Shown in pieces: positions 1 to 64,000 of a stretch of DNA of 64,000 nt. Position 1 is the first letter of the stretch. Each line of letters begins with the position of its first letter. Location: NCBI RefSeq assembly GCF_029338395.1, contig NZ_CP119809.1, positions 2,170,001 through 2,234,000 of the forward strand. The letters are read 5' to 3'. Position numbers and translations under genes: made by a program. The notes below the pieces were generated by a model that was not told the DNA's origin, ran no database searches, and saw only the letters and a list, made by a program, of their open reading frames with translations. The stretch is from Halorussus caseinilyticus (lineage in GTDB: Archaea; Halobacteriota; Halobacteria; Halobacteriales; Haladaptataceae).

Positions 1-189
1 TTCGGCGCGCCGACTGCGCTGGCGATGGGAAGCGGCGCGGCCCCGGTCCGGACCGAGACCCGCGAGGGGGACCTCTGCGTCTGGGTCCGCGAGGACCGAA
101 CCGGTCTCGGAGACGGGGACGCCACGCCCCGTCTCGCCGGACGAACGGTAGACGGCCGTCCGCTGGCGGGCACTGCCGACGGAGCCTGA
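1..189 (+). CDS. C-terminal fragment of an unidentified protein
   Basis: Frame 1 is open from the first base to a TGA at 187-189 and gives about 62 residues, with no start in the window. The end is rich in G, A, R and D (for example DLCVWVRED, then DGRPLAGTADGA) and has the high third-position GC of the chromosome. I do not recognise the family. It lies about 60 nt from the convergent end of the next gene. Confidence 0.55.
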   Translation, partial: FGAPTALAMGSGAAPVRTETREGDLCVWVREDRTGLGDGDATPRLAGRTVDGRPLAGTADGA

Positions 190-249
190 TTCCGACGTTG
201 TTCGGCGACAGAGACGATTCTTCGAGGAACGGCCGGAACGGTCGGATTC

Positions 250-639
250 TCAGTACGTCCGATAGCTCGCCGACCCCACCTCGACCCGGACCAGCACGTT
301 CTCGGGGTACTCGTCGGGGTCCGAACCGTACTTGGGATGGATGCGCTCGGCCGCCTCCCGGCGTGCTTCGGGGTCCTCGACCACCGTCGCGGTCCCGCAC
401 AGAGTGACTCGCCACCGGGCCTGTCCGCCCTCGTCTTTCTGGACCGACACCGCGACTCTCGGGTTCTCGCGGACGTTCGCCAGCTTTCGGCCGCCGGTCA
501 GCACCTCCAGCACGCCGTCGTCGTAGTGGTACCACACCGGCGCGACGTGCGGGCGGTCGTCGGCGCAGGTGGCGAAGTGAGCCATCAGGGGTTCGCTGGT
601 CAGCAACGCTTCGGCTTTCGACGGGATGGCGCTGGACAT
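250..639 (-). CDS. pyridoxamine 5'-phosphate oxidase-like FMN/F420-binding protein
   Basis: A 129-residue protein of the small split-barrel family (PPOX/F420-type). The N-terminal helix region (SKAEALLTSEPLMAHFATC) is followed by VAPVWYHYDDGVLEVLTGG, RKLANVRENPRVAVSVQKDE and VTLCGTATVVED, the usual order of this fold. Such proteins bind FMN or F420 and reduce small molecules; the substrate cannot be told from sequence. An in-frame ATG three codons upstream (648) is an equally possible start. The long open frame further upstream is antisense to the next gene and is not part of this protein. Confidence 0.8.
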   Translation of the reverse strand: MSSAIPSKAEALLTSEPLMAHFATCADDRPHVAPVWYHYDDGVLEVLTGGRKLANVRENPRVAVSVQKDEGGQARWRVTLCGTATVVEDPEARREAAERIHPKYGSDPDEYPENVLVRVEVGSASYRTY

Positions 640-713
640 GGCCCACATCAAGGTAGTGGCGTGGAAAACGCTTCCGCCGGTCGCGCGCCGGGACCGTGCC
701 CGGTCCGTGCCGG

Positions 714-1259
714 TCAGTGAATCGTCACTTCGTAGTCCTCGACAGAGATGTCCACGAGACTGGTCGCCTCGTAGTCGGTCTCGTCGAGCGCTGTCTCGCC
801 CACCTTCCGGATGACGACCACGATGTCGGCTATCTCCGCGCCGATTTCGTCCATCGCGTCGCAGATGGACGCCAGCGTCCCGCCGGTCGAGAGCAGGTCG
901 TCCACGATGAGAACTCGGTCGCCCTCCTCCACGTCGTTGATGTACATCTCCGACTCGGAGTAGCCCGTGGTTTGGTGGAGCGCGACTTCGCCCTCCAGTC
1001 CGTACTCGCGCTTGCGGATGACGACGAGGGGCACGTCGGTCTGTAGCGAGAGCGCGGTGGCGATGTGGATGCCCATCGCCTCGGGCGCGACGATTTTGTC
1101 CACGTCGAGGTCCGCGGCCCGCGTGACCTCGACCACGACTTCCCGCAGAAGTTCGGGTTCGAGCATCGGCACGCCGTTGCTGATGGGGTGGACGAGGTAC
1201 TGGTAGCCGTCCTTGTCGATGATGGGCGCGTCGTGCAGCGATTCGAGGAGTCGGTCCAT
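714..1259 (-). CDS. hpt: HGPRTase-like purine phosphoribosyltransferase
   Basis: 181 residues, matching the archaeal hypoxanthine/adenine phosphoribosyltransferase-like family of haloarchaea in length and layout. The PRPP-binding loop is visible as [13 protein letters not shown], preceded by [17 protein letters not shown] and [12 protein letters not shown]. The expected role is purine salvage, transferring phosphoribose from PRPP to a free base, but the base specificity of haloarchaeal members is uncertain. The start at 1259 ([12 protein letters not shown]) is the family start; the open frame reaches further up but looks non-coding. Confidence 0.88.
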
Positions 1260-1401
1260 GCGGTGTGTTGGGGAGAAGGGTGAGAAAAGCGGTTCGTTCT
1301 TCGGGCGAGGTCGGGACTGGCGGACGCGGGTCGGCGTTCTGCAAGAGCGGTTGTCTGACCCGGCGATAACCTCACGAGCATGCAAGCCGAAGGAGGTCCA
1401 G

Positions 1402-1875
1402 ATGACTGCCTACCGGTTCCGCGTCAAGTTCGACCCCGACCCGACTTCGCTGTGGCGCGATATTGTCGTCGGTGAAAATCGCACCGTCGAAGAGTTCCAA
1501 ACAGCGATTAATCGAGCAGTCGGTCTCGACCACGGACATCTCTGGTTCGTCGGAACCGACGAAGACTACTGGAACAGCGAGGTAAAATACGAATGCACCG
1601 AGGCCTTCGGGGAAACGCCGAATCTCGGGGGTTTCGGATTCGACGAGGAGACGTACGACGCCAGCGAGACCACGATTGGCGAGATGGTCCGACAGTTAGA
1701 ACTGGAGGAACGAGACCGTCTCTGCTACTTGTACGACTACGGCGACGAGTGGCGCTTCTACGCCATCTGTACGGAAATCGTCGGCGACGAATCGAGCGAC
1801 CGAGAGCCGGAAGTCCGAAAGCGAAAAGGCGACCCAATCGACCAGTACGGTGCGTCCAATCCGCGGGAGACCTGA
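1402..1875 (+). CDS. plasmid pRiA4b ORF-3 family protein
   Basis: 157 residues. It begins [20 protein letters not shown] and contains [20 protein letters not shown], then [13 protein letters not shown], the hallmark blocks of the pRiA4b ORF-3-like domain. The function of this family is unknown; members are common on plasmids and beside mobile elements. AGGAGGT at 1391-1397 lies five bases before the ATG and fixes the start. The gene ends 40 bp before the proposed left attachment repeat, so it is probably the host gene next to the insertion site, although it could itself be mobile cargo. Confidence 0.8.
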
Positions 1876-1915
1876 GCGTACTCGACGCGCCGAGAGCTAC
1901 CAGTCACGTCTCGAA

Positions 1916-1928
1916 GGCCTCGGCACTC
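1916..1928 (+). repeat. putative attL core (13-bp direct repeat)
   Basis: GGCCTCGGCACTC occurs here and again, identical and in the same orientation, at 23594-23606. Immediately inside this copy the sequence becomes AT-rich (attattaccgacttacgaa). It lies in the space after the pRiA4b-like gene, not in a tRNA gene. Confidence 0.55.
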
Positions 1929-2054
1929 GAACCAGTGATTATTACCGACTTACGAAACTATTTATAGAAAAATCCAATTCTCATTCAAACCGACAGACGA
2001 CGATGGGATACGCCGGACGATGCGCCCTATCTTGTGGAATGAAATGGGCGGAGA

Positions 2055-2171
2055 TTATGCGTGAAAGCTCTCATCACAACTTCGGCAGGTAGCCCACTGC
2101 CCTGCCTTCACTTTCTGCTTTTCACCGCACTCAGGGCACTCGCGCCACACAGAGCGATTTCGATGGGACAT
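2055..2171 (-). CDS. small zinc-ribbon protein
   Basis: A 38-residue gene reading MSHRNRSVWRECPECGEKQ, then KVKAGQWATCRSCDESFHA. Two CxxC knuckles (C12/C15 and C29/C32) form a minimal zinc ribbon. The ATG is at 2169-2171 and the TAA at 2055-2057. Small ribbons like this are common near haloarchaeal mobile genes and may bind nucleic acid or act as antitoxin or adaptor, but no function can be assigned. It is read away from the TIR gene, so the two probably do not share a transcript. Confidence 0.6.
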   Translation of the reverse strand: MSHRNRSVWRECPECGEKQKVKAGQWATCRSCDESFHA

Positions 2172-2346
2172 ACTCTCACCAACGGAGCCTTGATGTAAAT
2201 CTCTAATCCGTAATCCGATTCACTAACCAGCGAGACCACTTTCACTCCGGTTGGAGGACCTTCATGGCAGTTGGCTACAAAGTGCAGCTCAGCAGAGTCA
2301 CGTAAGAGAAAGACTCTACAAAATCCCCCGCAGAGGACTCATCACT

Positions 2347-2796
2347 ATGTCATTCCGAAACAACCGAACTAGCTCGTTAAACGCGAAACGCCGGAGCGAA
2401 TACCGACTGTTCATCTCTCACTCATGGAGTTACAGCAATGAGTACGAACGGATGGTCGACCTTTTGGACGACGCGAATTATTTCGAGTACAAGAACTATA
2501 GCATTCCTTCAGAGAAGGAAATTGACGCTGACACCGACAAGGAATTAGCAGAAGCACTTAGAGAAGGGCAAATTAAACCGTCATCTGTCGTCGTGGTACT
2601 CGCTGGGTTGTACTCAACGTATAGCGACTGGATTGGGAAGGAGATACGAATTGCAGAACAGGAAAATAAACCCATCTTGGGGGTGGAGCCATGGGGAAGC
2701 GACCGCACCTCCGACTACGTTGAACGTCATGCAGACAAAATGGTGGGATGGAACACCAGTTCCGTTGTCGAAGGGGTTCGAGACTTGGCTCCATGA
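2347..2796 (+). CDS. TIR-like (MTH538/ThsB type) domain protein
   Basis: A 149-residue single-domain protein. The core is YRLFISHSWSYSNEYERMVDLL (residues 19-40), then SSVVVVLAGLYSTYSDWIGKEI (79-100) and NKPILGVEPWG. The Glu at position 99, within W-x3-E, matches the catalytic Glu position of NAD-cleaving TIR domains, so activity is plausible. This subtype is the TIR-like family that includes the Thoeris sensor ThsB, which makes signalling nucleotides from NAD; which role applies here is unknown. The ATG at 2347 starts the recognisable protein. The stop overlaps the start of the membrane protein gene, so the two are co-translated. Confidence 0.82.
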   Translation: MSFRNNRTSSLNAKRRSEYRLFISHSWSYSNEYERMVDLLDDANYFEYKNYSIPSEKEIDADTDKELAEALREGQIKPSSVVVVLAGLYSTYSDWIGKEIRIAEQENKPILGVEPWGSDRTSDYVERHADKMVGWNTSSVVEGVRDLAP

Positions 2797-3401
2797 ACGA
2801 CGAGGAGAGCGAAAGTTCAAACAACACTGGCGAGGCTGTCGGCCAGAATCCTGAGCTTGAGCAATGGAAGTTCTACGGCCAATCCACTCACCAGGTGAGC
2901 AACCGTCGACTCAAGAACAATCGCTTCTATTTGCGCCTTCTAATCGCGCTACTAGGTGTTGCTGGTATCGGGGCGAAATTGGGATACGTAACTCCTGTCG
3001 GAATCATGTTTATCGGTGCTATCGGTCTTCCTTTCTGCGTTCTTTGGACGTTCCATATCCTCTCGTATAAGCAACTGAATAGCGGGAAATACCGAGTTCT
3101 GTGGGAAATCGCTGATAACCTCCCGTATGACCCGTTCAAAATGGAATGGGAGCGCCTCAAAGAAGGCGAGAAACCAGACGTCTACATTAAACATACTACT
3201 GTCGAGGTCTGGTGGCCGCGCGTGTTTGGGTTCTTCTACGCCGTGTTGTTCGTTTACGGAGCACTCTCTCTACTGAAGATGCTGGATTTCTATTGGTGGG
3301 CTGTTGGTCTCCTCGCCGCTATCTGGGGAGTCTATGCATTCTTCGTAATTCGGGGTGAAAGCCCGACGCAGAAGTACTGGGATTACACCGGAGAAGAGTA
3401 G
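2793..3401 (+). CDS. RipA-type small membrane protein paired with TIR
   Basis: 202 residues. Two membrane segments near residues 46-90 (LRLLIALLGVAGIGAKLGY, then PVGIMFIGAIGLPFCVLW) are followed by a cytoplasmic block with SYKQLNSGKYRVLWEI, LPYDPFKMEWERL and two further membrane segments. The LNSGKxxVLxEIxxxLPxxPxxxEWE pattern is what I know from the RipA-like octameric membrane protein family often found in conflict loci. It starts in an ATGA overlap with the TIR gene. By analogy it could be the membrane effector triggered by a TIR-made signal; that is inference. Confidence 0.65.
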   Translation: MNDEESESSNNTGEAVGQNPELEQWKFYGQSTHQVSNRRLKNNRFYLRLLIALLGVAGIGAKLGYVTPVGIMFIGAIGLPFCVLWTFHILSYKQLNSGKYRVLWEIADNLPYDPFKMEWERLKEGEKPDVYIKHTTVEVWWPRVFGFFYAVLFVYGALSLLKMLDFYWWAVGLLAAIWGVYAFFVIRGESPTQKYWDYTGEE

Positions 3402-3411
3402 AGAGTGAAGA

Positions 3412-4233
3412 TTAGCCTGTGTGGTCTACAATCGCCCCCACGATTGAATTCTGTCGCCATCCAACCGTCTCAACTGCTGCCTCTTCCACCACATTTGGTG
3501 TCTGTTTCGCTCCATGCGGGCGAATTCCGACGATTGGTTTATTGAATTCGTCCGCTAGCTCAATCTCGTTCTGAATCCATTCCCTGTGGGCACTATACAT
3601 CCCTGCAAGCACGAGGACAACGGAAGTCGTCCGAATTTGGTCTCGGAGTCGAGCACGAAGATGGACATCATTTACCGTATCAAGCGGGTCGGTCAACGGA
3701 ACGCTATGGTCCTGCCATTCTAGTTCGTCGAAATCATCGAGGAATTCGACTACTCGCTCGTAATCGTCGTTATAGTCCCAAGCATGGCTGATGAACACGT
3801 TGTACTGTCGATTCTCGGGACGAGGTCGCTGTTGAATACCGCCAGTACTGCCCGCGCTTTTGCTCGACTCAGAACCGAGGAGTTGGTTAAGGATATCCCA
3901 GAGTATCTTAACTACGACAGCACCTCCAGCGAGAACGAGAATGCCGAGAACGTCCCCTGCGACCTCATCTTTGCTTTCTATAAACCGCTTGAGAAGCTCG
4001 TAGCGCGTCACAAAATAGACATTCGTGTTTCCGGGTTCCCAAATTGCGATATCATTTGAACTCGCCCAGCTCTGATGATGCACTCGGACGCCTGGAAGAA
4101 CATCCGTATGAGCATCGAAATCATACGGGATTGGCGGGACTTCATCCTGTTGAACATATTCAAGAGAGTTGTTATAGCGGACATTGTGGCGTATCTCTTG
4201 CCAAGTTCGTCCTGAGCGGTCCGGCAAATCCAT
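3412..4233 (-). CDS. membrane-linked TIR-like protein with novel N-terminal region
   Basis: 273 residues. Residues 1-90 are an unrecognised polar region (WQEIRHNVRYNN; IAIWEPGNTNVYFVTRYELL). One hydrophobic helix follows at about 94-116 (DVLGILVLAGGAVVVKILWDI), then a Ser/Gly linker and a C-terminal TIR-like domain (YNVFISHAWDYNDDYERVVEFL from 144; EWIQNEIELADEFNKPIVGI). The catalytic-position Glu is 223. It is convergent with the TIR/RipA pair and the two TIR domains are clearly related, but the architecture differs. It may use the N-terminal region as sensor or anchor. A TATA box 27 nt upstream suggests leaderless expression. Confidence 0.78.
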   Translation of the reverse strand: MDLPDRSGRTWQEIRHNVRYNNSLEYVQQDEVPPIPYDFDAHTDVLPGVRVHHQSWASSNDIAIWEPGNTNVYFVTRYELLKRFIESKDEVAGDVLGILVLAGGAVVVKILWDILNQLLGSESSKSAGSTGGIQQRPRPENRQYNVFISHAWDYNDDYERVVEFLDDFDELEWQDHSVPLTDPLDTVNDVHLRARLRDQIRTTSVVLVLAGMYSAHREWIQNEIELADEFNKPIVGIRPHGAKQTPNVVEEAAVETVGWRQNSIVGAIVDHTG

Positions 4234-4253
4234 ACAGTACAGCTATTCCTGAT

Positions 4254-4265
4254 GATATTATATTC
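4254..4265 (-). promoter_or_regulatory. TATA box of the second TIR gene
   Basis: Read on the minus strand the bases are GAATATAATATC, centred about 27 nt before the ATG at 4233. That is the haloarchaeal spacing for a leaderless transcript beginning at the start codon. Confidence 0.5.
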
Positions 4266-4421
4266 TTGGAACTTAACAACCGCAGTTCAGAGAATGCGAC
4301 TTAGCTCGGTATCGCACTAGAGTGCTCACTGTTCAACCTGAGGCACTCATATAGATTTCAAATAACAGATACGAAGTAATCATATCGAAATAGTTGACTT
4401 ACTATACAATAGGGTAACAGT

Positions 4422-5573
4422 ATGTCCGACCTGAGTAAACTGCGGGAAATGGTGGAAGAAGAGGCTGAGCGGAGAAGACAGCTTCGTGAACAGATTAGTT
4501 TTGAGGAGTGCTCGGAAATAAAACTCGCAGGAGAACTATTTCGAGAGAAAGGTATCGAAGAGGTAGCTAACGAACTCGGACAGTCTCTCGATGAGACAAG
4601 GAATCTGATAAAAAGATATGCTGTACTGGTGAACTCCCCAACTGAGAATGTTCCCGCTATGGCAATGCTACGGGGAGTCAAGTATTACGGCGGGCAAGTT
4701 TCGCTCGAGGAGTTATCCGAAGAAGCTGACTCGCGTGAAGAAGTTGAAGAAGAGATTCGGGATTTTGTCGCCGTTACTCTCGACGAAAATGACATTGAGA
4801 GTATCGAAGTTGACTCCGTCGAAATTCCCGAAGATGCGGTCTATCCCGAGATAATGACTGAGACAGTTCGAAAAGTGCAACAATCCCTGTCATCCATCTC
4901 ACCGCCACCAGCACTCTACACTGGGCTCGCTGATGTCTCTGCTCGCATTTCGGAGACTGTCACCAATCTTCAGCCAGCGTTTGAATCCTTGTCCAGAGCG
5001 ATTTCTCGAATTCTCCCCGAGATTACACGTGCCATCGAAGGTGGTGTCTCGAATTTCGATAGTCCAAAGGATTACGACCCTGACAGAGTGAGATTTGATG
5101 AATCTGCTGAAGCTATTGCTGTTTCATCGTTAGAACGTTTCGTTGAACAGATTGAGCGGGAAGAAGTTCCAGAGCTCAGGTCGTACATCGAGCGTCTTGA
5201 ATTTGCGCTAGAGCACCACAGCGACGAGCAGTACGTCGCGCCTATTTTCGTCTTCATTAGCGTTCAAGACGGCCTCATGGATTGGCTCTGCCGACAAGAT
5301 GGCGTGACACCTGATGACCAGAGCCGCTTCGGTGATGATATTTACCGATGGGATACAAAGCGGGATACTCTTGCTCGACTCTATGAAGGATGGTATGACG
5401 TTGACACGGGGAAATTCATTCAGAACCTCGACGCGTTCTATCAGCACAGAAACGCGATAATGCATGGGGACCCATTGGCGTATTTCGACCGGAATATTGC
5501 TACGATTTCATTACTTTTCTTAGATGCTACTCTCTACACTGTCATTGAATACGCAGACCAGAATGTAGAGTAG
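4422..5573 (+). CDS. HEPN-motif protein (putative ribonuclease)
   Basis: 383 residues. The N-terminus is a charged coiled coil, then an HTH-like stretch (GIEEVANELGQSLDETRNLIKRYAV, about residues 46-70). A long acidic/helical middle follows, and a C-terminal helical domain has FYQHRNAIMHGDP. The R343-x4-H348 (RNxxxH) signature is that of HEPN ribonucleases, with helices on both sides (FVFISVQDGLMDWL upstream; ISLLFLDATLYTVIEYA downstream). HEPN proteins commonly cleave RNA in toxin-antitoxin and abortive systems. No MNT-type partner is adjacent, so this could be a stand-alone sensor-effector. The HEPN call rests on motif and position only. ATG follows a TATA-like ttactatac by about 20 nt. Confidence 0.6.
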   Translation: MSDLSKLREMVEEEAERRRQLREQISFEECSEIKLAGELFREKGIEEVANELGQSLDETRNLIKRYAVLVNSPTENVPAMAMLRGVKYYGGQVSLEELSEEADSREEVEEEIRDFVAVTLDENDIESIEVDSVEIPEDAVYPEIMTETVRKVQQSLSSISPPPALYTGLADVSARISETVTNLQPAFESLSRAISRILPEITRAIEGGVSNFDSPKDYDPDRVRFDESAEAIAVSSLERFVEQIEREEVPELRSYIERLEFALEHHSDEQYVAPIFVFISVQDGLMDWLCRQDGVTPDDQSRFGDDIYRWDTKRDTLARLYEGWYDVDTGKFIQNLDAFYQHRNAIMHGDPLAYFDRNIATISLLFLDATLYTVIEYADQNVE

Positions 5574-5612
5574 AAGCTTATGGATATTATATTCAATAGT
5601 GAATCTGAGAAT

Positions 5613-6338
5613 TCAACCAACATTCGTACTCAATTTTTGTACCTCTTCGGGATTCACTCGTAATCGTTCGAGGTGTCGACGGTTTTTGACATTCTCTGCT
5701 AGCGAGAGTAGTTCTCTCCCCCGGAGCTCAAGCCACGTCGTCCCAAAATGACCTCGCTCTTCCTCGGTTGCAGGTATCCAATAGCAATCTCCAATGTACT
5801 CCTTGCTCCCGTTGGAAGCGAACGCAAGCGCATTCGTCTCTTCTGGCAATGAGGTCAACGCTTCCTGAGCAGCAATCAGATACTTGGTCCCCAATGCGAC
5901 GAAGACCAAGTCGTAGCCTTCGGCAAAGATTTGCCGGAGGTCCTGAGGGATATTTTTCTCCCGGCCAACAGCCGCTACTAACTCGTTGTTGGTCATCGTA
6001 TCTACGTCGAGGTTCATCCGTTCTGCCCGTTGACGAACCTGCTCAATCTCGCTAAACGTACACTCGTAGGACGGAATCTCTGTCCCAGCAGAGAGAACAC
6101 CAAACCCGGCAGAGATGATACGCCAATCGATATCGGCAACCTCTGAAAGCTGTTTTACTGCAGATTTGATATTTTCGTGCTCGCGTCCCGTGTACATCTC
6201 AGCCGCCGATGTCACAGCATCAGGATACTCTCTCAGTAACTCTGTCCGCCCCCGTGAGTCTATCTCTTCGGGACCGATAACGGCATCAAATCGCTTCGTT
6301 CCGGAACAAGGTGAGATAACGAGCACATCCAATCCCAT
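5613..6338 (-). CDS. DUF6884/YaaA-like protein
   Basis: 241 residues. It opens with LDVLVISPCSGTKRFDAV, a PCSxTK motif shared with DUF6884, YaaA/DUF328 and the PCSATKP block of archaeosine synthase. Further on are AEMYTGREHENI, WRIISAGFGVLSAGTEIPSYE, DLRQIFAEGYDLVFVALGTKYL and WLELRGRELL. Members of this broad superfamily are linked to 7-deazapurine chemistry or DNA binding; the reaction here is unknown. It is divergent from the GIY-YIG-like gene across an 83-bp promoter region, so co-regulation is likely. Fragments resembling its DLRQIFA region recur at 16.3 kb and weakly at 11.6 kb. Confidence 0.6.
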   Translation of the reverse strand: MGLDVLVISPCSGTKRFDAVIGPEEIDSRGRTELLREYPDAVTSAAEMYTGREHENIKSAVKQLSEVADIDWRIISAGFGVLSAGTEIPSYECTFSEIEQVRQRAERMNLDVDTMTNNELVAAVGREKNIPQDLRQIFAEGYDLVFVALGTKYLIAAQEALTSLPEETNALAFASNGSKEYIGDCYWIPATEEERGHFGTTWLELRGRELLSLAENVKNRRHLERLRVNPEEVQKLSTNVG

Positions 6339-6421
6339 CGGTGTATTCTTGTTCTGAATGACTACTCAGAGAACGAAACTCTTTGTGGACGTACCGGAGT
6401 AGCATATGCTAAGAGACAACG

Positions 6422-7132
6422 ATGGCACGACGTGAGGATATTAACCGGCTCTATGAACTCCTTGACGAGCTAGAGCAGACAGTCGGCGGGAAACAGAAGC
6501 TCAAGGACTGCACCGGCTACATGGACTGGCCCGACCGAGGCGTCTACTTCTTTTTTGCATCAGACGAGCGCCGCAACGGCGACGACCAACTTCGAATTAC
6601 TCGCATCGGGACTCACGCTGTTTCCGAAGGAAGCAGTACCTCACTCTGGGACCGACTCAGAACGCATCGCGGAGCAAAGCGGGGAACCTACGAAGGTGGC
6701 GGGAACCATCGAGGCTCCGTCTTCCGGAAACGAGTCGGTGAGGCATTCGTCGAACGTGACGACCGACACGATGAGTATCCGCATTGGGGCGAGGGGTCAA
6801 GTGCAAAACGAGAGCGCCGACTCGATGAACTTGAGATGGAGCGGCGAGTAAGCGACTATCTCCGGGACCTGCCGTTCCTCTGGCTAAACGTGGATGACGA
6901 ACCAAGCGCCGAGAGCCAACGGGCCTACATCGAGCGAAACTCGATTGCACTCCTCAGTAACTACCAGCGAAAGGCCGTTGATGCTAGTTCAGATGACTGG
7001 CTGGGCAATCATAGTCGAAGCAAGAAAATCCGCGAATCCGGACTATGGAACGTGAACCACGTCGATGAAGACTATGACTCAGAGTTCCTCAACCGACTCG
7101 AAGAACAGATAGAATCGACATCCCCTGTCTGA
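6422..7132 (+). CDS. GIY-YIG-like nuclease family protein
   Basis: 236 residues. The GIY-YIG pattern is visible as DRGVYFFF (residues 38-45), RITRIGTHAV (58-67) and SLWDRLRTHRG (74-84). GGGNHRGSVFRKRVG follows, and later YIERNSIALLSNY supplies a candidate catalytic Glu. The tail SGLWNVNHVDEDYD is typical of this conserved group. I infer a GIY-YIG endonuclease fold; sequence outside the motif is specific to this family, and no target is known. It sits 53 nt before the DUF262-HNH gene and divergent from the DUF6884-like gene, which suggests a three-gene module. Confidence 0.55.
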   Translation: MARREDINRLYELLDELEQTVGGKQKLKDCTGYMDWPDRGVYFFFASDERRNGDDQLRITRIGTHAVSEGSSTSLWDRLRTHRGAKRGTYEGGGNHRGSVFRKRVGEAFVERDDRHDEYPHWGEGSSAKRERRLDELEMERRVSDYLRDLPFLWLNVDDEPSAESQRAYIERNSIALLSNYQRKAVDASSDDWLGNHSRSKKIRESGLWNVNHVDEDYDSEFLNRLEEQIESTSPV

Positions 7133-7147
7133 GAATCGACCGACAGG

Positions 7148-7160
7148 ACTACTATTATAA
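7148..7160 (+). promoter_or_regulatory. TATA box for the DUF262-HNH gene
   Basis: TACTATTATAACG lies about 30 nt before the ATG at 7185. This gives the nuclease gene its own leaderless promoter despite the short gap from the upstream gene. Confidence 0.45.
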
Positions 7161-7184
7161 CGGTAATGTCTGTACAGCTATAAC

Positions 7185-8573
7185 ATGGCAATCTACGTCG
7201 ATGACCCTCTCAATTCGAACGACGAAGACTGGGACATTAGCAAGTTCCACAGCGATAGCGAATACTTCGTTAAGCGACCACCCTACCAGCGAAAGACCGT
7301 CTGGGATACTGGAAAGAAGAAGGAACTAATCGATAGCTTCGTTCGCCAACTCTACGTCCCACCTGTTGTAATCCGACAAGTCGTCCTCGACGGTAACGAC
7401 CTCCGTCTGGAAGTCGTCGACGGCCAACAGCGAATCACCGCGATTCAAGAATTCTTCGAGGACGAATTTGCTCTCCCCGATAGCCCCGAACTCCGCGAAC
7501 TCAACCCGGAACACGAGATTGCTGGGAAACGATACTCCGAACTTAGCGAGGACGTCCAGGAGTATATCGACTCTCAGTGTTCGCTCAAAGTCATCAAGCT
7601 GCGCGGCATCGACGACCCCGACGACAAGCGCCATCAGGAATTAGCGACCAAGGTCTTCTGGCGACTCCAGCAGGGCGAACACCTAACCAACATCGAGAAG
7701 AATCACAGTAAGACCTACAGCCCCGTTCGGAACTTCATCGTTCAAACAGCCGACGACATCAGCTTCGACCGAGAGAACTACGAAAGCCGCGACGACAACC
7801 CGAACCGCCACGAGTTCTTCACTCTTCTCGCTCGGAACAACGACCGACTCCAGCAACTCTCACTCCTCGCCCGCTTCATCCTGATTGAGATTGATGAAGG
7901 GGCGACGAAAGTCACCGGGAAAGAGGTCACCAAACTATTCGACTGCAAGCGAGAGGGATTCACCGTCCACGAGGACTTAGAGGAATTCAAACAACGCGAC
8001 GAGATTCAGCGCGTTCAGCGGATGCTCGACCTCCTCACGGAACTCTACCGCGATACCGACCTGAAGAACGGGAACGGAGAGATAGAGTTCCTAAACAAGG
8101 AGTACTTCATCCTCAGCCTGTATTCGCTCATCCGCGAGTTGGAGTTTGGAGATTACAACTTCGGACGAGACAACTACGACGAGGTTCGGGACTTCACCGA
8201 GGAGTGGTTCAAGCGGTTCGAAGTTGAGGATACAGACGACAGCGAAATGCTCCAATTCAAGGAGGCTCGCCAGCAGAACCGAGGAGCAGTCAACAAGCGA
8301 CACTACATCCTCGAAAACGCCTTCTGGGAGACAGAACCCGATATTCAAGAAACCGACAGTCAACGAGCATTCTCCCGAGCGCAGCGAATTAAGCTCTTCA
8401 TCGAGAGCGACCGCATCTGCGAGATGTGCATAGAAGAAGGGAAAACCGAAGAGGAGGCGAAAGTCTCGTGGAGCAATTGGGACGCCGACCACATCGAGGA
8501 ACATTCACAGGGCGGCCAGACTGTTCTCGAAAACGCACGGGTACTCTGCCCCCATCATAACCGGAGTCGATAG
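7185..8573 (+). CDS. DUF262-HNH (GmrSD-like) endonuclease
   Basis: 462 residues. The N-terminal DUF262 (ParB-like) domain has YQRKTVW at 34-40 and the DGQQR nucleotide-hydrolase motif at 79-83. A long helical middle follows. The C-terminal HNH domain has a C412/C415 knuckle, DADH at 433-436, EN at 449-450 and a CPHHN ending. DUF262 plus HNH is the layout of GmrSD-type (type IV) modification-dependent restriction and of several other antiphage proteins: the first domain senses or hydrolyses NTP and the second cuts DNA. All key residues are present. It probably acts with the two genes upstream. Confidence 0.85.
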   Translation: MAIYVDDPLNSNDEDWDISKFHSDSEYFVKRPPYQRKTVWDTGKKKELIDSFVRQLYVPPVVIRQVVLDGNDLRLEVVDGQQRITAIQEFFEDEFALPDSPELRELNPEHEIAGKRYSELSEDVQEYIDSQCSLKVIKLRGIDDPDDKRHQELATKVFWRLQQGEHLTNIEKNHSKTYSPVRNFIVQTADDISFDRENYESRDDNPNRHEFFTLLARNNDRLQQLSLLARFILIEIDEGATKVTGKEVTKLFDCKREGFTVHEDLEEFKQRDEIQRVQRMLDLLTELYRDTDLKNGNGEIEFLNKEYFILSLYSLIRELEFGDYNFGRDNYDEVRDFTEEWFKRFEVEDTDDSEMLQFKEARQQNRGAVNKRHYILENAFWETEPDIQETDSQRAFSRAQRIKLFIESDRICEMCIEEGKTEEEAKVSWSNWDADHIEEHSQGGQTVLENARVLCPHHNRSR

Positions 8574-8628
8574 CGTCCAGCAGTATCATTAATATCCTGA
8601 CAGCCATCCGATTAGATGGCGATTCTCG

Positions 8629-8832
8629 ATGACTGACTCACCATTAGCACCGCGTCGACCGATGGACGACAACAAGGGATTAGCGGAAGGGATGACCAGC
8701 GTCGATATCTACTGTCACCGCCAGCACAAAGGCCAATGGCAGCAAGAGGCCGACGAACAGGGAATCAGCCTGAGTCGATATCTGGTCGAACTCGTTCAGG
8801 AAGCTCGCTGGCAGCGTCACAACGACGACTGA
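8629..8832 (+). CDS. small integrase-associated protein, RHH-like
   Basis: 67 residues. The block IYCHRQHKGQWQQEADEQG, then ISLSRYLVELVQEARWQR, resembles the next gene (KQHKEEWWEEAEHEG, SSLSRYLYDLIQEARMYR), so the two are paralogues. A short basic strand followed by two helices suggests a ribbon-helix-helix DNA-binding fold, perhaps a regulator or excisionase. A TATA-like cattaatatcc lies upstream. Family name not known to me. Confidence 0.6.
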   Translation: MTDSPLAPRRPMDDNKGLAEGMTSVDIYCHRQHKGQWQQEADEQGISLSRYLVELVQEARWQRHNDD

Positions 8833-8940
8833 GACGAACCTGTCCGAAACATCGTTTTCGTCCGAAATCGGGACATAGACCGCGTTTCTACCGGTAATCT
8901 CTTTAAACTAACAACCTAATGACTATTCGGAGATTCTAGC

Positions 8941-9450
8941 ATGACAGAGACGTCTATGGACAGCCCCAGCGACGAACGGGACTTCCAAACGCTTCACGAG
9001 AATACGACCCGAGCAGAACTCTTCCCCGCCAAACAGCACAAAGAGGAATGGTGGGAAGAAGCCGAACACGAAGGGTCCAGCCTCAGCCGGTACCTCTACG
9101 ACCTGATTCAGGAAGCCCGGATGTATCGGGACAGCGGCGCACCCTTCATCCAGACGCAGGACCAGACGGTCAAGCAACTCCAGAACAAAATCGATGACCT
9201 CCAAACGCAACTCGAAGAGGCTCAGCAAGGCGGCGGTGGTCGAACTCACCTCAGTATTGATGACCTCGTTACGCGCGTTCTCGACCAACAGTACCAGTCA
9301 CTAGACGAACTCATAGAGCGTGTCTCTGCTAGTGATGATGTCACCCAACACCTCCAACGACAAATCGAGAACCGGCTGTACGCCTTAGCCGAGAATGGGC
9401 AGGTTGAATTCCAGCGTGGGCACGGCTGGCGGCTCAAGGAGGGGAACTAA
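8941..9450 (+). CDS. RHH/coiled-coil protein in operon with integrase
   Basis: 169 residues. An RHH-like block (residues about 20-60) precedes a coiled coil (QTVKQLQNKIDDLQTQLEEA) and a C-terminal winged-helix-like part (LYALAENGQVEFQRGHGWRL). The stop at 9448-9450 is one base before the integrase ATG, and the integrase Shine-Dalgarno AAGGAGGGG lies inside this gene's end, so the two are co-expressed. It likely regulates or assists recombination. A TATA-like tctttaaac lies about 35 nt upstream. Confidence 0.65.
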   Translation: MTETSMDSPSDERDFQTLHENTTRAELFPAKQHKEEWWEEAEHEGSSLSRYLYDLIQEARMYRDSGAPFIQTQDQTVKQLQNKIDDLQTQLEEAQQGGGGRTHLSIDDLVTRVLDQQYQSLDELIERVSASDDVTQHLQRQIENRLYALAENGQVEFQRGHGWRLKEGN

Positions 9451-9451
9451 C

Positions 9452-10387
9452 ATGGGAGCCGAACCCGGTTCATCGAAAATCTATGAGAATAAGCACGACG
9501 AGGTCAACTACTTCATCACCCGGAAGAAGGCAACAGACCGCAGTACGAGAACACTCAACTCGTACAGCCGGGTTCTCCGTGAGTTCTATCACGACCAATT
9601 CCCAGACCTCAATCCCGACGAAATCAAAACAGGACACGTCGAGAATTACGTAATCGCCTTAGACGAACGAGGTGTCTCGCAGAACTCGAAAAAGAAGTAT
9701 CTCGAAGTCCTCTCCAGCTTCTACAATTATATGCTAAAACGGGACGAGTTCGAGTCTATCACGAGTAACCCCTCTGCGGTCGTGATGGAGGAGATATCTC
9801 GAGTTCGCCCTGACCGACCGGACTGTGCGACGTGGGAGAATGCCTGTAAACTCATCCATGCCATTCCAGACCCACGAGACAAAACTGTAGCCATCATCTT
9901 AGCGAAAACGGGACCCCGTCTCCTCGAAGCTCTCTCAATCGAAGAGGACGACGTAGACTTAGAGAAGGGATTCATCCGACTCCGAGAACGCAAAGGCGGA
10001 GGTCAGACTGTAGTACCCATTGACGACGAGACAATCTACGCTATCAAACGCTATCAGTTCATCAACGTCGATTCCGATTCTCCGTATCTCTTCACGAGCA
10101 ATCTGGGAGGACGTCTCAGTAAGGAACGAATTCGACGAGAGGTGAAAGCCGCCGCCGACCGCGCCGGCGTCGCCCCCAAGGAGGAACGACGATTCGAGAA
10201 GAAGTTCACACCTCACACCTTCCGAACCGTCTTCACGACCCTGATGCGCAAGCAGGGGATGAAGCCGTACATTCTGAAATACATCCGTGGGGACGCCAAG
10301 ACCGAGACGATGGATATCTACACCAGGGTAGACCGGGATGATGCGAAAGAAGAGTACCTGAACTGCATCAAAGAAATCGGGTTGTAG
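9452..10387 (+). CDS. tyrosine recombinase (integrase)
   Basis: 311 residues with an N-terminal SAM-like core-binding domain (about 15-105) and a C-terminal catalytic domain. Catalytic residues seen are R156 (TGPRLLEAL), K181 (RERKGGG), H255-x2-R258 (PHTFR) and the nucleophile Y290 (MDIYTRV). The usual second His is D281 (RGDAKTET), a substitution I believe is frequent in haloarchaeal integrases. It is the likely agent of integration at the flanking 13-bp repeats. The ATG at 9452 directly follows the upstream stop; a few extra upstream codons in frame belong to the overlapping gene. Confidence 0.9.
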   Translation: MGAEPGSSKIYENKHDEVNYFITRKKATDRSTRTLNSYSRVLREFYHDQFPDLNPDEIKTGHVENYVIALDERGVSQNSKKKYLEVLSSFYNYMLKRDEFESITSNPSAVVMEEISRVRPDRPDCATWENACKLIHAIPDPRDKTVAIILAKTGPRLLEALSIEEDDVDLEKGFIRLRERKGGGQTVVPIDDETIYAIKRYQFINVDSDSPYLFTSNLGGRLSKERIRREVKAAADRAGVAPKEERRFEKKFTPHTFRTVFTTLMRKQGMKPYILKYIRGDAKTETMDIYTRVDRDDAKEEYLNCIKEIGL

Positions 10388-10398
10388 AAGACAGAAGC

Positions 10399-10713
10399 AT
10401 GGTCGAAGTCGTCATCTACAGAAACCCATGGGAGGACCCTGAGGAGGTCGCCCGAGTCACCATTGAGGGTAAAGTGATAGGTGAGACACCGACGGCTGAA
10501 TCTCTTCGAGACCGGATTCAGGACGAACGCGACCCAATCATCAGCGAGTACACGGATGGCCGCGAACTACTCCGGTACATTGCTTCGTCGTACTCGAACG
10601 GGTACGTCATGGCGAACTACGATAGCGAAGAGTCGCTGCGAGTCGTTGAGGACCTGAGCGACGACGAATATCGAGACTGGGTTCAAGACTCTGGGCTCGA
10701 CACTCGACTCTGA
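10399..10713 (+). CDS. small acidic protein downstream of integrase
   Basis: 104 residues, starting 11 nt after the integrase stop, so part of its operon. The pattern VEVVIYRNPWEDPEEVARVT, GKVIGETP, then ELLRYIASSYSNGYVMANY resembles the two small genes at 11.1-11.5 kb (strand, glycine turn, acidic helix, then a tyrosine-rich strand). Function unknown; such small acidic proteins are typical of haloarchaeal mobile DNA. Confidence 0.6.
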   Translation: MVEVVIYRNPWEDPEEVARVTIEGKVIGETPTAESLRDRIQDERDPIISEYTDGRELLRYIASSYSNGYVMANYDSEESLRVVEDLSDDEYRDWVQDSGLDTRL

Positions 10714-11085
10714 ATCTCGAAGACTGTACGGTGGTAGTAGTCCCTCAACTGCTCACACATTTCTGAGCGAATTGAATAGATTGACTCTCGGTTATCCTCA
10801 AACGGCTCTCTGCTCCCGATAGGTAACACTCAGTCCTACGCTGGCTTGGACCGTGGAGTCCCGAGATTTTCTCTATCAATCAATGGGTGTCCCCTAGTGT
10901 GCGTGATTGCTCCAGAGAACGGGTTGCTGTCCTCGATGATGACTGATATTCGATTGATGGTGGTCGCGTTCTCCGTTCTCTCAGCGTGGACCTCCACGCC
11001 GTCTCAGACCAAGAGAGGCTGAATCAGTCCGCTGCTCGGGAGTCTTATGATGGAACAGAGCGATTACTGAATACGGTGATTCGAC
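10714..11085 (+). other. 372-bp spacer without a convincing gene
   Basis: No frame on either strand is open with plausible haloarchaeal codon use. I see no strong hairpin or repeat. It may hold decayed sequence and the promoter of the following small genes. Confidence 0.4.
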
Positions 11086-11295
11086 GTGGCATTGCTCTTT
11101 CTGGGACTCAACGAGGACCGAGACGGCTGGGATGTTCTCGGAAGGATTACTGACGGCGAGATAATCGAGGACCCAACTGGCGAGCTTGAGGCGACGGTGA
11201 AGGGAGCGTACGATTTGGATGATGAGGAGCGACTGAGAGAGGCATTCAACAATCACTACATCAACGCCGTTCCGCTGACAGAGGACGAGGAATAG
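11086..11295 (+). CDS. small acidic protein, GTG start
   Basis: 69 residues, starting with GTG because a TGA lies three codons upstream in frame. It reads ALLFLGLNEDRDGWDVLGRI, then DGEIIEDPTGELEATVKGAY, a helix, and HYINAVPLTEDEE. It shares its pattern with the next gene (three bases downstream) and with the 104-residue gene after the integrase. Function unknown. Confidence 0.55.
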   Translation: MALLFLGLNEDRDGWDVLGRITDGEIIEDPTGELEATVKGAYDLDDEERLREAFNNHYINAVPLTEDEE

Positions 11296-11298
11296 CTA

Positions 11299-11514
11299 AT
11301 GCGGATTCTCTTTCAGATGTACCACGCCGGCGAGCTACACGACCTCGGTATCATTGAGGATGGCGACGTGGTCGAAAGCATCGAGGAGGGTTTTGAGGAC
11401 TGGATTCGATGGGAGTTGAGCCAGCCGACGACTCCCGACCTAGATGACCCCGAGAGAATTCTTGAAGCCTACGAAGGACCGTCCATCGTGACGAAAGTAC
11501 TGAACCCTGAATAG
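11299..11514 (+). CDS. small acidic protein, paralogue of upstream gene
   Basis: 71 residues beginning MRILFQMYHAGELHDLGIIE, then DGDVVESIEEGFEDWIRWEL and EAYEGPSIVTKVLNPE. The IxDGxxxE element and length match the preceding gene, and only three bases separate them, so they form a two-gene unit. Role unknown. Confidence 0.55.
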   Translation: MRILFQMYHAGELHDLGIIEDGDVVESIEEGFEDWIRWELSQPTTPDLDDPERILEAYEGPSIVTKVLNPE

Positions 11515-11643
11515 GACCTACGGCAAATCGTTGTTGAGTTCCAATACCCAATATAGTATAAGAGGGGGAATCGACAGAGACCACCACTAAACGTCTCTGA
11601 GACCCGTCTGAGGTACACCAGCCTGTGCGCTCCGAACACTTTT

Positions 11644-11657
11644 GGCAAATTTTTGCC
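11644..11657. repeat. GGCAAA-NN-TTTGCC palindrome, possible DUF6884 gene scrap
   Basis: GGCAAATTTTTGCC followed by GTACGTCT. The same palindrome with a 2-nt centre and similar downstream bases occurs at 5922-5935 inside the DUF6884-like gene and at 16305-16318. Read on the minus strand it encodes DVRQKFA, close to DLRQIFA of the intact gene, over only a few codons. It may be a highly decayed copy or chance. Confidence 0.3.
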
Positions 11658-11723
11658 GTACGTCTCTACCTTATCGATTCAGTCCAGCATAACAGTTACA
11701 TACTCCACTCTCTTCGGCCGGAC

Positions 11724-11858
11724 GTGAAGTACGACTATACCACCATCAACGTCTATCCCGAGGATAGAGACGCCGCAAAGCGAACGAAGCAGAATGGAGA
11801 ATCTTGGAGCGAGTATCTGCGTCGAGCAGCCAAGTCTCTCGAATCTGAGGAGACGTAG
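11724..11858 (+). CDS. short DNA-binding-like protein (MetJ/Arc-type pattern)
   Basis: 44 residues from a GTG at 11724: KYDYTTINVYPEDRDAAKRT, then KQNGESWSEYLRRAAKSLES. A strand followed by two helices resembles ribbon-helix-helix proteins, and very similar short proteins accompany haloarchaeal mobile replication genes. An in-frame ATG at 11625 exists but the intervening residues look non-coding. It lies 100 nt before the primase gene. Confidence 0.5.
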   Translation: MKYDYTTINVYPEDRDAAKRTKQNGESWSEYLRRAAKSLESEET

Positions 11859-11958
11859 ATGCTCCGAGAAGTGGCTTGGGCCAGAAGCATCCTACCTCTG
11901 CTGGCCCGTCAATTGTGGGACCGCTTTTCGAATAGAATTCTGCGCCACCCGACCAACT

Positions 11959-13164
11959 ATGCCCTCAACAAATAGCTCGTCGCTATCCTCCAATAAGAAC
12001 GCACCGGCCGAATCTGCCCATCATCCCATCAAGATACTCAGTAGGCGGCTTGAAGAGGCCGATATCGATGCCTATCGGTTCATCCAGCTTCAACCGGGTA
12101 AGAAAGCACCAATCAGTCACACTCACTTTCCACCGGATGACGTCGACGACTGTTACGGGGTCTATGCCGGAAGCGGGTTGGTATTCCTTGATATTGATGA
12201 CTACCGAGACGGAGCAGAGGCCCCCGATGCTCTCCATTCACTCCCGAAAACCCTCACCGTCGAAAGCGCACACGGGGGAAAACACCGCTACTACCAGATA
12301 GAGGAGCCGGTCTCCAACTCTACAGAGCCATGGGGCGAGATACGTGCATACAATGAGTATGTCGTCGGACCTGGAACTGAGCTTAAGCAGTGTACGAAAG
12401 AGAATCACGACTGCTCACGGACAGGAGAAGGACGGTATGAAATCCTCTACGACCTACCGATAGCGACGATTAGCATCGAGGACCTCAACGCCTGCTTAGA
12501 AGAGCCAGCAGAACCTCAGTCAACGGAATCAACAGTATCAGATTGGATGGGTGATGAGGAAATTGAGACCGATTTTGATGTTGAGAAGCGTCTGAGGAAG
12601 ATGAAGAAGAGCGCCAAGGATGAAAAAATCGAGGCGCTTTGGGAGGGGAGATATCGTGATGCCGAATTCGATGACCGGTCAAGAGCAGAAGCGTCCTTGG
12701 TAGCTTATCTTGGTTGGTGGATGCAAGGAGACCGAATGCTCGTAAAGCAGTTGATGGACCGAGCTTGTCGGGAATATCCAACAGCAGACGTGAACGGTCC
12801 TCGAAAATGGACTGAAGCTGGAGAACTCTATCAAAGACTCACGCTCGAATTTGCAACACACGACGACTATTATCAGCCTCCGTCCCCAAAACTCCCTTAC
12901 GAGGAGCGACCTGCAGCCAGCCATATTACACGTAAGAATTACTATTGTGCTCTCCTTGACCTTGGAATCGCTCGCACAGTAGAGATAGTTGAGCACGATT
13001 CGTTTGATAGAGGTACGAGCGCAGCGGTACGTGCCCGAAATTGGTATGAGGAGAACGGCACGGTAATCAGAGTCAACGAACCAGGCTCATCAAGGACGTA
13101 CTACTATCTTGACGGACTAGAGAATCTTATCGACCCGGAGATGCGAACGAAGCTTGGAATATAA
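11959..13164 (+). CDS. prim-pol (bifunctional primase/polymerase) replication protein
   Basis: 401 residues. The N-terminal archaeo-eukaryotic primase domain shows YGVYAGSGLVFLDIDDYRDG with the metal-binding DxD at D78/D80, then TVESAHGGKHRYY (around 101-111) and EYVVGPGTELK. A helical domain follows (RAEASLVAYLGWWMQGDRML, CREYPTADVNGPRKW) like the helix-bundle regions of plasmid and phage primases, and a C-terminal winged-helix-like tail (YYYLDGLENLIDPEM). It should prime or replicate the element's DNA. No helicase gene accompanies it. ATG at 11959 gives the family N-terminus. Confidence 0.75.
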   Translation: MPSTNSSSLSSNKNAPAESAHHPIKILSRRLEEADIDAYRFIQLQPGKKAPISHTHFPPDDVDDCYGVYAGSGLVFLDIDDYRDGAEAPDALHSLPKTLTVESAHGGKHRYYQIEEPVSNSTEPWGEIRAYNEYVVGPGTELKQCTKENHDCSRTGEGRYEILYDLPIATISIEDLNACLEEPAEPQSTESTVSDWMGDEEIETDFDVEKRLRKMKKSAKDEKIEALWEGRYRDAEFDDRSRAEASLVAYLGWWMQGDRMLVKQLMDRACREYPTADVNGPRKWTEAGELYQRLTLEFATHDDYYQPPSPKLPYEERPAASHITRKNYYCALLDLGIARTVEIVEHDSFDRGTSAAVRARNWYEENGTVIRVNEPGSSRTYYYLDGLENLIDPEMRTKLGI

Positions 13165-13283
13165 TAATCTAGAACTAGCTACTGTTCTACTATAAAGGCG
13201 GACTGTGGATAATGGCGACAGTAAAGACAGAATCTCTGTACGGCCCACCTGAAGGGGGTTAATGCAAGGCGACAGGGAGCCTG

Positions 13284-14447
13284 TTATGGCTGATTCTGTC
13301 TAAGGCTGTCAAGCTTCCCTGTTTTCGAATGATGCAGGTGCTTTTTCTTTGCAGGAGTGTCCTCCTCCCACATCCAGAATAGTATTAGATGACGGTTGAC
13401 TCCGAATCTCATCGCCACTTCCTTCAGCGTCATCTCCTCCTCGTGAAGCATCTCGGAGAGTAATCCCGAGGACGGTTTTCGATTGGCGAGAGATTCAGCA
13501 TCGGGAGAGTCCGAATCAGAGATATCCCCCTCCAGAGAGACGTGCCCATACTTTTCAAGCAGATATAAGAAGACGTATCTAAGACTACTCTTGCCGAACT
13601 GGTCTGTGCACGCCCGGTAGCTCGAACCAAAGTCATCACTGTCCTTCATATGATTCTGAGCAGACCCGATAATGGAGTACCATGGTCCGTTCTCTTTCAC
13701 GCCGCTACTGAGGTTGATGAAGAACCGATTCACACAGTCAGTATAAGTGAGAAGACGCGAATCTAGCTGTTCAATCTCTTTCCAAGTAACTTGGTCTTCA
13801 TTTTCTATTTTTTTCTCGTAATTCTCGATGGCTCTATCCGCCCCGTGGATACTCTGATTGCCCTTATCTAGCTCCTCCACCTCTAATTTGGCCTTCTTGT
13901 GACCGTCCTCTGCTTTGTCCAGGATATTTTTAGCGACTCTGTAGGTTTCACCGGACCCAATTCCGATAGCCTCGGCTACGATATCTCTGGTTCGACCAGA
14001 TTTCTCATTCTGAAGGGCTTGGCCGAGGTCCGTACGCGTCCCCTGTCTTTTCTTAGCGAGCTTTTTCTCTACTTCCTCAAGCTCTCTTCCTTCCTTAACC
14101 ACCTGAGAGAAGGTCTTCTGACGCTGTTTATTGTGGTGAAGAATCGCTCTCCGCTCCAAAAGCGAATCAGAGAACGATTTGACCTGAACAGGTACCTCAT
14201 CAAACCCGAGGTACTTGGATGCAAGAACCCGCCGGTGCCCATCAATAAGTTGGCCATTGCCGGTTATGATGACCGGGTAGAGTATTCCCTCTGAGCGAAT
14301 ACTCTTGATGAAGTCGCTCGCTAAGTCGATTTCTCCGTATATCCGCTGATTCGCAGGATGGGGTTCCAGCTTACTGGGAGTTCGAGACCCCGAGGTGGAT
14401 TTGGTGGCTGTGCCCGTTGAAGGCTGGCTGGCACTGGATTTACTCAT
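13284..14447 (-). CDS. ParB/Srx-fold protein
   Basis: 387 residues. A ParB-like domain (about 27-110) carries LYPVIITGNGQLIDGHRRVLAS, where DGHRR (69-73) is the nucleotide-binding motif. A charged region with an HTH (GRTRDIVAEAIGIGSGETYRVAKNIL) follows, then an uncharacterised middle and a C-terminal HTH-like segment (MTLKEVAMRFGVNRHLILFWMW). It probably binds DNA as a partition, regulatory or nuclease protein. It follows a GNAT gene in the same direction with a 3-bp gap, so the two share a transcript. Confidence 0.75.
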   Translation of the reverse strand: MSKSSASQPSTGTATKSTSGSRTPSKLEPHPANQRIYGEIDLASDFIKSIRSEGILYPVIITGNGQLIDGHRRVLASKYLGFDEVPVQVKSFSDSLLERRAILHHNKQRQKTFSQVVKEGRELEEVEKKLAKKRQGTRTDLGQALQNEKSGRTRDIVAEAIGIGSGETYRVAKNILDKAEDGHKKAKLEVEELDKGNQSIHGADRAIENYEKKIENEDQVTWKEIEQLDSRLLTYTDCVNRFFINLSSGVKENGPWYSIIGSAQNHMKDSDDFGSSYRACTDQFGKSSLRYVFLYLLEKYGHVSLEGDISDSDSPDAESLANRKPSSGLLSEMLHEEEMTLKEVAMRFGVNRHLILFWMWEEDTPAKKKHLHHSKTGKLDSLRQNQP

Positions 14448-14450
14448 AAT

Positions 14451-14930
14451 TCACACCCCCGTAATCATGATTACTGCGTCTGACCCTTTCTGGTGAGAAG
14501 AGAATCCATTACGACGCCAGAATTCTTTCGCATCCTCGTCATTTGGCGATATAGCAGTCATCCTTGCGTTCCCCTCTGAACGAGCAGCTGCCCCGACCTC
14601 TTCTAAGATTCTGTCTGTCGATTCTGAAGACGAATAGATGAGATGGACTGCGAAGAGGAGAATGCGAGCTTCATCTGAGTTGAGGTTAGAGCTTTCGTAC
14701 TGAATCAGGGCACCTGAACTGATAACACCGTTCTCTTCAGTATAGAGAAAATCTCCATCTGTTCGTTCTATGGGTGCCTCGATGTCGGGGGTCATCCATG
14801 GTGTCTCTAGTTCGCCAATGTTCCGATGAATCTCAAAGAATTCACACAGGCGAGCGTGCTCGTCCTCTGAGCTAACCGTTTTCAATTGAATGTCGTTGCT
14901 CTCTTCAGCGCCTTCTTTGCTTTGAGTCAT
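14451..14930 (-). CDS. GNAT-like acetyltransferase, divergent
   Basis: 159 residues. The order of strands and helices matches GNAT: GDFLYTEENGVISSGALIQY, ARILLFAVHLI, EEVGAAARSEGNARMTAISP and EFWRRNGFSSHQKGSDAVIM. The usual acetyl-CoA loop (QxxGxG/A) is poorly conserved. It is a paralogue of the next upstream GNAT protein and lies 3 bp from the ParB-like gene. The substrate is unknown; a role in modifying DNA or protein of the element is speculative. Confidence 0.6.
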   Translation of the reverse strand: MTQSKEGAEESNDIQLKTVSSEDEHARLCEFFEIHRNIGELETPWMTPDIEAPIERTDGDFLYTEENGVISSGALIQYESSNLNSDEARILLFAVHLIYSSSESTDRILEEVGAAARSEGNARMTAISPNDEDAKEFWRRNGFSSHQKGSDAVIMITGV

Positions 14931-14987
14931 AGTTGGAATAATCGGAGTTGTGTGTTCTTCGGGCGGAGCGTGTTGGTTGAGAACTAT

Positions 14988-15614
14988 CTATAGCTCTCTA
15001 ACCATCATCACCATCTTGCGACCGTTCTTCGTCTCGCGGAAGGAGGTTTTTTTGAAGCCGCAGGCCTCCCAGAAAGCGACCGCTGGACTGTTCGCATCAG
15101 TCTCGGCCTTCATCATCTCTTTCTCGTGCTGTCGAGCGAATTCGATAGCCGTCGAAACGAGAGTATGGGCGAGACCCTGTTCTCGGTGCTCAGGGTGAGT
15201 TGCCGTGAGTCGAATTTGAGCTTCGTCTTCCTCTAGGATTCGAGACTCGCACCAGACCATCAGTCCGGCTGTGATTTCTCCGCCCGCCTCCGTGTAGTAG
15301 AGTTCGCGGTCGTCGCGTTCGAACGCTCGGATAAGGTTATCTCGGAAGGTGAACGAGTGGAGCTCCTGAATAATCTGTTGAAGATTGAAAAAGTCGTTAA
15401 TGCGAATGACGTCTTCTTCAGTCTCCGCTCTCTGTACGTCGGTTCGGTTCTCGGTTGCGGTGGTTTTTGTTGCCATGATTTTCTCCTTGGTTCGACGGAG
15501 AGCGAAAGCTGGAGATGCCTCTCTGTAATCTCGCAGCTTATCATCAAGCTCGTCGCTAGCCGTCGTCTCGTCTTCGCTCTCTCGTCTTGAGCCGCGATTC
15601 TCTGCGCGACTCAT
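14988..15614 (-). CDS. GNAT family N-acetyltransferase
   Basis: 208 residues from 15614. GNAT motifs are clear: LYYTEAGGEITAGLMVWCES, QIRLTATHPEHREQGLAHTL (acetyl-CoA loop HREQGLA) and SPAVAFWEACGFKKTSFRE. An internal start at 15476 is preceded by a perfect AAGGAG and would give 162 residues beginning MATKTTA. A TATA-like aatacttattg 27 nt before 15614 supports the longer leaderless form, so two products are possible. It is the first gene of a GNAT-GNAT-ParB unit. Confidence 0.75.
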   Translation of the reverse strand: MSRAENRGSRRESEDETTASDELDDKLRDYREASPAFALRRTKEKIMATKTTATENRTDVQRAETEEDVIRINDFFNLQQIIQELHSFTFRDNLIRAFERDDRELYYTEAGGEITAGLMVWCESRILEEDEAQIRLTATHPEHREQGLAHTLVSTAIEFARQHEKEMMKAETDANSPAVAFWEACGFKKTSFRETKNGRKMVMMVREL

Positions 15615-15650
15615 CTACCTCTATGATGGCGTATGCAATAAGTATTACGG

Positions 15651-15732
15651 CGTAATAGAATATGATATGGTTTGTTCGGTATTTGCTATTTCAGTAGCTT
15701 CATTAGGCTCACCGTAATAGAATATCGTATGG
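15651..15732. promoter_or_regulatory. duplicated 20-bp element in divergent promoter region
   Basis: CGTAATAGAATATGATATGG at 15651-15670 and CGTAATAGAATATCGTATGG at 15713-15732 differ at only two positions. The second ends in the start codon of the following gene; the first begins beside the minus-strand GNAT promoter, where ATTACGGCGTAAT forms a short inverted repeat. It looks like a repeated operator controlling both directions. Confidence 0.5.
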
Positions 15733-16274
15733 CATCTGACGGCGAACGAGAACGCGGCATCCTCAGCACCAAAGACCGCAACTACCTCGGGAGCGGTGCT
15801 GGAATCGTACCGAAAAGCTCCGCAGAACGAGTCGCTCGGTCTCGAATCCGAAAGCGGCTCTACAGCGCCTATTTGGATTTCAGACTACTCATTGATGAGT
15901 TAGAAGAACGCGACCGGAGAAGCGTGTTCGAGGACTTACCCGATGACCGAAACCTCCATCGAGGAATCATCGCTGCACTCGAATTCACATATCTCGCTCT
16001 GAAAGAACAGAACCTCGATTTCAAAGACTACCTGGAGGAAGCGGTTACAAACGCGGAAGAGAAGTTAGCCCGAAAGGAATCCGAAAACCGCGTCGAAGTA
16101 GATGTAGAGTTCAACGTCGAAACAAGACTCGTCCTCGATGAGACGCGAGACATCAGTGAGTACAGTGATGAGGAAATCGGTGAGCTACTGATGAACGGCG
16201 AGATTGATGGTGAACTTGCAGCCCACCTTCTGCAAGAACGACACAGCGAGAATAAGGGAAGAGACATAGCCTAA
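15729..16274 (+). CDS. conserved haloarchaeal mobile-element protein, unknown function
   Basis: 181 residues. It starts MASDGERERGILSTKDRNYL, then [37 protein letters not shown] and ends in an acidic helical tail (EEIGELLMNGEIDGELAAHL). I know this RGILSTxDRxYL opening and the Arg-rich helix from many haloarchaeal plasmid and provirus genes, but it has no assigned role. Predicted soluble, all-helical and possibly DNA-binding. The ATG lies inside one copy of the duplicated operator-like element. Confidence 0.65.
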   Translation: MASDGERERGILSTKDRNYLGSGAGIVPKSSAERVARSRIRKRLYSAYLDFRLLIDELEERDRRSVFEDLPDDRNLHRGIIAALEFTYLALKEQNLDFKDYLEEAVTNAEEKLARKESENRVEVDVEFNVETRLVLDETRDISEYSDEEIGELLMNGEIDGELAAHLLQERHSENKGRDIA

Positions 16275-16299
16275 TCGCCGCCGAACACGCAGGCCAGTA

Positions 16300-16379
16300 C
16301 CTCTGGCAAAGATTTGCCGTAGGTCTTCATCAGTCGTCTTCTCACGCAGTCCCCACAACACTCGATAGAGATGATTCAT
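16300..16379 (-). pseudogene. fragment of a DUF6884-like gene
   Basis: The minus strand encodes GLREKTTDEDLRQIFARGTGL. The intact gene at 5613-6338 has VGREKNIPQDLRQIFAEGYDL. Eleven or so of 21 residues agree, and at DNA level TGGCAAAGATTTGCCGTAGG matches the intact gene nearly base for base. On either side the similarity stops and the frame continues as unrelated sequence, so this is a remnant of a deleted second copy. Confidence 0.5.
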
Positions 16380-16449
16380 TCAGGGAGAAACGGATTTTCA
16401 GCGCCGAGTACGGGGACTTCCGTACAGTCTTCTACCCTCGAAACGTGAA

Positions 16450-16716
16450 TCAGTCCTCAGAATTCCCCTCCTCGTAGCCAGCTTCGTACTCCTCTTGTAG
16501 CGTGGCTTTAGCTTTCTTCGAGACCTCGAGGATACCCTTGTTGAATCGACGGATTGTGATGTAGATGTACAGCAATAGAAGATACGGCCAGAGAAACAGT
16601 CCAATGATAGCGTAGACGACGAGTTTGAGAAATCTGTACTCTAAGGGGCCGATATGAATGCCACCAATCTGGATGCCGCGCGATTCGCCGTGCTCGTCGC
16701 TGTCTGAATCTGTCAT
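16450..16716 (-). CDS. small single-pass or hairpin membrane protein
   Basis: 88 residues. A polar N-terminus (SDSDEHGESRGIQIGGIHIG) is followed by a hydrophobic stretch of about 28 residues (FLKLVVYAIIGLFLWPYLLL continuing LYIYI) and a basic-acidic amphipathic tail (KKAKATLQEEYEAGYEEG). Function unknown. It is divergent from the NdpA-like gene and may share its regulation. Confidence 0.6.
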   Translation of the reverse strand: MTDSDSDEHGESRGIQIGGIHIGPLEYRFLKLVVYAIIGLFLWPYLLLLYIYITIRRFNKGILEVSKKAKATLQEEYEAGYEEGNSED

Positions 16717-16892
16717 CGTAGTATCCCGGCCAAAGCCGTCGCTGCTAGAACTAGCGGCGGCAGTAGGACCTATTCAGAGAGACGGCTGGAACGAATATCA
16801 AATTACTTACTTGATGTGGGGCTGCGAGTTTTGTCTTATTATATCTGTGATATGAACATATTTGTAGCTCTGATTGATTGGTTATAGTCAAC

Positions 16893-17840
16893 ATGGTAGA
16901 TGCCGCCCAGATTGGCGTCGTTCAATGCAAGGAGGACGGCGATTACGACATCCTCTCGAACATCAGTCAGTCCGACATGGACGACGAGGACTTCGAGGAC
17001 GCCACAGAGGCGACACAAAGTATGCTCGGCTCTCTCGCCGAAAAGAGCTTCTCAGCAAATAAGCCGACTGCTCGACTTCACAAGTTCGATTATAGCGATG
17101 TTGCCGAAGGTGATGAGCACCCTGAGAAATCGTTGCTGACGAAACTCAAGGACGGTGACGAGTTTGAAGCCAACCTGAGCAATTTAGCGGAACGATATCT
17201 CAAAGCGGCTAATTCGGAGCCGGGTATTCTCATTGTAGTTCCATTCTCCCACAAAGGGCACGAGTTGCTTGCGATAATCAAAGCGCCATACGAGGACGTC
17301 TACGAACCGGATGATGAGGTGGGGCTTTCCCAAATCAGTGAGATTATCGAAGACGAACTGAAGAAGGGCGTCATCTATCCCAGAGTCAACTACTCGCTTG
17401 ACGAAGCACGGCCAGACGAGGCTGGAATATACCAGAAAAGCTACTATGCACAGCACTGGTGGAAATTCCTTGGACTCAAAGACACAAAGACCAATAACGA
17501 GGTTCTGAACGAATGGATAGTCGAAGACGTGGAAGAAGGCGACGATGAGAACCCCTTATCCGAAGCTCAGAGCGTGGATGACTTCGATGACATCCGGCGA
17601 GACCTCGATGATGAGAAGTTGGAAGGACAAGTCACAATCACTATCTCAGGCATCGATATTCGTGTGTCCCTTCGAGACGTACTAGAGCGCAATATCTTCC
17701 TCGTCAACGATGGGTCGTACTACGTCGTCATCCCCGGAAATGAACCTAATGTCGCGGTTACAGGGCACGGTGGCGGAGACTACCGGAAAGAGATTCTAGA
17801 GAACCTGTCTGAGTACGATTCGTTCGATGACATTCAGTAA
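16893..17840 (+). CDS. NdpA/YejK-like (37-kDa nucleoid-associated) protein, tentative
   Basis: 315 residues. The N-terminal half has a strand-rich core with FEANLSNLAERYLKAANSEP, GILIVVPFSHKGHELLAIIK and LKKGVIYPRVNYSLDEARP, then YQKSYYAQHWWKFLGL. That order resembles the 37-kDa nucleoid-associated family, but the match is remote. The C-terminal half (VTITISGIDIRVSLRDVLER; YYVVIPGNEPNVAVTGHGGG) is unassigned. Its stop overlaps the ATG of the large membrane protein (TAATG), so the two are co-translated. The pair may be a membrane-plus-DNA-binding defence cassette; this is inference. Confidence 0.55.
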   Translation: MVDAAQIGVVQCKEDGDYDILSNISQSDMDDEDFEDATEATQSMLGSLAEKSFSANKPTARLHKFDYSDVAEGDEHPEKSLLTKLKDGDEFEANLSNLAERYLKAANSEPGILIVVPFSHKGHELLAIIKAPYEDVYEPDDEVGLSQISEIIEDELKKGVIYPRVNYSLDEARPDEAGIYQKSYYAQHWWKFLGLKDTKTNNEVLNEWIVEDVEEGDDENPLSEAQSVDDFDDIRRDLDDEKLEGQVTITISGIDIRVSLRDVLERNIFLVNDGSYYVVIPGNEPNVAVTGHGGGDYRKEILENLSEYDSFDDIQ

Positions 17841-19717
17841 TGACCGAAATAGAAGAGCACCTCTCTCAGCTTTCCCCGATGTGGGAAGGTCGAGAGATTA
17901 CAGAAGAGTCTCGGATAATCGATATCGATAGCCCCGTCTCCGATTTTTCTGAGGATGCGCTTAGTGGAATCCTGCAGCTAGCCCACGAGGAGGGAGCTTA
18001 TTTCAACGATTTTGAAGTGACATTCCACACGGATAGAACCGGAGAGCAGCCGATTATCCAATCTGGTGGGAGCCTTCGAATACACAACTCTGGTTTCGAC
18101 ACCCTCCAAAGAGCGTACGATACCGAAGACGTAGATATTCAAGACTGGCGTCGAGTCGTCGGGGACATCCTCCGTGATGACGAAGCTGGGAGATTAGCTG
18201 ATTTTCTGCTTGAATGGTCCGGGACGGCGTCGATATCTCTATACGTAGATTGTATCATAGACAAATCAGAGATTGGGGACCGACTCGAACCGGAGTTAGA
18301 TAACACTACCTCCATCTCAATTTCATTCTGGACAGAGGAGGAGCGGCTTCGAAGTTGGCTAGACCAGCATACCTCAGATTACGCAACAGTTGCCGACGAG
18401 TTCTTCGATGAACGAAATCCTCCAGTCTTTGTATTCTACGAAGAAATCGAACCAGAGTACGAATCACTGCTTCAGTTCCACTCCGTTAGCTCCTTGCTCA
18501 ACTCGGAGCCGGAGGACCTCGATTTCAACGTGAGTCAGTATCGAACGCTCATGGACCGAGACCGAGATATGCTCCAAGCCGGACCCGAACTGTCGGTAGT
18601 GTCTCCTTCGCTCTTTAGCACACCTAAGGCGAGAGAATTGTTCTCGTCAGTGTTCGTCTACAGCGTCTTCGCCGGAGTCTCAAAGCGAGTGAGATTGACT
18701 GAGGACGTCTTGGAACTCGAAATCAAAACACGCCGTAAAACCGTCAGCGACGAAATCGACGGGGAGGCCTTCACCGATGCCGTTCAAGGATATTCAGTAG
18801 ATGAACTAGCGGCGCTTTACGAGTTCTATGAGTCGTTTGTGGAGAAGGGCACACGGAACACGTATCGAGACTTCTGGCACCGTAGCATCGTCGAAGAATG
18901 TGATTCGTTCGAGGACCTGCCCCGGAAAACGGCGCAGGTTCGTGAGTTCTACACGTTCTTGGAAGAGGAGGCCATCGAGAAGAATTTCGATGACCTCAAC
19001 GATGCCATCCAAGACGCCCACGTATTCACCGCCGACGTTACGAGTACTGTCTCAGAGACGACACGGAGCCTAACTTCAGAGATTCAGAAAGTGGTGCTGG
19101 CGCTCCTCGGAGCAGTATTCGCTAATCTCTTTCTCGTCGTCCGGTGGTCCAACGTGGATATGGTGCTCCCGTTCTCGATATTCGTTATCTCCGGCGTCCT
19201 CCTGTTCTACTTCCCAACAATCCAAACCCGAATCGACGAACTGGACGACCTGATAAGCGAGAGCAATGATGACTTCGAGGTCTACTCCGAGACAATTCAG
19301 GATTTCTCGGGCCATCTGTTCGACTTCAGCCGATTCGATGACCGACGAGGGAGCTACGTCGAGTACGCCGAAAAGCGTCGAAAGTGGGCTGTCGAGAAGC
19401 TACAACTAGCGTTCTGGCTTCTCATCGTCGTCTGGGGAGGATTAGCGATAATCTCGATTCTCGGCTACCCGCGCTCTTCAGGACAATTTCTTATCGCAGC
19501 AACCTCGGTACTGATTACAGGAATAATCTGGTTCAGACACAGGGACGCCGACTACTACCCCGAAACAACCGAGATGCGTATCATTGGGACCCTTCTCTCA
19601 CCAGCAGTCAGTCTCGCAATACTCATCTTGATTGTGACTGGGATTCGCCTGTTCATCGAACCTCTGACTGTTAATGAAATGACGTCCGGCCAAATTTTGC
19701 AGGAAGTCCTCCCATGA
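17840..19717 (+). CDS. large polytopic membrane protein paired with NdpA-like protein
   Basis: 625 residues. About 410 N-terminal residues are soluble and acidic with mixed strands and helices (FEVTFHTDRTGEQPIIQSGG; SLRIHNSGFDTLQRAY). A membrane domain then has a helix pair at about 413-455 (VVLALLGAVFANLFLVV; VLPFSIFVISGVLLFYF), a cytoplasmic loop (DDFEVYSETIQDFSGHLFDF) and three more helices (LAFWLLIVVWGGLAIISIL; FLIAATSVLITGIIW; AVSLAILILIVTGIRLF). I do not recognise the family. A soluble sensor fused to a membrane effector is the obvious reading. It begins one base inside the upstream stop. Confidence 0.65.
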   Translation: MTEIEEHLSQLSPMWEGREITEESRIIDIDSPVSDFSEDALSGILQLAHEEGAYFNDFEVTFHTDRTGEQPIIQSGGSLRIHNSGFDTLQRAYDTEDVDIQDWRRVVGDILRDDEAGRLADFLLEWSGTASISLYVDCIIDKSEIGDRLEPELDNTTSISISFWTEEERLRSWLDQHTSDYATVADEFFDERNPPVFVFYEEIEPEYESLLQFHSVSSLLNSEPEDLDFNVSQYRTLMDRDRDMLQAGPELSVVSPSLFSTPKARELFSSVFVYSVFAGVSKRVRLTEDVLELEIKTRRKTVSDEIDGEAFTDAVQGYSVDELAALYEFYESFVEKGTRNTYRDFWHRSIVEECDSFEDLPRKTAQVREFYTFLEEEAIEKNFDDLNDAIQDAHVFTADVTSTVSETTRSLTSEIQKVVLALLGAVFANLFLVVRWSNVDMVLPFSIFVISGVLLFYFPTIQTRIDELDDLISESNDDFEVYSETIQDFSGHLFDFSRFDDRRGSYVEYAEKRRKWAVEKLQLAFWLLIVVWGGLAIISILGYPRSSGQFLIAATSVLITGIIWFRHRDADYYPETTEMRIIGTLLSPAVSLAILILIVTGIRLFIEPLTVNEMTSGQILQEVLP

Positions 19718-19961
19718 GTGGCACCATCACCGTTACTCAGCGTACAGTCTCTCGCCTGTCGACCGAGTCCACCGTCCAGAGGATGACTGATATTCAGACT
19801 CGGAAGCAATGCGTTAGCGTCTGAGTCCCGTTACGCTTCGTACAGTGACCGATAGCGGACTCGGATAGAAAGGAATCTATCGAATAAGACAGGCCAAATT
19901 GAGATTTAAGCATGGGACGCAAATCAACGGATTCATGTGGAATACTTGTTCCTTTTGTGCT

Positions 19962-20873
19962 ATGGACCCTCATGATTATCTGGATGCAGCCGCAGAATCT
20001 TTGAAAGAGGTCAAAGGAGAGACATATGATGTTCTAGATGTGGGCAAACCTGAAACGACAGACGAAGCTGTTGAGCTGTCTCAGGTAATCAACAAAATCA
20101 CCCCAATTGTTGCTAATACTATCGAATTCCGCATTGCCGAATATCTCAATGAAAATATGGACCTACCTGATGGAGCGAGGTGGGAGAGACAGGACCCAGA
20201 GTTCCCTGACGTCGTTTTAAAAGGAATAGATGGAGGGGAACCAGGTATTGAAATTAAAGCATGGTATCCTCTTTCAACAGAGATGACCGGCCGTTTTCGA
20301 GAAACGCAGCGACATCTACAGGATGGTCTGACAAAGATAGCAATCCTCGCATGGCTTCCAGAGTGGGTCATATATGGTGAACCACAGATAGTTGATGTCT
20401 TCGTCGATGACGCGCTAGAGGTAGCGCAGTCTCGGGATGATAAGTATCATGACCCACCACAGTACCTTGTCATGGAACCTCAAGACACCTCGAACCGGAC
20501 GCGAAATCTTCAACAATCAAATGTTCGAGGTCATCGATTTCAGGAGGATGATGAAGAGCGCATCGAAGAAGCAGAGCAGCTTACAGAGGACTTGGCTCTA
20601 AAGACGGACGAATACGATTCCTCTTTCGAATACCATCGAAAGCTTGGTCGCCTCTACTCAGAATTCGAGTATCGTCAAGAATCGAATTTTGCTAAATTAG
20701 CACGTCTGAAGCATACTCCTCTGGATGATTTCGATGACAAGGTGATGAATAGCCTATTTGCTGGACGTACAATCGTTGATTGGCGAAGCGCAATTCGTCA
20801 AGAGGATGAAAATGCAACCCAGGACTTGCTCGATGGAAATCTCGGCCAGCAAAAGCAGATGGATTCGTACTAG
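19962..20873 (+). CDS. type II restriction endonuclease, PD-(D/E)XK
   Basis: 303 residues. The catalytic core is FPDVVLKGIDGGEPGIEIKAWYPL: P82-D83, then E97-x-K99, a canonical PD-x(n)-ExK site. TRNLQQSNVRGHRF and the surrounding blocks (PPQYLVMEPQDTSNRTRNLQ) match a family I know beside N4/N6 methyltransferases. It is convergent with the methyltransferase gene and the two stop codons share the palindrome CTAG (20870-20873). A TATA-like gatttaag at 19901-19908 could instead place the start at the in-frame ATG at 19935 (leaderless, MWNTCSFCAMD). The recognition site is not readable from the sequence. Confidence 0.8.
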   Translation: MDPHDYLDAAAESLKEVKGETYDVLDVGKPETTDEAVELSQVINKITPIVANTIEFRIAEYLNENMDLPDGARWERQDPEFPDVVLKGIDGGEPGIEIKAWYPLSTEMTGRFRETQRHLQDGLTKIAILAWLPEWVIYGEPQIVDVFVDDALEVAQSRDDKYHDPPQYLVMEPQDTSNRTRNLQQSNVRGHRFQEDDEERIEEAEQLTEDLALKTDEYDSSFEYHRKLGRLYSEFEYRQESNFAKLARLKHTPLDDFDDKVMNSLFAGRTIVDWRSAIRQEDENATQDLLDGNLGQQKQMDSY

Positions 20874-21940
20874 TTAGAACTATCAAACGTTCCTAAGTCC
20901 ATCTGCTCGTCCGATGGTGCATCTTCTCGCTTCGAATTTAGCTCAGTAGTCGCTAATCGTTCGGTAGCAGCATCATAGAATTCATCCACGATTTCTGCGG
21001 ACCTGCACTTTCGTCCGAGTTGCTTAGCAGCGACCGCTCCGGTGCATAATCCTCCGAAAGGCTCCCAGACAATATCACCCGGGTCGGTAGATGCTTTGAT
21101 AATTCGCCGCATCAGTCGCAATGGCTTCTGATTGATGTGCTTTGCCTTAGTACCCTCAAGTACGCGTTCGGACCCGTTCACTTGACCTTCTTCCCAAACG
21201 TTAGTGATTCCTGCATCGAGGTCGAATTTTGCCCGGTATTTTTTCCAGTCCTCAGCGTCGACAGGATTCTCTCCGTCCGGCGCAAAGTAGGGCTTCCCCG
21301 CGGGGTCGCCATGTTCATTCGCGTATTCAGCCATGGCTTCCATTCTTTTCGGCGGAGGATAATACCAGAGATTTCCTTTTGTGAGATATTTTCTGGATGC
21401 GGCATCTGCGACACCACAAGCATCATTCGCTTCTTGTTGTGTCAGCCCCGACCGAGACCATTCGTTAATAACCCACTCCTGCATATCCATTTCCTCACCA
21501 TCTGGACCCTCGAATTCAGCTTCTCGGACGTATTGGACACAAACCTCGGTAACTTGCGGGAATTTTCGAAGCTTCTTGGTGTTTGAGTTCCCCGCGATGT
21601 GTCCCATACCTTTATTCCAGATATTACAGCCGCGATATTCCCATCCGTGCTTTTTCAAGTAAGGGTGAACCTCAGCCCAGCCTTCCTCAGTATTCCAAAA
21701 CCAGAGAGTCGTTTGGGGAGTTGCATGCTCGCTCCATGCTTTTATGTGATTTTCGTACCATTCAGGAACCGCATCTATTTCATCGGGTTCATCCGGAAAC
21801 AATCCAGTGCCATATGCTCCGTCGGAGATTATCGTAACCGGAGTTTCCCAGTCTTCGTAGCATTCAGCAACGTCACCTGGATAGATTTCAACCCCCTCTT
21901 CCAGATAGTGCCCTTTCTCAGCTTTCTGTTGACGATTCAT
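20870..21940 (-). CDS. site-specific DNA methyltransferase (N4-C or N6-A type)
   Basis: 356 residues. Motif IV is SDGAYG (39-44), replacing the usual (D/N/S)PP(Y/F). ATTLWFWNTEEGWAEV-type text follows (PQTTLWFWNTEEGWAE), then an insert with an HTH-like part (SGLTQQEANDACGVADAASR), a HINQKPLRLMRRII block and the AdoMet-binding motif I, DPGDIVWEPFGG (286-297). Motif IV before motif I marks the beta class. It should protect host DNA against the two flanking nucleases. GAGGAGGT lies about 10 nt before the ATG. Confidence 0.85.
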   Translation of the reverse strand: MNRQQKAEKGHYLEEGVEIYPGDVAECYEDWETPVTIISDGAYGTGLFPDEPDEIDAVPEWYENHIKAWSEHATPQTTLWFWNTEEGWAEVHPYLKKHGWEYRGCNIWNKGMGHIAGNSNTKKLRKFPQVTEVCVQYVREAEFEGPDGEEMDMQEWVINEWSRSGLTQQEANDACGVADAASRKYLTKGNLWYYPPPKRMEAMAEYANEHGDPAGKPYFAPDGENPVDAEDWKKYRAKFDLDAGITNVWEEGQVNGSERVLEGTKAKHINQKPLRLMRRIIKASTDPGDIVWEPFGGLCTGAVAAKQLGRKCRSAEIVDEFYDAATERLATTELNSKREDAPSDEQMDLGTFDSSN

Positions 21941-22270
21941 CGAAAATCGACCTCCTCAATGCGCTCTCGGTTCATTATTCAATTGGGGCTTGACGCTTCT
22001 TCATATAAAAACTCCCGTCCTACGCTCGCTATTTATCTATGCTAACAAAGCCTTGTTGGTGGTGCCAAGTCCACAAAATCCCCGCCTCGGCATCAGTCAA
22101 ACAGCCTACATTAAGGGGGCTTGTCACTTTATTTCTTCAACGTAGCGGACGTCTGCTTTGTTGCAATGTAATACGGGTTCCGTATCGATGAAAATAACCC
22201 ATCTAAATAGGCTTATAAAGGAAGTCTCTATCCATTGGGTTTATTTCACCTCGCCAACTTCTCGACCCTA
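21941..22270. other. 330-bp divergent promoter region of the RM locus
   Basis: No gene seen. It holds a TATA box for the second nuclease (CTTATAAAGG at about 22212-22221), AT-rich CATATAAAAAC near 22000 that could serve the methyltransferase, and otherwise unassigned sequence. Confidence 0.45.
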
Positions 22271-23323
22271 ATGGCGATAGATGTTGGTTGGGAGGAATAT
22301 CTAGAAGAGTACGAGAAAGCTGACGAGTACGTACCAGTTAGTGATACAGATTGGTACGAAGAACATTCCGAACTGTATCAGATTCTTCCTAGTTTGCTTG
22401 AACAAGTCCCAGCCGATTTTGAGAGCGACGTACATATTGAGGGACTAGACGCAACCGATGTTTTCGGCTTGAACGAGGTATTGGCGTCATCTGTAGAAAA
22501 TCAAGTGACTGAAACACTCAATTCACTCAAGTCGGAGGAGGTAGACTTCCCATCGGGATATGAAAACTATGACTTCGTTCGCCAGTCACAAACATTCCCG
22601 GACATTGTGTTTCAAGGTCCAGTTCCGGACGAAGACCCGGTCATCGGTATTGAACTAAAAGGATTCTACTTGCTCGCAAAAGAGGGCGACCCGAGCTTCC
22701 GATTCGGAACGACACCTGATGCCTGTGCGCCGCAAGATTTGCTCGTCGTTTACCCATGGGTCTTGGATAACCTCGTCACTGGTTCGCCCGAAATCTTCCG
22801 CCCTTTCATTATGCCAGCCAAGTTCGCCTCTCTGTTCGTCGATTATTACTGGAAAGAATTGAAAAATTGGGACGCTGACAAGCCCGATAAAAGCATCAAG
22901 CGTCCCGAAGGCGATATCAGCCCCTATCCAAACGCAAAGAGTGACTTTGTCCAGGACCACGCCGAACAGGATTCAGGCGGGAACTATGGACGGTTTAGGT
23001 CGAAATCAATCAAGCACATCACCCCGCTCCAGGAGTATATGAATCAGATGAAGAGTCGGGAACTGCTCGGAATATCAGCAGAGAAATGGGGACAATTCTT
23101 CACCGGGTTTGAGGAATCCGACCGAGTGGAGTCTTGGGAGGATGTCGAGGGAATTGCGGGGACATACGCAGAAAATTTGGAAAAACAAGGATGGACACTG
23201 ACCAAGGTGAAGACGCAACTCGTTAATGAATTAAACGAAATGATGGACGATGTCGACGGAATTGGGGTAGGGAGAGCAGAGAACATTCTAAACGCCATGT
23301 CTAAAGTCGAATTAGAAGACTAA
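22271..23323 (+). CDS. second restriction-type endonuclease, PD-(D/E)XK
   Basis: 350 residues. The site is FPDIVFQGPVPDEDPVIGIELKGFY: P110-D111, then E128-x-K130. Downstream GDPSFRFGTTPDACAPQDLL and YPWVLDNLVTGSPEIFRPFI are conserved blocks of a nuclease family found with the same kind of methyltransferase. The C-terminus has a helix-hairpin-helix-like end (VDGIGVGRAENILNAM). It is divergent from the methyltransferase and is not simply a copy of the first nuclease, with which it shares only the catalytic pattern. It may cut the same site as a partner subunit or have its own specificity. Confidence 0.72.
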   Translation: MAIDVGWEEYLEEYEKADEYVPVSDTDWYEEHSELYQILPSLLEQVPADFESDVHIEGLDATDVFGLNEVLASSVENQVTETLNSLKSEEVDFPSGYENYDFVRQSQTFPDIVFQGPVPDEDPVIGIELKGFYLLAKEGDPSFRFGTTPDACAPQDLLVVYPWVLDNLVTGSPEIFRPFIMPAKFASLFVDYYWKELKNWDADKPDKSIKRPEGDISPYPNAKSDFVQDHAEQDSGGNYGRFRSKSIKHITPLQEYMNQMKSRELLGISAEKWGQFFTGFEESDRVESWEDVEGIAGTYAENLEKQGWTLTKVKTQLVNELNEMMDDVDGIGVGRAENILNAMSKVELED

Positions 23324-23758
23324 CCTTCCGAAAGACTCTCCGTAAGTAGCAGCGAACGGGTACCGTGAACGCAAAGTTGCGTCTGAGTTCTCACACTCAT
23401 ATTAACGAGCTTGCTTCATCGATGTCTGAAACATTGTCTCAACTGTGGACCCCAATTGTGGATTCGATTTAGCGGCTCTCTTTGAATTAGTGGTATACCG
23501 AAAGTAGTTAGCCCAGGTACTCACGCCGTGCGCTGCTGTTTGCAGTCTATTATTCTACGCTGAACGAGAGAGCTAAAGAGTCGGTAATAGTTCGGCCTCG
23601 GCACTCATAGGGCTCGTCACGACTGGTTGCCGAGACCAGTTCGGAGCGCGTGCCTCGTCATCGGCCACTTCGGTCTACCCGCTCCGGCGAAAAGACCCTT
23701 ACTCCTTCCCGGCGAACCTCACACCTCGGTAACTCGTCTACATCCCGACGCACCACCC
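23324..23758. other. 435-bp junction region at the right end of the element
   Basis: No gene seen. The first 270 bp are AT-rich like the element; after the attR-like repeat at 23594-23606 composition returns to chromosomal GC. It includes the upstream region of the glycosyltransferase gene. Confidence 0.45.
23594..23606 (+). repeat. putative attR core (13-bp direct repeat)
   Basis: GGCCTCGGCACTC, identical to 1916-1928. The sequence just before it (agagtcggtaatagttc) is element-like, and after it GC rises. The two copies delimit 21.7 kb. Confidence 0.55.
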
Positions 23759-24451
23759 ATGCCCGACCCGCTGGTCAGTTTCGTCGTGCCCGCGAAAGAC
23801 GAACAGGCGTCGCTTCCCGCGACGCTGGAGAGCATCCGCGACCAGCGCACCGCCCGCGAGTTCGAAGTCGTCGTCGTGGACGGCGACAGCGACGACGCGA
23901 CTCCGGAAATCGCCCGGCGCTACGACGCCGCGGTGGTCCACCAGCCGCGGCCCGCCGCCGACGGCGGCGACGGACTCGGACCGGGCATCGGGGACGCCCG
24001 ACACCGCGGCGCGAAGCGAGCAGACGGCGACTGGTTGGCGTTCGTGGACGCCGACACCGTGGTCCGGCCGGACTACCTCAACGCGATGGTCGGGTTCGCG
24101 CGCGGGACGGACCTCGCCGCCGCGTCCTCGCGGTGTCGGATGGTCGGCCCGGCGCGGGCCAAACTCGTGGAGGCGACCATCAACCACGCCTTCCCGCGAC
24201 TCGACCGGCCCGTCCTGCCGGGATTCAACTGCCTCGTCCGCCGGGACGCCTACTTCGCGTCGGGCGGCTTTCCGAACGTGCCCAACGAGGACACCGCGTT
24301 CAGCCGCGAACTCGGCCGGGAGTGGGCGACGGGCTACCACCCCAGCGTGCTGGCGAAGACTTCCGGGCGTCGGGTCGCGAAGTCGGGCCTGACCGGGACG
24401 CTCTACCACTACCTGCGACTCGACTGGGGACGACTGACCGCGGACTACTGA
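23759..24451 (+). CDS. family 2 glycosyltransferase
   Basis: 230 residues. The GT-A fold is clear: LVSFVVPAKDEQASLPATLE, FEVVVVDGDSDDATPEIA, a DxD motif in WLAFVDADTVVRPDYL, then PGFNCLVRRDAYFASGGFP and the NEDTAFSRELG acceptor block. It would transfer a nucleotide-activated sugar to an unknown acceptor in the cytoplasm. No membrane helix is seen. It is the first chromosomal gene after the island; the ATG at 23759 directly precedes the first strand. Confidence 0.85.
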   Translation: MPDPLVSFVVPAKDEQASLPATLESIRDQRTAREFEVVVVDGDSDDATPEIARRYDAAVVHQPRPAADGGDGLGPGIGDARHRGAKRADGDWLAFVDADTVVRPDYLNAMVGFARGTDLAAASSRCRMVGPARAKLVEATINHAFPRLDRPVLPGFNCLVRRDAYFASGGFPNVPNEDTAFSRELGREWATGYHPSVLAKTSGRRVAKSGLTGTLYHYLRLDWGRLTADY

Positions 24452-24569
24452 CCGCGACGGTAGAGACAACTACACCTTTCTTTAAGCAATAAGTATGTTT
24501 ATATAGCAATTACGTACGCAACTCGAACCTCGTCTCCGGACCGACCGCGACGCCGACCGCAATCCGAAC

Positions 24570-25046
24570 ATGTTCGCACCGACGTATACCCCGACGGAGC
24601 GCGTACGGTCGAACATGACCGCCGGAGAGACGCGGACCGCCGAGGCGACCGACCGAACGACGGAGCGACGGGACGCGACCCCGACCGAGACCACCGTCGA
24701 GGTTCGATGCACCGGCCACGTCCGGACGGAGGTCGGCGAACCGCGACTGGAGTACACCTTCGAGGGGACCACGCTCCGGGCGTTCTTGGACGCCTTCTTC
24801 GCCGAGTACGACGTGCGGGACCTGCTCGTCGCCGAGACGGAAGCCGAGGCGTCCACCAGCGGATGGGCCGACCCGCCCGAGGACCTCCCCGGAACGTGGG
24901 AGAAGAACCCCGAGGGCGACCAGACCCGGACCTACGCCCGCGTCGCCGTCAACGGCACGTTCAACGAACACCTCGACGGTCTCGACACCCGCCTCGCCGA
25001 CGGCGACCGGGTGGGACTCATGTACCCGTTCATCTTCTGCTGTTGA
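24570..25046 (+). CDS. MoaD/ThiS-like beta-grasp protein ending in CC
   Basis: 158 residues. After a polar N-terminus, VEVRCTGHVRTEVGEPRLEY, TLRAFLDAFFAEYDVRDLLV, YARVAVNGTFNEHLDGLDTR and LADGDRVGLMYPFIFCC follow the ubiquitin-like MoaD/ThiS order. The C-terminus is Phe-Cys-Cys instead of Gly-Gly, so thiocarboxylate chemistry is not expected in the usual form; the Cys pair may bind metal. It is 21 nt before a polytopic membrane protein, with which it probably works. TATA at 24497-24504 (TTTATATA region). A second possible start is 24615. Confidence 0.55.
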   Translation: MFAPTYTPTERVRSNMTAGETRTAEATDRTTERRDATPTETTVEVRCTGHVRTEVGEPRLEYTFEGTTLRAFLDAFFAEYDVRDLLVAETEAEASTSGWADPPEDLPGTWEKNPEGDQTRTYARVAVNGTFNEHLDGLDTRLADGDRVGLMYPFIFCC

Positions 25047-25067
25047 TATGGGGGCGGACGGGCCACG

Positions 25068-26246
25068 ATGAGCGCGGGCGGAGTGACGCGGTGGTCGCGG
25101 CGGTTCGTCGCCGCGAGCGCGCTCTTTCTCGTCGCGTGGCAGGTCGCCGCCCTCGCCGGAGCGAACGGGCACGTCCGCGTGACCCTCGCCGTCCACGGGT
25201 TCGTCCTCCACGCCGTCTTCGGGAAGGCCTACTCGCTGGTGCCCTCGTACTTCGACCGGTCGCTCGCGCTCGAACGCGCTCCCGCCGTTCACTTCCCGTT
25301 CACGGCGGTCGGCGCGGTCGGACTCGCCGCCGCGCCGTTCGCTGGCGTCCCCGACGCCCTCGGACCCGTCGGCGCGGTCCTGTGGGCCGCTGGGGTCGCC
25401 GTCTTCGTCGCGGCGCTGGCGTGGACCCTTCGCGACGACCCCACCGGCCGCGAGACCGGCACGAGCGACGCCAACGCCGACCGCAGGCCGGTGGACCGCT
25501 TCGCCAACGCCTTCGTGCCGGTCGTCCTCGCGTACCTGCTCGCCGGAAGCTACGCCACGCTGTCCCTGCACCTCCGAGTCCCCGGATTCGAGTCGCTCGG
25601 GTTCGCACGCACGGCCCACCTGCTGGCCGCCGGTACCGCCGCGCTCCTCGTCTTCGCCGTCGGGTTCCGACTCTTCCCCCGGTTTCTGGTCGCCTCGCCG
25701 CCGCGTTCGCTGGTCGCGGTGGTCCTGCCCGCCGGAGCGGTGGGTCCGGCGGTCCTCTCGTGGGGACTCTACCGCGGCGCGTGGTTCCGGGCCGGGGCGG
25801 TCCTCGAAGCGACCGCCGTCGTCGGATTCGCGGCGGCCTACGCCGCGCTGTTCGTGCGCTCGGAGCGCCGTCGAGTCGGCTTCTACGCGGTCCTCGCCGG
25901 AGTCGCGTCGGGCGTCCTCGGCGTGCTGGTCGGTCTCCACTTCGCGTTCTCGGGGACGGGCTTCGAGCTGGTCGAGACCCACTTCCGACTCAACGTCCTC
26001 GGGTTCCTCGGCCTGACTATCGTCGGCGCGACCTACCAGTTCTACCCGCCCACGGTCGGCACTTTCCCCGGCGCGTCCGACCGGACCGCGCTGGCGTCCG
26101 TCGCGCTGGCCGGGGTCGGTCTTCTCGCGGAGTTGGCGGGGTCGCTCGTCGCCTCGCAGACCGCGATTCTCGCCGGTCGCGCGAGCGCGCTCGTCGGCGC
26201 GTGCCTGTTCGCGGGTCTCGTCCTCGGCGTGTTCGCCCAGCGATAG
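25068..26246 (+). CDS. polytopic membrane protein, heme-copper oxidase I/NnrS-like
   Basis: 392 residues with about 11 predicted membrane helices. Conserved-looking histidines sit in VHGFVLHAVFGKAYSLVPSY, ARTAHLLAAGTAALLVFAVG and ETHFRLNVLGFLGLTIVGA followed by TYQFYPP. His residues in such helices recall heme-copper oxidase subunit I-type and NnrS-type proteins, but I cannot assign a reaction. It follows the MoaD-like gene closely and ends directly against the convergent GNAT gene with no spacer. Confidence 0.6.
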   Translation: MSAGGVTRWSRRFVAASALFLVAWQVAALAGANGHVRVTLAVHGFVLHAVFGKAYSLVPSYFDRSLALERAPAVHFPFTAVGAVGLAAAPFAGVPDALGPVGAVLWAAGVAVFVAALAWTLRDDPTGRETGTSDANADRRPVDRFANAFVPVVLAYLLAGSYATLSLHLRVPGFESLGFARTAHLLAAGTAALLVFAVGFRLFPRFLVASPPRSLVAVVLPAGAVGPAVLSWGLYRGAWFRAGAVLEATAVVGFAAAYAALFVRSERRRVGFYAVLAGVASGVLGVLVGLHFAFSGTGFELVETHFRLNVLGFLGLTIVGATYQFYPPTVGTFPGASDRTALASVALAGVGLLAELAGSLVASQTAILAGRASALVGACLFAGLVLGVFAQR

Positions 26247-27062
26247 TCAATCGTCCAGTCGCTTGGCCATCTGCACCTCGTCTACGAGTTGGCCCTCGAC
26301 TCGGTAGTGGTCCGCGCGGGTCGCCTCGCGGGTCCACCCGTACTCGTCGAGCAAGTCGAGCGCCTCGTCGTTGGTCGCCGGAAGGCTCTGGTACACCTTC
26401 AAGTAGTCTCCCTCGTCGGCCCACGCCATGCCGCGTTCGAGCAACGTGCCGCCGATTCCCCGCTCTCGGTACTCGGGGGCGACCCCCACCGTGAGTTCGA
26501 CGGTGTGGTCCCGCGCCGGGAGTTCGAACCCCTGCAAGTGGACCCATCCGACGATTTCGCGGGTCTCGCCGTCGTCCTCGTCCCGGTCGATTCTCTCGGC
26601 GACGAACACCATCCGCGACTCGCGCTCGTTGCGCCGAATCAGCGCGCCGTCGCGCTCGATGGTCTCGGCCACTCGCTCGTCCACGACGATGGCCCCCTCG
26701 TCGGCCACCTCGCGGATGAGGTCTGCGACCGCCTGCCGGTCGTCCTCGCGCGCCGGGCGGACCTCGTACTCGAAGTCGTCGGTCTCGTGAGACTCCGACT
26801 CGGCGTCGGGTTCGACCGAGAGTCGGCCCTCGCGTTCGGTGAGGTGTCCGTCGTCGGTCAGCGCCGCGACGTGGCGGTTGAACTCCTCGACCGGCAGGCG
26901 GACCGACGGTTCGGTCCCCGACCGGGCGGGCTTGGACTCGGCGGCCTCCGAGACGCGAACCGCGTCGCGGACCTCCTCGCGAGTGGCCGACCCGTGGCGC
27001 TCGACGTACCGGTAGATTCGCCCCCGTACGTCGCTGTCGAACTCCAGTTGCGGTGTCGCCAT
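26247..27062 (-). CDS. GNAT acetyltransferase with N-terminal HTH-like domain
   Basis: 271 residues. Residues 1-90 look like a winged helix (RGRIYRYVERHGSATREEV; EEFNRHVAALTDDGHLTERE). Residues 100-271 are a GNAT domain (EYEVRPAREDDRQAVADLI; VELTVGVAPEYRERGIGGTL, with acetyl-CoA loop RERGIGG; then YLKVYQSLPATNDEALDLLD). The substrate is unknown. The start MATPQLEF at 27062 is preferred over upstream in-frame starts because the fold begins there. Its stop abuts the upstream convergent stop. Confidence 0.8.
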   Translation of the reverse strand: MATPQLEFDSDVRGRIYRYVERHGSATREEVRDAVRVSEAAESKPARSGTEPSVRLPVEEFNRHVAALTDDGHLTEREGRLSVEPDAESESHETDDFEYEVRPAREDDRQAVADLIREVADEGAIVVDERVAETIERDGALIRRNERESRMVFVAERIDRDEDDGETREIVGWVHLQGFELPARDHTVELTVGVAPEYRERGIGGTLLERGMAWADEGDYLKVYQSLPATNDEALDLLDEYGWTREATRADHYRVEGQLVDEVQMAKRLDD

Positions 27063-27281
27063 GTCGCATCCGATTACATCGCCTACCCCCATAGGTAGTT
27101 CGGCGGTCGAACACCCCACTGCCGCGGAGTCGCGTTTCGAACCACTCCGAACACGCCCGGACCGAATTTGAGATTAGTTGACATAAGCATGAAATCAGCA
27201 GACGTATTTAATCTTATTGGGATATAGACTAAATACTAAATTTTATTATGGTGCATAATAATTCTTGAGCGAGGTCTAAAC

Positions 27282-28016
27282 ATGGAAGAAAACATCAGCA
27301 GACGGCAGTTCCTCGGCGGAACCGCAGCAGCGCTCGCAGGGACGGTTGCGGCCTCGGGCGAGGCCGCGGCCCATCAGGTCGGCAGTTCGGTCTACACGTC
27401 GACCGGTCTCAACATCCGAACCGGCCCGGGTCTGAACTACGGCGTCAAGCGAACGGCCCCCGAGAACACCGGGATGTACATCGTCGATGGCCCGTGGTCC
27501 AGCGACGGGTACACGTGGTGGGAAGTTCAGGTCAACGGCGACTCGGGTAACTACAATCGGTACACGGGTTACTGCGTCCAGCAGTACACCAATCACGCCG
27601 ACTTCGGCCTGCCCGCGACGGGTGTCGTCACCTCGACGTACTGGGACTGCCGAGACGGTTGCGACCGATACCACCGCGGACTCGACATCGCCAACGACAA
27701 GGGCACGGCCATCCACGCCGCGCGTAGCGGGACCGTCTCGCACGCTGGCTGGGTCTCCGGATACGGCAACGTCGTCTACATCGACCACGGCGGCGGCTAT
27801 CAGACTCGATACGCCCACCTCAACGACATCTACGTCTCGGACGGTCAGTCCGTGAGCAAGGGCACCCACATCGGCGCGATGGGCACCACCGGCAACTCGA
27901 CCGGCGACCACGTTCACTTCGAGATTCGCAACGGTGGCAAACTGAACTGGCCGATGACCGACGGCGCTTACGTCTACCGACTCACCGGCGCGCCGAAGAA
28001 CTTCTCCGGCATCTGA
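27282..28016 (+). CDS. Tat-exported M23 (LytM) peptidase with SH3 domain
   Basis: 244 residues. A Tat signal (SRRQFLGG at 6-13, then hydrophobic AAALAGTVAAS and an AAA cleavage region near 30) is followed by a bacterial SH3 domain (TGLNIRTGPGLNYGVKRTAP) and an M23 domain. The zinc ligands are present: H131 and D135 in HRGLD, H179, and HVH at 210-212. Such enzymes cut peptidoglycan-like peptides; in a haloarchaeon the likely targets are other microbes or peptides, which is inference. An AT-rich promoter region precedes the ATG. Confidence 0.88.
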   Translation: MEENISRRQFLGGTAAALAGTVAASGEAAAHQVGSSVYTSTGLNIRTGPGLNYGVKRTAPENTGMYIVDGPWSSDGYTWWEVQVNGDSGNYNRYTGYCVQQYTNHADFGLPATGVVTSTYWDCRDGCDRYHRGLDIANDKGTAIHAARSGTVSHAGWVSGYGNVVYIDHGGGYQTRYAHLNDIYVSDGQSVSKGTHIGAMGTTGNSTGDHVHFEIRNGGKLNWPMTDGAYVYRLTGAPKNFSGI

Positions 28017-28071
28017 GCCGGGCGTCCCCCTTTTCGTCGTCCGTTCGGAATCGCGGCGTGTTCGTCGTGGC

Positions 28072-29823
28072 TTACTTCTCCTCGACGTGTCGGACCGTGG
28101 TGGCGATGCCGCGCGTACTCTCGGCCATCTCGGGACCCGACATCTCGGCGCGGCCGACCGCGAACGCCTTCGGTCCCTCGATGACTACTTCGTCGCCGAC
28201 TCGGATGTCGTCGTCGGCGTCCACGACGCCCGGGGCGAGGACGCTCCCGTGGGGCGCGAAGGCGTCGATTTCGACGCGCTTGGTCGGGGCCTCGGACTCA
28301 ACCCACCGGCGAGCGCCGGTGAGGGTGAACGAGAGGACGCCGTACTGGGGCACCATCGCGGCGAGTTGCTCGCCGTCGCGGTCCTGCACGCGGAGTTTGG
28401 GATAGCGCGCTTCGGTCTGGATGCCGTCGAAGAGGGCGTCACCGGCACCGTCGCCGAACTGGTAGTCGGCGATGGCCTTCACGGTGTTGTGCTGGCGCTC
28501 GCGCTTGCCGTACTTGAGTTCGCCGTCGAGCGTCCGCATCAGGTTGCCGAGCGATTCGGTCGTGGTGGGGTGGTCCTCGACGGTGTACTCAAAGTCAATC
28601 CCCAACTCCTCTTCGACGCGTTCGCACGCGTCGCGGTAGCCGTGTTCGGGGACGTGGGCAATCACGCGGGGGTAGTCGTTGCGTTCGAGGTAGCGCCGGA
28701 GGACCTCCGCGACGAACTGCTTTTCGTCCTCGGACCACCGGCCCGTGACCACCGAGTCGTAGTGCTGGGCGGGGTAGGTCAACTCGAGTTCCTGCGGGAC
28801 GACGCCGATGGGCGAGGTCATCGAGACGGTGTGGCCCCGGAACTGGATGGCGTCGTGGAACTGGCCGTGGCTCTGGGACTCGCTGTAGGGTTTGGTCGCC
28901 GAACAGGGGACCAGCACGAGAGGGTTGTCGAACCGGTTTCGGTACCGGGTCGTCACGCGGTCGGCGAACCGCTTGATTTCGACGCGCTGGAGGGTGTCCT
29001 CGGTCGCGGCCGAGAGTTCGGCGTCCCGGATGAGCGGCGTGCGCTCTTCGAGGTACGACCACTGCTGGTCGAACTCCCGAAAGGCGGCGGTCAGCCACTG
29101 GTCGTGGCGGGCCTGTCCCTCGATGTAGTCGCGCAGTCGGCCCGCGCGGATGCGCTCGCGGACGACGCCTAACTCGGCGCGGAGGGCGTTCTCGTTGTGT
29201 TCGGCGCAGTCCTCGCGGGTGAACTCCGAGACCGGCTTCTGACAGGCCGGGCACGCGCAGGGGAGTTCCGAGAGGTCTTCGAGGAAGTGACGACCCTCGG
29301 TCGTGAGGTACTCGCCCTGCGTCCCCGCGACGACCGCTCGGTCGGCGTCCACGAGGTCCACCCCGGCGTAGACCAGCGTGGCGACGTTCGCGGGCGTGGC
29401 GACCCCCGGAAGGTAGAGCGCGCTGTCGGCCGGAATCGCCTCACGGGTCTCGGTGATGGCGTCTCTGAAGCCAGCGCCGTGGCCGACGAACCCCTGCGCG
29501 CCCGAGAGGACGTAGGCGTCCGCGCCGTAGTCGTCGGCGGTTTCGGGCGCGACGACCGCGGCGCTCGGGTAGTCCACGTCCGGGTACTCGGGCGCGAACG
29601 AATCCATCACTTCCTCGTCGGTGCCGCTCGGGAACCCTCGGTGGGGCAGAATCGTGAGTTCGTCGTCGCCTCCCTCCGGAATCTCCCGGTCTTCGGTCCA
29701 GAGGCTCCCGGCGTCGGCGAGAAAGTCGTCCGCAACCGCGGGCGTCGTCACCGAGTCCGCGAGTCGCAACTCGGCGATTCGGGCCGCGCCGTCGCGCTCG
29801 TGGACCTCGAAGTAGTCGGTCAT
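28072..29823 (-). CDS. arcS: archaeosine synthase ArcS
   Basis: 583 residues, full length. It has a TGT-like N-terminal domain (EVHERDGAARIAELRLADSV), a CxC-type cluster (LPCACPACQKPVSEF), the ArcS core PLVLVPCSATKPYSESQSHG and a C-terminal PUA domain (APGVVDADDDIRVGDEVVIE). ArcS converts preQ0 at tRNA position 15 to archaeosine with an amino donor. The start at 29823 (MTDYFEV) is the family start. tgtA, whose product supplies preQ0-tRNA, lies 0.6 kb upstream in the same direction. Confidence 0.93.
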   Translation of the reverse strand: MTDYFEVHERDGAARIAELRLADSVTTPAVADDFLADAGSLWTEDREIPEGGDDELTILPHRGFPSGTDEEVMDSFAPEYPDVDYPSAAVVAPETADDYGADAYVLSGAQGFVGHGAGFRDAITETREAIPADSALYLPGVATPANVATLVYAGVDLVDADRAVVAGTQGEYLTTEGRHFLEDLSELPCACPACQKPVSEFTREDCAEHNENALRAELGVVRERIRAGRLRDYIEGQARHDQWLTAAFREFDQQWSYLEERTPLIRDAELSAATEDTLQRVEIKRFADRVTTRYRNRFDNPLVLVPCSATKPYSESQSHGQFHDAIQFRGHTVSMTSPIGVVPQELELTYPAQHYDSVVTGRWSEDEKQFVAEVLRRYLERNDYPRVIAHVPEHGYRDACERVEEELGIDFEYTVEDHPTTTESLGNLMRTLDGELKYGKRERQHNTVKAIADYQFGDGAGDALFDGIQTEARYPKLRVQDRDGEQLAAMVPQYGVLSFTLTGARRWVESEAPTKRVEIDAFAPHGSVLAPGVVDADDDIRVGDEVVIEGPKAFAVGRAEMSGPEMAESTRGIATTVRHVEEK

Positions 29824-29871
29824 ACCTCCGGTTCGGGGGCCGAAAGGCAACTATCTTGCGAGACGGAGCGG

Positions 29872-30182
29872 TTACTCGACGGTCTGCTCGGATTCGCGGT
29901 TCCGGTCGTCTCCGACGGCTTCGACCGTCAGCACGTTGGCGACGAAGTTGCCGTGTCCCCGCAGGAGTCGCTCGGAGAGCGCCTGATGGGAGATGTCGAG
30001 TTCGTCGGCGAGGGCGTCCTCGAAGGCGTCGAGGTCCCCGCGGCCCAGACGAACGGCATGACGCGCTCCTCGTCGTGAGCGACGACTCGCTCGGCTTCGA
30101 CCTCCACGTCGGGGACTCGCGGGAGCGTCTCCCGGAGCGCGAACGCCTCCGCGGGGACGCCGAGTTGCGCGATGGTACTCAT
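29872..30182 (-). pseudogene. relic of a bacterio-opsin activator (HTH_10) regulator
   Basis: The first part in one frame reads MSTIAQLGVPAEAFALRETL and HDEERVMPFVWAAG, the usual N-terminus of Bat-like regulators. The text then continues in another frame as DLDAFEDALADE followed at once by LDISHQALSERLLRGHGNFV, the end of the HTH_10 domain. A single-base loss in a run of G (CCCC at 30036-30039 on the plus strand) explains the frameshift, and the whole middle of the gene is missing. So it is doubly broken. Confidence 0.75.
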
Positions 30183-30273
30183 GCCCCACGGTACCACGGA
30201 CTCACGGATATGGTTTGTAGCCGATTGCTTGCAAGTGTCGGGCAACGCGTCGCTCGCCGGGGTGTCGACGCTC

Positions 30274-30307
30274 GCGGGCGCACGCCGCGAGTGCGGCGTG
30301 CGCCCGC
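30274..30307. terminator. 15-bp perfect hairpin between the bat relic and tgtA
   Basis: GCGGGCGCACGCCGC, loop GAGT, then GCGGCGTGCGCCCGC. It is downstream of tgtA on the minus strand by about 110 nt and could end that transcript, but no T-run follows directly; A-rich sequence at 30340-30400 does contain T-runs on the minus strand. It may equally be a dispersed palindrome. Confidence 0.4.
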
Positions 30308-30418
30308 GTTCGTACCACGGGACGACGGAGCAATCGGAATACGTCTCAAGGAACGAAAGAAAAACCTGAAAGAAACGAAAATACGTCTCAAAAAACGAAG
30401 AAGGTTGCCGAAGCGCGG

Positions 30419-31888
30419 CTACTCGCTCAGGTCCACCACGTCCACGTCCTCGGGCACCAGCGCCAGCGCGCTCTCGGGCCAGTCGTGGTAGGCGAGCGTG
30501 AACTCCGTCTCGGGGTTCGCGGCCGCGAGGCGCGCGACCCCCTCGGCGGCCGACCGGTAGCCCTCGCGGTCCATCCGCTCGGGCACCTCCGCGGTCAGCG
30601 GATACGACTCCGAGAGGTGGCGGGGGAAGGGTCCGAACGGAGCGACCACGCGCCACGACTCGTCGTAGCGGTCGCTCGGGCCGCCCTCCGTGAGCAGAAC
30701 GCTCCCCTCCGGGTTCAGACGGTCCAGACGCTGTTGGTGGCGGACGACTTCGGGTCGGCGGGCGCTCTCGCCCGAGAGGTAGAAGAACGCGCCCTTCGAC
30801 ACCGAGTCCTCTCGCTCCAACTGGTCGGCGTGGCCCGTCAGCGCGCGGTAGCCGTCGAGCATCGCGGGGTGAGCGCGGGCGCGGGTCTCGACCAGTTCGA
30901 GCAGGTTGCCCGACCGCAGGGCCTGCTTGACCGTCCGAATCTCGCGGAACGTGACGTGGAGGTTGTGTTCGGCCAGCAGTTCCTCCCGGTCGCGCGACCC
31001 GAGATTCCGCATCTCCGCCGGGGTGTAGTCGGCGCACACCGGACACGAGCAGGGGAAGTAATCGAGGTCGTCCAACTGCTCGGTGCCACGGACCGTCAGA
31101 TACCGGTCGTCGCGGGCGTAGAGCGCGTAGGCCGCCGAGTCGAAGAGGTCACACCCCATCGCCACCGCCAGCGCGAACATCATCGGGTGGCCCGCGCCGA
31201 AGAGGTGGACCGGCGCGTCCGCGCCCAGACCGCGCTTCGCTCCGGCCACCACGTCCACCATCTCGGCGTAGCGGTAGTCGTTCATCAGCGGAACGACCGC
31301 ACCCACCGGGAACACGTCTAAATCCGTCTCCTCGGCGTGGCGTCCGGCCTCCTCGCGCAGGTCCGGGTAGGTCGAACCCTGCACGGGCGCGTTGACCAGC
31401 ATCCCGCCCACGTCCACGCTCTCGGCGACTTCGAGTCGGTCCTGCGTGGTCGCAAGTTCCTCCTCGGCCTGCTCGCGGGGCACGTCCGGCGGCGTCGGGA
31501 TGTCCACGGGCGTCCCGATGTCGCTCCCCACGTCGCGCTGGAACCGGAGGATTTCGGGCGTGGTCACGTCGATTTCGCCGTACTCGGCCAGCTGGAACGA
31601 CCCGGAGTCGGTCATGATGGCCCCGTCGAAGTCCAGCACGTCGTGGAGTCCGCGGTCCAGCGCCGCCTCGCGGTAGTCGTCGCTCCCGTAGAAGATGTAG
31701 GAGTTGGTGATGAGTATCTCCGCGCCGAACTCCGACCGGAGCCGCGAGGGTTCGACGGTCCGGACGTGGGGGTTGATGACGGGGAGGAGCGCGGGCGTCT
31801 CGACGGTGACGCCAGCACGAGGAACCGTCAACTCCCCGATGCGACCGAGACCGTCTTGGTCGCGTATCTCGAAGTTGTCTCTGGTCAT
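30419..31888 (-). CDS. tgtA: archaeal tRNA-guanine transglycosylase (preQ0)
   Basis: 489 residues, full length. It starts [20 protein letters not shown]. The nucleophile region is [19 protein letters not shown], with the active Asp in the TDSGSFQ block. The zinc site is [17 protein letters not shown] with a later H in LLAEHNLH. It swaps guanine for preQ0 at position 15 of archaeal tRNAs, the step before ArcS. The C-terminal domains continue to VVDLSE. No PUA domain is obvious, as expected for haloarchaeal TgtA when ArcS carries it. Confidence 0.95.
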
Positions 31889-32469
31889 TGTGGTTGGATA
31901 GCCGGATGGATCGGGTAAGGGTTCCGTTATCGGGCGTCGGATGGTGTTTCGTGCGGAATCCTATTTTTTCACTCAGGCGCGCGCGGCGTCTGCGCGAACG
32001 GACGTGAGCGCAGGCCCCGCAGTCGCACGCCCGCGTGGTTCGAGAGCGACGCTCTCGTCATCCCGAAAATCTCCGATTTTCGGCGACAACGCAGTGAGCA
32101 GGAACGTCTGCCGGTGGCTCGTGCGCCGCGCCCATCCGCGCGAGGTCGTCGGGAGCGAAGCGACCGAAGTCCTCGAACATCGAAGATTTTCGGGATGTAG
32201 CGAATCAGTGATTCGCAACAGCTCGTCGGCACTCGCTTCCGACGGTAGCGTCGGCGCTCTGGGCCGACTGCTCGGCAGAGCTTGCTCTGCCAGTAGACGA
32301 CTGAGCGAGTACCCGAAGGGGACGAGTGAAGGAGTCGGTTGGGGAGGGCGTGGCCCGCGGTCGCGGTGCGGGGCGGTCTCACAGGAGTCGGCAGTAGCTA
32401 GCTCCGCTCCACTCGCAACCTTTTCCGCGGCGTCACGAATCAGCGGTGAGTCGAGGAAGCGACCGAAGC
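31889..32469. other. 581-bp palindrome-rich spacer
   Basis: Long open frames here lack any family signal and I call no gene. The stretch holds at least four perfect hairpins: CGAGAGCG/CGCTCTCG (32041-32057), CCGAAAATC/GATTTTCGG (32063-32083), GCGAATCA/TGATTCGC (32200-32216) and GGCAGAGC/GCTCTGCC (32274-32291). Its left part is one copy of a 65-bp dispersed repeat. It may be the remains of repeats, or transcribed structured RNA. Confidence 0.45.
31981..32045 (+). repeat. 65-bp dispersed intergenic repeat, copy 1
   Basis: The 65 bases beginning GCGCGGCGTCTGCGCGAACG and ending CCCGCGTGGTTCGAGA match 35681-35745 with four mismatches. Both copies lie between genes, just after or before gene ends. 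No coding function is apparent. Confidence 0.7.
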
Positions 32470-33042
32470 CTACTCTCCGTCTTCGGTCCCGAACGCTTCG
32501 TAGTACAGCACTCCCAGCGTCGTCCGACCGTCCCGAATCTCCCGGTCGGCGATATGCTCCCGGAGTTCGTCCATCGTCGTCGTCTCGACTCGAATCGACT
32601 CGTTGTGGTCCAGTTCCTGCTCGGCGGTCGGGGTGCATCCGCGGGCCACGAAGAAGTGCAGGACCGAGTTGGCGATGCCGTTCGCGGGTTCGACGCTGGT
32701 CAGAAACTCCACGCGGTCGGCCTCGTGGCCGGTCTCCTCGCGGAGTTCCCGGCGGGCCGCGGCTTTCCGGTCGTCGTCGTCGGGTTCCATGCCGCCGACC
32801 GGGAGACTCCGGTTGACCCGCCGGACGGCCTGTCGCCACTCCTCTATGACGACGACTTCGCCGTCGGGCGTGAACGGGAGGACGACCACGCTCTCGGGTT
32901 CCGCGAGGTAGTCGAAGTCGGTCTCGGTGCCGTCGGGCAGTCGCACGTCCTCGTTGCGCACGTCGAATCCGGGACAGGAGTACGCGACGCGAGAGTCGAG
33001 CAACTCCCACGCCAGCGAGTCGGCCGCGTTTCCGTCGGACAT
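32470..33042 (-). CDS. NUDIX hydrolase (ADP-ribose pyrophosphatase type)
   Basis: 190 residues. The Nudix box is complete: GGMEPDDDDRKAAARRELRE followed by ETGHEA (G-x5-E-x7-REUXEEXGU pattern), preceded by VVVLPFTPDGEVVVIEEWRQ, which is typical of ADP-ribose and NDP-sugar pyrophosphatases. It cleaves a nucleoside diphosphate linked to another moiety; the exact substrate is inferred. The start MSDGNAADS at 33042 is used. Confidence 0.85.
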   Translation of the reverse strand: MSDGNAADSLAWELLDSRVAYSCPGFDVRNEDVRLPDGTETDFDYLAEPESVVVLPFTPDGEVVVIEEWRQAVRRVNRSLPVGGMEPDDDDRKAAARRELREETGHEADRVEFLTSVEPANGIANSVLHFFVARGCTPTAEQELDHNESIRVETTTMDELREHIADREIRDGRTTLGVLYYEAFGTEDGE

Positions 33043-33232
33043 ACGTCACCCTCGTCGCGGGATTTGAAAAGGTGCTTCGTTACGATTCGGGAGGTCGGAG
33101 ACGCCGCCCTCGGTCGGGAGACGGCGAATCAATAAACTTCATAACGCGATAGTATTTGCTCCGTCACCTTCCGAAACGAGTAGCCATTCGACTTATCCTA
33201 TTCGATAACCAACGAAATACGGGGGAGAGAGT

Positions 33233-33637
33233 ATGAGCGAAACGACGACAGCGAACCAGAACGACACGAGTGGCTACATCTCGGCGGCGACGGCGCTGGT
33301 CGGCGGGTGGATAGTCATTTCGGCGTTCGTCTACTCGCCGCCCGCGGCGAACTTTTGGAACGACATCATCGTCGGTGCCGCAATCGGCGTCATCGCGGGG
33401 TACAACGCGTTCAAAGCCGACGACCCCGGCGGAATCAACACCGGTAGTGCGTCGCTGGTCGCACTGCTCGGACTCTGGATGGTCATCGCTCCGTTCGTCT
33501 TCGAGACAGTCCTCGAAGCCGCATTCTGGAGCGACATCGTTAGCGGTGCGATAGTCGCCGTCCTCGCGGGGTACAACGCTTACCGGTCCCGCGGGACCGA
33601 ACGCCGCGCGCCGACCGCAGAAGCCGAGACCCGATAA
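33233..33637 (+). CDS. SPW-repeat membrane protein
   Basis: 134 residues with four membrane helices in two repeats. LVGGWIVISAFVY ... WNDIIVGAAIGVIAGYNAF is repeated as LLGLWMVIAPFVF ... WSDIVSGAIVAVLAGYNAY. This internal duplication with W-(I/M)-V-I-(S/A) and the W-x-D-I motif marks the SPW family, of unknown role in the membrane. It has a polar N-terminus and a basic-acidic tail. Confidence 0.85.
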   Translation: MSETTTANQNDTSGYISAATALVGGWIVISAFVYSPPAANFWNDIIVGAAIGVIAGYNAFKADDPGGINTGSASLVALLGLWMVIAPFVFETVLEAAFWSDIVSGAIVAVLAGYNAYRSRGTERRAPTAEAETR

Positions 33638-34199
33638 CCGGGTCGAACGAACAGCTCTGTCGTCTTCCGGACGATTATTTCTATAGCTATGAAACGTAGA
33701 AAGCAGTGATAAAGAATTCTATGTAGTGCCTAGAAACAGAGAAAGTTGTTCTCGACCGCACCGAAATGTAGACGCGGGACGTGGCGAGGGACCGACCGGA
33801 GTGCGGGAAGTGGTGAAAAGACGACCGACATGGGAGAAGTGACGCGGCGAGAAGTGGCGCGGCGAGAAGTGGCGCGGCGAGAAGTGGCGCGGCGAGAAGT
33901 GGCGCGGCGAGAAGTGACGAGGAAGCTAGCTACTGCTTGAGCCAATCGGACCGCCACCGCACAGCACTGCAACTGCACAGCACCGCCTCCGCACCGCGCC
34001 CCGTTCCTCCCCGCGCGCGTCTGCGCTCGCGCAGGACCGCGAGCGCGAGCGCAGACGCGGCGCATCCCGTGGTCAGTGGAGGCGAGCGCGGTCCCGTGGG
34101 TCGTGACGTTCGGTCGCACCTCGTTGGCTGTGACCATCCTCGAAACCGACGGCCGGACAACACTTCCCGGCGCGTCCACAACTCCGGCGGGGGGAGACT
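33638..34199. other. 562-bp spacer with tandem repeats and a hairpin
   Basis: I call no gene. It contains the 15-bp tandem repeat at 33835-33920, a 9-bp perfect hairpin GCGCTCGCG/CGCGAGCGC at 34023-34046, and alternating GC-rich simple sequence. Open frames through it follow the repeats and lack family signal. Confidence 0.5.
33835..33920 (+). repeat. 15-bp unit tandem repeat (5.7 copies)
   Basis: The unit AGAAGTGGCGCGGCG occurs five times in full from 33835 to 33909, then a partial sixth. The first and last units have GTGAC in place of GTGGC. The length is a multiple of three and would encode REVAR repeats, but no plausible gene surrounds it. Confidence 0.9.
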
Positions 34200-34766
34200 G
34201 TGGCTTCGATACCACCGATTATCGACATCCGAGACGACCTGCGACGCGCCCGGGAAGCGACCGACGAGGACGTGCGCGAGGACTTCGAGACGGTCCGGGA
34301 CCGCCTCGACGCCTTCGCCGACCGCGACCGCGCCGACCGCGAGGGCGTCGTGGACGAAATCGACAACCAACTGCTCCGAGTCGAAGCGTCGCTGGACGAC
34401 GAGGAGGCGTCCCGAGCGATTCAGTTCGCGCGAAACCGCATCCACATCTACCGGGAGAACCGCGAGCAGACCGACGAGAGCCTCGTCGTCGTGGACTCGG
34501 GCGTCCGCCAGCACGAGGAACCGGACGCCGAGGGCGTGCTTCCCGTCGGCGAGGTGACGCTGACCTCCACGGTCGCCAACACCGGCGACGACGCCGCTAT
34601 CGTCCCGCTCGTCACGTTCTACGACGAGGGCGGCGACGAGGTGAAGTCGTTGCGCGGCCCCGAGTTCGACCTTCCGGCGGGCGTCGAGGAGCAAATCGAG
34701 ATGGACGTGGACGTGCCCAGCGACGCCAGCAACTACGCGGTGTCGGTCTCGCGAGCGGGCGTCTGA
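34200..34766 (+). CDS. haloarchaeal acidic protein (DUF7553-like)
   Basis: 188 residues from a GTG at 34200. The N-terminal half is a helical, strongly acidic coiled coil (IRDDLRRAREATDEDVREDF; NQLLRVEASLDDEEASRAIQ). The C-terminal half is an immunoglobulin-like beta region (GEVTLTSTVANTGDDAAIVP; DLPAGVEEQIEMDVDVP). No signal peptide is seen. The function is unknown; the family name is from memory and tentative. Confidence 0.65.
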   Translation: MASIPPIIDIRDDLRRAREATDEDVREDFETVRDRLDAFADRDRADREGVVDEIDNQLLRVEASLDDEEASRAIQFARNRIHIYRENREQTDESLVVVDSGVRQHEEPDAEGVLPVGEVTLTSTVANTGDDAAIVPLVTFYDEGGDEVKSLRGPEFDLPAGVEEQIEMDVDVPSDASNYAVSVSRAGV

Positions 34767-34822
34767 GTTCGCCTCGCTCGCCGACCGCAAGCCTTTCGGC
34801 CACGCGCTTCGCCGTATCGGGC

Positions 34823-35629
34823 ATGGTGCTTCCAGAGGGGTTCGCGCTCCCGCCGCTCCCGTATCTCGTCGGTCTGCTCGCGGCGGTGGCGCTGGTCGGC
34901 GGGGCGCTGGCCCGGTCCGATCCGCACGTCTCCGACCGGATTGTCCTCGCGCTCGCGCCGTGGATAGTCGTCGGGTCGAGCCTCCACGCGCTGTACGTCC
35001 TCGAATGGGTTCCCGAGTCGGTCGCGCCGCTACTCGGCGCGCCCTCGGTCTACCTGACTACCTTCGTCGTCGCCGGAGCCGTGTGGTTCGTCGGGATTCG
35101 GACCAGCACGGACCCCGAGCGACCGGTCGTCTCGGTCGGCGTCGTCGCGGCCAGTGCAGTCGTCGCCTACGCCCTCGCTCGCGGTTCGGAGTCCGGACTC
35201 CGACTGTTCTGGCCGACGGTCGGCCTGTTCGTCGCCGTCCTGCTCGCGGGGACGCTCTGGGCCGCGACCCGGTGGACTCACCCGAGCGTGACCGCCGCGA
35301 CGGGCGCGACGGGCGCGCTGGCGCTGTTCGGCCACTCGCTCGACGCGGTTTCGACCGCGGTGGGCGTGGACCTGCTCGGGTTCGGTGAGCGGACGCCGGT
35401 CTCGCGCGCCGTCCTCGACGTGGCGGCCTCGCTGCCGACCGCCGAGGTTTTCGGTGTTGGGTGGCTGTTCGTCCTCGTGAAACTCGCCATCGCGGAGGGC
35501 GTGGTGATTCTGTTCGCCGACTTCGTTCGGGAGGACCCGCGCGAGGGCTTTCTCCTGTTGGGCGCGGTCGGTGCGGTCGGGTTGGGTCCGGGCGCGCACA
35601 ACCTGTTGCTGTTCATCGTGACGGGGTGA
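34823..35629 (+). CDS. DUF63 family membrane protein
   Basis: 268 residues with about eight membrane helices. Conserved DUF63 features are the H in SSLHALYVLEWVPESVAPLL, the FGHSLDAVSTAVGVDLLGFG block and the ending GPGAHNLLLFIV. The family is archaeal and uncharacterised. The start at 34823 (MVLPEGFALPPL) is 57 nt after the preceding gene. Confidence 0.85.
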   Translation: MVLPEGFALPPLPYLVGLLAAVALVGGALARSDPHVSDRIVLALAPWIVVGSSLHALYVLEWVPESVAPLLGAPSVYLTTFVVAGAVWFVGIRTSTDPERPVVSVGVVAASAVVAYALARGSESGLRLFWPTVGLFVAVLLAGTLWAATRWTHPSVTAATGATGALALFGHSLDAVSTAVGVDLLGFGERTPVSRAVLDVAASLPTAEVFGVGWLFVLVKLAIAEGVVILFADFVREDPREGFLLLGAVGAVGLGPGAHNLLLFIVTG

Positions 35630-35680
35630 CGCGGGGTCGGAGGTCCCGAGGCTAACCCGCCTTTCCTTCGGCGCGCGCGG

Positions 35681-35745
35681 GCGCGGCGTCTGGGCGAACG
35701 GACGTGAGCGCAGACTCGGCAGTCGCACGCCCGCGTGGTTCGAGA
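35681..35745 (+). repeat. 65-bp dispersed intergenic repeat, copy 2
   Basis: Matches 31981-32045 with four mismatches over 65 bp. It lies between the DUF63 gene and the convergent nucleoside phosphorylase gene. Confidence 0.7.
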
Positions 35746-35806
35746 ACAGAACTCACTCCACGGGGCCGACGATTCACACCGAGTGAAGAGACCGAAGAAA
35801 GGCCGA

Positions 35807-36538
35807 CTACTCCGCGAGGTCCACCACGGCGTCGAGGGTAATCCGAATCGCGCGCTCGACGTTGTTCTTGGCTTTCTCGGGCAGTTCCTCGTCCTCGGTC
35901 TCGCCCTTCTGGGTGCCCTCGACGAGGTTGCCGTCCACGGTGCAGATGGCTCCCGCGCGCATGTCCCGGCGGCGGGTCAGCGAGAAGACGGCCGCGGCCT
36001 CCATCTCGACCGAGAGGATGTTGGCCTCCTCCCAGTCGGCGACGTACTCGTCGGTCTCGGCGTAGAAGGCGTCGTCGCTGGCGATGGGACCGACGTGAAC
36101 GTCCTCGTCGTTCGCCTCGGCGGAGTCCACCAGCGCCGAGAGGACGCCGTAGTCGGGCACCGCGGGGTACTCGACCGACTCGTAGCGCTTGCTCGTGCCC
36201 TCGTTCTTCGCCGCGCCGGTCGCCACAATCATGTCGCCGATTTCGATGCCCTCCTGTAGCGCGCCGGTGGTGCCGACCCGAATCACCGTCTCGACGCCGA
36301 CCTCGTGGAGTTCCTCGACGGCGATTGCCGCGGAGGGACACCCGATGCCGGTCGAGCAGATGGTGAGGTCGGTACCCTCGTACTCGGCGTTGACGACCTT
36401 GTACTCGCGGTTCTCCGCCACGACTTCCGAGTCGTCGCAGAGTCCGGCGATGCGGTCCACCCGGCCGGGGTCGCCGGGGATGAGCGCGATGTCGTTCACG
36501 TCGCCTTCCTCTACGAGGAGATGGGGCTGTTTCGCCAT
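35807..36538 (-). CDS. udp: nucleoside phosphorylase (uridine phosphorylase type)
   Basis: 243 residues. PNP/UDP-family motifs are ALIPGDPGRVDRIAGLCDD, then TICSTGIGCPSAAIAVEELH, VIRVGTTGALQEGIEIGDMI and the ribose-binding LSVEMEAAAVFSL. The enzyme splits a nucleoside with phosphate to base and ribose-1-phosphate; uridine as substrate is the usual annotation. An upstream in-frame extension exists but the protein begins MAKQPHLLVEEGD at 36538. Confidence 0.88.
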   Translation of the reverse strand: MAKQPHLLVEEGDVNDIALIPGDPGRVDRIAGLCDDSEVVAENREYKVVNAEYEGTDLTICSTGIGCPSAAIAVEELHEVGVETVIRVGTTGALQEGIEIGDMIVATGAAKNEGTSKRYESVEYPAVPDYGVLSALVDSAEANDEDVHVGPIASDDAFYAETDEYVADWEEANILSVEMEAAAVFSLTRRRDMRAGAICTVDGNLVEGTQKGETEDEELPEKAKNNVERAIRITLDAVVDLAE

Positions 36539-36701
36539 GCGCGTCGTTTCTGGCGAGAGGGAGAAAAAGCGTGCGGGTTCGGGAGCGAGCGCGGCGGACG
36601 GCGGCTTCGAGACGTATTCAGACACGCTAGAGTTGGGAAAGTCGTTCTTAAAGAACGATTTTCCTTGCTGTGCCGGACCGCCGAGAAGTCCGTCGCCGCC
36701 C

Positions 36702-37088
36702 TCAGGCGTAGCGTTCGCGGGCGTCCCACTCGCCCTGAAGGAGTGACTCGATGCCGTCTTCGAGAAGTCCCTCCCCTAAGGCGCTCACTCGGTAGGTGGA
36801 GTCTACGCCGTCGTTTCCCGGTTCGTTCCAAATCCAATTTTCCACGAGACCCACGTCCGTCAGTTCCGCCAGACTCGACGCCACGTGGTCCCTGTTCGCG
36901 TCGAGGATTTCCGCGAGGTCGGACGGATGTGCGTCCCCGGTTCGTTTCAGCGCGTAGAGGACCCGAAACTGCGTTTCGTCGCCGAGTGCGTCCTGCATGG
37001 CGAGGTAGTCTTCGAGTTCGAGAATGCTCGACTCGGGAAGTATCCGCGCTGGACCGGTCGGTCGCTCGTCGGAATCGGTGTCTGACAT
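36702..37088 (-). CDS. winged-helix transcriptional regulator
   Basis: 128 residues. After an acidic N-terminus, QDALGDETQFRVLYALKRTG, HPSDLAEILDANRDHVASSL and AELTDVGLVENW form a winged helix of ArsR/PadR-like type. The C-terminal helix (LGEGLLEDGIESLLQGEW) may dimerise. It is divergent from nothing and lies 50 nt downstream of the PfkB kinase gene on the same strand, so co-transcription is possible. Confidence 0.8.
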   Translation of the reverse strand: MSDTDSDERPTGPARILPESSILELEDYLAMQDALGDETQFRVLYALKRTGDAHPSDLAEILDANRDHVASSLAELTDVGLVENWIWNEPGNDGVDSTYRVSALGEGLLEDGIESLLQGEWDARERYA

Positions 37089-37140
37089 CGGACGGGATGG
37101 AGTTTGCTACCGCCCCGTTTAGTCACTTCCGACGACGGGC

Positions 37141-38049
37141 TCAGAACTGCCCGTCCAGAAACGCTCCCACGTCCTCGAACGTCGGCGCGGTCCGCGCGCC
37201 TTCCTCCATCGCGGCCAAGGCCCCACAGGCGTTGGCGAACTCCAGCGCGCGCTCGTAGTCCGCGCTCGGTCCGAGGACGCCGCCCTCGCGCAACAGCACC
37301 GCGAGAAAGCCCGCGGCGAAGGCGTCGCCCGCGCCCGTGGTGTCCACTGCTTCGGCGTCGAAGCCCGGGTGGTCGAACGAGGCACCCGGCGTGTCCACCC
37401 GCGCGCCGTCCTCGCCGTGTTTGACGACGACGACCCGGCCGTGGAGTTCCGAGGAGGGGTGTTCGAGGTCGCTGTCGAGCAACGTCTGGGCCTCGCGGTC
37501 GTTGAGGAAGACGACATCCGAGTAGGCCAGCGCCTCGCCGAAGTCCCGCTCCGCGAGGCGTCGGCCGGGGTCGAAACTCACGCTGACGCCCGCGTCGGTC
37601 GCCACGCGCGCCAACTCCGCGGCGGTGTCGGGTCGCTGGCTGGTCAGGTGGAGGTGGTCACCGCTGGCGACGTACTCCGGGTCCACGTCGGCGGGTGCGA
37701 CCGCCTCGTTCGCGCCCTCGTTGCCCAGCACCATCACTTCGCCGCGTTCGTCCACGATGAGGTACTTGGTGGTCGTCTCGCTCGCTTCGACCTCCAGCAG
37801 GTGCGAGCAGTCCACGCCCGCGGCCCGCAACTCCCGACGGGCGAACTCGCCGGTCTCGTCGTCGCCGACGCTCCCGACCAGTCCGGCGTCGAAGTCCATG
37901 CCCGCCAACGCGACGGCGACGTTGGCGGCGCTTCCCCCGCCGGACCGACACTGGGAGTCGATGCGGGCCTCGCCGTCGGGGTGAGGGAGGGCGTCCACGC
38001 GGAGGGTCACGTCCCAGTTGACGTGGCCTGCGGTAATCACTTCGACCAT
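37141..38049 (-). CDS. PfkB-family carbohydrate kinase
   Basis: 302 residues. PfkB signatures are GGSAANVAVALAGMDFDAGL in the N-terminal half and DTTGAGDAFAAGFLAVLL near the C-terminus, which carries the catalytic Asp in GAGD. Other blocks are VVFLNDREAQTLL and VVVVKHGEDGARV. It phosphorylates a sugar or nucleoside with ATP; the substrate is not readable from the motifs. The start MVEVITAGHVNWD at 38049 begins the first strand; the upstream frame extension is unlikely. Confidence 0.88.
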   Translation of the reverse strand: MVEVITAGHVNWDVTLRVDALPHPDGEARIDSQCRSGGGSAANVAVALAGMDFDAGLVGSVGDDETGEFARRELRAAGVDCSHLLEVEASETTTKYLIVDERGEVMVLGNEGANEAVAPADVDPEYVASGDHLHLTSQRPDTAAELARVATDAGVSVSFDPGRRLAERDFGEALAYSDVVFLNDREAQTLLDSDLEHPSSELHGRVVVVKHGEDGARVDTPGASFDHPGFDAEAVDTTGAGDAFAAGFLAVLLREGGVLGPSADYERALEFANACGALAAMEEGARTAPTFEDVGAFLDGQF

Positions 38050-38446
38050 AGCTGGCGACTGTGGCGGCGATTTGCGTGCGACATACCGCCACGGTATGCA
38101 CCCGGTGGTCAAAACGCTGGTGGGTCGGCGAGGAGAGCGAGAGGTCGGTCGGGACGGTGCGTCACGTGCGACGAGAACGTTCAAGGAAGCCCCCGCCCGC
38201 TCGCGGTCGCTGACCGACATATCTTCGGCTCACTGCGTTCGCCTCCGATAGGGGTCGGTCAGCCGACCACGTACACGCGAGCGGGCGGCCCCTTTCAGTC
38301 CACCCGGACCCGTGGAAAGTGTGGCCGAGCGCATCCGTGGCGGCGGTTGGTCTCCCGGCACGTCCCAGTGGTTCGGTCGGCCTGCCGTCACGCCGCCGAC
38401 CCCCAAGCGAACAGATATTTGAGGCGGGACCGACGACGTGACGGTA
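38050..38446. other. 397-bp divergent promoter region, no gene seen
   Basis: Both strands were scanned. I see no plausible gene, strong repeat or long hairpin. It should carry the promoters of the PfkB kinase gene (leftward) and the HPP/UspA gene (rightward; ACAGATATTTGAG about 35 nt before its ATG). Confidence 0.4.
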
Positions 38447-39952
38447 ATGCTGGACGGCCTGCGCTCGCGCTACCACGCGGTTCTCCGGCGCGTGCGCCGA
38501 TTCGAGCGGCGCGAGATTCGGGAGTTCCGTCGGTGGATAGAACACACCACCAACCTCATCCACCTCTCGGTGTTGCTGTTCGTCCCGTTGCTCATCGCGG
38601 CCGTGACCGCCGTCTCGAACTCCGTGGACGTGTTGCCGTTCGTCCTCTTCCCGCCGCTGGCGTCGGGCACGTTCACCCTCTTTGCGGAACCGGAGGGCGA
38701 GTACGCCTCGCCGACGAAGTTCGTCGGCGGACTCACCGCCGGGGCGCTCTGTGGCACCGTCGCCATCTGGGTGGGTCTCCACACGTCGATGCGCGACCCC
38801 CTCGGAACGAGCCAGTTGCTCGTCTCGCCCGCGGAGGCCGCGCTCGCCATCTTCCTCACGGGCGGGGTGACGTGGGCGCTCGACTTCGAGGAACCCTCGG
38901 CGTTCTCGACGGCACTGCTGGCGCTCATCGCGCCCGCGTTCTCCGGTCCGGTCGGGTTCGACGAGTTCTTCCTCCAGTTCGTCGTCTCGGTCTTCGTCGC
39001 CAGCACCATCGTCGCCGCGGCGTTCCACGTCTGGCGCGAGCAGTTCTACGAGCGCCGGTCGCGGTACCTCTACCAGTCCACGAAGGGCGACGACCACGTG
39101 CTGGTGCCGATGCGCGGCGAGGGGAGTCGGACCGCCGCGATGTTCGGCGCGCGACTCGCCGCCGCCCACGACGCCGGAAAAGTCGTCCTGCTCGACGTGG
39201 TGGACGAAGAGGCAATCGACGCGGCCGAGCGAACCATGCAGGTTCCGACCGAGGAGTCCGAGACGGAATTCGTGGACGCGGTGGCGGCCGAGTCCGAGGG
39301 CGTCGAAACCGAGGAGGTCCGGGTCGCCGACGAGTCGGCCAAGCGACTGGAGACCGAGGCCAACCGCATCGAGACGAAGGTCGGCGTCCCCTGCGAGGTG
39401 GTCGTGGTCGGCGACGGCGACGACCTCTCCCGGACGGTCCTGAAGACGGCCCGAGAGACCAACTGCGACCTCGTGGTCGCGCCCTACGAGCAAGAACACG
39501 GTAGCCTCTCGGGGTTCGTCCGCGGCCTGTTCCAGAGCGAAATCGACGCCATCGCGTTCCGGTCGGCGGGCGAACCCCGCGAACGCTGGAAACGCGTGCT
39601 GGTCCCGGTCCGACGGCCGGGCGACACCGCCCACGCGATGATAGACTTCGCTCAGCGACTCACCGGTCTCACCGGGAACATCAGCGTCTGTACCTGCATC
39701 GACCGCGAGAGCGAGCGTCGGTCAGCCGAGACGACGCTGGCGAACCTCGTGGAGACGTTCGACGGGTCGTTCGAGACGCGGGTCTCGCGGTCGTCTATCG
39801 AGTCGTTTCTGACCGCCAACGACACCTACTACGACCTCACCGTGATGGGCGCGAGTACCGACCGGTCGGCCGCCTCCCGGTTCGTCTCGCCGCCGACGTT
39901 CGAGCGCCTGCAGGAGTTGGAGTGCGACGTGGCAATCGTCCACCGAGGGTGA
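38447..39952 (+). CDS. HPP-family membrane protein fused to universal stress domains
   Basis: 501 residues. The first about 200 residues hold five or six membrane helices with the HPP-type VLPFVLFPPLASGTFTLFAE and DPLGTSQLLVSPAEAALAIF. A cytoplasmic half contains two UspA-like units (DHVLVPMRGEGSRTAAMFGA and TNCDLVVAPYEQEHGSLSGF; then WKRVLVPVRRPGDTAHAMID and YYDLTVMGASTDRSAASRF). It is probably a transporter regulated by nucleotide-binding Usp domains; the substrate is unknown. An in-frame GTG three codons upstream (38438) is possible. Confidence 0.82.
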   Translation: MLDGLRSRYHAVLRRVRRFERREIREFRRWIEHTTNLIHLSVLLFVPLLIAAVTAVSNSVDVLPFVLFPPLASGTFTLFAEPEGEYASPTKFVGGLTAGALCGTVAIWVGLHTSMRDPLGTSQLLVSPAEAALAIFLTGGVTWALDFEEPSAFSTALLALIAPAFSGPVGFDEFFLQFVVSVFVASTIVAAAFHVWREQFYERRSRYLYQSTKGDDHVLVPMRGEGSRTAAMFGARLAAAHDAGKVVLLDVVDEEAIDAAERTMQVPTEESETEFVDAVAAESEGVETEEVRVADESAKRLETEANRIETKVGVPCEVVVVGDGDDLSRTVLKTARETNCDLVVAPYEQEHGSLSGFVRGLFQSEIDAIAFRSAGEPRERWKRVLVPVRRPGDTAHAMIDFAQRLTGLTGNISVCTCIDRESERRSAETTLANLVETFDGSFETRVSRSSIESFLTANDTYYDLTVMGASTDRSAASRFVSPPTFERLQELECDVAIVHRG

Positions 39953-39986
39953 CTCGGGAGTGAAGTGACTCGGGGCGACTCGGCGG

Positions 39987-41156
39987 TCAGTCGCTCGTTC
40001 GAGACTCGCCTGCGAGTCGGTCGGCGACGGTCTCCATCCCGTCACTTCCAAGCGCAGAGCGAACCAGCAGGTGGCCGCCGATGGTCGCGGGACTGATTAC
40101 CGAGTCCGCGCCCGCCCGTCGGAGCTTGTCCACGTTCTCGCGGTCGGTCGCGGCCGCGACGATGCGCACGTCGGGGTTCAACTGCCGGGCGGTCAGGACC
40201 GCGAGCGCGTCCTCGGCGTCGTTGTTCGTGGCCGCGACGACGGCGCGGGCCTCGTCGATGCCGACCCGTCGCAGAGGTTCCTCGTCGCTCGGGTCGGCCT
40301 TGAGAACCTTGAACCCGCGGTCTCCGAGTTCGGTCGCGCGCTCTGATTCGGGCGTGACGACGACGAACTCGGTCTGACCGTCGAGTTCGGTCAGGATAGG
40401 TTCGGTCAGGTCGCCGTAGCCGAGGACGATAACGTGGTCTTCGAGGAGTTCGAGCTGTGATTCTGTCATTTTTCCGAGTGCCGAGGCGAGGCGGGCTTCG
40501 ATGGCGGGACCGAGCAGGGTCGCAAGCGCGACGGCGAAACTCGCGGTGCCGAGGACGACCACCGAGAGACTGAACAACCGGCCGGTCTGGGTCGTCGGCG
40601 TGATGTCGCCGTAGCCGACGGTGCTGGCGGTGACGAGCGTGTAGTAGAACGCGTCGAGGGGCGTGTCCACGTTCAGGAAGTGGTCGTCGAGCGCGTACGC
40701 GCCCGCGGTCCCGTACACCTGCACGCCCGCGAGGGCGGCGACGGCCGCGAGTTGCGAGGCCGTCAGGTCTATTTCGCGGTCGAACCGGTGGCGGCCCCGC
40801 AGAACCACCGGCAGAGACGCCAGCGAGACGACCACCAGCGGGAGCGAGTACGGACTCGACTGGACGAGACCCTGCACCGCGGTCAGCGGGAGCAGGAACA
40901 CCGTCGAGTACCACGCACCCCGGAGACCCCGACGCATCCCGATTGCGCTGACGAGCATCAGAAAGCCCGTCAGCGTGCCGGTGAACCCCGCGGTCTCCTG
41001 TGCCCACTCGGGGATTCGGCCGCCGAAGAGGTTCTGGGCCGACGCCGCGGTGAACCCGATGCTGGAGACGCCGGTGGCTATCGAGAGAACCGCCACCGCG
41101 AACGTCAGGGTCACGGTGAGTCGGACGCCGACCTGCCGCCGCCACGACGCCTCCAT
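39987..41156 (-). CDS. potassium channel with RCK (TrkA-N) domain
   Basis: 389 residues. Four N-terminal membrane helices precede a two-helix pore module whose selectivity filter is TVGYGD (179-184). An RCK/TrkA-N domain follows (DHVIVLGYGDLTEPIL; FVVVTPESERATELGDRGFK; KADPSDEEPLRRVGIDEARA; TARQLNPDVRIVAAATDREN). It conducts K+ across the cell membrane under control of NAD(H) or another ligand. It is divergent from the two TrkA-C genes, which fits a shared K+ function. Confidence 0.9.
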   Translation of the reverse strand: MEASWRRQVGVRLTVTLTFAVAVLSIATGVSSIGFTAASAQNLFGGRIPEWAQETAGFTGTLTGFLMLVSAIGMRRGLRGAWYSTVFLLPLTAVQGLVQSSPYSLPLVVVSLASLPVVLRGRHRFDREIDLTASQLAAVAALAGVQVYGTAGAYALDDHFLNVDTPLDAFYYTLVTASTVGYGDITPTTQTGRLFSLSVVVLGTASFAVALATLLGPAIEARLASALGKMTESQLELLEDHVIVLGYGDLTEPILTELDGQTEFVVVTPESERATELGDRGFKVLKADPSDEEPLRRVGIDEARAVVAATNNDAEDALAVLTARQLNPDVRIVAAATDRENVDKLRRAGADSVISPATIGGHLLVRSALGSDGMETVADRLAGESRTSD

Positions 41157-41267
41157 ACCCGTATCTCTCGCCGCCTTGGTGCATAAACGGTCGGAAGTCC
41201 GGACGAACGTGGCGGTTCGGGCGTCGGTAGTTCTTTAGCCGTGGTGCGTCTCGCCGAAAGCACACGC

Positions 41268-42530
41268 ATGGCTCTCGGTCCCGCACTGCTCGTCGAGGTT
41301 CTCGTCGGTCTCTACATCGGAGTTCTGACCGCAGTCGTCCCGGCGCTAGTGGCGTGGTCGCTCGGGTTCACCTTTCGGTACTTCACGGGCGTCACGATTC
41401 CGGGGTTCGGCGTCCTCGTCTTCGGAGTGGCTATCGCCGGGGTGCAGGGCGGTCTGCTCGGCCTGCTCGACCCCCAGTTCGTCACCTCGCCGACCGCGCT
41501 GGTGTCGGCGCTGGTCGTGATGATGGCGACGCTCTACGCCCACGCGCAGGGCGACCGGATGGGCGCGGAGTTCCCCCGGCGACTCACGCTCAGGGGTCTC
41601 CGGGAGCGTGGCCTGTCGGCCGATGCGGTCGAGCGCGTCGGCCGGTTCGGACAGATTCGGGTCCGAGCGACGGGCGGGGTCGGCGACGTGGAGGGGTACC
41701 CGCCACTCCCCGACGACCTCCGGGCGACGATTCGGGACGGCGAGTGGACGTTGCCCGCGGACCTGCCTCTCTCGGAACTCGAACGTCGCCTCGAAGAGCG
41801 ACTCCGGACCGACTACGACCTCGAAGCGGTGACGGTCGGTATCGACTCGCGCGGCCGCGCGACCGTCAGCGCGGCCCCTCCGGTCGGCGCGCTCTCGCGG
41901 CGGGTCCCACCGGGCGAGCGTGCGGTCTCGGTGGAGACGCTGGTCCCGACCGGACTGGCCCGGCGCGACGAGGTGGTGATTTCGACATCGGCGGGCGACG
42001 TGACCGGGACGGTCCTGAGCGCCCGAACCGGCCGGGAGGGTTCGACGCCGACGGATTCCTCGGCCACGGTCGAGTCCGATTCGTCGGCGGTCGCCGACGA
42101 ATCGGACGCCGCGAGCGGGACGGTCCCCCGACTCGCGGCGAGTGCGTCCTCGGCGCAGGCGACCGGCGGCGACGGTCGGGTGACGGTCGCCGTTCCGCGC
42201 GACGACGCCGAGACCCTGCTCGACGCCGAGACCCGACGGATTCGCGCTCGCGCTCGCGGGACGCGCCGGGAGTTCGAACTCCTCTCGCTACTCCGTCGAG
42301 ACGGTAAGCGGTTCCAACGGGTCGAAGTCCGAAACGACGGTCCGCTCGACGGCGCAACCCTCGGCGAGGTCGCCCTGCGGGAGACGTACGGCGTGGCGGT
42401 TCTCGCGCTCCGGCACGGCGGCGAGTGGGCGGTCGCGCCGCGGGGAACCATCCGTCTCGCGGGCGGAGACCTCCTCTTCGCCGTCGGAGACCGCGACGCG
42501 CTCGACCGATTCACGGAGGTGGCGGGATGA
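41268..42530 (+). CDS. membrane protein with TrkA-C domain (I)
   Basis: 420 residues. Three N-terminal membrane helices (VLVGLYIGVLTAVVPALVAW; FGVLVFGVAIAGVQGGLLGL; SALVVMMATLYAHAQ) precede a long soluble region. It ends in a TrkA-C-like domain (VEVRNDGPLDGATLGEVALR; YGVAVLALRHGGEWAVAPRG; GGDLLFAVGDRDALDRF). TrkA-C domains bind regulatory ligands of ion transporters. A Ser/Thr/Asp linker (DSSATVESDSSAVADESDAA) may be disordered. ATGA overlap with the next gene shows translational coupling. A GTG at 41241 is an alternative start. Confidence 0.72.
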   Translation: MALGPALLVEVLVGLYIGVLTAVVPALVAWSLGFTFRYFTGVTIPGFGVLVFGVAIAGVQGGLLGLLDPQFVTSPTALVSALVVMMATLYAHAQGDRMGAEFPRRLTLRGLRERGLSADAVERVGRFGQIRVRATGGVGDVEGYPPLPDDLRATIRDGEWTLPADLPLSELERRLEERLRTDYDLEAVTVGIDSRGRATVSAAPPVGALSRRVPPGERAVSVETLVPTGLARRDEVVISTSAGDVTGTVLSARTGREGSTPTDSSATVESDSSAVADESDAASGTVPRLAASASSAQATGGDGRVTVAVPRDDAETLLDAETRRIRARARGTRREFELLSLLRRDGKRFQRVEVRNDGPLDGATLGEVALRETYGVAVLALRHGGEWAVAPRGTIRLAGGDLLFAVGDRDALDRFTEVAG

Positions 42531-43708
42531 GCGTCCTCACGGCGGTCGAACGTCCGGTGGTAGCGGTCGTGCGCGTCGTGGGTCTCACGCTCCTCGCCAG
42601 CGGGGTGGCGACGGGGGTCGGCGTCCTCTATCGATTCTACGCCCGCGAAGAGATTCCCGAAGGGCTGGCGGTCCTCGTCGGTCTCGGCGTGGTCGGCGGA
42701 TGGCTCAACACCGCGACCGCGCTCCGACAGTTCCTCGGCACCGGCGAGACGATTCCTCCGCCGGGGGTCGTCGCGGTCAACGTCGCGGCGTTCGCGCTCG
42801 GGGCGGGAGCGGCCGCGGTCGGCGCGCGGTCCGGTGCGCGCGTCATCGCCGACGCCTTTTCGCTCACCCGCGAGGGCGACGTGGGCCGACTCGTCCAGTC
42901 CGTCGGCCGATTCGTCACGGTCGAACTCCCCGAGGAAATCGACGACATCGACGGCTACGAACCGCTCGACTCCGAGACCGCCGAGACGCTCGCCGGAGCG
43001 TCGCTTCGGTTCCCGCGGGGACTGACCGTCGCCGAACTCCGGGAGCGTCTCGTCGCGCGACTCCGCGACGACTACGGCGTCGGACACGTAGATGTCGAAC
43101 TTGCCGACGACGGGACGGTCGAGTACCTCGCCGCCGGGGGTCGAGCGGTGGGTCTCGGTCCCACGCTCGCTCCGGGGACGGTCGCGGTCGCAGTCCGTGC
43201 AGACCCGGCATTCAGCGCGAGCGCGGGCGACCTCGTGCAGGTGTGGCGGTCCGGAGCGACCGACGACGACGCCCCCGTCGAACGGGTCGCCACCGCGGAA
43301 CTTCGTGCGACGGTGGGCGACGTGGCGACGCTGGCGCTCGACGCCGCGACCGACCTCGAACCCGACGCCGCGTACCGACTGGTCACGCTCCCGGTCGAAC
43401 CTCGCGCCGACAGAGAGTTCTCCGCGCGCCTCCGAGCGGCCGACGAGACGGTCGGTGCGGTCACGCTGGTCGCCGACAGTCCGCTGGTCGGCGCGCCGGT
43501 CGGGAGCATCGACGCGACGGTGGTCGCGGTCCGCGACGCCGAGGGCGTCGAGACGATTCCCGCCGACCACCGCCTGCTCGCACCCGGCGACACCCTCTAC
43601 GTGGTCGCCAGACCCGACCTGCTCCGGAAAGTCGAGACAGCGGCGAGCGAGGGGACTGACGCGAGTCCGGTGACTCCACGGGACCGAGGCGGACGAACCG
43701 AGCGTTAG
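42527..43708 (+). CDS. membrane protein with TrkA-C domain (II)
   Basis: 393 residues, with the same plan as the upstream gene. It has three membrane helices (VVAVVRVVGLTLLASGVATG; LAVLVGLGVVGGWL; VAVNVAAFALGAGAAAVGAR), a DGYEPL block parallel to EGYPPL upstream, and a C-terminal TrkA-C-like part (TLVADSPLVGAPVGSIDATV; LLAPGDTLYVVARPDLL). The pair probably forms a hetero-oligomer beside the divergent K+ channel gene. GGAGGT lies seven bases before the ATG. Confidence 0.72.
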   Translation: MSVLTAVERPVVAVVRVVGLTLLASGVATGVGVLYRFYAREEIPEGLAVLVGLGVVGGWLNTATALRQFLGTGETIPPPGVVAVNVAAFALGAGAAAVGARSGARVIADAFSLTREGDVGRLVQSVGRFVTVELPEEIDDIDGYEPLDSETAETLAGASLRFPRGLTVAELRERLVARLRDDYGVGHVDVELADDGTVEYLAAGGRAVGLGPTLAPGTVAVAVRADPAFSASAGDLVQVWRSGATDDDAPVERVATAELRATVGDVATLALDAATDLEPDAAYRLVTLPVEPRADREFSARLRAADETVGAVTLVADSPLVGAPVGSIDATVVAVRDAEGVETIPADHRLLAPGDTLYVVARPDLLRKVETAASEGTDASPVTPRDRGGRTER

Positions 43709-43922
43709 ACTTGGAAATACATTTCTTTAAAATATGTTCGTGATTCTATTAGAATTGTATAGATTGCTCCTTTCGTGTTCGCCGCGGGGGGTGGTGGTTT
43801 CCGGGCGTTCGTCACACTTCGGCGGTGGCCGTGGCGCGAGTCCACCGGTACCGTAACGACTCAACGGCGAGACCGACCCCGAGAGCGATGGAACGAAGTC
43901 CGCCCGCCACCAAGCTTCTTCC

Positions 43923-44198
43923 ATGCAGTGGAAGTTGTTCGCGGACCTCGCCGAAATCGCTGGCGGGAAAGAGGTCGAGGTAGAGACCGGTCCCGGCGAG
44001 ACGGTCGGCGCGGCGCTCGCGGCACTGGTCGCCGAGCATCCGGCCCTCGAAGACCGCGTGTACGACGGCGAAGGCGACCTGCGCGACCACATCAACGTCC
44101 TGCGTAACGGGACGAACGTCCACACCGAGGACGGACTCGACACCGAACTCGACGCGGGCGACGAACTCGCGCTGTTCCCGCCGGTCAGCGGCGGGTAG
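43923..44198 (+). CDS. MoaD-type small archaeal modifier protein (SAMP)
   Basis: 91 residues. It starts MQWKLFADLAEIAGGKEVEV, continues ETVGAALAALVAEHPALEDR and ends ELALFPPVSGG. The beta-grasp order, length and C-terminal Gly-Gly match SAMP1/MoaD proteins, which carry sulfur for molybdopterin or are attached to proteins by an E1-like enzyme. No E1 gene is adjacent. Confidence 0.88.
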   Translation: MQWKLFADLAEIAGGKEVEVETGPGETVGAALAALVAEHPALEDRVYDGEGDLRDHINVLRNGTNVHTEDGLDTELDAGDELALFPPVSGG

Positions 44199-44303
44199 CC
44201 GTCCGGCGCTGGTGTCCCAGTAGGGTCTCCTTTTCGGCCCGTAGGCAGCGCCCTCCGGTTTAGCCAGAAGTCCTTAACCTCGGGCGACGGTACTTCTCTT
44301 GGA

Positions 44304-45473
44304 ATGGGAAACGGGGACTCTCATCGACGCTCGCTGGACGACCTGATTCCGGGGGACCGCGAGCGGTCGAGTTCGCCGGTCAAGCGTATCTCCCAGTGGG
44401 TACTCCTGCGTGGGAAACGGATGTGGGTCGCGGCGGCGCTCCTGTCGGGCGTGCTGGTCGTCCTCTTAGTGTCTTCCATCGTCAAGCCGTGGAATCTCAA
44501 GGAACTGCTCGAAAACACCACGACGGTTCAGACGCTGTTCAGTTCGCTCTTGAGCGGGTCTATCCTGCTGGTCTCCATCGTCGTCTCCATCAACTCCATC
44601 GTCCTCTCCGAGGAGATAACCGACATCGAGAGCCAGCGAGAGCGCATCGACGCCTCCATCCGCTATCGGGGCCAAATCGAGGAGTACATCGAGTCGGACG
44701 TGAGTCCGGCCCGGCCCGCGGAGTTCCTACGGACGATTCTCAAGGTAATCAACAGGCAGGCCGCAGGCATCGAGAAGATTGCCGAGGAGGGTGACAACGA
44801 CGAGTTCGCGGAGGAGGCGAAAATCTTCTCCGAGGAAGTCTCGAAGGAGGCCGAGAAAGCGGGCGAAACGCTCTCGGGCGCGAAGTTCGGGTCGTTCAAG
44901 ATTCTGCTCGCCGGACTGAACTACGACTACTCGTGGCAACTCCACGTCGCCCGTCGGTTCAAGCGCAAGTACGGCCACTGCCTGAGCGACGACCAGACGG
45001 AGGCCATAGACGACCTCGTAGAGACGCTGAAGGTGTTTGCCACCGGCCGGGAGTACTTCAAGTCGCTGTACTACAAGCGGGAGTTCGCGCGCCTGTCGGC
45101 CAGACTGCTCTACGTCGCGCTTCCGACCATCGTCTACATCTCGTACGTGATGCTGGCGATTCACTCGCCCGAATTCATTCCGACCGAAGAGTTGTGGATA
45201 CTCTCGCAGGAACTCAGCATGGTTCCGCTCACCCTGTTCGTCGCCTTCTCGTACACCATCGCGCTCGCTCCGTACGTCGTCCTCACCTCCTACGTCCTGC
45301 GCGCGATGACCGTGACCCTTCGGACGCTGGCGTCCGGACCGTTCGTCCTGCGCCACAGCGACGAACTCGACGAGTTCGACTGGGACGACGACGACATCGA
45401 AGTCTCCGAGCGGAGCGTCCCAACCCCCGACGACGGTGAGACGCCGGAGGAAAAAGCGGCCGACGACGATTAG
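44304..45473 (+). CDS. four-helix membrane protein, unknown
   Basis: 389 residues. Two N-terminal membrane helices (MWVAAALLSGVLVVLLVSSI; LFSSLLSGSILLVSIVVSIN) precede a large helical cytoplasmic domain (EEVSKEAEKAGETLSGAKFG; WQLHVARRFKRKYGHCL). Two more helices follow (VALPTIVYISYVMLAIHS; LTLFVAFSYTIALAPYVVL) and an acidic tail. Family not recognised. Its stop overlaps the convergent GNAT stop by four bases. Confidence 0.65.
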   Translation: MGNGDSHRRSLDDLIPGDRERSSSPVKRISQWVLLRGKRMWVAAALLSGVLVVLLVSSIVKPWNLKELLENTTTVQTLFSSLLSGSILLVSIVVSINSIVLSEEITDIESQRERIDASIRYRGQIEEYIESDVSPARPAEFLRTILKVINRQAAGIEKIAEEGDNDEFAEEAKIFSEEVSKEAEKAGETLSGAKFGSFKILLAGLNYDYSWQLHVARRFKRKYGHCLSDDQTEAIDDLVETLKVFATGREYFKSLYYKREFARLSARLLYVALPTIVYISYVMLAIHSPEFIPTEELWILSQELSMVPLTLFVAFSYTIALAPYVVLTSYVLRAMTVTLRTLASGPFVLRHSDELDEFDWDDDDIEVSERSVPTPDDGETPEEKAADDD

Positions 45474-46417
45474 CGCGACTCCCGCGTCAGGTCGGCCGCC
45501 AACACGAAGTCGGGTTCGTCGGCGATTTCGACCCGGCAGAGCGCGGCGTCGCTGACGTACCGCGGCGACTCCGGAATCAGCACGCGCGTCCGGTCGGCCC
45601 CTCGGTCGGCGGCGTCCCGAGCGATGGCGTCGAAAAGCACGTCGGCGCTCTCGGCGTCGGCCCACGCGCCGACGCCGTACTCGACCCACTGCTCTGTCTC
45701 CGGGTCCTCGCCGTCCGCGGCCGGGCGCTCGTACTCCCGGACGCGGTGGGCGAACCCTCGCGTCCCGTCGTTCTGGGCCACGAACAGGCCGCCGCCGTCG
45801 GCCGCGGTCCGGAGGTTCTCGCGGGTCAACTCCGAGAGCGCCCACGACTCGTCGGCGTCGAGCGCGAGACCCCGGAGTCGGTCGCGGGCCTCGCTGTCGG
45901 TCCAGAATCGCCACGCGGCCGACGGGTCGCTCGTCACCTCGAACTCGGCCGACGCCGCCGACTCGTCGGCGGCGTCGGCGTCTGGCGCGGGATGCGCCCA
46001 CCGAAACTCGGTCACGGGGTCGTAGCCGGTTGCCCGCGACTGGCCCAACCCGGCCACGTTCCACGAGAACACCATGTTCCGGGCGACGGTGGCACCCTGC
46101 TCGCGCGCCCAGTCGAAGAGGTCCTCGGTGACGGCGACGCTGACGCCGCGCCCGCGGAACTCGGGGTCCACGCGCAGGCCCTGATTCCACGCCTCCCAGT
46201 CCGACAGCAGGACCGTCTGGGCGAGTCCCGCGACTTCGCCGTCCACCACGGCGACGGCGGTGCGCTTTCCCTCGCCCTCTATCCAGTCGTGGTAGATGTC
46301 GGGGATGTAGTCGCCGCCGTCGCGGTCGGGCCACGTCTGCTTGGTGAACTCCACGATGGTCTCGTAGTCGTCGTGGCTGGCCTCGCGGACTTCGATTCCG
46401 GTCTGGTCGGAACTCAC
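45470..46417 (-). CDS. two-domain GNAT acetyltransferase
   Basis: 315 residues with two GNAT-type halves. The first is complete: EVREASHDDYETIVEFTKQT, VAVVDGEVAGLAQTVLLSD and LRVDPEFRGRGVSVAVTEDL with the acetyl-CoA loop RGRGVS. The second (WALSELTRENLRTAADGGGL; RVLIPESPRYVSDAALCRVE) is degenerate. GTG at 46417 preceded by GAGGTG is preferred; another GTG at 46426 is possible. The gene follows gatD closely on the same strand, so they may be co-transcribed. Confidence 0.75.
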   Translation of the reverse strand: MSSDQTGIEVREASHDDYETIVEFTKQTWPDRDGGDYIPDIYHDWIEGEGKRTAVAVVDGEVAGLAQTVLLSDWEAWNQGLRVDPEFRGRGVSVAVTEDLFDWAREQGATVARNMVFSWNVAGLGQSRATGYDPVTEFRWAHPAPDADAADESAASAEFEVTSDPSAAWRFWTDSEARDRLRGLALDADESWALSELTRENLRTAADGGGLFVAQNDGTRGFAHRVREYERPAADGEDPETEQWVEYGVGAWADAESADVLFDAIARDAADRGADRTRVLIPESPRYVSDAALCRVEIADEPDFVLAADLTRESR

Positions 46418-46427
46418 CGGACCCACC

Positions 46428-47675
46428 TCACTCCCACGGGACCGACCGCTCGGTAATCTCCCCGGCGAGGGGTTCGCCCATCTCGTCGGCGGGGTCGGCG
46501 CTGTTGGCGAGCGCCCACATCAGTTTGACCTTCGCGGTGCCGGGGAGCATATCCTCGCCCTCCACGACGCCCGCGTCCAGCAGGTCCCGGCCGGTGTCGT
46601 ACACCCGGGCGCAGACCCGGCCGTCGATGCACTGACTCGTCATGACGACCGTGGTTCCGTCGTCCACCAACTCGCCGATGCGGTCGGCCCAGTCGGAGTG
46701 GACGTGGCCGAGTCCGGTGCCTTCGAGGACGAGACCGGCCTTCCCTTCCGCAACGTCGAGGGCCGACTCGTCCATGCCGGGGGTGAACTTGAGCAGTTCG
46801 ACCTCGGATTCGAGTTCGGGCGAGATGTCCAGTTCCTTCTCGCCGCGTTCGTCGTGCGCGCGCCGGAAAGACACGTCGGTCTCGCCGCCGCCGTACTCGA
46901 CTTCGCCGAGGGGCTTGCGGCCAACCGTCTCGAAGGCGTCGCGCCGGGAGGTGTGATTCTTCCGGACGCGGGTGCCCCGGTGGAGCGCGCACACGTCGTC
47001 GCTCTCGGAGGCGTGCATGCACACCATGACCTCCGCGGCGTCGGACTTGGCGGCCTCCACCGAACAGACCGCGTTCATCACGTTGTCCGAGGACGGTCGG
47101 TCGGCCGACCGCTGGCTTCCGGTGAAGACGACCGGAACCGGCGTGTCGAGCATAAAGGAGAGGGCCGACGCGGTGAACTGCATCGTGTCGGTGCCGTGCA
47201 TCACGACCACGCCGTCCGCGCCCGCCTCGATTTCCTCGTAGACGGCCTGCGCGAGGTCCTGCCACACGTCGGGGGTCATGTTTTCGCTCAGGATGTTCGC
47301 CACCACGCGACCCCGGTAGTTGGCCCGCCCCGCGAGGTCCGGGACGGCCCGAAGCACGTCCTCGGCGTCGAACTGGGCGGTCACGGCCCCGGTCCGGTAG
47401 TCCACCGTCGAGGCGATGGTGCCGCCGGTCGAGATGAGCGAGACGGTGGGTAGGTCGGGGTCGAACTCGACTTCCGAGGACTCCTCGGTGTCGCCCTCTT
47501 CGATGTCGTACACGTCGCTTTCGAGTACGTCCACGTCGGCGTCCTCTCGGTCGATACCGACGTTGTAGCCGCCCTGTAGCTTGACGACGAGGTTCTGGCT
47601 CGTCGAGGAGGGGAGCAGTACGCCCTCGTAGGTCTGGTCGGCCCGCTCGACGCGGACGCGGTCGCCGGGATTCAT
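46428..47675 (-). CDS. gatD: Glu-tRNA(Gln) amidotransferase subunit D
   Basis: 415 residues, full length. The N-terminal GatD-specific domain (PGDRVRVERADQTYEGVLLP) is followed by an asparaginase-type domain with PTVSLISTGGTIASTVDYRT and the second active-site block DGVVVMHGTDTMQFTASALS. With GatE it converts Glu-tRNA(Gln) to Gln-tRNA(Gln), by releasing ammonia from glutamine or asparagine. gatE is not in the window. Confidence 0.95.
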   Translation of the reverse strand: MNPGDRVRVERADQTYEGVLLPSSTSQNLVVKLQGGYNVGIDREDADVDVLESDVYDIEEGDTEESSEVEFDPDLPTVSLISTGGTIASTVDYRTGAVTAQFDAEDVLRAVPDLAGRANYRGRVVANILSENMTPDVWQDLAQAVYEEIEAGADGVVVMHGTDTMQFTASALSFMLDTPVPVVFTGSQRSADRPSSDNVMNAVCSVEAAKSDAAEVMVCMHASESDDVCALHRGTRVRKNHTSRRDAFETVGRKPLGEVEYGGGETDVSFRRAHDERGEKELDISPELESEVELLKFTPGMDESALDVAEGKAGLVLEGTGLGHVHSDWADRIGELVDDGTTVVMTSQCIDGRVCARVYDTGRDLLDAGVVEGEDMLPGTAKVKLMWALANSADPADEMGEPLAGEITERSVPWE

Positions 47676-47754
47676 ACCTCGGAGTACCGGCGCGCCGGAC
47701 TTGAAACCATCTTTTCGGCGCGTGGAGTCTTCGCCGGGGACGACACGAGAAGTG

Positions 47755-48288
47755 TCAACGCGACCCGTCTCGAAACTCGTCTGGAGCGAGTCGGTCGAGG
47801 TAGTCGCTGGCGACGTATCGATACTCGATTCGGTTCTCGAAGCCGTGCCGGGGAAGGAGGGTTTCGGCGGCCTCGCCGAGCGGCTTGTCGGTAGTGAGAA
47901 TCACGACCCGAGAGGCCCGCCCGCCGTCCAGCAATTGTCCCGCCAACGCTACCAACGCGGTGTCGGCTTTCTCGATTACGTCCTCGTCCCTGTTCGTCTC
48001 GCTAGCGATGAATCGTCGCGTCTCGTCCATCACCGTCGAGACGACGGGGTTCGCGTAATCGAGGTCGTCGGCAAGAGCAATCCACCCCTCGTCGAACCCT
48101 TCCTGCCACCGAGACCGACCGTACGTTTCGGTGGCGACACTACCGTTCAGTTCGTCGTACACCCGCCTCGGAACGAGGAGACGCGCCTCCGCGCGACGGA
48201 CGGCCCGCCGGAGTCGCTGATACTTCTCGTTGTCCGGACCGCCACACCGAACGAACACGCCGGTATCGGCGACGTATCGCGTCGTCAT
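47755..48288 (-). CDS. PIN-domain protein (toxin-like)
   Basis: 177 residues. The PIN acidic residues are visible: RYVADTGVFVRCG near the start, RVYDELNG in the middle, and KADTALVALAGQLLDG with RVVILTTDKPLGEAAE near the end. PIN toxins cut RNA. It overlaps the upstream HTH gene by four bases (ATGA), a usual toxin-antitoxin arrangement with the regulator first. Confidence 0.75.
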   Translation of the reverse strand: MTTRYVADTGVFVRCGGPDNEKYQRLRRAVRRAEARLLVPRRVYDELNGSVATETYGRSRWQEGFDEGWIALADDLDYANPVVSTVMDETRRFIASETNRDEDVIEKADTALVALAGQLLDGGRASRVVILTTDKPLGEAAETLLPRHGFENRIEYRYVASDYLDRLAPDEFRDGSR

Positions 48289-48833
48289 TCGTCGGCGGAC
48301 GACTCGCGGGCGGCCGACTCCCGGACGACTGGTTCGAGCGCTTGCAGGATGATTTCGGCTTCCACCGCCGGAACGTCGAGTTCGCGGGCCATCACGCGGT
48401 GGGTGACCGACCCCTCGATTCGTTGGCGGGCGTACTCCAGTGCGGTCGCCAGTCCGTCGATGCCGTGGCGGTCGATGTACACGTCGATGTCCTCGTCGTG
48501 TTCCCGACGGGCGACGGCGTCCACGAGTTCCGGCGTGATGGTTCGCGTCTCGTCGTCGGCCGAAAGCGTCAGCGAGAGCGGTTCCGCCTCGTACTCGCGG
48601 GGACGCTCGTCGCGCGCCTTCGAGACGAGACCCGCCCGTTCGAGCCGTCTGACGTACTCGTACGTGGTCCCCTGCGGAACGTCGAGTTCCGCCACGAGTT
48701 CCGGGACCGCCGTCGGGCCGTGACGAAAGATGTAGGCGTAGATACGAGCGAGTTTGGGCGTCTCCAGTAGGTCGAGGACCGTCCGCAACTGTTCGATTGG
48801 CGGAGTCCGAGAGGGTGGCGACGATTGAGCCAT
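48285..48833 (-). CDS. winged-helix regulator paired with PIN protein (antitoxin-like)
   Basis: 182 residues. LLETPKLARIYAYIFRHGPT, VPELVAELDVPQGTTYEYVR and RLERAGLVSKARDE form a winged helix. The C-terminal part is acidic-helical (DAVARREHDEDIDVYIDRHG). This HTH-plus-PIN pair is widespread in haloarchaea. It would repress the operon and perhaps neutralise the PIN protein; the toxin-antitoxin role is inferred from gene order and overlap. Confidence 0.75.
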   Translation of the reverse strand: MAQSSPPSRTPPIEQLRTVLDLLETPKLARIYAYIFRHGPTAVPELVAELDVPQGTTYEYVRRLERAGLVSKARDERPREYEAEPLSLTLSADDETRTITPELVDAVARREHDEDIDVYIDRHGIDGLATALEYARQRIEGSVTHRVMARELDVPAVEAEIILQALEPVVRESAARESSADE

Positions 48834-49075
48834 TAGTTACGAATTATGGATAATCTGTAATACGTCTTGGGGAGACCGCTACTCGTGCCCGACCGTCTAA
48901 CTCCGGAACCCGGACCGGATGCAGAATCCCGCAGAGAACAACCTATATATTTCTTTAAGCCGTAAAAACACAGCTTAAACAATCAAAAATAATGCCAACA
49001 GCGAACCGACGGACGATTCGTCCCGACGCTCGATTCACGGAAAGACCCATTACCTCCCCCGACAACAACTCCACC

Positions 49076-49576
49076 ATGCCCCAGCGCTCCGACCAGCGCA
49101 CCCGCGACTCGTTCGCGGACGACTTCACCGAGACCCTCCAAGACGACGCCGCGGACTCGGAGTCCGCGGCGTCGTCCTCGTCGGCGTCGTTCGCCCAGCG
49201 TCTCCAGCACCGGGCCGTCAGCGTGTTCTCCCCGCGCGTGTTCCTCTACGCCCTCGTTCTGCTCGGCGGCGGGATGGTGGGCGCGAGCGCGTTCGTCCCG
49301 CTTCCGTTCCTCGACAACCTCGCGGGACTCCTCGGCGTGTTCGTTGGCGCGTTCGTCCTCGGTCTGGCGGTCGAACGCTCGACCATGCTCGAATCGGCCG
49401 CCGCGGGTGCTGTCGCGGCGGGACTCGCGACCCTGCTCAGCCACCTCACGCTGACGGTCGCCAGCGGTTTCGGCGTCCCCCTCGCGGCGTTCGGCGCGGG
49501 GACCGGCCTGCTGGCGGGTGCGCTCGGCGCCTACTTCGGCGGCGACCTGCGCGAGGGCCTGACCGCCGACATCTAA
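49076..49576 (+). CDS. small membrane protein (DUF456/DUF5518-like)
   Basis: 166 residues. After a Ser/Asp-rich N-terminus, four membrane helices follow (VFLYALVLLGGGMVGASAFV; LAGLLGVFVGAFVLGLAVE; AAAGAVAAGLATLLSHLTL; LAAFGAGTGLLAGALGAYFG). The Gly/Ala-rich pattern is typical of small haloarchaeal membrane proteins of unknown role. The start MPQRSDQRT is my choice; an in-frame ATG at 48992 just after an AT-rich promoter (CTATATATTTCTTTAAGCC) would add 28 residues. Confidence 0.65.
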   Translation: MPQRSDQRTRDSFADDFTETLQDDAADSESAASSSSASFAQRLQHRAVSVFSPRVFLYALVLLGGGMVGASAFVPLPFLDNLAGLLGVFVGAFVLGLAVERSTMLESAAAGAVAAGLATLLSHLTLTVASGFGVPLAAFGAGTGLLAGALGAYFGGDLREGLTADI

Positions 49577-50335
49577 CTACTCGGCCAGCGTCCACTCCCC
49601 GTTCTCCTCGCGCACGACGAATCCCCGGTCGGCCAGTTCCGCCAGCGACGATTCCACGACGTGGCGGGGGGCCTCGACGGTACGGCCGACCGCTTCGGTG
49701 GTGGTCGCGCCGCCCGCGACGGCCGCCAGAACCTCCGCGTGGAGGCGACTCTCGGCCTCGCCGTCGAGAACGTCGCCGAGTCGGTCCTGTACGTCGGCGA
49801 TGCGGCCGTGGACCCACCGCTGGGCCAGCGAGAGTTCGCGCTGGAGTTGCTGGAGTTCGTCGAGTTCCGCCGCGAGGTCGGTGGCCGTTCCGACCGCCTC
49901 CTCGGGTTTGGCTTCGTCCGGGTCTTCCGTTTCGGTTACCCCCTCCGTTTCCGTCGTGTCCTCCGCTTCGTCCGCCTCGTCCTCGTCGGCGTCGGTCGCG
50001 TCGAGTTGGACGTTGAGCGAGAGGTAGCGCCACCGACTCGCGTCGAGGTTGGCGCTTGCGGGGTAGGCGCTCTTCATGCCGAACTCGTAGGGCGAGACGC
50101 TGACCTCCAGTCGGAGGTTGCGCGAGATGCTGAAGTACTTGCGGCGCTGGTCGTCGGTCCGACTCTCCACGAGTCCGGCGTCCTCTAGCTTCCGGAGGTG
50201 GTCGATGACGGCTTTGGGACTGACGCCGAGGTAGTCGCTAATCTCGGTGACGTAACAGGGCCTGCGGGCGAGCAAGCGGAGGATGCGTCTGCGGTTCTCG
50301 TTCCCGAGGATGTCGAGTAACTCGGCGGAGTCCAT
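49577..50335 (-). CDS. ArsR-type HTH transcriptional regulator
   Basis: 252 residues. The N-terminal winged helix is LLDILGNENRRRILRLLARR, YVTEISDYLGVSPKAVIDHL and RKLEDAGLVESRTDDQRRKYF. An acidic linker rich in E, D and T (about 115-150) and a helical C-terminal domain with a second HTH-like end (EAPRHVVESSLAELADRGFV) follow. It abuts the preceding convergent stop. Target genes are unknown; the adjacent exported protein gene is a candidate. Confidence 0.82.
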   Translation of the reverse strand: MDSAELLDILGNENRRRILRLLARRPCYVTEISDYLGVSPKAVIDHLRKLEDAGLVESRTDDQRRKYFSISRNLRLEVSVSPYEFGMKSAYPASANLDASRWRYLSLNVQLDATDADEDEADEAEDTTETEGVTETEDPDEAKPEEAVGTATDLAAELDELQQLQRELSLAQRWVHGRIADVQDRLGDVLDGEAESRLHAEVLAAVAGGATTTEAVGRTVEAPRHVVESSLAELADRGFVVREENGEWTLAE

Positions 50336-50384
50336 TCGCTACCGGAAATAGGAATCGCGCGCCCAAAAGCGTGTCTTTCGGTGT

Positions 50385-51344
50385 TCACCCGAGCGCACCG
50401 GGTGCGCCGAGTGCGGCCCCGACCTGTCCGAGGAGTCCGACGGAGGTGGTGGCCGAGAGGACCGTCGTTCCGTTGGTGGTCACGGGCGGGGTCGGCGTGG
50501 TGGCGTTCGGGAGACCGACTGCGGTTCCGTTGGTCGTCTCGTCGCCGACCATCGGGAAGTTGCCCGCGTCGGCGGGCGGTCCACCGGGTCGGCCCGCGTT
50601 CGAGGTGCCGTTACCTACGCCCTCCGGCGGGCCGGTAGTCGCGTTGTTCGCGCCTACTGCGCCGTTTCCGTTGCCGACGCCGTTATCCACGTCGCTCGGC
50701 GGACCGCGCTCTCCGTTTCCGACGCCGTTGGCGTTCCCGACGCCGGTGACGTTGCGCGCGACCGACGCGATTTCGGGGCCGGTCAGGTTGTTCGTCTCGG
50801 TCTGAAGTCGTCCGAGCGCCGCGGTGTCGGCGTTCACCTTCTCCGCGCGGTCGGCGGTCCTGTCGATAGCCGATTCGAGAGCGTTGATTTGTCCGATGAG
50901 GCGGCTGACTTTCGCTTTGTAGGCGGTCTCACTGACGTTGCCCGCCTCACGCTCGGCGACGAGTTCGGCCTTGCGCTCCCTGAGGTCGTCCAGTTGGGTT
51001 CGGAGTTCGTCGGTGCGACGTTCGACCAGTTGGACCCGCATCGACTCGTTTTCGGTCGCGTTGAACGATGCGGTCCACATGCCGGTTTCGACCGCACCGC
51101 CGACCTCGACGGCGCTCGACTGCATGAACGACGAGATGTCCGCGCCCAGCGACGTGTTGTCGGTGCTGTTGTTCGCGGCAGTCTCCTGCCGGGCGTCTGC
51201 GTGGCCAGCACCGAGTTCGGTCGGGTCGGCCACGTCGGGGGAGGCATCGACGCCAGCGTGTGTCGTCGCGCCCGCCGGAACAGCGGCGGTCAGCGCACCG
51301 CCGACGACGAACAGCGCCAACAGAACGGCTCGGTAGAGGCTCAT
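50385..51344 (-). CDS. exported, glycine/asparagine-rich protein with membrane anchor
   Basis: 319 residues. A Sec-type signal peptide (AVLLALFVVGGALTAAVPAG, then ATTHA) is followed by a coiled coil (VERRTDELRTQLDDLRERKA; INALESAIDRTADRAEKVNA), a low-complexity stretch of GVGNG/GPP repeats with many N-x-S/T sites, and a weak C-terminal hydrophobic segment (SVGLLGQVGAALGAPGALG). It is probably a cell-surface protein. It is the neighbour of an ArsR-type regulator on the same strand. Confidence 0.7.
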   Translation of the reverse strand: MSLYRAVLLALFVVGGALTAAVPAGATTHAGVDASPDVADPTELGAGHADARQETAANNSTDNTSLGADISSFMQSSAVEVGGAVETGMWTASFNATENESMRVQLVERRTDELRTQLDDLRERKAELVAEREAGNVSETAYKAKVSRLIGQINALESAIDRTADRAEKVNADTAALGRLQTETNNLTGPEIASVARNVTGVGNANGVGNGERGPPSDVDNGVGNGNGAVGANNATTGPPEGVGNGTSNAGRPGGPPADAGNFPMVGDETTNGTAVGLPNATTPTPPVTTNGTTVLSATTSVGLLGQVGAALGAPGALG

Positions 51345-51459
51345 CGGTTGGTCCTATATCCCCGTGACTTAAAAAGGCCGACATTCGTTCGTTCTGTTCA
51401 CGCCCGAGGTTCGAGGGGAGAGAGGCACGCTTAGAGTTTAAAATCCGAGCAAACCCCGT

Positions 51460-52107
51460 CTACTCCGGACCGGCAGTGTTCGGGAGTCGGTCGAACGCGC
51501 TGGCCGCGCCCGCCACCGCCAGCACGGAGAGCGCGACGGTCGCCGCGGGCAACAGCAGGTCGGGTTCGTACCGGAGCGGCGGGTGGTAGCCCAGCAGGTA
51601 GTCGATGGCGTCGTTGGCGAGGAGGGCGACCAGCGTCGTCGCCAGCGCACCGCGGGTGGTCGCGCCGAAGTACGGGAGCAGGTACGCCTCGACCACGAAC
51701 CCGAGGTGGGTCACGACGATGAACCAGTACGACCAGAAGGCGTCGGGGTTCCACGGTGGGCCGAAGTACGCCGAGAAGCCCAGATTCAGCGAGACGAACG
51801 TCCAGACGCCGTACTTGACCAGCCACGCGAACGCGAGCGTGTGGAGGTACGCGAGCGCCCGGTTGCGCGGCGCGGCGTCGAGCGGACGCCCGAGGTTCGG
51901 CAGGAGCGTGGCCAGCGAGAGCGTCACCAGAAACAGCGCGGCGGGCGAATCGGCGTAGAACGCCCAGAGGTAGACCGGAACCTCGGGGAGCGTCCCGACG
52001 TAGAACTGGACGCCGACGAGTATCGCCAGCACGTTCACCGCCAGCAACCACGCGAGGTTCGGGCCGTCTTCGAGATACCGGCGCGCGTACCGCTCCAACG
52101 TCGTCAT
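51460..52107 (-). CDS. DUF1405 family membrane protein
   Basis: 215 residues with about six membrane helices. LAWLLAVNVLAILVGVQFYV begins the membrane part, and the conserved text YVGTLPEVPVYLWAFYADSP and FAWLVKYGVWTFVSLNLGF followed by WSYWFIVVTHLGFVVEAYLL marks the DUF1405 family. Role unknown. The start MTTLERYARRYLED at 52107 is the family N-terminus. Confidence 0.85.
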   Translation of the reverse strand: MTTLERYARRYLEDGPNLAWLLAVNVLAILVGVQFYVGTLPEVPVYLWAFYADSPAALFLVTLSLATLLPNLGRPLDAAPRNRALAYLHTLAFAWLVKYGVWTFVSLNLGFSAYFGPPWNPDAFWSYWFIVVTHLGFVVEAYLLPYFGATTRGALATTLVALLANDAIDYLLGYHPPLRYEPDLLLPAATVALSVLAVAGAASAFDRLPNTAGPE

Positions 52108-52169
52108 GCAGTGGACGGGGAGCGCCAGCGACAAAGGTCTTCCCGGAACGCGCCGAGCGACTCTCGGAA

Positions 52170-52213
52170 CGCGTCGGGCGACTCCCGGCGGTTGTCGGGA
52201 GTCGCCCGACGCG
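52170..52213. repeat. 18-bp perfect inverted repeat (hairpin)
   Basis: CGCGTCGGGCGACTCCCG, an 8-nt loop, then CGGGAGTCGCCCGACGCG. The left arm is the second unit of an imperfect tandem repeat with 21-bp period (ACGCGCCGAGCGACTCTCGG at 52148-52167, ACGCGTCGGGCGACTCCCGG at 52169-52188). It lies about 60 nt upstream of the DUF1405 start, on the promoter side of that gene and about 100 nt beyond the end of the gene to its right. Confidence 0.8.
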
Positions 52214-52315
52214 TGACGGCGCTTCGGCGAAGCGTGACGAAGACAGAGATACGTTTCCCTCACGAATCTATAGCTTGTTTAGGAAAACAGGAAAGAATTT
52301 CAGACAAAGAAATAC

Positions 52316-52957
52316 TCACGTCACCCGGTACTTCTTTGCCCAGTAACTCGTGAGGGGAACGCCGACGACGGTCGGCCAGAGCCACGCGACGAACCCCAGT
52401 TCCGGCGTGAGGTTGACGGCCGAGACTGCGCTGACCGTGGCGATGAACGCGGCTATCATCCGCTGGAGGTGCGTCTCCGTCCACTTCTCGGCGTCGTCGC
52501 CGTTTCGGAACGTCCGGATGTCGGTGACGCCGGAGGCGAGACCGATTCCACCGAACGCGACCAACACGACTCCGAACGAGTCCCCGCCGACGAGTTGAAA
52601 GACGCCCCAGCCGCCGAGACCGAGACACGCGAGGACGACGCTCACGGCCCCGGCCCAATCGAGGGGTCGTGCGTCGTCCCGTGGTCGTTTCCGCGAGAGA
52701 ACGCGATAGCCCGAGAACGCGAGATAGCCGCTGAACACCCCGACGAGCGTAAGGAAGACTCGGAAGGGCGTCGGGTCGAACGCCAGCAACACGAACACCG
52801 TCCCGACAGTGACGCCCATCGACCCGACGAACACCGTGCCGGTCTGTCGGTGGCGCAGACCTCCTTTGGCGGTCAGTAGCGCACCGAGACCGGCCGAGAG
52901 TGCGACCACTCCGGCGGCGACGTGTACGCGAAGAATCAGCGTTTCGAGTGGTCCCAT
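52316..52957 (-). CDS. DUF2306-like polytopic membrane protein
   Basis: 213 residues with about seven membrane helices. RVHVAAGVVALSAGLGALLT and KGGLRHRQTGTVFVGSMGVT, with conserved H/R in the first loop (GGLRHR), resemble the DUF2306 group. The ending is LWPTVVGVPLTSYWAKKYRV. Function unknown. Confidence 0.65.
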   Translation of the reverse strand: MGPLETLILRVHVAAGVVALSAGLGALLTAKGGLRHRQTGTVFVGSMGVTVGTVFVLLAFDPTPFRVFLTLVGVFSGYLAFSGYRVLSRKRPRDDARPLDWAGAVSVVLACLGLGGWGVFQLVGGDSFGVVLVAFGGIGLASGVTDIRTFRNGDDAEKWTETHLQRMIAAFIATVSAVSAVNLTPELGFVAWLWPTVVGVPLTSYWAKKYRVT

Positions 52958-53119
52958 AGCCGATACTCGGATAGGGGCGATATAAGTTTTGACGTGTATC
53001 CGACTCGGACGTTCGACCGCCGCGTGAGATACGAAACGATTTAATCAGTGTATTTGCCCTACTATATAAACCTTTGCGAAACGTTTATGTTCTGGCAGTG
53101 GTATACGTCAACACGTCCC

Positions 53120-53476
53120 ATGTTCGAGGAGTTTTCGAGCGGCTACTACCTCGGGCGGCTATACGTCGAGCCGTCCGACGGGGAACACGCGGTCATGCGC
53201 CGCGACGAACACAGGCGCATCAACGAACAGTTGTACACCTCCGGTGAGGGCATCGAACGACTCGACACTCCGCTCGTGATGAAGGTAGACCAACACCACG
53301 TCGCAGTCCACGGGGACGAGAGCATTCCCGAGGGGACGCTGGTGCTTCCCGAGAACCTCCTCGACGACACCCGCATCCGGAACCCCCCGAAACTCAAAGA
53401 GGTGTTGCTGGCGAAAGCCGACCGCGCGAACCAACTGCTTCGGTATCAGGAGGCGACTCCCGGCGTCGGCACTTGA
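53120..53476 (+). CDS. DUF5802-like haloarchaeal protein
   Basis: 118 residues. It begins MFEEFSSGYYLGRLYVEPSD, then HAVMRRDEHRRINEQLYTSG, RLDTPLVMKVDQHHVAVHGD, TLVLPENLLDDTRI and KEVLLAKADRANQLLRY. This compact single-domain protein is conserved in haloarchaea; its role is unknown. The start at 53120 is preferred over an upstream in-frame ATG at 53048, whose intervening residues look like non-coding promoter sequence. Confidence 0.75.
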   Translation: MFEEFSSGYYLGRLYVEPSDGEHAVMRRDEHRRINEQLYTSGEGIERLDTPLVMKVDQHHVAVHGDESIPEGTLVLPENLLDDTRIRNPPKLKEVLLAKADRANQLLRYQEATPGVGT

Positions 53477-53537
53477 TTCGCCCCCAATTCTTTCACGTAC
53501 GGAAATAGTTTAAACTACGTAGCGTCTAGCAGTCTCT

Positions 53538-53813
53538 ATGGCCAAATCCGTTTTCGAGTCGAACAACTCGCTGACGTACACCGAAGTCCACGCCGCCGTC
53601 CTCGGAGCGGTCATCGGTACTCTCGCTGGCTACGCCCACGGAATCGGTCGGACCGAGGTGTCAATCGGCGTCGTCAGCACCTTCGTCGCGGTGGCACTCG
53701 GTCTGAAGTACAGCGGCAAGATTCCCGCCGCACAGCGGACGATTCGCCGCGAACCGTGGTACGCGCTCGCGGCCCTGCTGGTCGGCGGGGCGGTCGGGTT
53801 GGTCGTCCTCTGA
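53538..53813 (+). CDS. small two/three-helix membrane protein
   Basis: 91 residues. Membrane helices are at about 18-32 (AAVLGAVIGTLAGYAHGI), 40-55 (VSIGVVSTFVAVALGLKY) and 75-91 (YALAALLVGGAVGLVVL). The polar N-terminus is MAKSVFESNNSLTYTEVH. Function unknown. An AT-rich promoter (AAATAGTTTAAACTACG) lies about 30 nt upstream. Confidence 0.7.
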   Translation: MAKSVFESNNSLTYTEVHAAVLGAVIGTLAGYAHGIGRTEVSIGVVSTFVAVALGLKYSGKIPAAQRTIRREPWYALAALLVGGAVGLVVL

Positions 53814-53876
53814 CGCTCGCGTCGAGTGCGGTGACGAACGTCCCGTAGAACTCGGTCGGAGTCGCCCGAAGCGAAG

Positions 53877-54677
53877 TTATCGAAACGTCTCGATTCGGGT
53901 CGCATCTTTGCGGAACTCCTCGTACAGCTCGAACCCCCACTCGACCGCCTCGTCGCCTCGGAGTTGGACGAACATCGATATTTGCCTGTTGTCGGTCAGC
54001 GTTGCGATACCGACCGAGGGCGACAGGCTTTCGGTGATGTACAGTCGAACCGGAATCTCACGTTCGGTCTCGTACACGGTGGCGTTTCCGAGGATGGCGT
54101 CCAGCGTATCGGGAACGTGGCGTCTCATCAACTCCACGTCCTTGCGCTCCAGAACGACATCGGCGGACATTTCGTTCGACCGGAACTTCGGAGCGAGCGC
54201 TTCCAACTTCTCGGTGGACATAATCGCCGGAGTGCCGACGACGTGTTCAGCGTCTTTCACCCAATCGACCACCCTCTCGAACGGTGCGTACGGGTGGTCG
54301 CTTTCGTCCACGATGTCAGCGTCCGCGAGGGTCGAAAGCGGAGGGTGGTGGTGGTTCGGGAGGGCTTCGAGGAACGTCTGCATGTCGTAGAGTTGCGTCG
54401 TAACGCGGGTTACGCAGTGGTAAAACTCGAAGAGTTGCTCACCCAGCGCCGTGAGTTCGTACCCCTCGTCGGTCCGTCGAACGATGTCGTACTCGATGAG
54501 TTCCGTCGCCCAGTTGTACACCGTCGATTTCGAGACTCCGAGTTCGCTGGCGAGATGGGGTTTGTACTTCGCTTCGTCGCGGAGCATTCTGATGAGTTCT
54601 TCCGTTTTCGCCATCGTTCGCATCAAATCGTCAGGCGCTGGCACGTCGTTTCCGAACGCACCGTCTTTCCCGGACAT
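53877..54677 (-). CDS. HTH regulator upstream of exported Cys-rich family
   Basis: 266 residues. The N-terminal winged helix has MAKTEELIRMLRDEAKYKPH, LASELGVSKSTVYNWATELI and VRRTDEGYELTALGEQLF. The C-terminal domain (VGTPAIMSTEKLEALAPKFR; VVLERKDVELMRRHVPD; LYITESLSPSVGIATLTDN) matches the methanogen/haloarchaeal MarR-like sensor type. TATA AAATTTATTTCC about 30 nt before the ATG. Its 5' end recurs, truncated, at 56.55-56.6 kb. It likely controls the divergent exported genes. Confidence 0.82.
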   Translation of the reverse strand: MSGKDGAFGNDVPAPDDLMRTMAKTEELIRMLRDEAKYKPHLASELGVSKSTVYNWATELIEYDIVRRTDEGYELTALGEQLFEFYHCVTRVTTQLYDMQTFLEALPNHHHPPLSTLADADIVDESDHPYAPFERVVDWVKDAEHVVGTPAIMSTEKLEALAPKFRSNEMSADVVLERKDVELMRRHVPDTLDAILGNATVYETEREIPVRLYITESLSPSVGIATLTDNRQISMFVQLRGDEAVEWGFELYEEFRKDATRIETFR

Positions 54678-54807
54678 ATCGTCTGTTCCGTTAGTTTGAA
54701 ACCAGAAATTTATTTCCCATAAGATTCTTCTAGTTTCTATCCAAAGATTTAAACTATATCAGAAAAGATTTTGTTTATCAAGGTTAAATATAATTATTAA
54801 TACACTA

Positions 54808-54925
54808 TGGGGATGTGCGGTGGGACCCTGCGACTTTGGCATGGGGGAGAGACCAGTGTGGGGTCGAAGTCGAAGGACGGTTCACCGACCAGTGCGACGG
54901 TAGCTACCACTGGTTGAAGAGGTAG
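54808..54925 (+). pseudogene. C-terminal relic of an exported Cys-rich paralogue
   Basis: One frame reads CDFGMGERP and then a shifted frame reads VEVEGRFTDQCDGSYHWLKR, then stop. The intact gene at 55080 has DYDCSMGERD followed by ADVEVEGDFTDGNCSDTHWL. The frames differ by one base and everything N-terminal is missing. It is preceded directly by GTTAAATATA, like the promoters of the two intact copies, so a third family member was deleted down to promoter and tail. Confidence 0.7.
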
Positions 54926-55079
54926 TGGACGCATAGGGTCGTTCCTTTAGACCGGAATCAGAAAGCGGTTCCTCGTAAGATATTCTGGCCGAGTTAGCTA
55001 AACTTGTGACCAAGCAATTTAGTTTGTATTAGATATAGTAGTTAAATATACGTATTAAGCGTCCAAGTTTATTTTTGTA

Positions 55080-56264
55080 ATGGTAAACGAAGATTCAACG
55101 TCTGATACTGAAGAAAGAGCGACTGACCGACGGTCGCTTCTCAAGGCCGGTGCAGTCGGTCTCGCAACTCTAGCGACGAGTGGTACTGCTTTCGCCGCGA
55201 ACAACAGGTCGGACAAGGCCTCCGACGTTCACGCCGTCAAGGGGACCGTGAACAATCCGGTCTCGGAAAAGCGGCGCAAACAGCTTCGGCGACGAGCTGC
55301 CGACGAGTACGAACGCAACACCGGCGAAACTATGGACGGGATTCCGGCGGCCCGACCCGCAGCGGCCCACGGACCGGGGGACTCGTCCGAAGACGGCGCC
55401 TCGTCTGAAGACAGTAAAGTCGTCGCGTTTGCGTACGGAATCGACGCCGACGGTGCTGCCCACTCGTACACTGGGCTGGCGGACAAATCCGACGTGGCCG
55501 AGGGGAACGGTCGCGCAGAGGGGCTAATCCACAATCGCTTCGAGGACCGGGTGCAGGAAATCTCCACCGCGCTCGAAGCCTCCGACGACGACCTGTCCAC
55601 GCAGGCCTACGGCGGGACAATCGAAAATCTGGACAACATGGAGAATTTCCACGACGCCAAGTTAGAGTACCCGCTCGACCCCTACGGTTACATTAGTTCC
55701 ACGTACTACTGGGTTCGGGACACCGAGTACGACGACGAGAAAACCCTGCACGGATTCCACTCGCCGATGACCATCGAACCGGGATACATAACCTGGGACT
55801 CCCACTGGCACAACAATGCCGCGTGGAACAGACACTACTGGGACAGAAACGACATGTCGTGGCAAGATGTCGGCAACGGCTACTGGAAACCAGCGGGTCC
55901 GAGCGAGGGCGGAACCTCGACCACGACGGTCAGCGTCAGCGTGAGCGCCGGTTGGATGACTGCCGAAGTCTCTGCGGGCATGAGTTGGAGCTTCAGCGAA
56001 CCCGCCACGGAACGAACCGACCTGTCCTCGGAGTACAACGACTACTGCGCGTGGGAGTGGGATGTCAACGACAAATGTGGTGGCTCGGTTCGGCACAGTA
56101 CGCTCTCCATGCAACCGTCGAGTACGTGTGAGATGACAGACTACGACTGTAGCATGGGTGAACGCGACATCGCTGATGTCGAAGTCGAAGGCGACTTCAC
56201 CGACGGTAATTGTAGCGATACGCACTGGCTGAAGAGTTCAACCACGTTCTTTATCCAGTGCTAA
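55080..56264 (+). CDS. Tat-exported Cys-rich protein, copy A
   Basis: 394 residues. A Tat signal is present (TDRRSLLKAGAVGLATLATS, then GTAFAANN). The mature part has an Arg/Glu-rich helix (RRKQLRRRAADEYERNTGET), HNRFEDRVQEISTALEASDD, a beta-rich middle (HGFHSPMTIEPGYITWDS; GNGYWKPAGPSEGG) and a C-terminal block with six Cys (DYCAWEW, DKCGG, STCEMTDYDCSMGER, GNCSD, FIQC), suited to disulfides or metal. Family unknown to me; the paralogue lies 0.5 kb downstream. It may be a secreted antimicrobial or surface protein, without direct evidence. Confidence 0.7.
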   Translation: MVNEDSTSDTEERATDRRSLLKAGAVGLATLATSGTAFAANNRSDKASDVHAVKGTVNNPVSEKRRKQLRRRAADEYERNTGETMDGIPAARPAAAHGPGDSSEDGASSEDSKVVAFAYGIDADGAAHSYTGLADKSDVAEGNGRAEGLIHNRFEDRVQEISTALEASDDDLSTQAYGGTIENLDNMENFHDAKLEYPLDPYGYISSTYYWVRDTEYDDEKTLHGFHSPMTIEPGYITWDSHWHNNAAWNRHYWDRNDMSWQDVGNGYWKPAGPSEGGTSTTTVSVSVSAGWMTAEVSAGMSWSFSEPATERTDLSSEYNDYCAWEWDVNDKCGGSVRHSTLSMQPSSTCEMTDYDCSMGERDIADVEVEGDFTDGNCSDTHWLKSSTTFFIQC

Positions 56265-56793
56265 CACCACGAGAATCCGCGGTTCTGCGCTCGGACCGGC
56301 GCGAGTAACAGCGCCCCTCGAGACCTCCGTTACCGAGGTTTCGACGGGCCTCGCGTCGGGCAACCGTTACGCGACTCGAAACACCATTTGTCGACTCGTT
56401 TTCGGGCTGAGACGACCGAAAAGCGGCGCGTCGATGCCCGTATAGACTCCCGCTACCGGGAAAAATCAGCCTCGAGGGGACCCGCGTTGCAGGTCCCACT
56501 CCCGCACTTCTTTCACCCGGTCGCCGACCGACTCCACGTCGAGGGGTTGGTCGCGGAGCAACTCGATGAGTTCTTCTGTTTTCGCTATCGCTCGTATCGA
56601 GCGCCAGCCGTCGGCACACTATCTCGAACGAACTGTCCTCCTTAGCCAGACCGTCTATTACGATAGGCTACTATCACACTCAAATTCCATAAAATATAAT
56701 TAAAATTTAATGCTTTCTGTGTCCCCCACAATATAATTTATCTAATTTAGATACATTAAATATGTATTCTGCAAGAAGGTAACTATTCCCGTA
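56265..56793. other. 529-bp spacer between the paired exported genes
   Basis: The first 140 bp (CACCACGAGAATCCGCGG onward) match the sequence after copy B at 57976-58110. The right part carries the carB/HTH chimeric relic, then an AT-rich promoter region with CATTAAATATG before copy B. I see no intact gene. Confidence 0.6.
56466..56620 (-). pseudogene. chimeric relic: HTH gene 5' part joined to carB 3' part
   Basis: The minus strand reads IAKTEELIELLRDQ followed without a break by PLDVESVGDRVKEVREWDL. The first half matches MAKTEELIRMLRDE of the regulator at 53877-54677; the second matches PLDVEPVGDRVKQVREWG, the end of CarB. The junction falls in TTGGTCGCGG; both parents have TTCGTCGCGG there (54573-54582 and 58199-58208). 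It is a duplication scar with no stop between halves and no initiator Met where the regulator has one. Confidence 0.8.
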
Positions 56794-57975
56794 ATGGTAA
56801 AACGTAGTCCAGTGTCAGATGCCGACGAGAGAGAAATTGACCGACGCTCGATACTCAAGGCTGGTGCGGCCGGTATCGCAACGCTAGCGAGCGGGAGTAC
56901 CCTTGTGGCGGCCAACCGGTCGGACAAAGCCTCCGACGTTCACGTCGCCAAGGGCACGATAAACAATCCCGTCTCGGACCAACGACGCAAACAGCTTCGC
57001 AAACGAGCCGTCAAGGAGTACGAGCGCAACACCGGCGAAACCTTGGACGGGATTCCGGCGGTCCGAGCCAAAGCGGCCCACGGACCGGGGGACTCGCCTG
57101 AAGACGGTGCCTCGTTCGAATCCGAAGTCGTCGCGTACGCGTACGGAATCGACGCCAACGGCACTGCTCGCGGGTACATCGGCATGGCGGGCGAAGCCCC
57201 AGGCTTCGAGTCGAACGGTCGTGCAGAGGAGGGAATCCACAACCGCTTCGAGGACCGAGTGCAAGAGGTCTCCGACAAGCTCGAAGCCTCCGACGACGAC
57301 CTGAGCACCCAGACTGCTGGAAACCTCGACTCGCTCGAGAACATGGAGGCTGCTCACGATTTCCCACTAGAGCACCAGGTTTACCCCCACGGCAGGATTA
57401 GTTCCACGTGCTACTGGCTTCAGGACACCGTCAACAGCGACGAAGCTACCCTGCACGGGTTCCACACCCCGATGACCATCGAACCGGGAACTCAGGTCAA
57501 AGACTGGGACAGCAATTGGCAGAACAAAAGCGTGCGGAAAAAACACCTCTGGGACAAGTCCGAGATGAACTTTGTCGACGTCCGCAACGGCTACTGGCGA
57601 CCAGCGGGTCCGAGCGATGGCGGAAGCTCGACCGAGAGTTATAGCGTCTCCGCGAGCTTTAGTTTGACGGATCTTGGCGTCTCAACAAGCATGAGTTGGG
57701 GCTACACTAACCCCGCCATGGAACGATCCGACAATTCCTCGGAGTGGGACAACTACTGCGACTGGTCCTGGAACATCAACGACCGATGCGGTGATTCGGT
57801 TCGGACGAGCACCCTCACCATGGAACCGTCGAGCAAGTGTGAGCAGACCGACTACGACTGTGGCATGGGAGAACGCGATATCTGCTCCCTCGAACTCAAA
57901 GCGACGTTCACCGACGGTAGTTGCGGCGACGGCTACTGGCTGAAGTCGTGGGACACGGCCTACAAGCACTGCTAA
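56794..57975 (+). CDS. Tat-exported Cys-rich protein, copy B
   Basis: 393 residues, paralogue of the gene at 55080. It shares the Tat signal (IDRRSILKAGAAGIATLASG), KASDVHVAKGTINNPVSDQR, HGFHTPMTIEPGTQ, the RNGYWRPAGPSDGG block and the Cys-rich end (DYCDWSW, DRCGD, SKCEQTDYDCGMGERD, GSCGD, KHC). The two have similar length and divergence spread over the whole protein, with the middle beta region most variable. It is preceded by TTAAATATG about 35 nt upstream and followed by the convergent carB. Confidence 0.7.
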   Translation: MVKRSPVSDADEREIDRRSILKAGAAGIATLASGSTLVAANRSDKASDVHVAKGTINNPVSDQRRKQLRKRAVKEYERNTGETLDGIPAVRAKAAHGPGDSPEDGASFESEVVAYAYGIDANGTARGYIGMAGEAPGFESNGRAEEGIHNRFEDRVQEVSDKLEASDDDLSTQTAGNLDSLENMEAAHDFPLEHQVYPHGRISSTCYWLQDTVNSDEATLHGFHTPMTIEPGTQVKDWDSNWQNKSVRKKHLWDKSEMNFVDVRNGYWRPAGPSDGGSSTESYSVSASFSLTDLGVSTSMSWGYTNPAMERSDNSSEWDNYCDWSWNINDRCGDSVRTSTLTMEPSSKCEQTDYDCGMGERDICSLELKATFTDGSCGDGYWLKSWDTAYKHC

Positions 57976-58138
57976 CACCACGAGAATCCGCGGCTCTGCG
58001 GTCGATTCGACGCGAATAACAGCGCCCTCGGGACCTCCGTTACCGAGGCTCCGACAGGCTTCACGTCGGCCATTCGTTACGCGACTCGAACGCCGTCTGT
58101 CACCCTATTTTTGGGCTGTTTTCGGCCTCGGAAACTCG

Positions 58139-61100
58139 TTACCGACCCCACTCGCGGACCTGCTTCACCCGGTCACCGACCGGTTCCACGTCGAGCGGTT
58201 CGTCGCGGGCCGCCAGCGCCTCCAACGCGGCGGCGGCGCTCGCTTCGGTCGAGAAGTAGGTAATCTCCTCTTCGACCGCAGTCTCCAACAGGTCGCGGTG
58301 CCGCGAGACGATGAGGTCGATGTCGCCGTCCAAGACCGCCTGCTTCGCGCGGTCGGCCCACTCGTCGGCGTCGTCCTCGTACTCCTCGGGCGTCACCACG
58401 TCGAAGTAGTCGGCGAACTGCTCGGTGCTGAAGTACTCGCCGAAGTCGTCGGTGAGGTCCACCAGCGCGGTGCCCTCGTCGGGAATGGGCTTGCCGGTGG
58501 AGTCTTGGGCCTTGTCGTAGGCCTTGCCGAAGGTGTCTGCGGTGCCCATGACCTCGCCGGTCGATTTCATCTCGGGACCGAGGCGGGGGTCGCTCCCCGG
58601 CAGGCGGTCGAACGGCAGGACGACTTCCTTGACGCTGACCTGTTCGGGCACCTGTTCGTCTACGTCCAACTCGGTCAGCGACTCGCCCGCCATCACCTTC
58701 GCGGCGAGTTTGGCGATGGGGACGCCCGTCGCCTTCGAGACGAACGGGACGGTCCGCGACGAACGCGGGTTGGCTTCGAGGACGAACACCTCGCCGTCCT
58801 GCACGGCGAGTTGGACGTTCAGCAGACCCACGGTGTCCAGCGCCACCGCGATGTCTTCGACCACTTCGCGGACCCGACCGAGGGTGTCGTCGTCCAGCGC
58901 GCGCGTCGGAATCATACAGGCCGAGTCACCGGAGTGGACCCCGGCGGTCTCGACGTGTTCCATGATTCCCCCGATGAGTACGTCCTCGCCGTCCGCCACG
59001 GCGTCAACGTCGAGTTCCACCGCGTCCGCGAGGAAATCGTCCACGAGAATCGGCTTGTCGGGGCTGACTCTGACGGCTTCCTCGATGTACTCGACGAGTT
59101 CGTCGTCGTCGTACACCACGTCCATCGCGCGCCCGCCGAGAACGTAGGAGGGCCGAACGAGGACCGGGTAGCCGATGTCGTGAGCGAGTTCGAGCGCCTC
59201 CTCCTCGCTGGTCGCAGAGCCGCCTTCCGGTTGGCTGATTCCCAAGTCCGCCATCAGGCGGTTGAACCGGTCGCGGTCCTCCGCGAGGTCCATCGCCTCG
59301 ACTGCGGTGCCCAGAATCTCGCAGTCGAGTCCCCGGCGCTCGATTTCGGCTTCGAGTGGGTCGCCGATGTCCACGGAGGTCTGACCGCCGAACTGAACCA
59401 TCACGCCGTCGGCGTTAGTGGTCTCGATTACGTCCGCGACTTCCTCGGCGGTGATGGGTTCGAAGAAGAGACCGTCGGAGGTGTCGTAGTCGGTCGAGAC
59501 CGTCTCGGGGTTGTTGTTGACGACGTGGGCGTCGATACCTTGCTCGCGCAGTGCGCGGACCGCGTGGACCGAGCAGTAGTCGAACTCGACGCCCTGCCCG
59601 ATGCGGATGGGACCGCCGCCGACCACCACGACGCTCTCCACGTCCCTATCGACCTGTACCTCGTCGCGGCCGAGTCCCGCACCGGGTTTCCGCGAGGAGT
59701 AGTAGTAGGGCGTCGAGGCCTCGAACTCGCCCGCGCAGGTGTCCACCTGCTTGAAGTCACGGTCGGGCGCGCTGGCCTCCACGTCCTTGACGGTGACGCC
59801 CGCGCCGTCGGCGGACGTTTCCTTTCCGTCGCCCGCGTCCTCCGCCGGGAGCCACGACGAGTGGGTGTCGTCGAACTCGCCGCCCGCGATGGCCGTAATC
59901 TCGTGGTCGGTGAAGCCGCGTTCGGCGGCGTCCTCGAACTCGCCCTCTTGGGCCGCGACTGCGGCCTCGGCGACGTTCTGGAAGCGCTCGACGTACCACT
60001 CTTCGATGCCGGTGAGGTCCACGACTTCCTCGACGGTGTAGCCGCGCTCGAACGCCTCGAACATGGCGTAGGGGCGGTCGGGCGTCGGCGTTTCGAGGTA
60101 GTCGGCGTCGAGGGTCTCGTCGTCCACGTCTGCCCAGTCCACGTCGGGGTCGTACTCCGACGACCGGAGGGCCTTCAGCAGGGACTCCTCGAAGGTGCGC
60201 CCGATTGCCATCGCCTCGCCCGTCGATTTCATCGCGGTGCCCAACTCGAAGTCCACGTCGCCGAACTTGTCCTTGGGCCAGCGCGGAACCTTCGTGACCA
60301 CGTAGTCGATTGCCGGTTCGAAGGCCGCGGTGGTCTGGCCCGTAATCTCGTTCTCGATTTCGTGGAGGCGCTTGCCGAGTGCGACCTTCGCGGTCACGCG
60401 GGCGATGGGGTAGCCGGTCGCTTTCGAGGCGAGCGCCGAGGAACGCGAGACGCGGGGGTTGACCTCCACGACGCGGTACTCGCCGCCGGGGGTGCCGTCG
60501 TCGCGCCACGCGAACTGGATGTTACACCCGCCCTGAATTCCGAGGTCTCGAATCACTTCGAGTGCGGCGTCGCGCATCTCCTGATGGCCGTCGTCGGGGA
60601 TGACCTGCGAGGGCGTCACGACGGTGGATTCGCCGGTGTGGATGCCCATCGGGTCGATGTTCTCCATGTTGCAGATGATGATACACGAGTCGCCCGCGTC
60701 GCGCATCACCTCGTACTCCAGTTCGACCCACCCGGAGATGGACTCGGTGATGAGGACTTCGCTGTTGCGCGAGAGGCGAAGACCCTTCCGGACGCGAACG
60801 AGCAGTTCGTCCATCTCCGAGACGACCCCGGACCCCGACCCGCCGAGGGTGTAGGTCGTCCGGGCGATGACGGGGAGGCCGCCGACTTCCTCGACGGCGG
60901 CCTCCACGCGTTCGCTCAGGTCGTCTTCGGTCAGTTCCGAGACTTCCTCGTCCTCGTCCAGCGAGATGGTGGTCGAGCGAGCGACGGGTTGGCCCAACTC
61001 CTCCATGCGCTGGCGGAACAGGTCGCGGTCTTCGGTCGCGTAGATGGTGTCCAGCGGCGTCCCCATGATGTCCACGTCGTACTCCTCTAAGACCCCCTCC

Positions 61101-61417
61101 TCGGAGAGTTCCGCGGTGACGTTCAGACCCGTCTGGCCCCCGAGTCCGGCGATAACGCCGTCGGGGTTCTCCTTCCGGACGATTTCGGCGATGGCTTCGG
61201 TGGTGATGGGTTCGATGTACACCTCGTCGGCCATCTCGGGGTCGGTCATGATGGTCGCGGGGTTGGAGTTGACCAACACGACTCGCGCGCCCTCCTCCTG
61301 AAGCGCGCGGCAGGCCTGCGCGCCGGAGTAGTCGAACTCCGCGGCCTGTCCGATTTGGATTGGCCCGCTACCGATGAGCAGAATCGTGCGTCCCTCGCCT
61401 ACGGTTTCCTCGGTCAT
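58139..61417 (-). CDS. carB: carbamoyl-phosphate synthase large subunit
   Basis: 1092 residues, full length. Both ATP-grasp halves are present: [20 protein letters not shown] and [20 protein letters not shown] open the two synthase units, with [17 protein letters not shown] and [19 protein letters not shown] in each. The C-terminal MGS-like allosteric domain ends [10 protein letters not shown]. It makes carbamoyl phosphate from bicarbonate, ATP and ammonia supplied by CarA for pyrimidine and arginine synthesis. The start [14 protein letters not shown] at 61417 is used; carA is not in the window. Its 3' end has been duplicated at 56.5 kb. Confidence 0.95.
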   Translation of the reverse strand: [1092 protein letters not shown]

Positions 61418-61883
61418 CTGTTGGTAGTTGGAAGTTCGCTCATCGTAATAAATCCGACGATGAGTTACGAGTCTCGGAACTTGGTTTCGAAATTCGTATT
61501 CGGTCGCTCGCAAGCGCGCTGGCGCGCTCCGACGCGCGCCAGCGCACGTACGCCCGACGAATTACGAAGTGCGCTCGATGGGTCGGTCCACGGGGTGCGC
61601 TCGGTGGGTCGGCCGACAGGCACACCCGGCGGTTCGGCCGACGGGGACGCGCTCGGGGTTACAACGCTCCGCTTCGGAGGCAGAACTTCCCGGATTCGTG
61701 CAGACCTTCGGTCAATAAATAAACTACCGCGCGCTCGCGGAACCGAGAGCGCGCGGGCGCTCTCGGGGCGTTCGGCGTCCCGATTCCGGTGGTCCGCGCC
61801 GGGAGAGAAGGGACAACTGAGTGTTTGTATCCCCCGGCGAACTATCGAAGACGATTTTACGTATCCCCGACAACCAGAAGCCA
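61418..61883. other. 466-bp divergent spacer between carB and idi with hairpins
   Basis: I call no gene. It holds two perfect hairpins: GCGCTGGCGCGC/GCGCGCCAGCGC at 61516-61545 (about 100 nt before the carB start) and CCGAGAGCGC/GCGCTCTCGG at 61743-61766 (about 120 nt before idi). Between them lie short GGTCGGCCGAC/GGTTCGGCCGAC repeats. It could include leader structures of either gene. Confidence 0.5.
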
Positions 61884-62471
61884 ATGAGCGCCGACGACAC
61901 GGCGGCAGACGCCGACACACCCACGCCGGAGGACCGCCACGAGAACGCACGCCAGCACGTCGTCGCGGTGGACGCCGACGACGAGAAACAGGAGACCGTC
62001 AACCGACTCGACGCACACACCGGCGACGGCATCCGTCACCGAGCGTTCACCTCGCTGGTGTTCGACGGCGACGGCAACATCCTGCTGGCCCAGCGCGCGC
62101 CCGACAAGCGCCTGTGGGGAACGTGGTGGGACGGCACCGTCGCCTCCCATCCGGTGGAAGGACAGAGCCAAGAGGAAGCGACCCGCCAGCGCCTCGAAGA
62201 AGAGTTGGGCATCACGCCCGACCAGTACGACGACCTGCGCGTGACCGACCGCTTCGAGTACAAGCGCTACTTCGAGAACGCGGGCGTCGAACACGAGGTC
62301 TGTGCCGTGCTGAAACTGACCTTGGACGACCTGTCGCTCGACCCCGACGAGGAGGAGGTCGCGGGTCTGATGTGGGTCCCCTACGAGCGACTCCACGAAC
62401 ACCCCGAGTGGTACCGCCAGTTGCGCCTCTGCCCGTGGTTCGAGATTGCGATGCGGCGGGACTTCGAGTAG
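61884..62471 (+). CDS. idi: isopentenyl-diphosphate delta-isomerase, type I
   Basis: 195 residues. The Nudix-fold isomerase blocks are HRAFTSLVFDGDGNILLAQR, LWGTWWDGTVASHPVEGQSQ with E-x-A-T-R-Q-R-L-E-E-E-L-G, YFENAGVEHEVCAVLKL and HEHPEWYRQLRLCPWFEIAM. It interconverts isopentenyl and dimethylallyl diphosphate for isoprenoid lipids. One difference to check is WWDGTVASHP, where bacterial enzymes have a Cys-containing WTNSCCGHP; a Cys is lacking here, as I recall for haloarchaeal members. ATG at 61884 directly follows a short leader. Confidence 0.85.
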   Translation: MSADDTAADADTPTPEDRHENARQHVVAVDADDEKQETVNRLDAHTGDGIRHRAFTSLVFDGDGNILLAQRAPDKRLWGTWWDGTVASHPVEGQSQEEATRQRLEEELGITPDQYDDLRVTDRFEYKRYFENAGVEHEVCAVLKLTLDDLSLDPDEEEVAGLMWVPYERLHEHPEWYRQLRLCPWFEIAMRRDFE

Positions 62472-62478
62472 GCCGACC

Positions 62479-63132
62479 CTATTCTTCGCGCGAGGCGAGA
62501 CCGGCGAGGTGGCCCGCCTCCTCCACGATTATCTGCTCGACGCCGAGTCTCGCGGCGTTCTCGCTCCCCGGCAGACAGAAGACGACCACGCCGTCCACGA
62601 CGCCCGCGGTGGCGCGCGTGCCGACGACTCGCGTGCCGATTTCGTCGTGAGAGAGCAGTCGGAACAGTTCGCCGAATCCGGGGAGTTCCTTGTCGAAGAG
62701 GGGTTCGACCGCCTCGATGGTCACGTCGTCGGGCGTCACGCCGGTTCCGCCGGTCGTGACCACCACGTCAACGTCGCCGCGGCCGACTAGGGCGTCGATA
62801 GACCCCTGCACGCCGTCGTAACTGTCGTCGATGAGGTCGCGGCTAACCACCTTGTGCCCGGCGTCTTCGAGTCCGGCGACGATGGCGTCCCCTGCGGGGT
62901 CCTCGGAGAGACTCCGCGAGGAGGAGACGGTGACGACCGCCGCGCCGAGCGAATCCACGTCGTGGGCGTGGTGGCCGTGGTCGGCGTGCTGGTGGTCGTC
63001 GCTCCCGTCGTGACCTGTGGAGTCGTCGTGGCCCCCGCCGTCGTCGCTGTCGGACGGTGGCGAGTCTCGGTCGTCCTCGTCGTCCTCGTCGTCACGTCCG
63101 CGCCGCGTGTCGCGCGATTGGAAATCGACCAT
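62479..63132 (-). CDS. moaB: MoaB/MogA-type molybdopterin biosynthesis protein
   Basis: 217 residues. The N-terminal 55 residues are low complexity, rich in D, H and S (DDHQHADHGHHAHDVDSLG), an unusual His-rich extension that could bind metal. The catalytic domain has VDVVVTTGGTGVTPDDVTIE and GTRVVGTRATAGVVDGVVVF with CLPGSENAA. The MoaB/MogA family adenylylates molybdopterin before metal insertion. It is convergent with idi. Confidence 0.88.
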   Translation of the reverse strand: MVDFQSRDTRRGRDDEDDEDDRDSPPSDSDDGGGHDDSTGHDGSDDHQHADHGHHAHDVDSLGAAVVTVSSSRSLSEDPAGDAIVAGLEDAGHKVVSRDLIDDSYDGVQGSIDALVGRGDVDVVVTTGGTGVTPDDVTIEAVEPLFDKELPGFGELFRLLSHDEIGTRVVGTRATAGVVDGVVVFCLPGSENAARLGVEQIIVEEAGHLAGLASREE

Positions 63133-63291
63133 ACGCGAGTATTCGGTAGACAGGGCCTTAAATCAACGCCGCGGAGAGCCGCTTCCGTAAGCGTCGTTGT
63201 CCCGTAGAAAAGCTGACTGCTCTCGGGCCTTCCGCCGCAAGAGTGGCCGCGTTGGGATATAGTTTTACCCCGCGAAACCGACGGTGAAGGT

Positions 63292-64000
63292 ATGAAAGCC
63301 GTCCAGTTCAGCGAACACGGGGACCGAAGCGTCATCGACTACGACGAGTTTCCGGACCCGTCGCCGGACCGCGACGAAGTACTGGTAGACGTGAAGGCGG
63401 GCGCACTCAACCACCTCGACGTGTGGACTCGGAAGGGACTGCCGGGAGTGAACCTCGACATGCCTCACATCCCCGGAAGCGACGGGGCGGGCGTCGTCCT
63501 CGAAGTCGGCGAGGACGTGACCCGGTTCGAACCCGGCGACCGGGTGGCGGTATCGGCGGGCGTCTACTGCGGCAAGTGCGAGTACTGTCGCCACGGCGAG
63601 TACTCGATGTGCGTCAACTACCACATCATCGGCGAACACGTCAGGGGCGTCCACAGCGAACGCGCCGCGGTTCCGGAGGACAATCTGGTCGAAGTGCCGT
63701 CGAGCGTCGAGTTCGAAACCGCCGCGGCCGCACCGCTGGTCTTCCAGACCGCGTGGCGGATGCTCCTCAACCGGGGCGGTCTCGACTCCGGTGAGTCGGT
63801 GCTGGTCCTCGGGGCCTCGGGCGGCGTCGGCCACGCCGCGGTCCAAATCGCCGACCACGCTGGCGCGGAGGTGTACGCCACCGCCTCGACCGACGAGAAA
63901 CTGGAGTACGCCGAGGAGGTGGGTGCCGACCACGTTATCAACTACGCCGACGACGACTTCGCCGCCGAGATACGCGAGATGACCGGCAAGCGCGGCGTCG
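63292..64000 (+). CDS. zinc-dependent alcohol dehydrogenase/quinone reductase family (partial)
   Basis: The first 236 residues, running off the right end. It starts MKAVQFSEHGDRSVIDYDEF, with a GroES-like domain (HIPGSDGAGVVLEVGEDVTR), a structural zinc loop (YCGKCEYCRHGEYSMC, four Cys) and the Rossmann motif VLVLGASGGVGHAAVQIADH. It reduces or oxidises an alcohol/ketone with NAD(P). The catalytic Cys of the N-terminal domain is replaced by NHLDVWTRKG, as in the zinc-binding subgroup with Asp at that site. Confidence 0.85.
   Translation, partial: MKAVQFSEHGDRSVIDYDEFPDPSPDRDEVLVDVKAGALNHLDVWTRKGLPGVNLDMPHIPGSDGAGVVLEVGEDVTRFEPGDRVAVSAGVYCGKCEYCRHGEYSMCVNYHIIGEHVRGVHSERAAVPEDNLVEVPSSVEFETAAAAPLVFQTAWRMLLNRGGLDSGESVLVLGASGGVGHAAVQIADHAGAEVYATASTDEKLEYAEEVGADHVINYADDDFAAEIREMTGKRGV

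Follow-up and report, generated by a model that had tools for sequence, protein, structure and literature searches.

A DpdC-related gene paired with a PDC-M57B-family gene in haloarchaea: a candidate two-gene restriction system for modified DNA

The window analysed here is a stretch of 64,000 nucleotides from Halorussus caseinilyticus (contig NZ_CP119809.1), and it holds, at about 2-24 kb, a low-GC island (GC about 50% versus 65-70%) with a tyrosine integrase inside; no convincing direct repeats bounding the island were found. As an earlier note made from the sequence alone had described, three intact open reading frames lie here around one short divergent promoter. Gene A (5613-6338, minus strand) encodes a 241-aa protein of the YaaA/DUF6884 superfamily, from a clade that is sister to DpdC; gene B (6422-7132, plus strand) encodes a 236-aa protein of the PDC-M57B family, a GIY-YIG-like putative nuclease; and gene C (7185-8573, plus strand) encodes a 462-aa nuclease with DUF262 (GmrSD_N) and HNH domains. 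A and B are divergent, with 83 bp between their starts, and the intergenic region that separates them (6339-6421) is the region of their shared promoter. Downstream of this slot lies an integrase-bearing mobile module, which comprises a 169-aa coiled-coil ORF that recurs beside A-B loci (8941-9450, plus strand) and a tyrosine integrase ORF (9395-10387, plus strand, with a possible start at 9452; Pfam Phage_integrase E=1.1e-21) that is found again in loci L031, L033, L037-L039 and L045.

A, B and C are real genes under purifying selection: dN/dS is 0.06 for C and lies at 0.17-0.32 for A and B. Four other A-B loci (L135, L137, L138 and L139) have spacers 81-92% identical to the one in the window, while dS of A and B, measured against two of these four, is 0.32-0.52; taken with the dN/dS values, this indicates selection on the pair and on the promoter region that it shares.

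Other features of the island were observed alongside. Two ThsB-like TIR genes surround a PF24838 "8xMP" membrane protein at 2251-4233, and the same TIR-8xMP-TIR trio, 81-85% identical, adjoins B in locus L078; it looks like a TIR-plus-membrane-effector defence cassette. A 383-aa protein encoded at 4422-5573 has a HEPN-like C-terminal stretch (HRNAIMHG; PADLOC RTasHEPN E=0.0007), and 47 nt at 16300-16346 are 72% identical to the coding sequence of A at 5917-5963 and may be what is left of another A copy.

Gene C had been read as a DUF262-HNH nuclease with intact DGQQR and HNH residues, and both its motifs, including V-D-G-Q-Q-R, and its Pfam matches (GmrSD_N PF03235, E=1.4e-18; HNH PF01844, C-terminal, E=1.1e-05) bear this out. 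C, and C only, resembles GmrSD and BrxU in joining a DUF262 domain with DGQQR to a C-terminal HNH; it differs in that this HNH is PF01844, with no C-terminal DUF1524 found by Pfam. The grouping of all three genes into one cassette did not survive comparison, since A-B recurs and C does not. C is present in 8 of 391 haloarchaeal genomes and beside B in only 3 of them; it adjoins B only in the window, L031, L033/L137 and, from a second genome collection, L134, and four further homologues are located away from B. Its slot is elsewhere taken by GmrSD or other genes, such as a DUF262-DUF1524-type GmrSD-like protein in L034, L038 and L039 (DUF1524 read from sequence). In L031 and L033, moreover, identity to the window copy is 96-99% for C, against 68-83% for A and 85-86% for B. 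Although C starts about 50-65 bp past B wherever both occur, a three-gene system in which A, B and C act together is therefore extremely unlikely: C is a Type IV-like nuclease in its own right, exchangeable cargo of an integrase-linked slot, and stands outside the A-B unit.

B matches PADLOC's PDC-M57B over its full length (residues 1-233 of 236; E=1.3e-77), and searches of Pfam and NCBIfam returned no match. PDC-M57B is an unpublished candidate defence family of PADLOC; the PDC families derive from a guilt-by-embedding screen and are computational candidates, with validation pending for most (PMC12988326). Of 391 haloarchaeal genomes, 98 carry B; a wider scan, through 84,980 species genomes, yielded 175 relatives across Archaea and Bacteria, some of them in Chloroflexota, Bacillota, Pseudomonadota, Planctomycetota and Thermoplasmatota. 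In an Anaerolineae locus (L190, 7143-8699) an unrelated N-terminal domain is fused to B, and in locus L178 (6940-7947) B is divergent from an Mrr_cat restriction endonuclease.

The earlier note placed B among GIY-YIG-like proteins, a weak claim, with which motif and strand/helix order agree and which profile comparison, Pfam, PDB search and Foldseek do not confirm. The GIY-YIG-like residues are G40-V-Y42, R61-I-G63 where YIG is expected, R78, H82 and E171; across the family G40-x-Y42, R61, R78 and H82 are invariant (63/63) and E171 nearly so (62/63), and the position of the YIG tyrosine is an arginine in all 63 members. The AlphaFold2 model (pLDDT 93.6) follows the strand-strand-helix...strand-helix order of the GIY-YIG core. 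HHalign of the B family against a GIY-YIG reference alignment, some rows of which are poor, gave a probability of at most about 4%, against 95.8% for the control (URI versus UvrC rows). Pfam GIY-YIG reached at best E=0.019, in one of the 63 members, and GIY-YIG was confirmed neither by a PDB sequence search with B nor by Foldseek against PDB and BFVD (E>1). The name GIY-YIG-like is used here as a weak assignment, drawn from motif and strand order.

Gene A carries the motifs CSGTK (the PCSxTK noticed earlier, read as P-C-S-G-T-K), YTG, SAGFG and PSYECTF. DUF6884 proteins have a YaaA-like fold and the family motifs CxxxK and LSAxxG, and one of them, YfjM, has been modelled to flip a base into the conserved site (PMC11701544). 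Against PADLOC's DpdC profile A gives E=1.9e-15 over 166 aa, scoring as high as a true haloarchaeal DpdC that adjoins DpdA (E=1.5e-13); its match to PDC-M57A is weak (E=0.0046), and that to Pfam DUF6884 (E=5.9e-05) falls short of Pfam's cut-off. The A family shares the superfamily motifs with E. coli YaaA (UPF0246/DUF328), but similarity is weak (family profile versus structure 5CAJ, E=0.036). The AlphaFold2 model of A has a pLDDT of 95.3; YaaA was absent, and no match was clear, among the 50 Foldseek matches listed. Structural checking of A and B thus yielded two high-pLDDT models, and no confirmation by Foldseek of a YaaA-like or a GIY-YIG fold; A is assigned to the superfamily by sequence profiles and by its tree.

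Maximum-likelihood analysis groups A with its B-paired relatives in a clade of their own (support 97/96), whose sister is haloarchaeal DpdC (97/97). This clade is separate both from short DUF6884 proteins and from the long partners found in bacteria, the placement of the latter being unsure because of long branches. With A as query, haloarchaea also yield about 33 long proteins, mostly about 970 aa, which in the loci examined are DpdA-DpdC fusions, and a set of proteins of about 250 aa; most of the more distant members of this set adjoin a separate DpdA in the loci examined. DpdC acts on 7-deazaguanine in DNA, hydrolysing dPreQ0 to dADG without excising the base (PMC12839542). The suggested membership of A in a superfamily tied to deazapurine chemistry is thus sustained by the PADLOC DpdC score and the tree, and the deazapurine link itself gains real support from the A-DpdC sisterhood and from two haloarchaeal loci in which B stands beside DpdA and DpdC.

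The linkage of A to B is genuine, and the pair recurs across genomes. In bacteria 18 of 19 B loci have a gene of the DUF6884/YaaA superfamily as a close partner: at 17 it is no more than 300 bp away, and at one, L198 from a Planctomycetota MAG, it is fused to B. A Deinococcus plasmid bears such a pair. Both IMG/VR relatives of B (two contigs) are fused to a DUF6884-superfamily domain, and fused A-B versions are represented by L198, L214 and L215. Among 97 haloarchaeal B loci, a DUF6884 relative lies within 300 bp in 31 and within 3 kb in 11 more, and 53 have none in the locus. DUF6884 elsewhere in the genome was not enriched in orphan-B genomes (P=0.87; 312 genomes, taken as G000-G311), and a trans-acting DUF6884 protein for orphan B was rejected on this ground. 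A is thus not obligate. Many partners of B are DUF6884 proteins of the short kind, for which no deazaguanine link is known, and the B tree requires at least 24 changes of partner state. Variations on the arrangement were also seen: in L037-L039 (for example L038, 8008-9138) A and B are separated by a gene for a protein of 376-394 aa that has a CxxC...CxxC region, and on plasmids of Haloarcula and Halorientalis (L132, L133, L250) B belongs to a conserved run of an ImmA/ArdC-like gene, B, an HNH endonuclease (in Haloarcula only), DUF6610 and, further on, DUF6884.

At two loci B directly adjoins, and is divergent from, genes of the Dpd system: a DpdA-DpdC fusion in Halorussus salinisoli (L140), and separate DpdA and DpdC genes in Natronorubrum halalkaliphilum (L149). 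Their B proteins nest independently beside A-paired Bs in the B tree (100/92 and 100/94), from which it appears that B has twice exchanged A and DpdA+DpdC. The genome of the window contains no DpdA, and no other dpd gene was found among the neighbours examined; none of the 17 A-B genomes has DpdA (2.4 expected, P=0.07), and genomes with both B and DpdA number 6, against 12.5 expected (P=0.014, phylogeny not controlled). Typical haloarchaeal dpd clusters (L115, 5805-11887; similarly L119, L120, L122 and L124-L129) contain DpdA with DpdC, often fused. Most of them also encode three further proteins that L140 and L149 lack: another TGT-like protein of 344 aa, one of 298 aa, and an ATPase of 385 aa that resembles BrxC/BrxD. 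These clusters are possibly a distinct archaeal Dpd subtype.

Our preferred reading, held tentatively and at somewhat less than an even chance, is that A and B are a modification-dependent, Type IV-like two-gene restriction pair, a variant of the candidate system PDC-M57, acting possibly against 7-deazaguanine viral DNA. Invading DNA would carry a modified base, most likely a 7-deazaguanine, which A would flip out, recognise and perhaps process; B, as a nuclease, would cut the DNA so recognised; and the outcome would be antiviral defence. We infer all three steps: reading by A, cleavage by B, and defence. Since the window genome has no DpdA, A has no known DpdA-made host substrate (dPreQ0), which points to incoming DNA as the target. 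Viral 7-deazaguanines are at hand: the haloarchaeal virus HVTV-1 carries about 30% of its G as dPreQ1 (PMC6884629), and all Druskaviridae have genes for the preQ0 pathway (PMC8651126). Together with the base flip modelled for YfjM and the logic of CMoRE, a proven Type IV enzyme that combines GIY-YIG with a modification sensor (PMC12923530), these points favour a division of labour in which A reads and B cuts. Its weak points are the nuclease fold of B, which the searches did not confirm, the orphan B genes, and the two loci beside DpdA and DpdC, where B would be self-destructive if all 7-deazaguanine DNA were cut, so that dADG would need to be exempt.

Three other readings share part of this evidence. 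A might excise or alter the flipped modified base, with B cutting at the resulting abasic or altered site: the conserved CxxxK and SAxxG site of YaaA/DUF6884 with its modelled base flip (PMC11701544) and the DpdC motifs kept in A would suit such a base-excision restriction, and base-excision restriction enzymes and antiviral glycosylases are already known (PMC10273834, PMC11078745), but DpdC itself hydrolyses its substrate with no base excision (PMC12839542) and no glycosylase homology was found, which leaves this reading improbable. We also consider it unlikely that the pair serves DNA repair, with A recognising a damaged nucleotide (an abasic site, a ribonucleotide or an oxidised base) and B incising the strand. 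B. subtilis YfjM was recovered with abasic and RNA-base lesions, YaaA is tied to DNA integrity, UvrC uses a GIY-YIG domain in repair, and orphan B genes are common in haloarchaea; yet the patchy distribution of B (98 of 391 genomes), its setting in a low-GC integrase island next to TIR genes and a GmrSD-like gene, its many partner changes and its pairing with DpdA and DpdC all speak for something other than repair. The position of B directly beside DpdA and DpdC in L140 and L149 could also suggest a restriction-modification-like arrangement, in which DNA without a 7-deazaguanine mark would be the target of B and the host would be shielded by DpdA/DpdC (or A). This is highly unlikely, because without DpdA, in the window genome as in the 17 A-B genomes checked, nothing is known that would install a protecting base in host DNA.

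The proposed Type IV-like A-B pair is not wholly new. The earlier note knew of no named system with this set, but A-B is a variant of PADLOC's PDC-M57 (PDC-M57A plus PDC-M57B): B is a full-length PDC-M57B, and A, in the partner position, belongs to the superfamily of PDC-M57A. It departs from that system in the length of A (241 aa versus about 140), in its divergent rather than operonic layout, in the DpdC-sister clade of A and in the weak match to PDC-M57A. To the Dpd system (DpdA-DpdK) it is tied by A, which is sister to haloarchaeal DpdC and has its motifs, and by the two other B loci with DpdA and DpdC; it differs in that the window genome lacks DpdA and the neighbours examined lack other dpd genes, and A, although it scores well against the DpdC profile, falls in a clade of its own beside DpdC. 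The likeness to CMoRE (PD-T4-3), in which GIY-YIG nuclease and modification-sensing domain go together, as A and B do in their fused versions, is one of proposed logic, with no relationship of sequence or fold found, the GIY-YIG identity of B being putative. In the open-access literature we found neither PDC-M57 nor a DUF6884 and GIY-YIG combination, nor any description of a DpdC-clade partner of B or of an exchange between A and DpdA+DpdC. A-B as a variant of a candidate system is already catalogued; the DpdC-clade partner and the exchange are new.

In haloarchaeal viruses and many phages 7-deazaguanines take the place of guanine and shield the DNA from restriction enzymes, and no host system that targets such DNA was found in the open-access literature. 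A, as a cousin of DpdC, suggests a system that recognises virus DNA with modified guanines. The stronger claim, that A-B is an immune system dedicated to 7-deazaguanine virus DNA, whose reader or first-step enzyme is a relative of DpdC and whose B partners with either that relative or DpdC, seems to us doubtful at present. Through the exchange of partners between A and DpdC, a candidate system that had no name becomes a proposal open to direct test, for which DNA of HVTV-1, and phage CAjan either carrying or lacking dpdA, are ready substrates.
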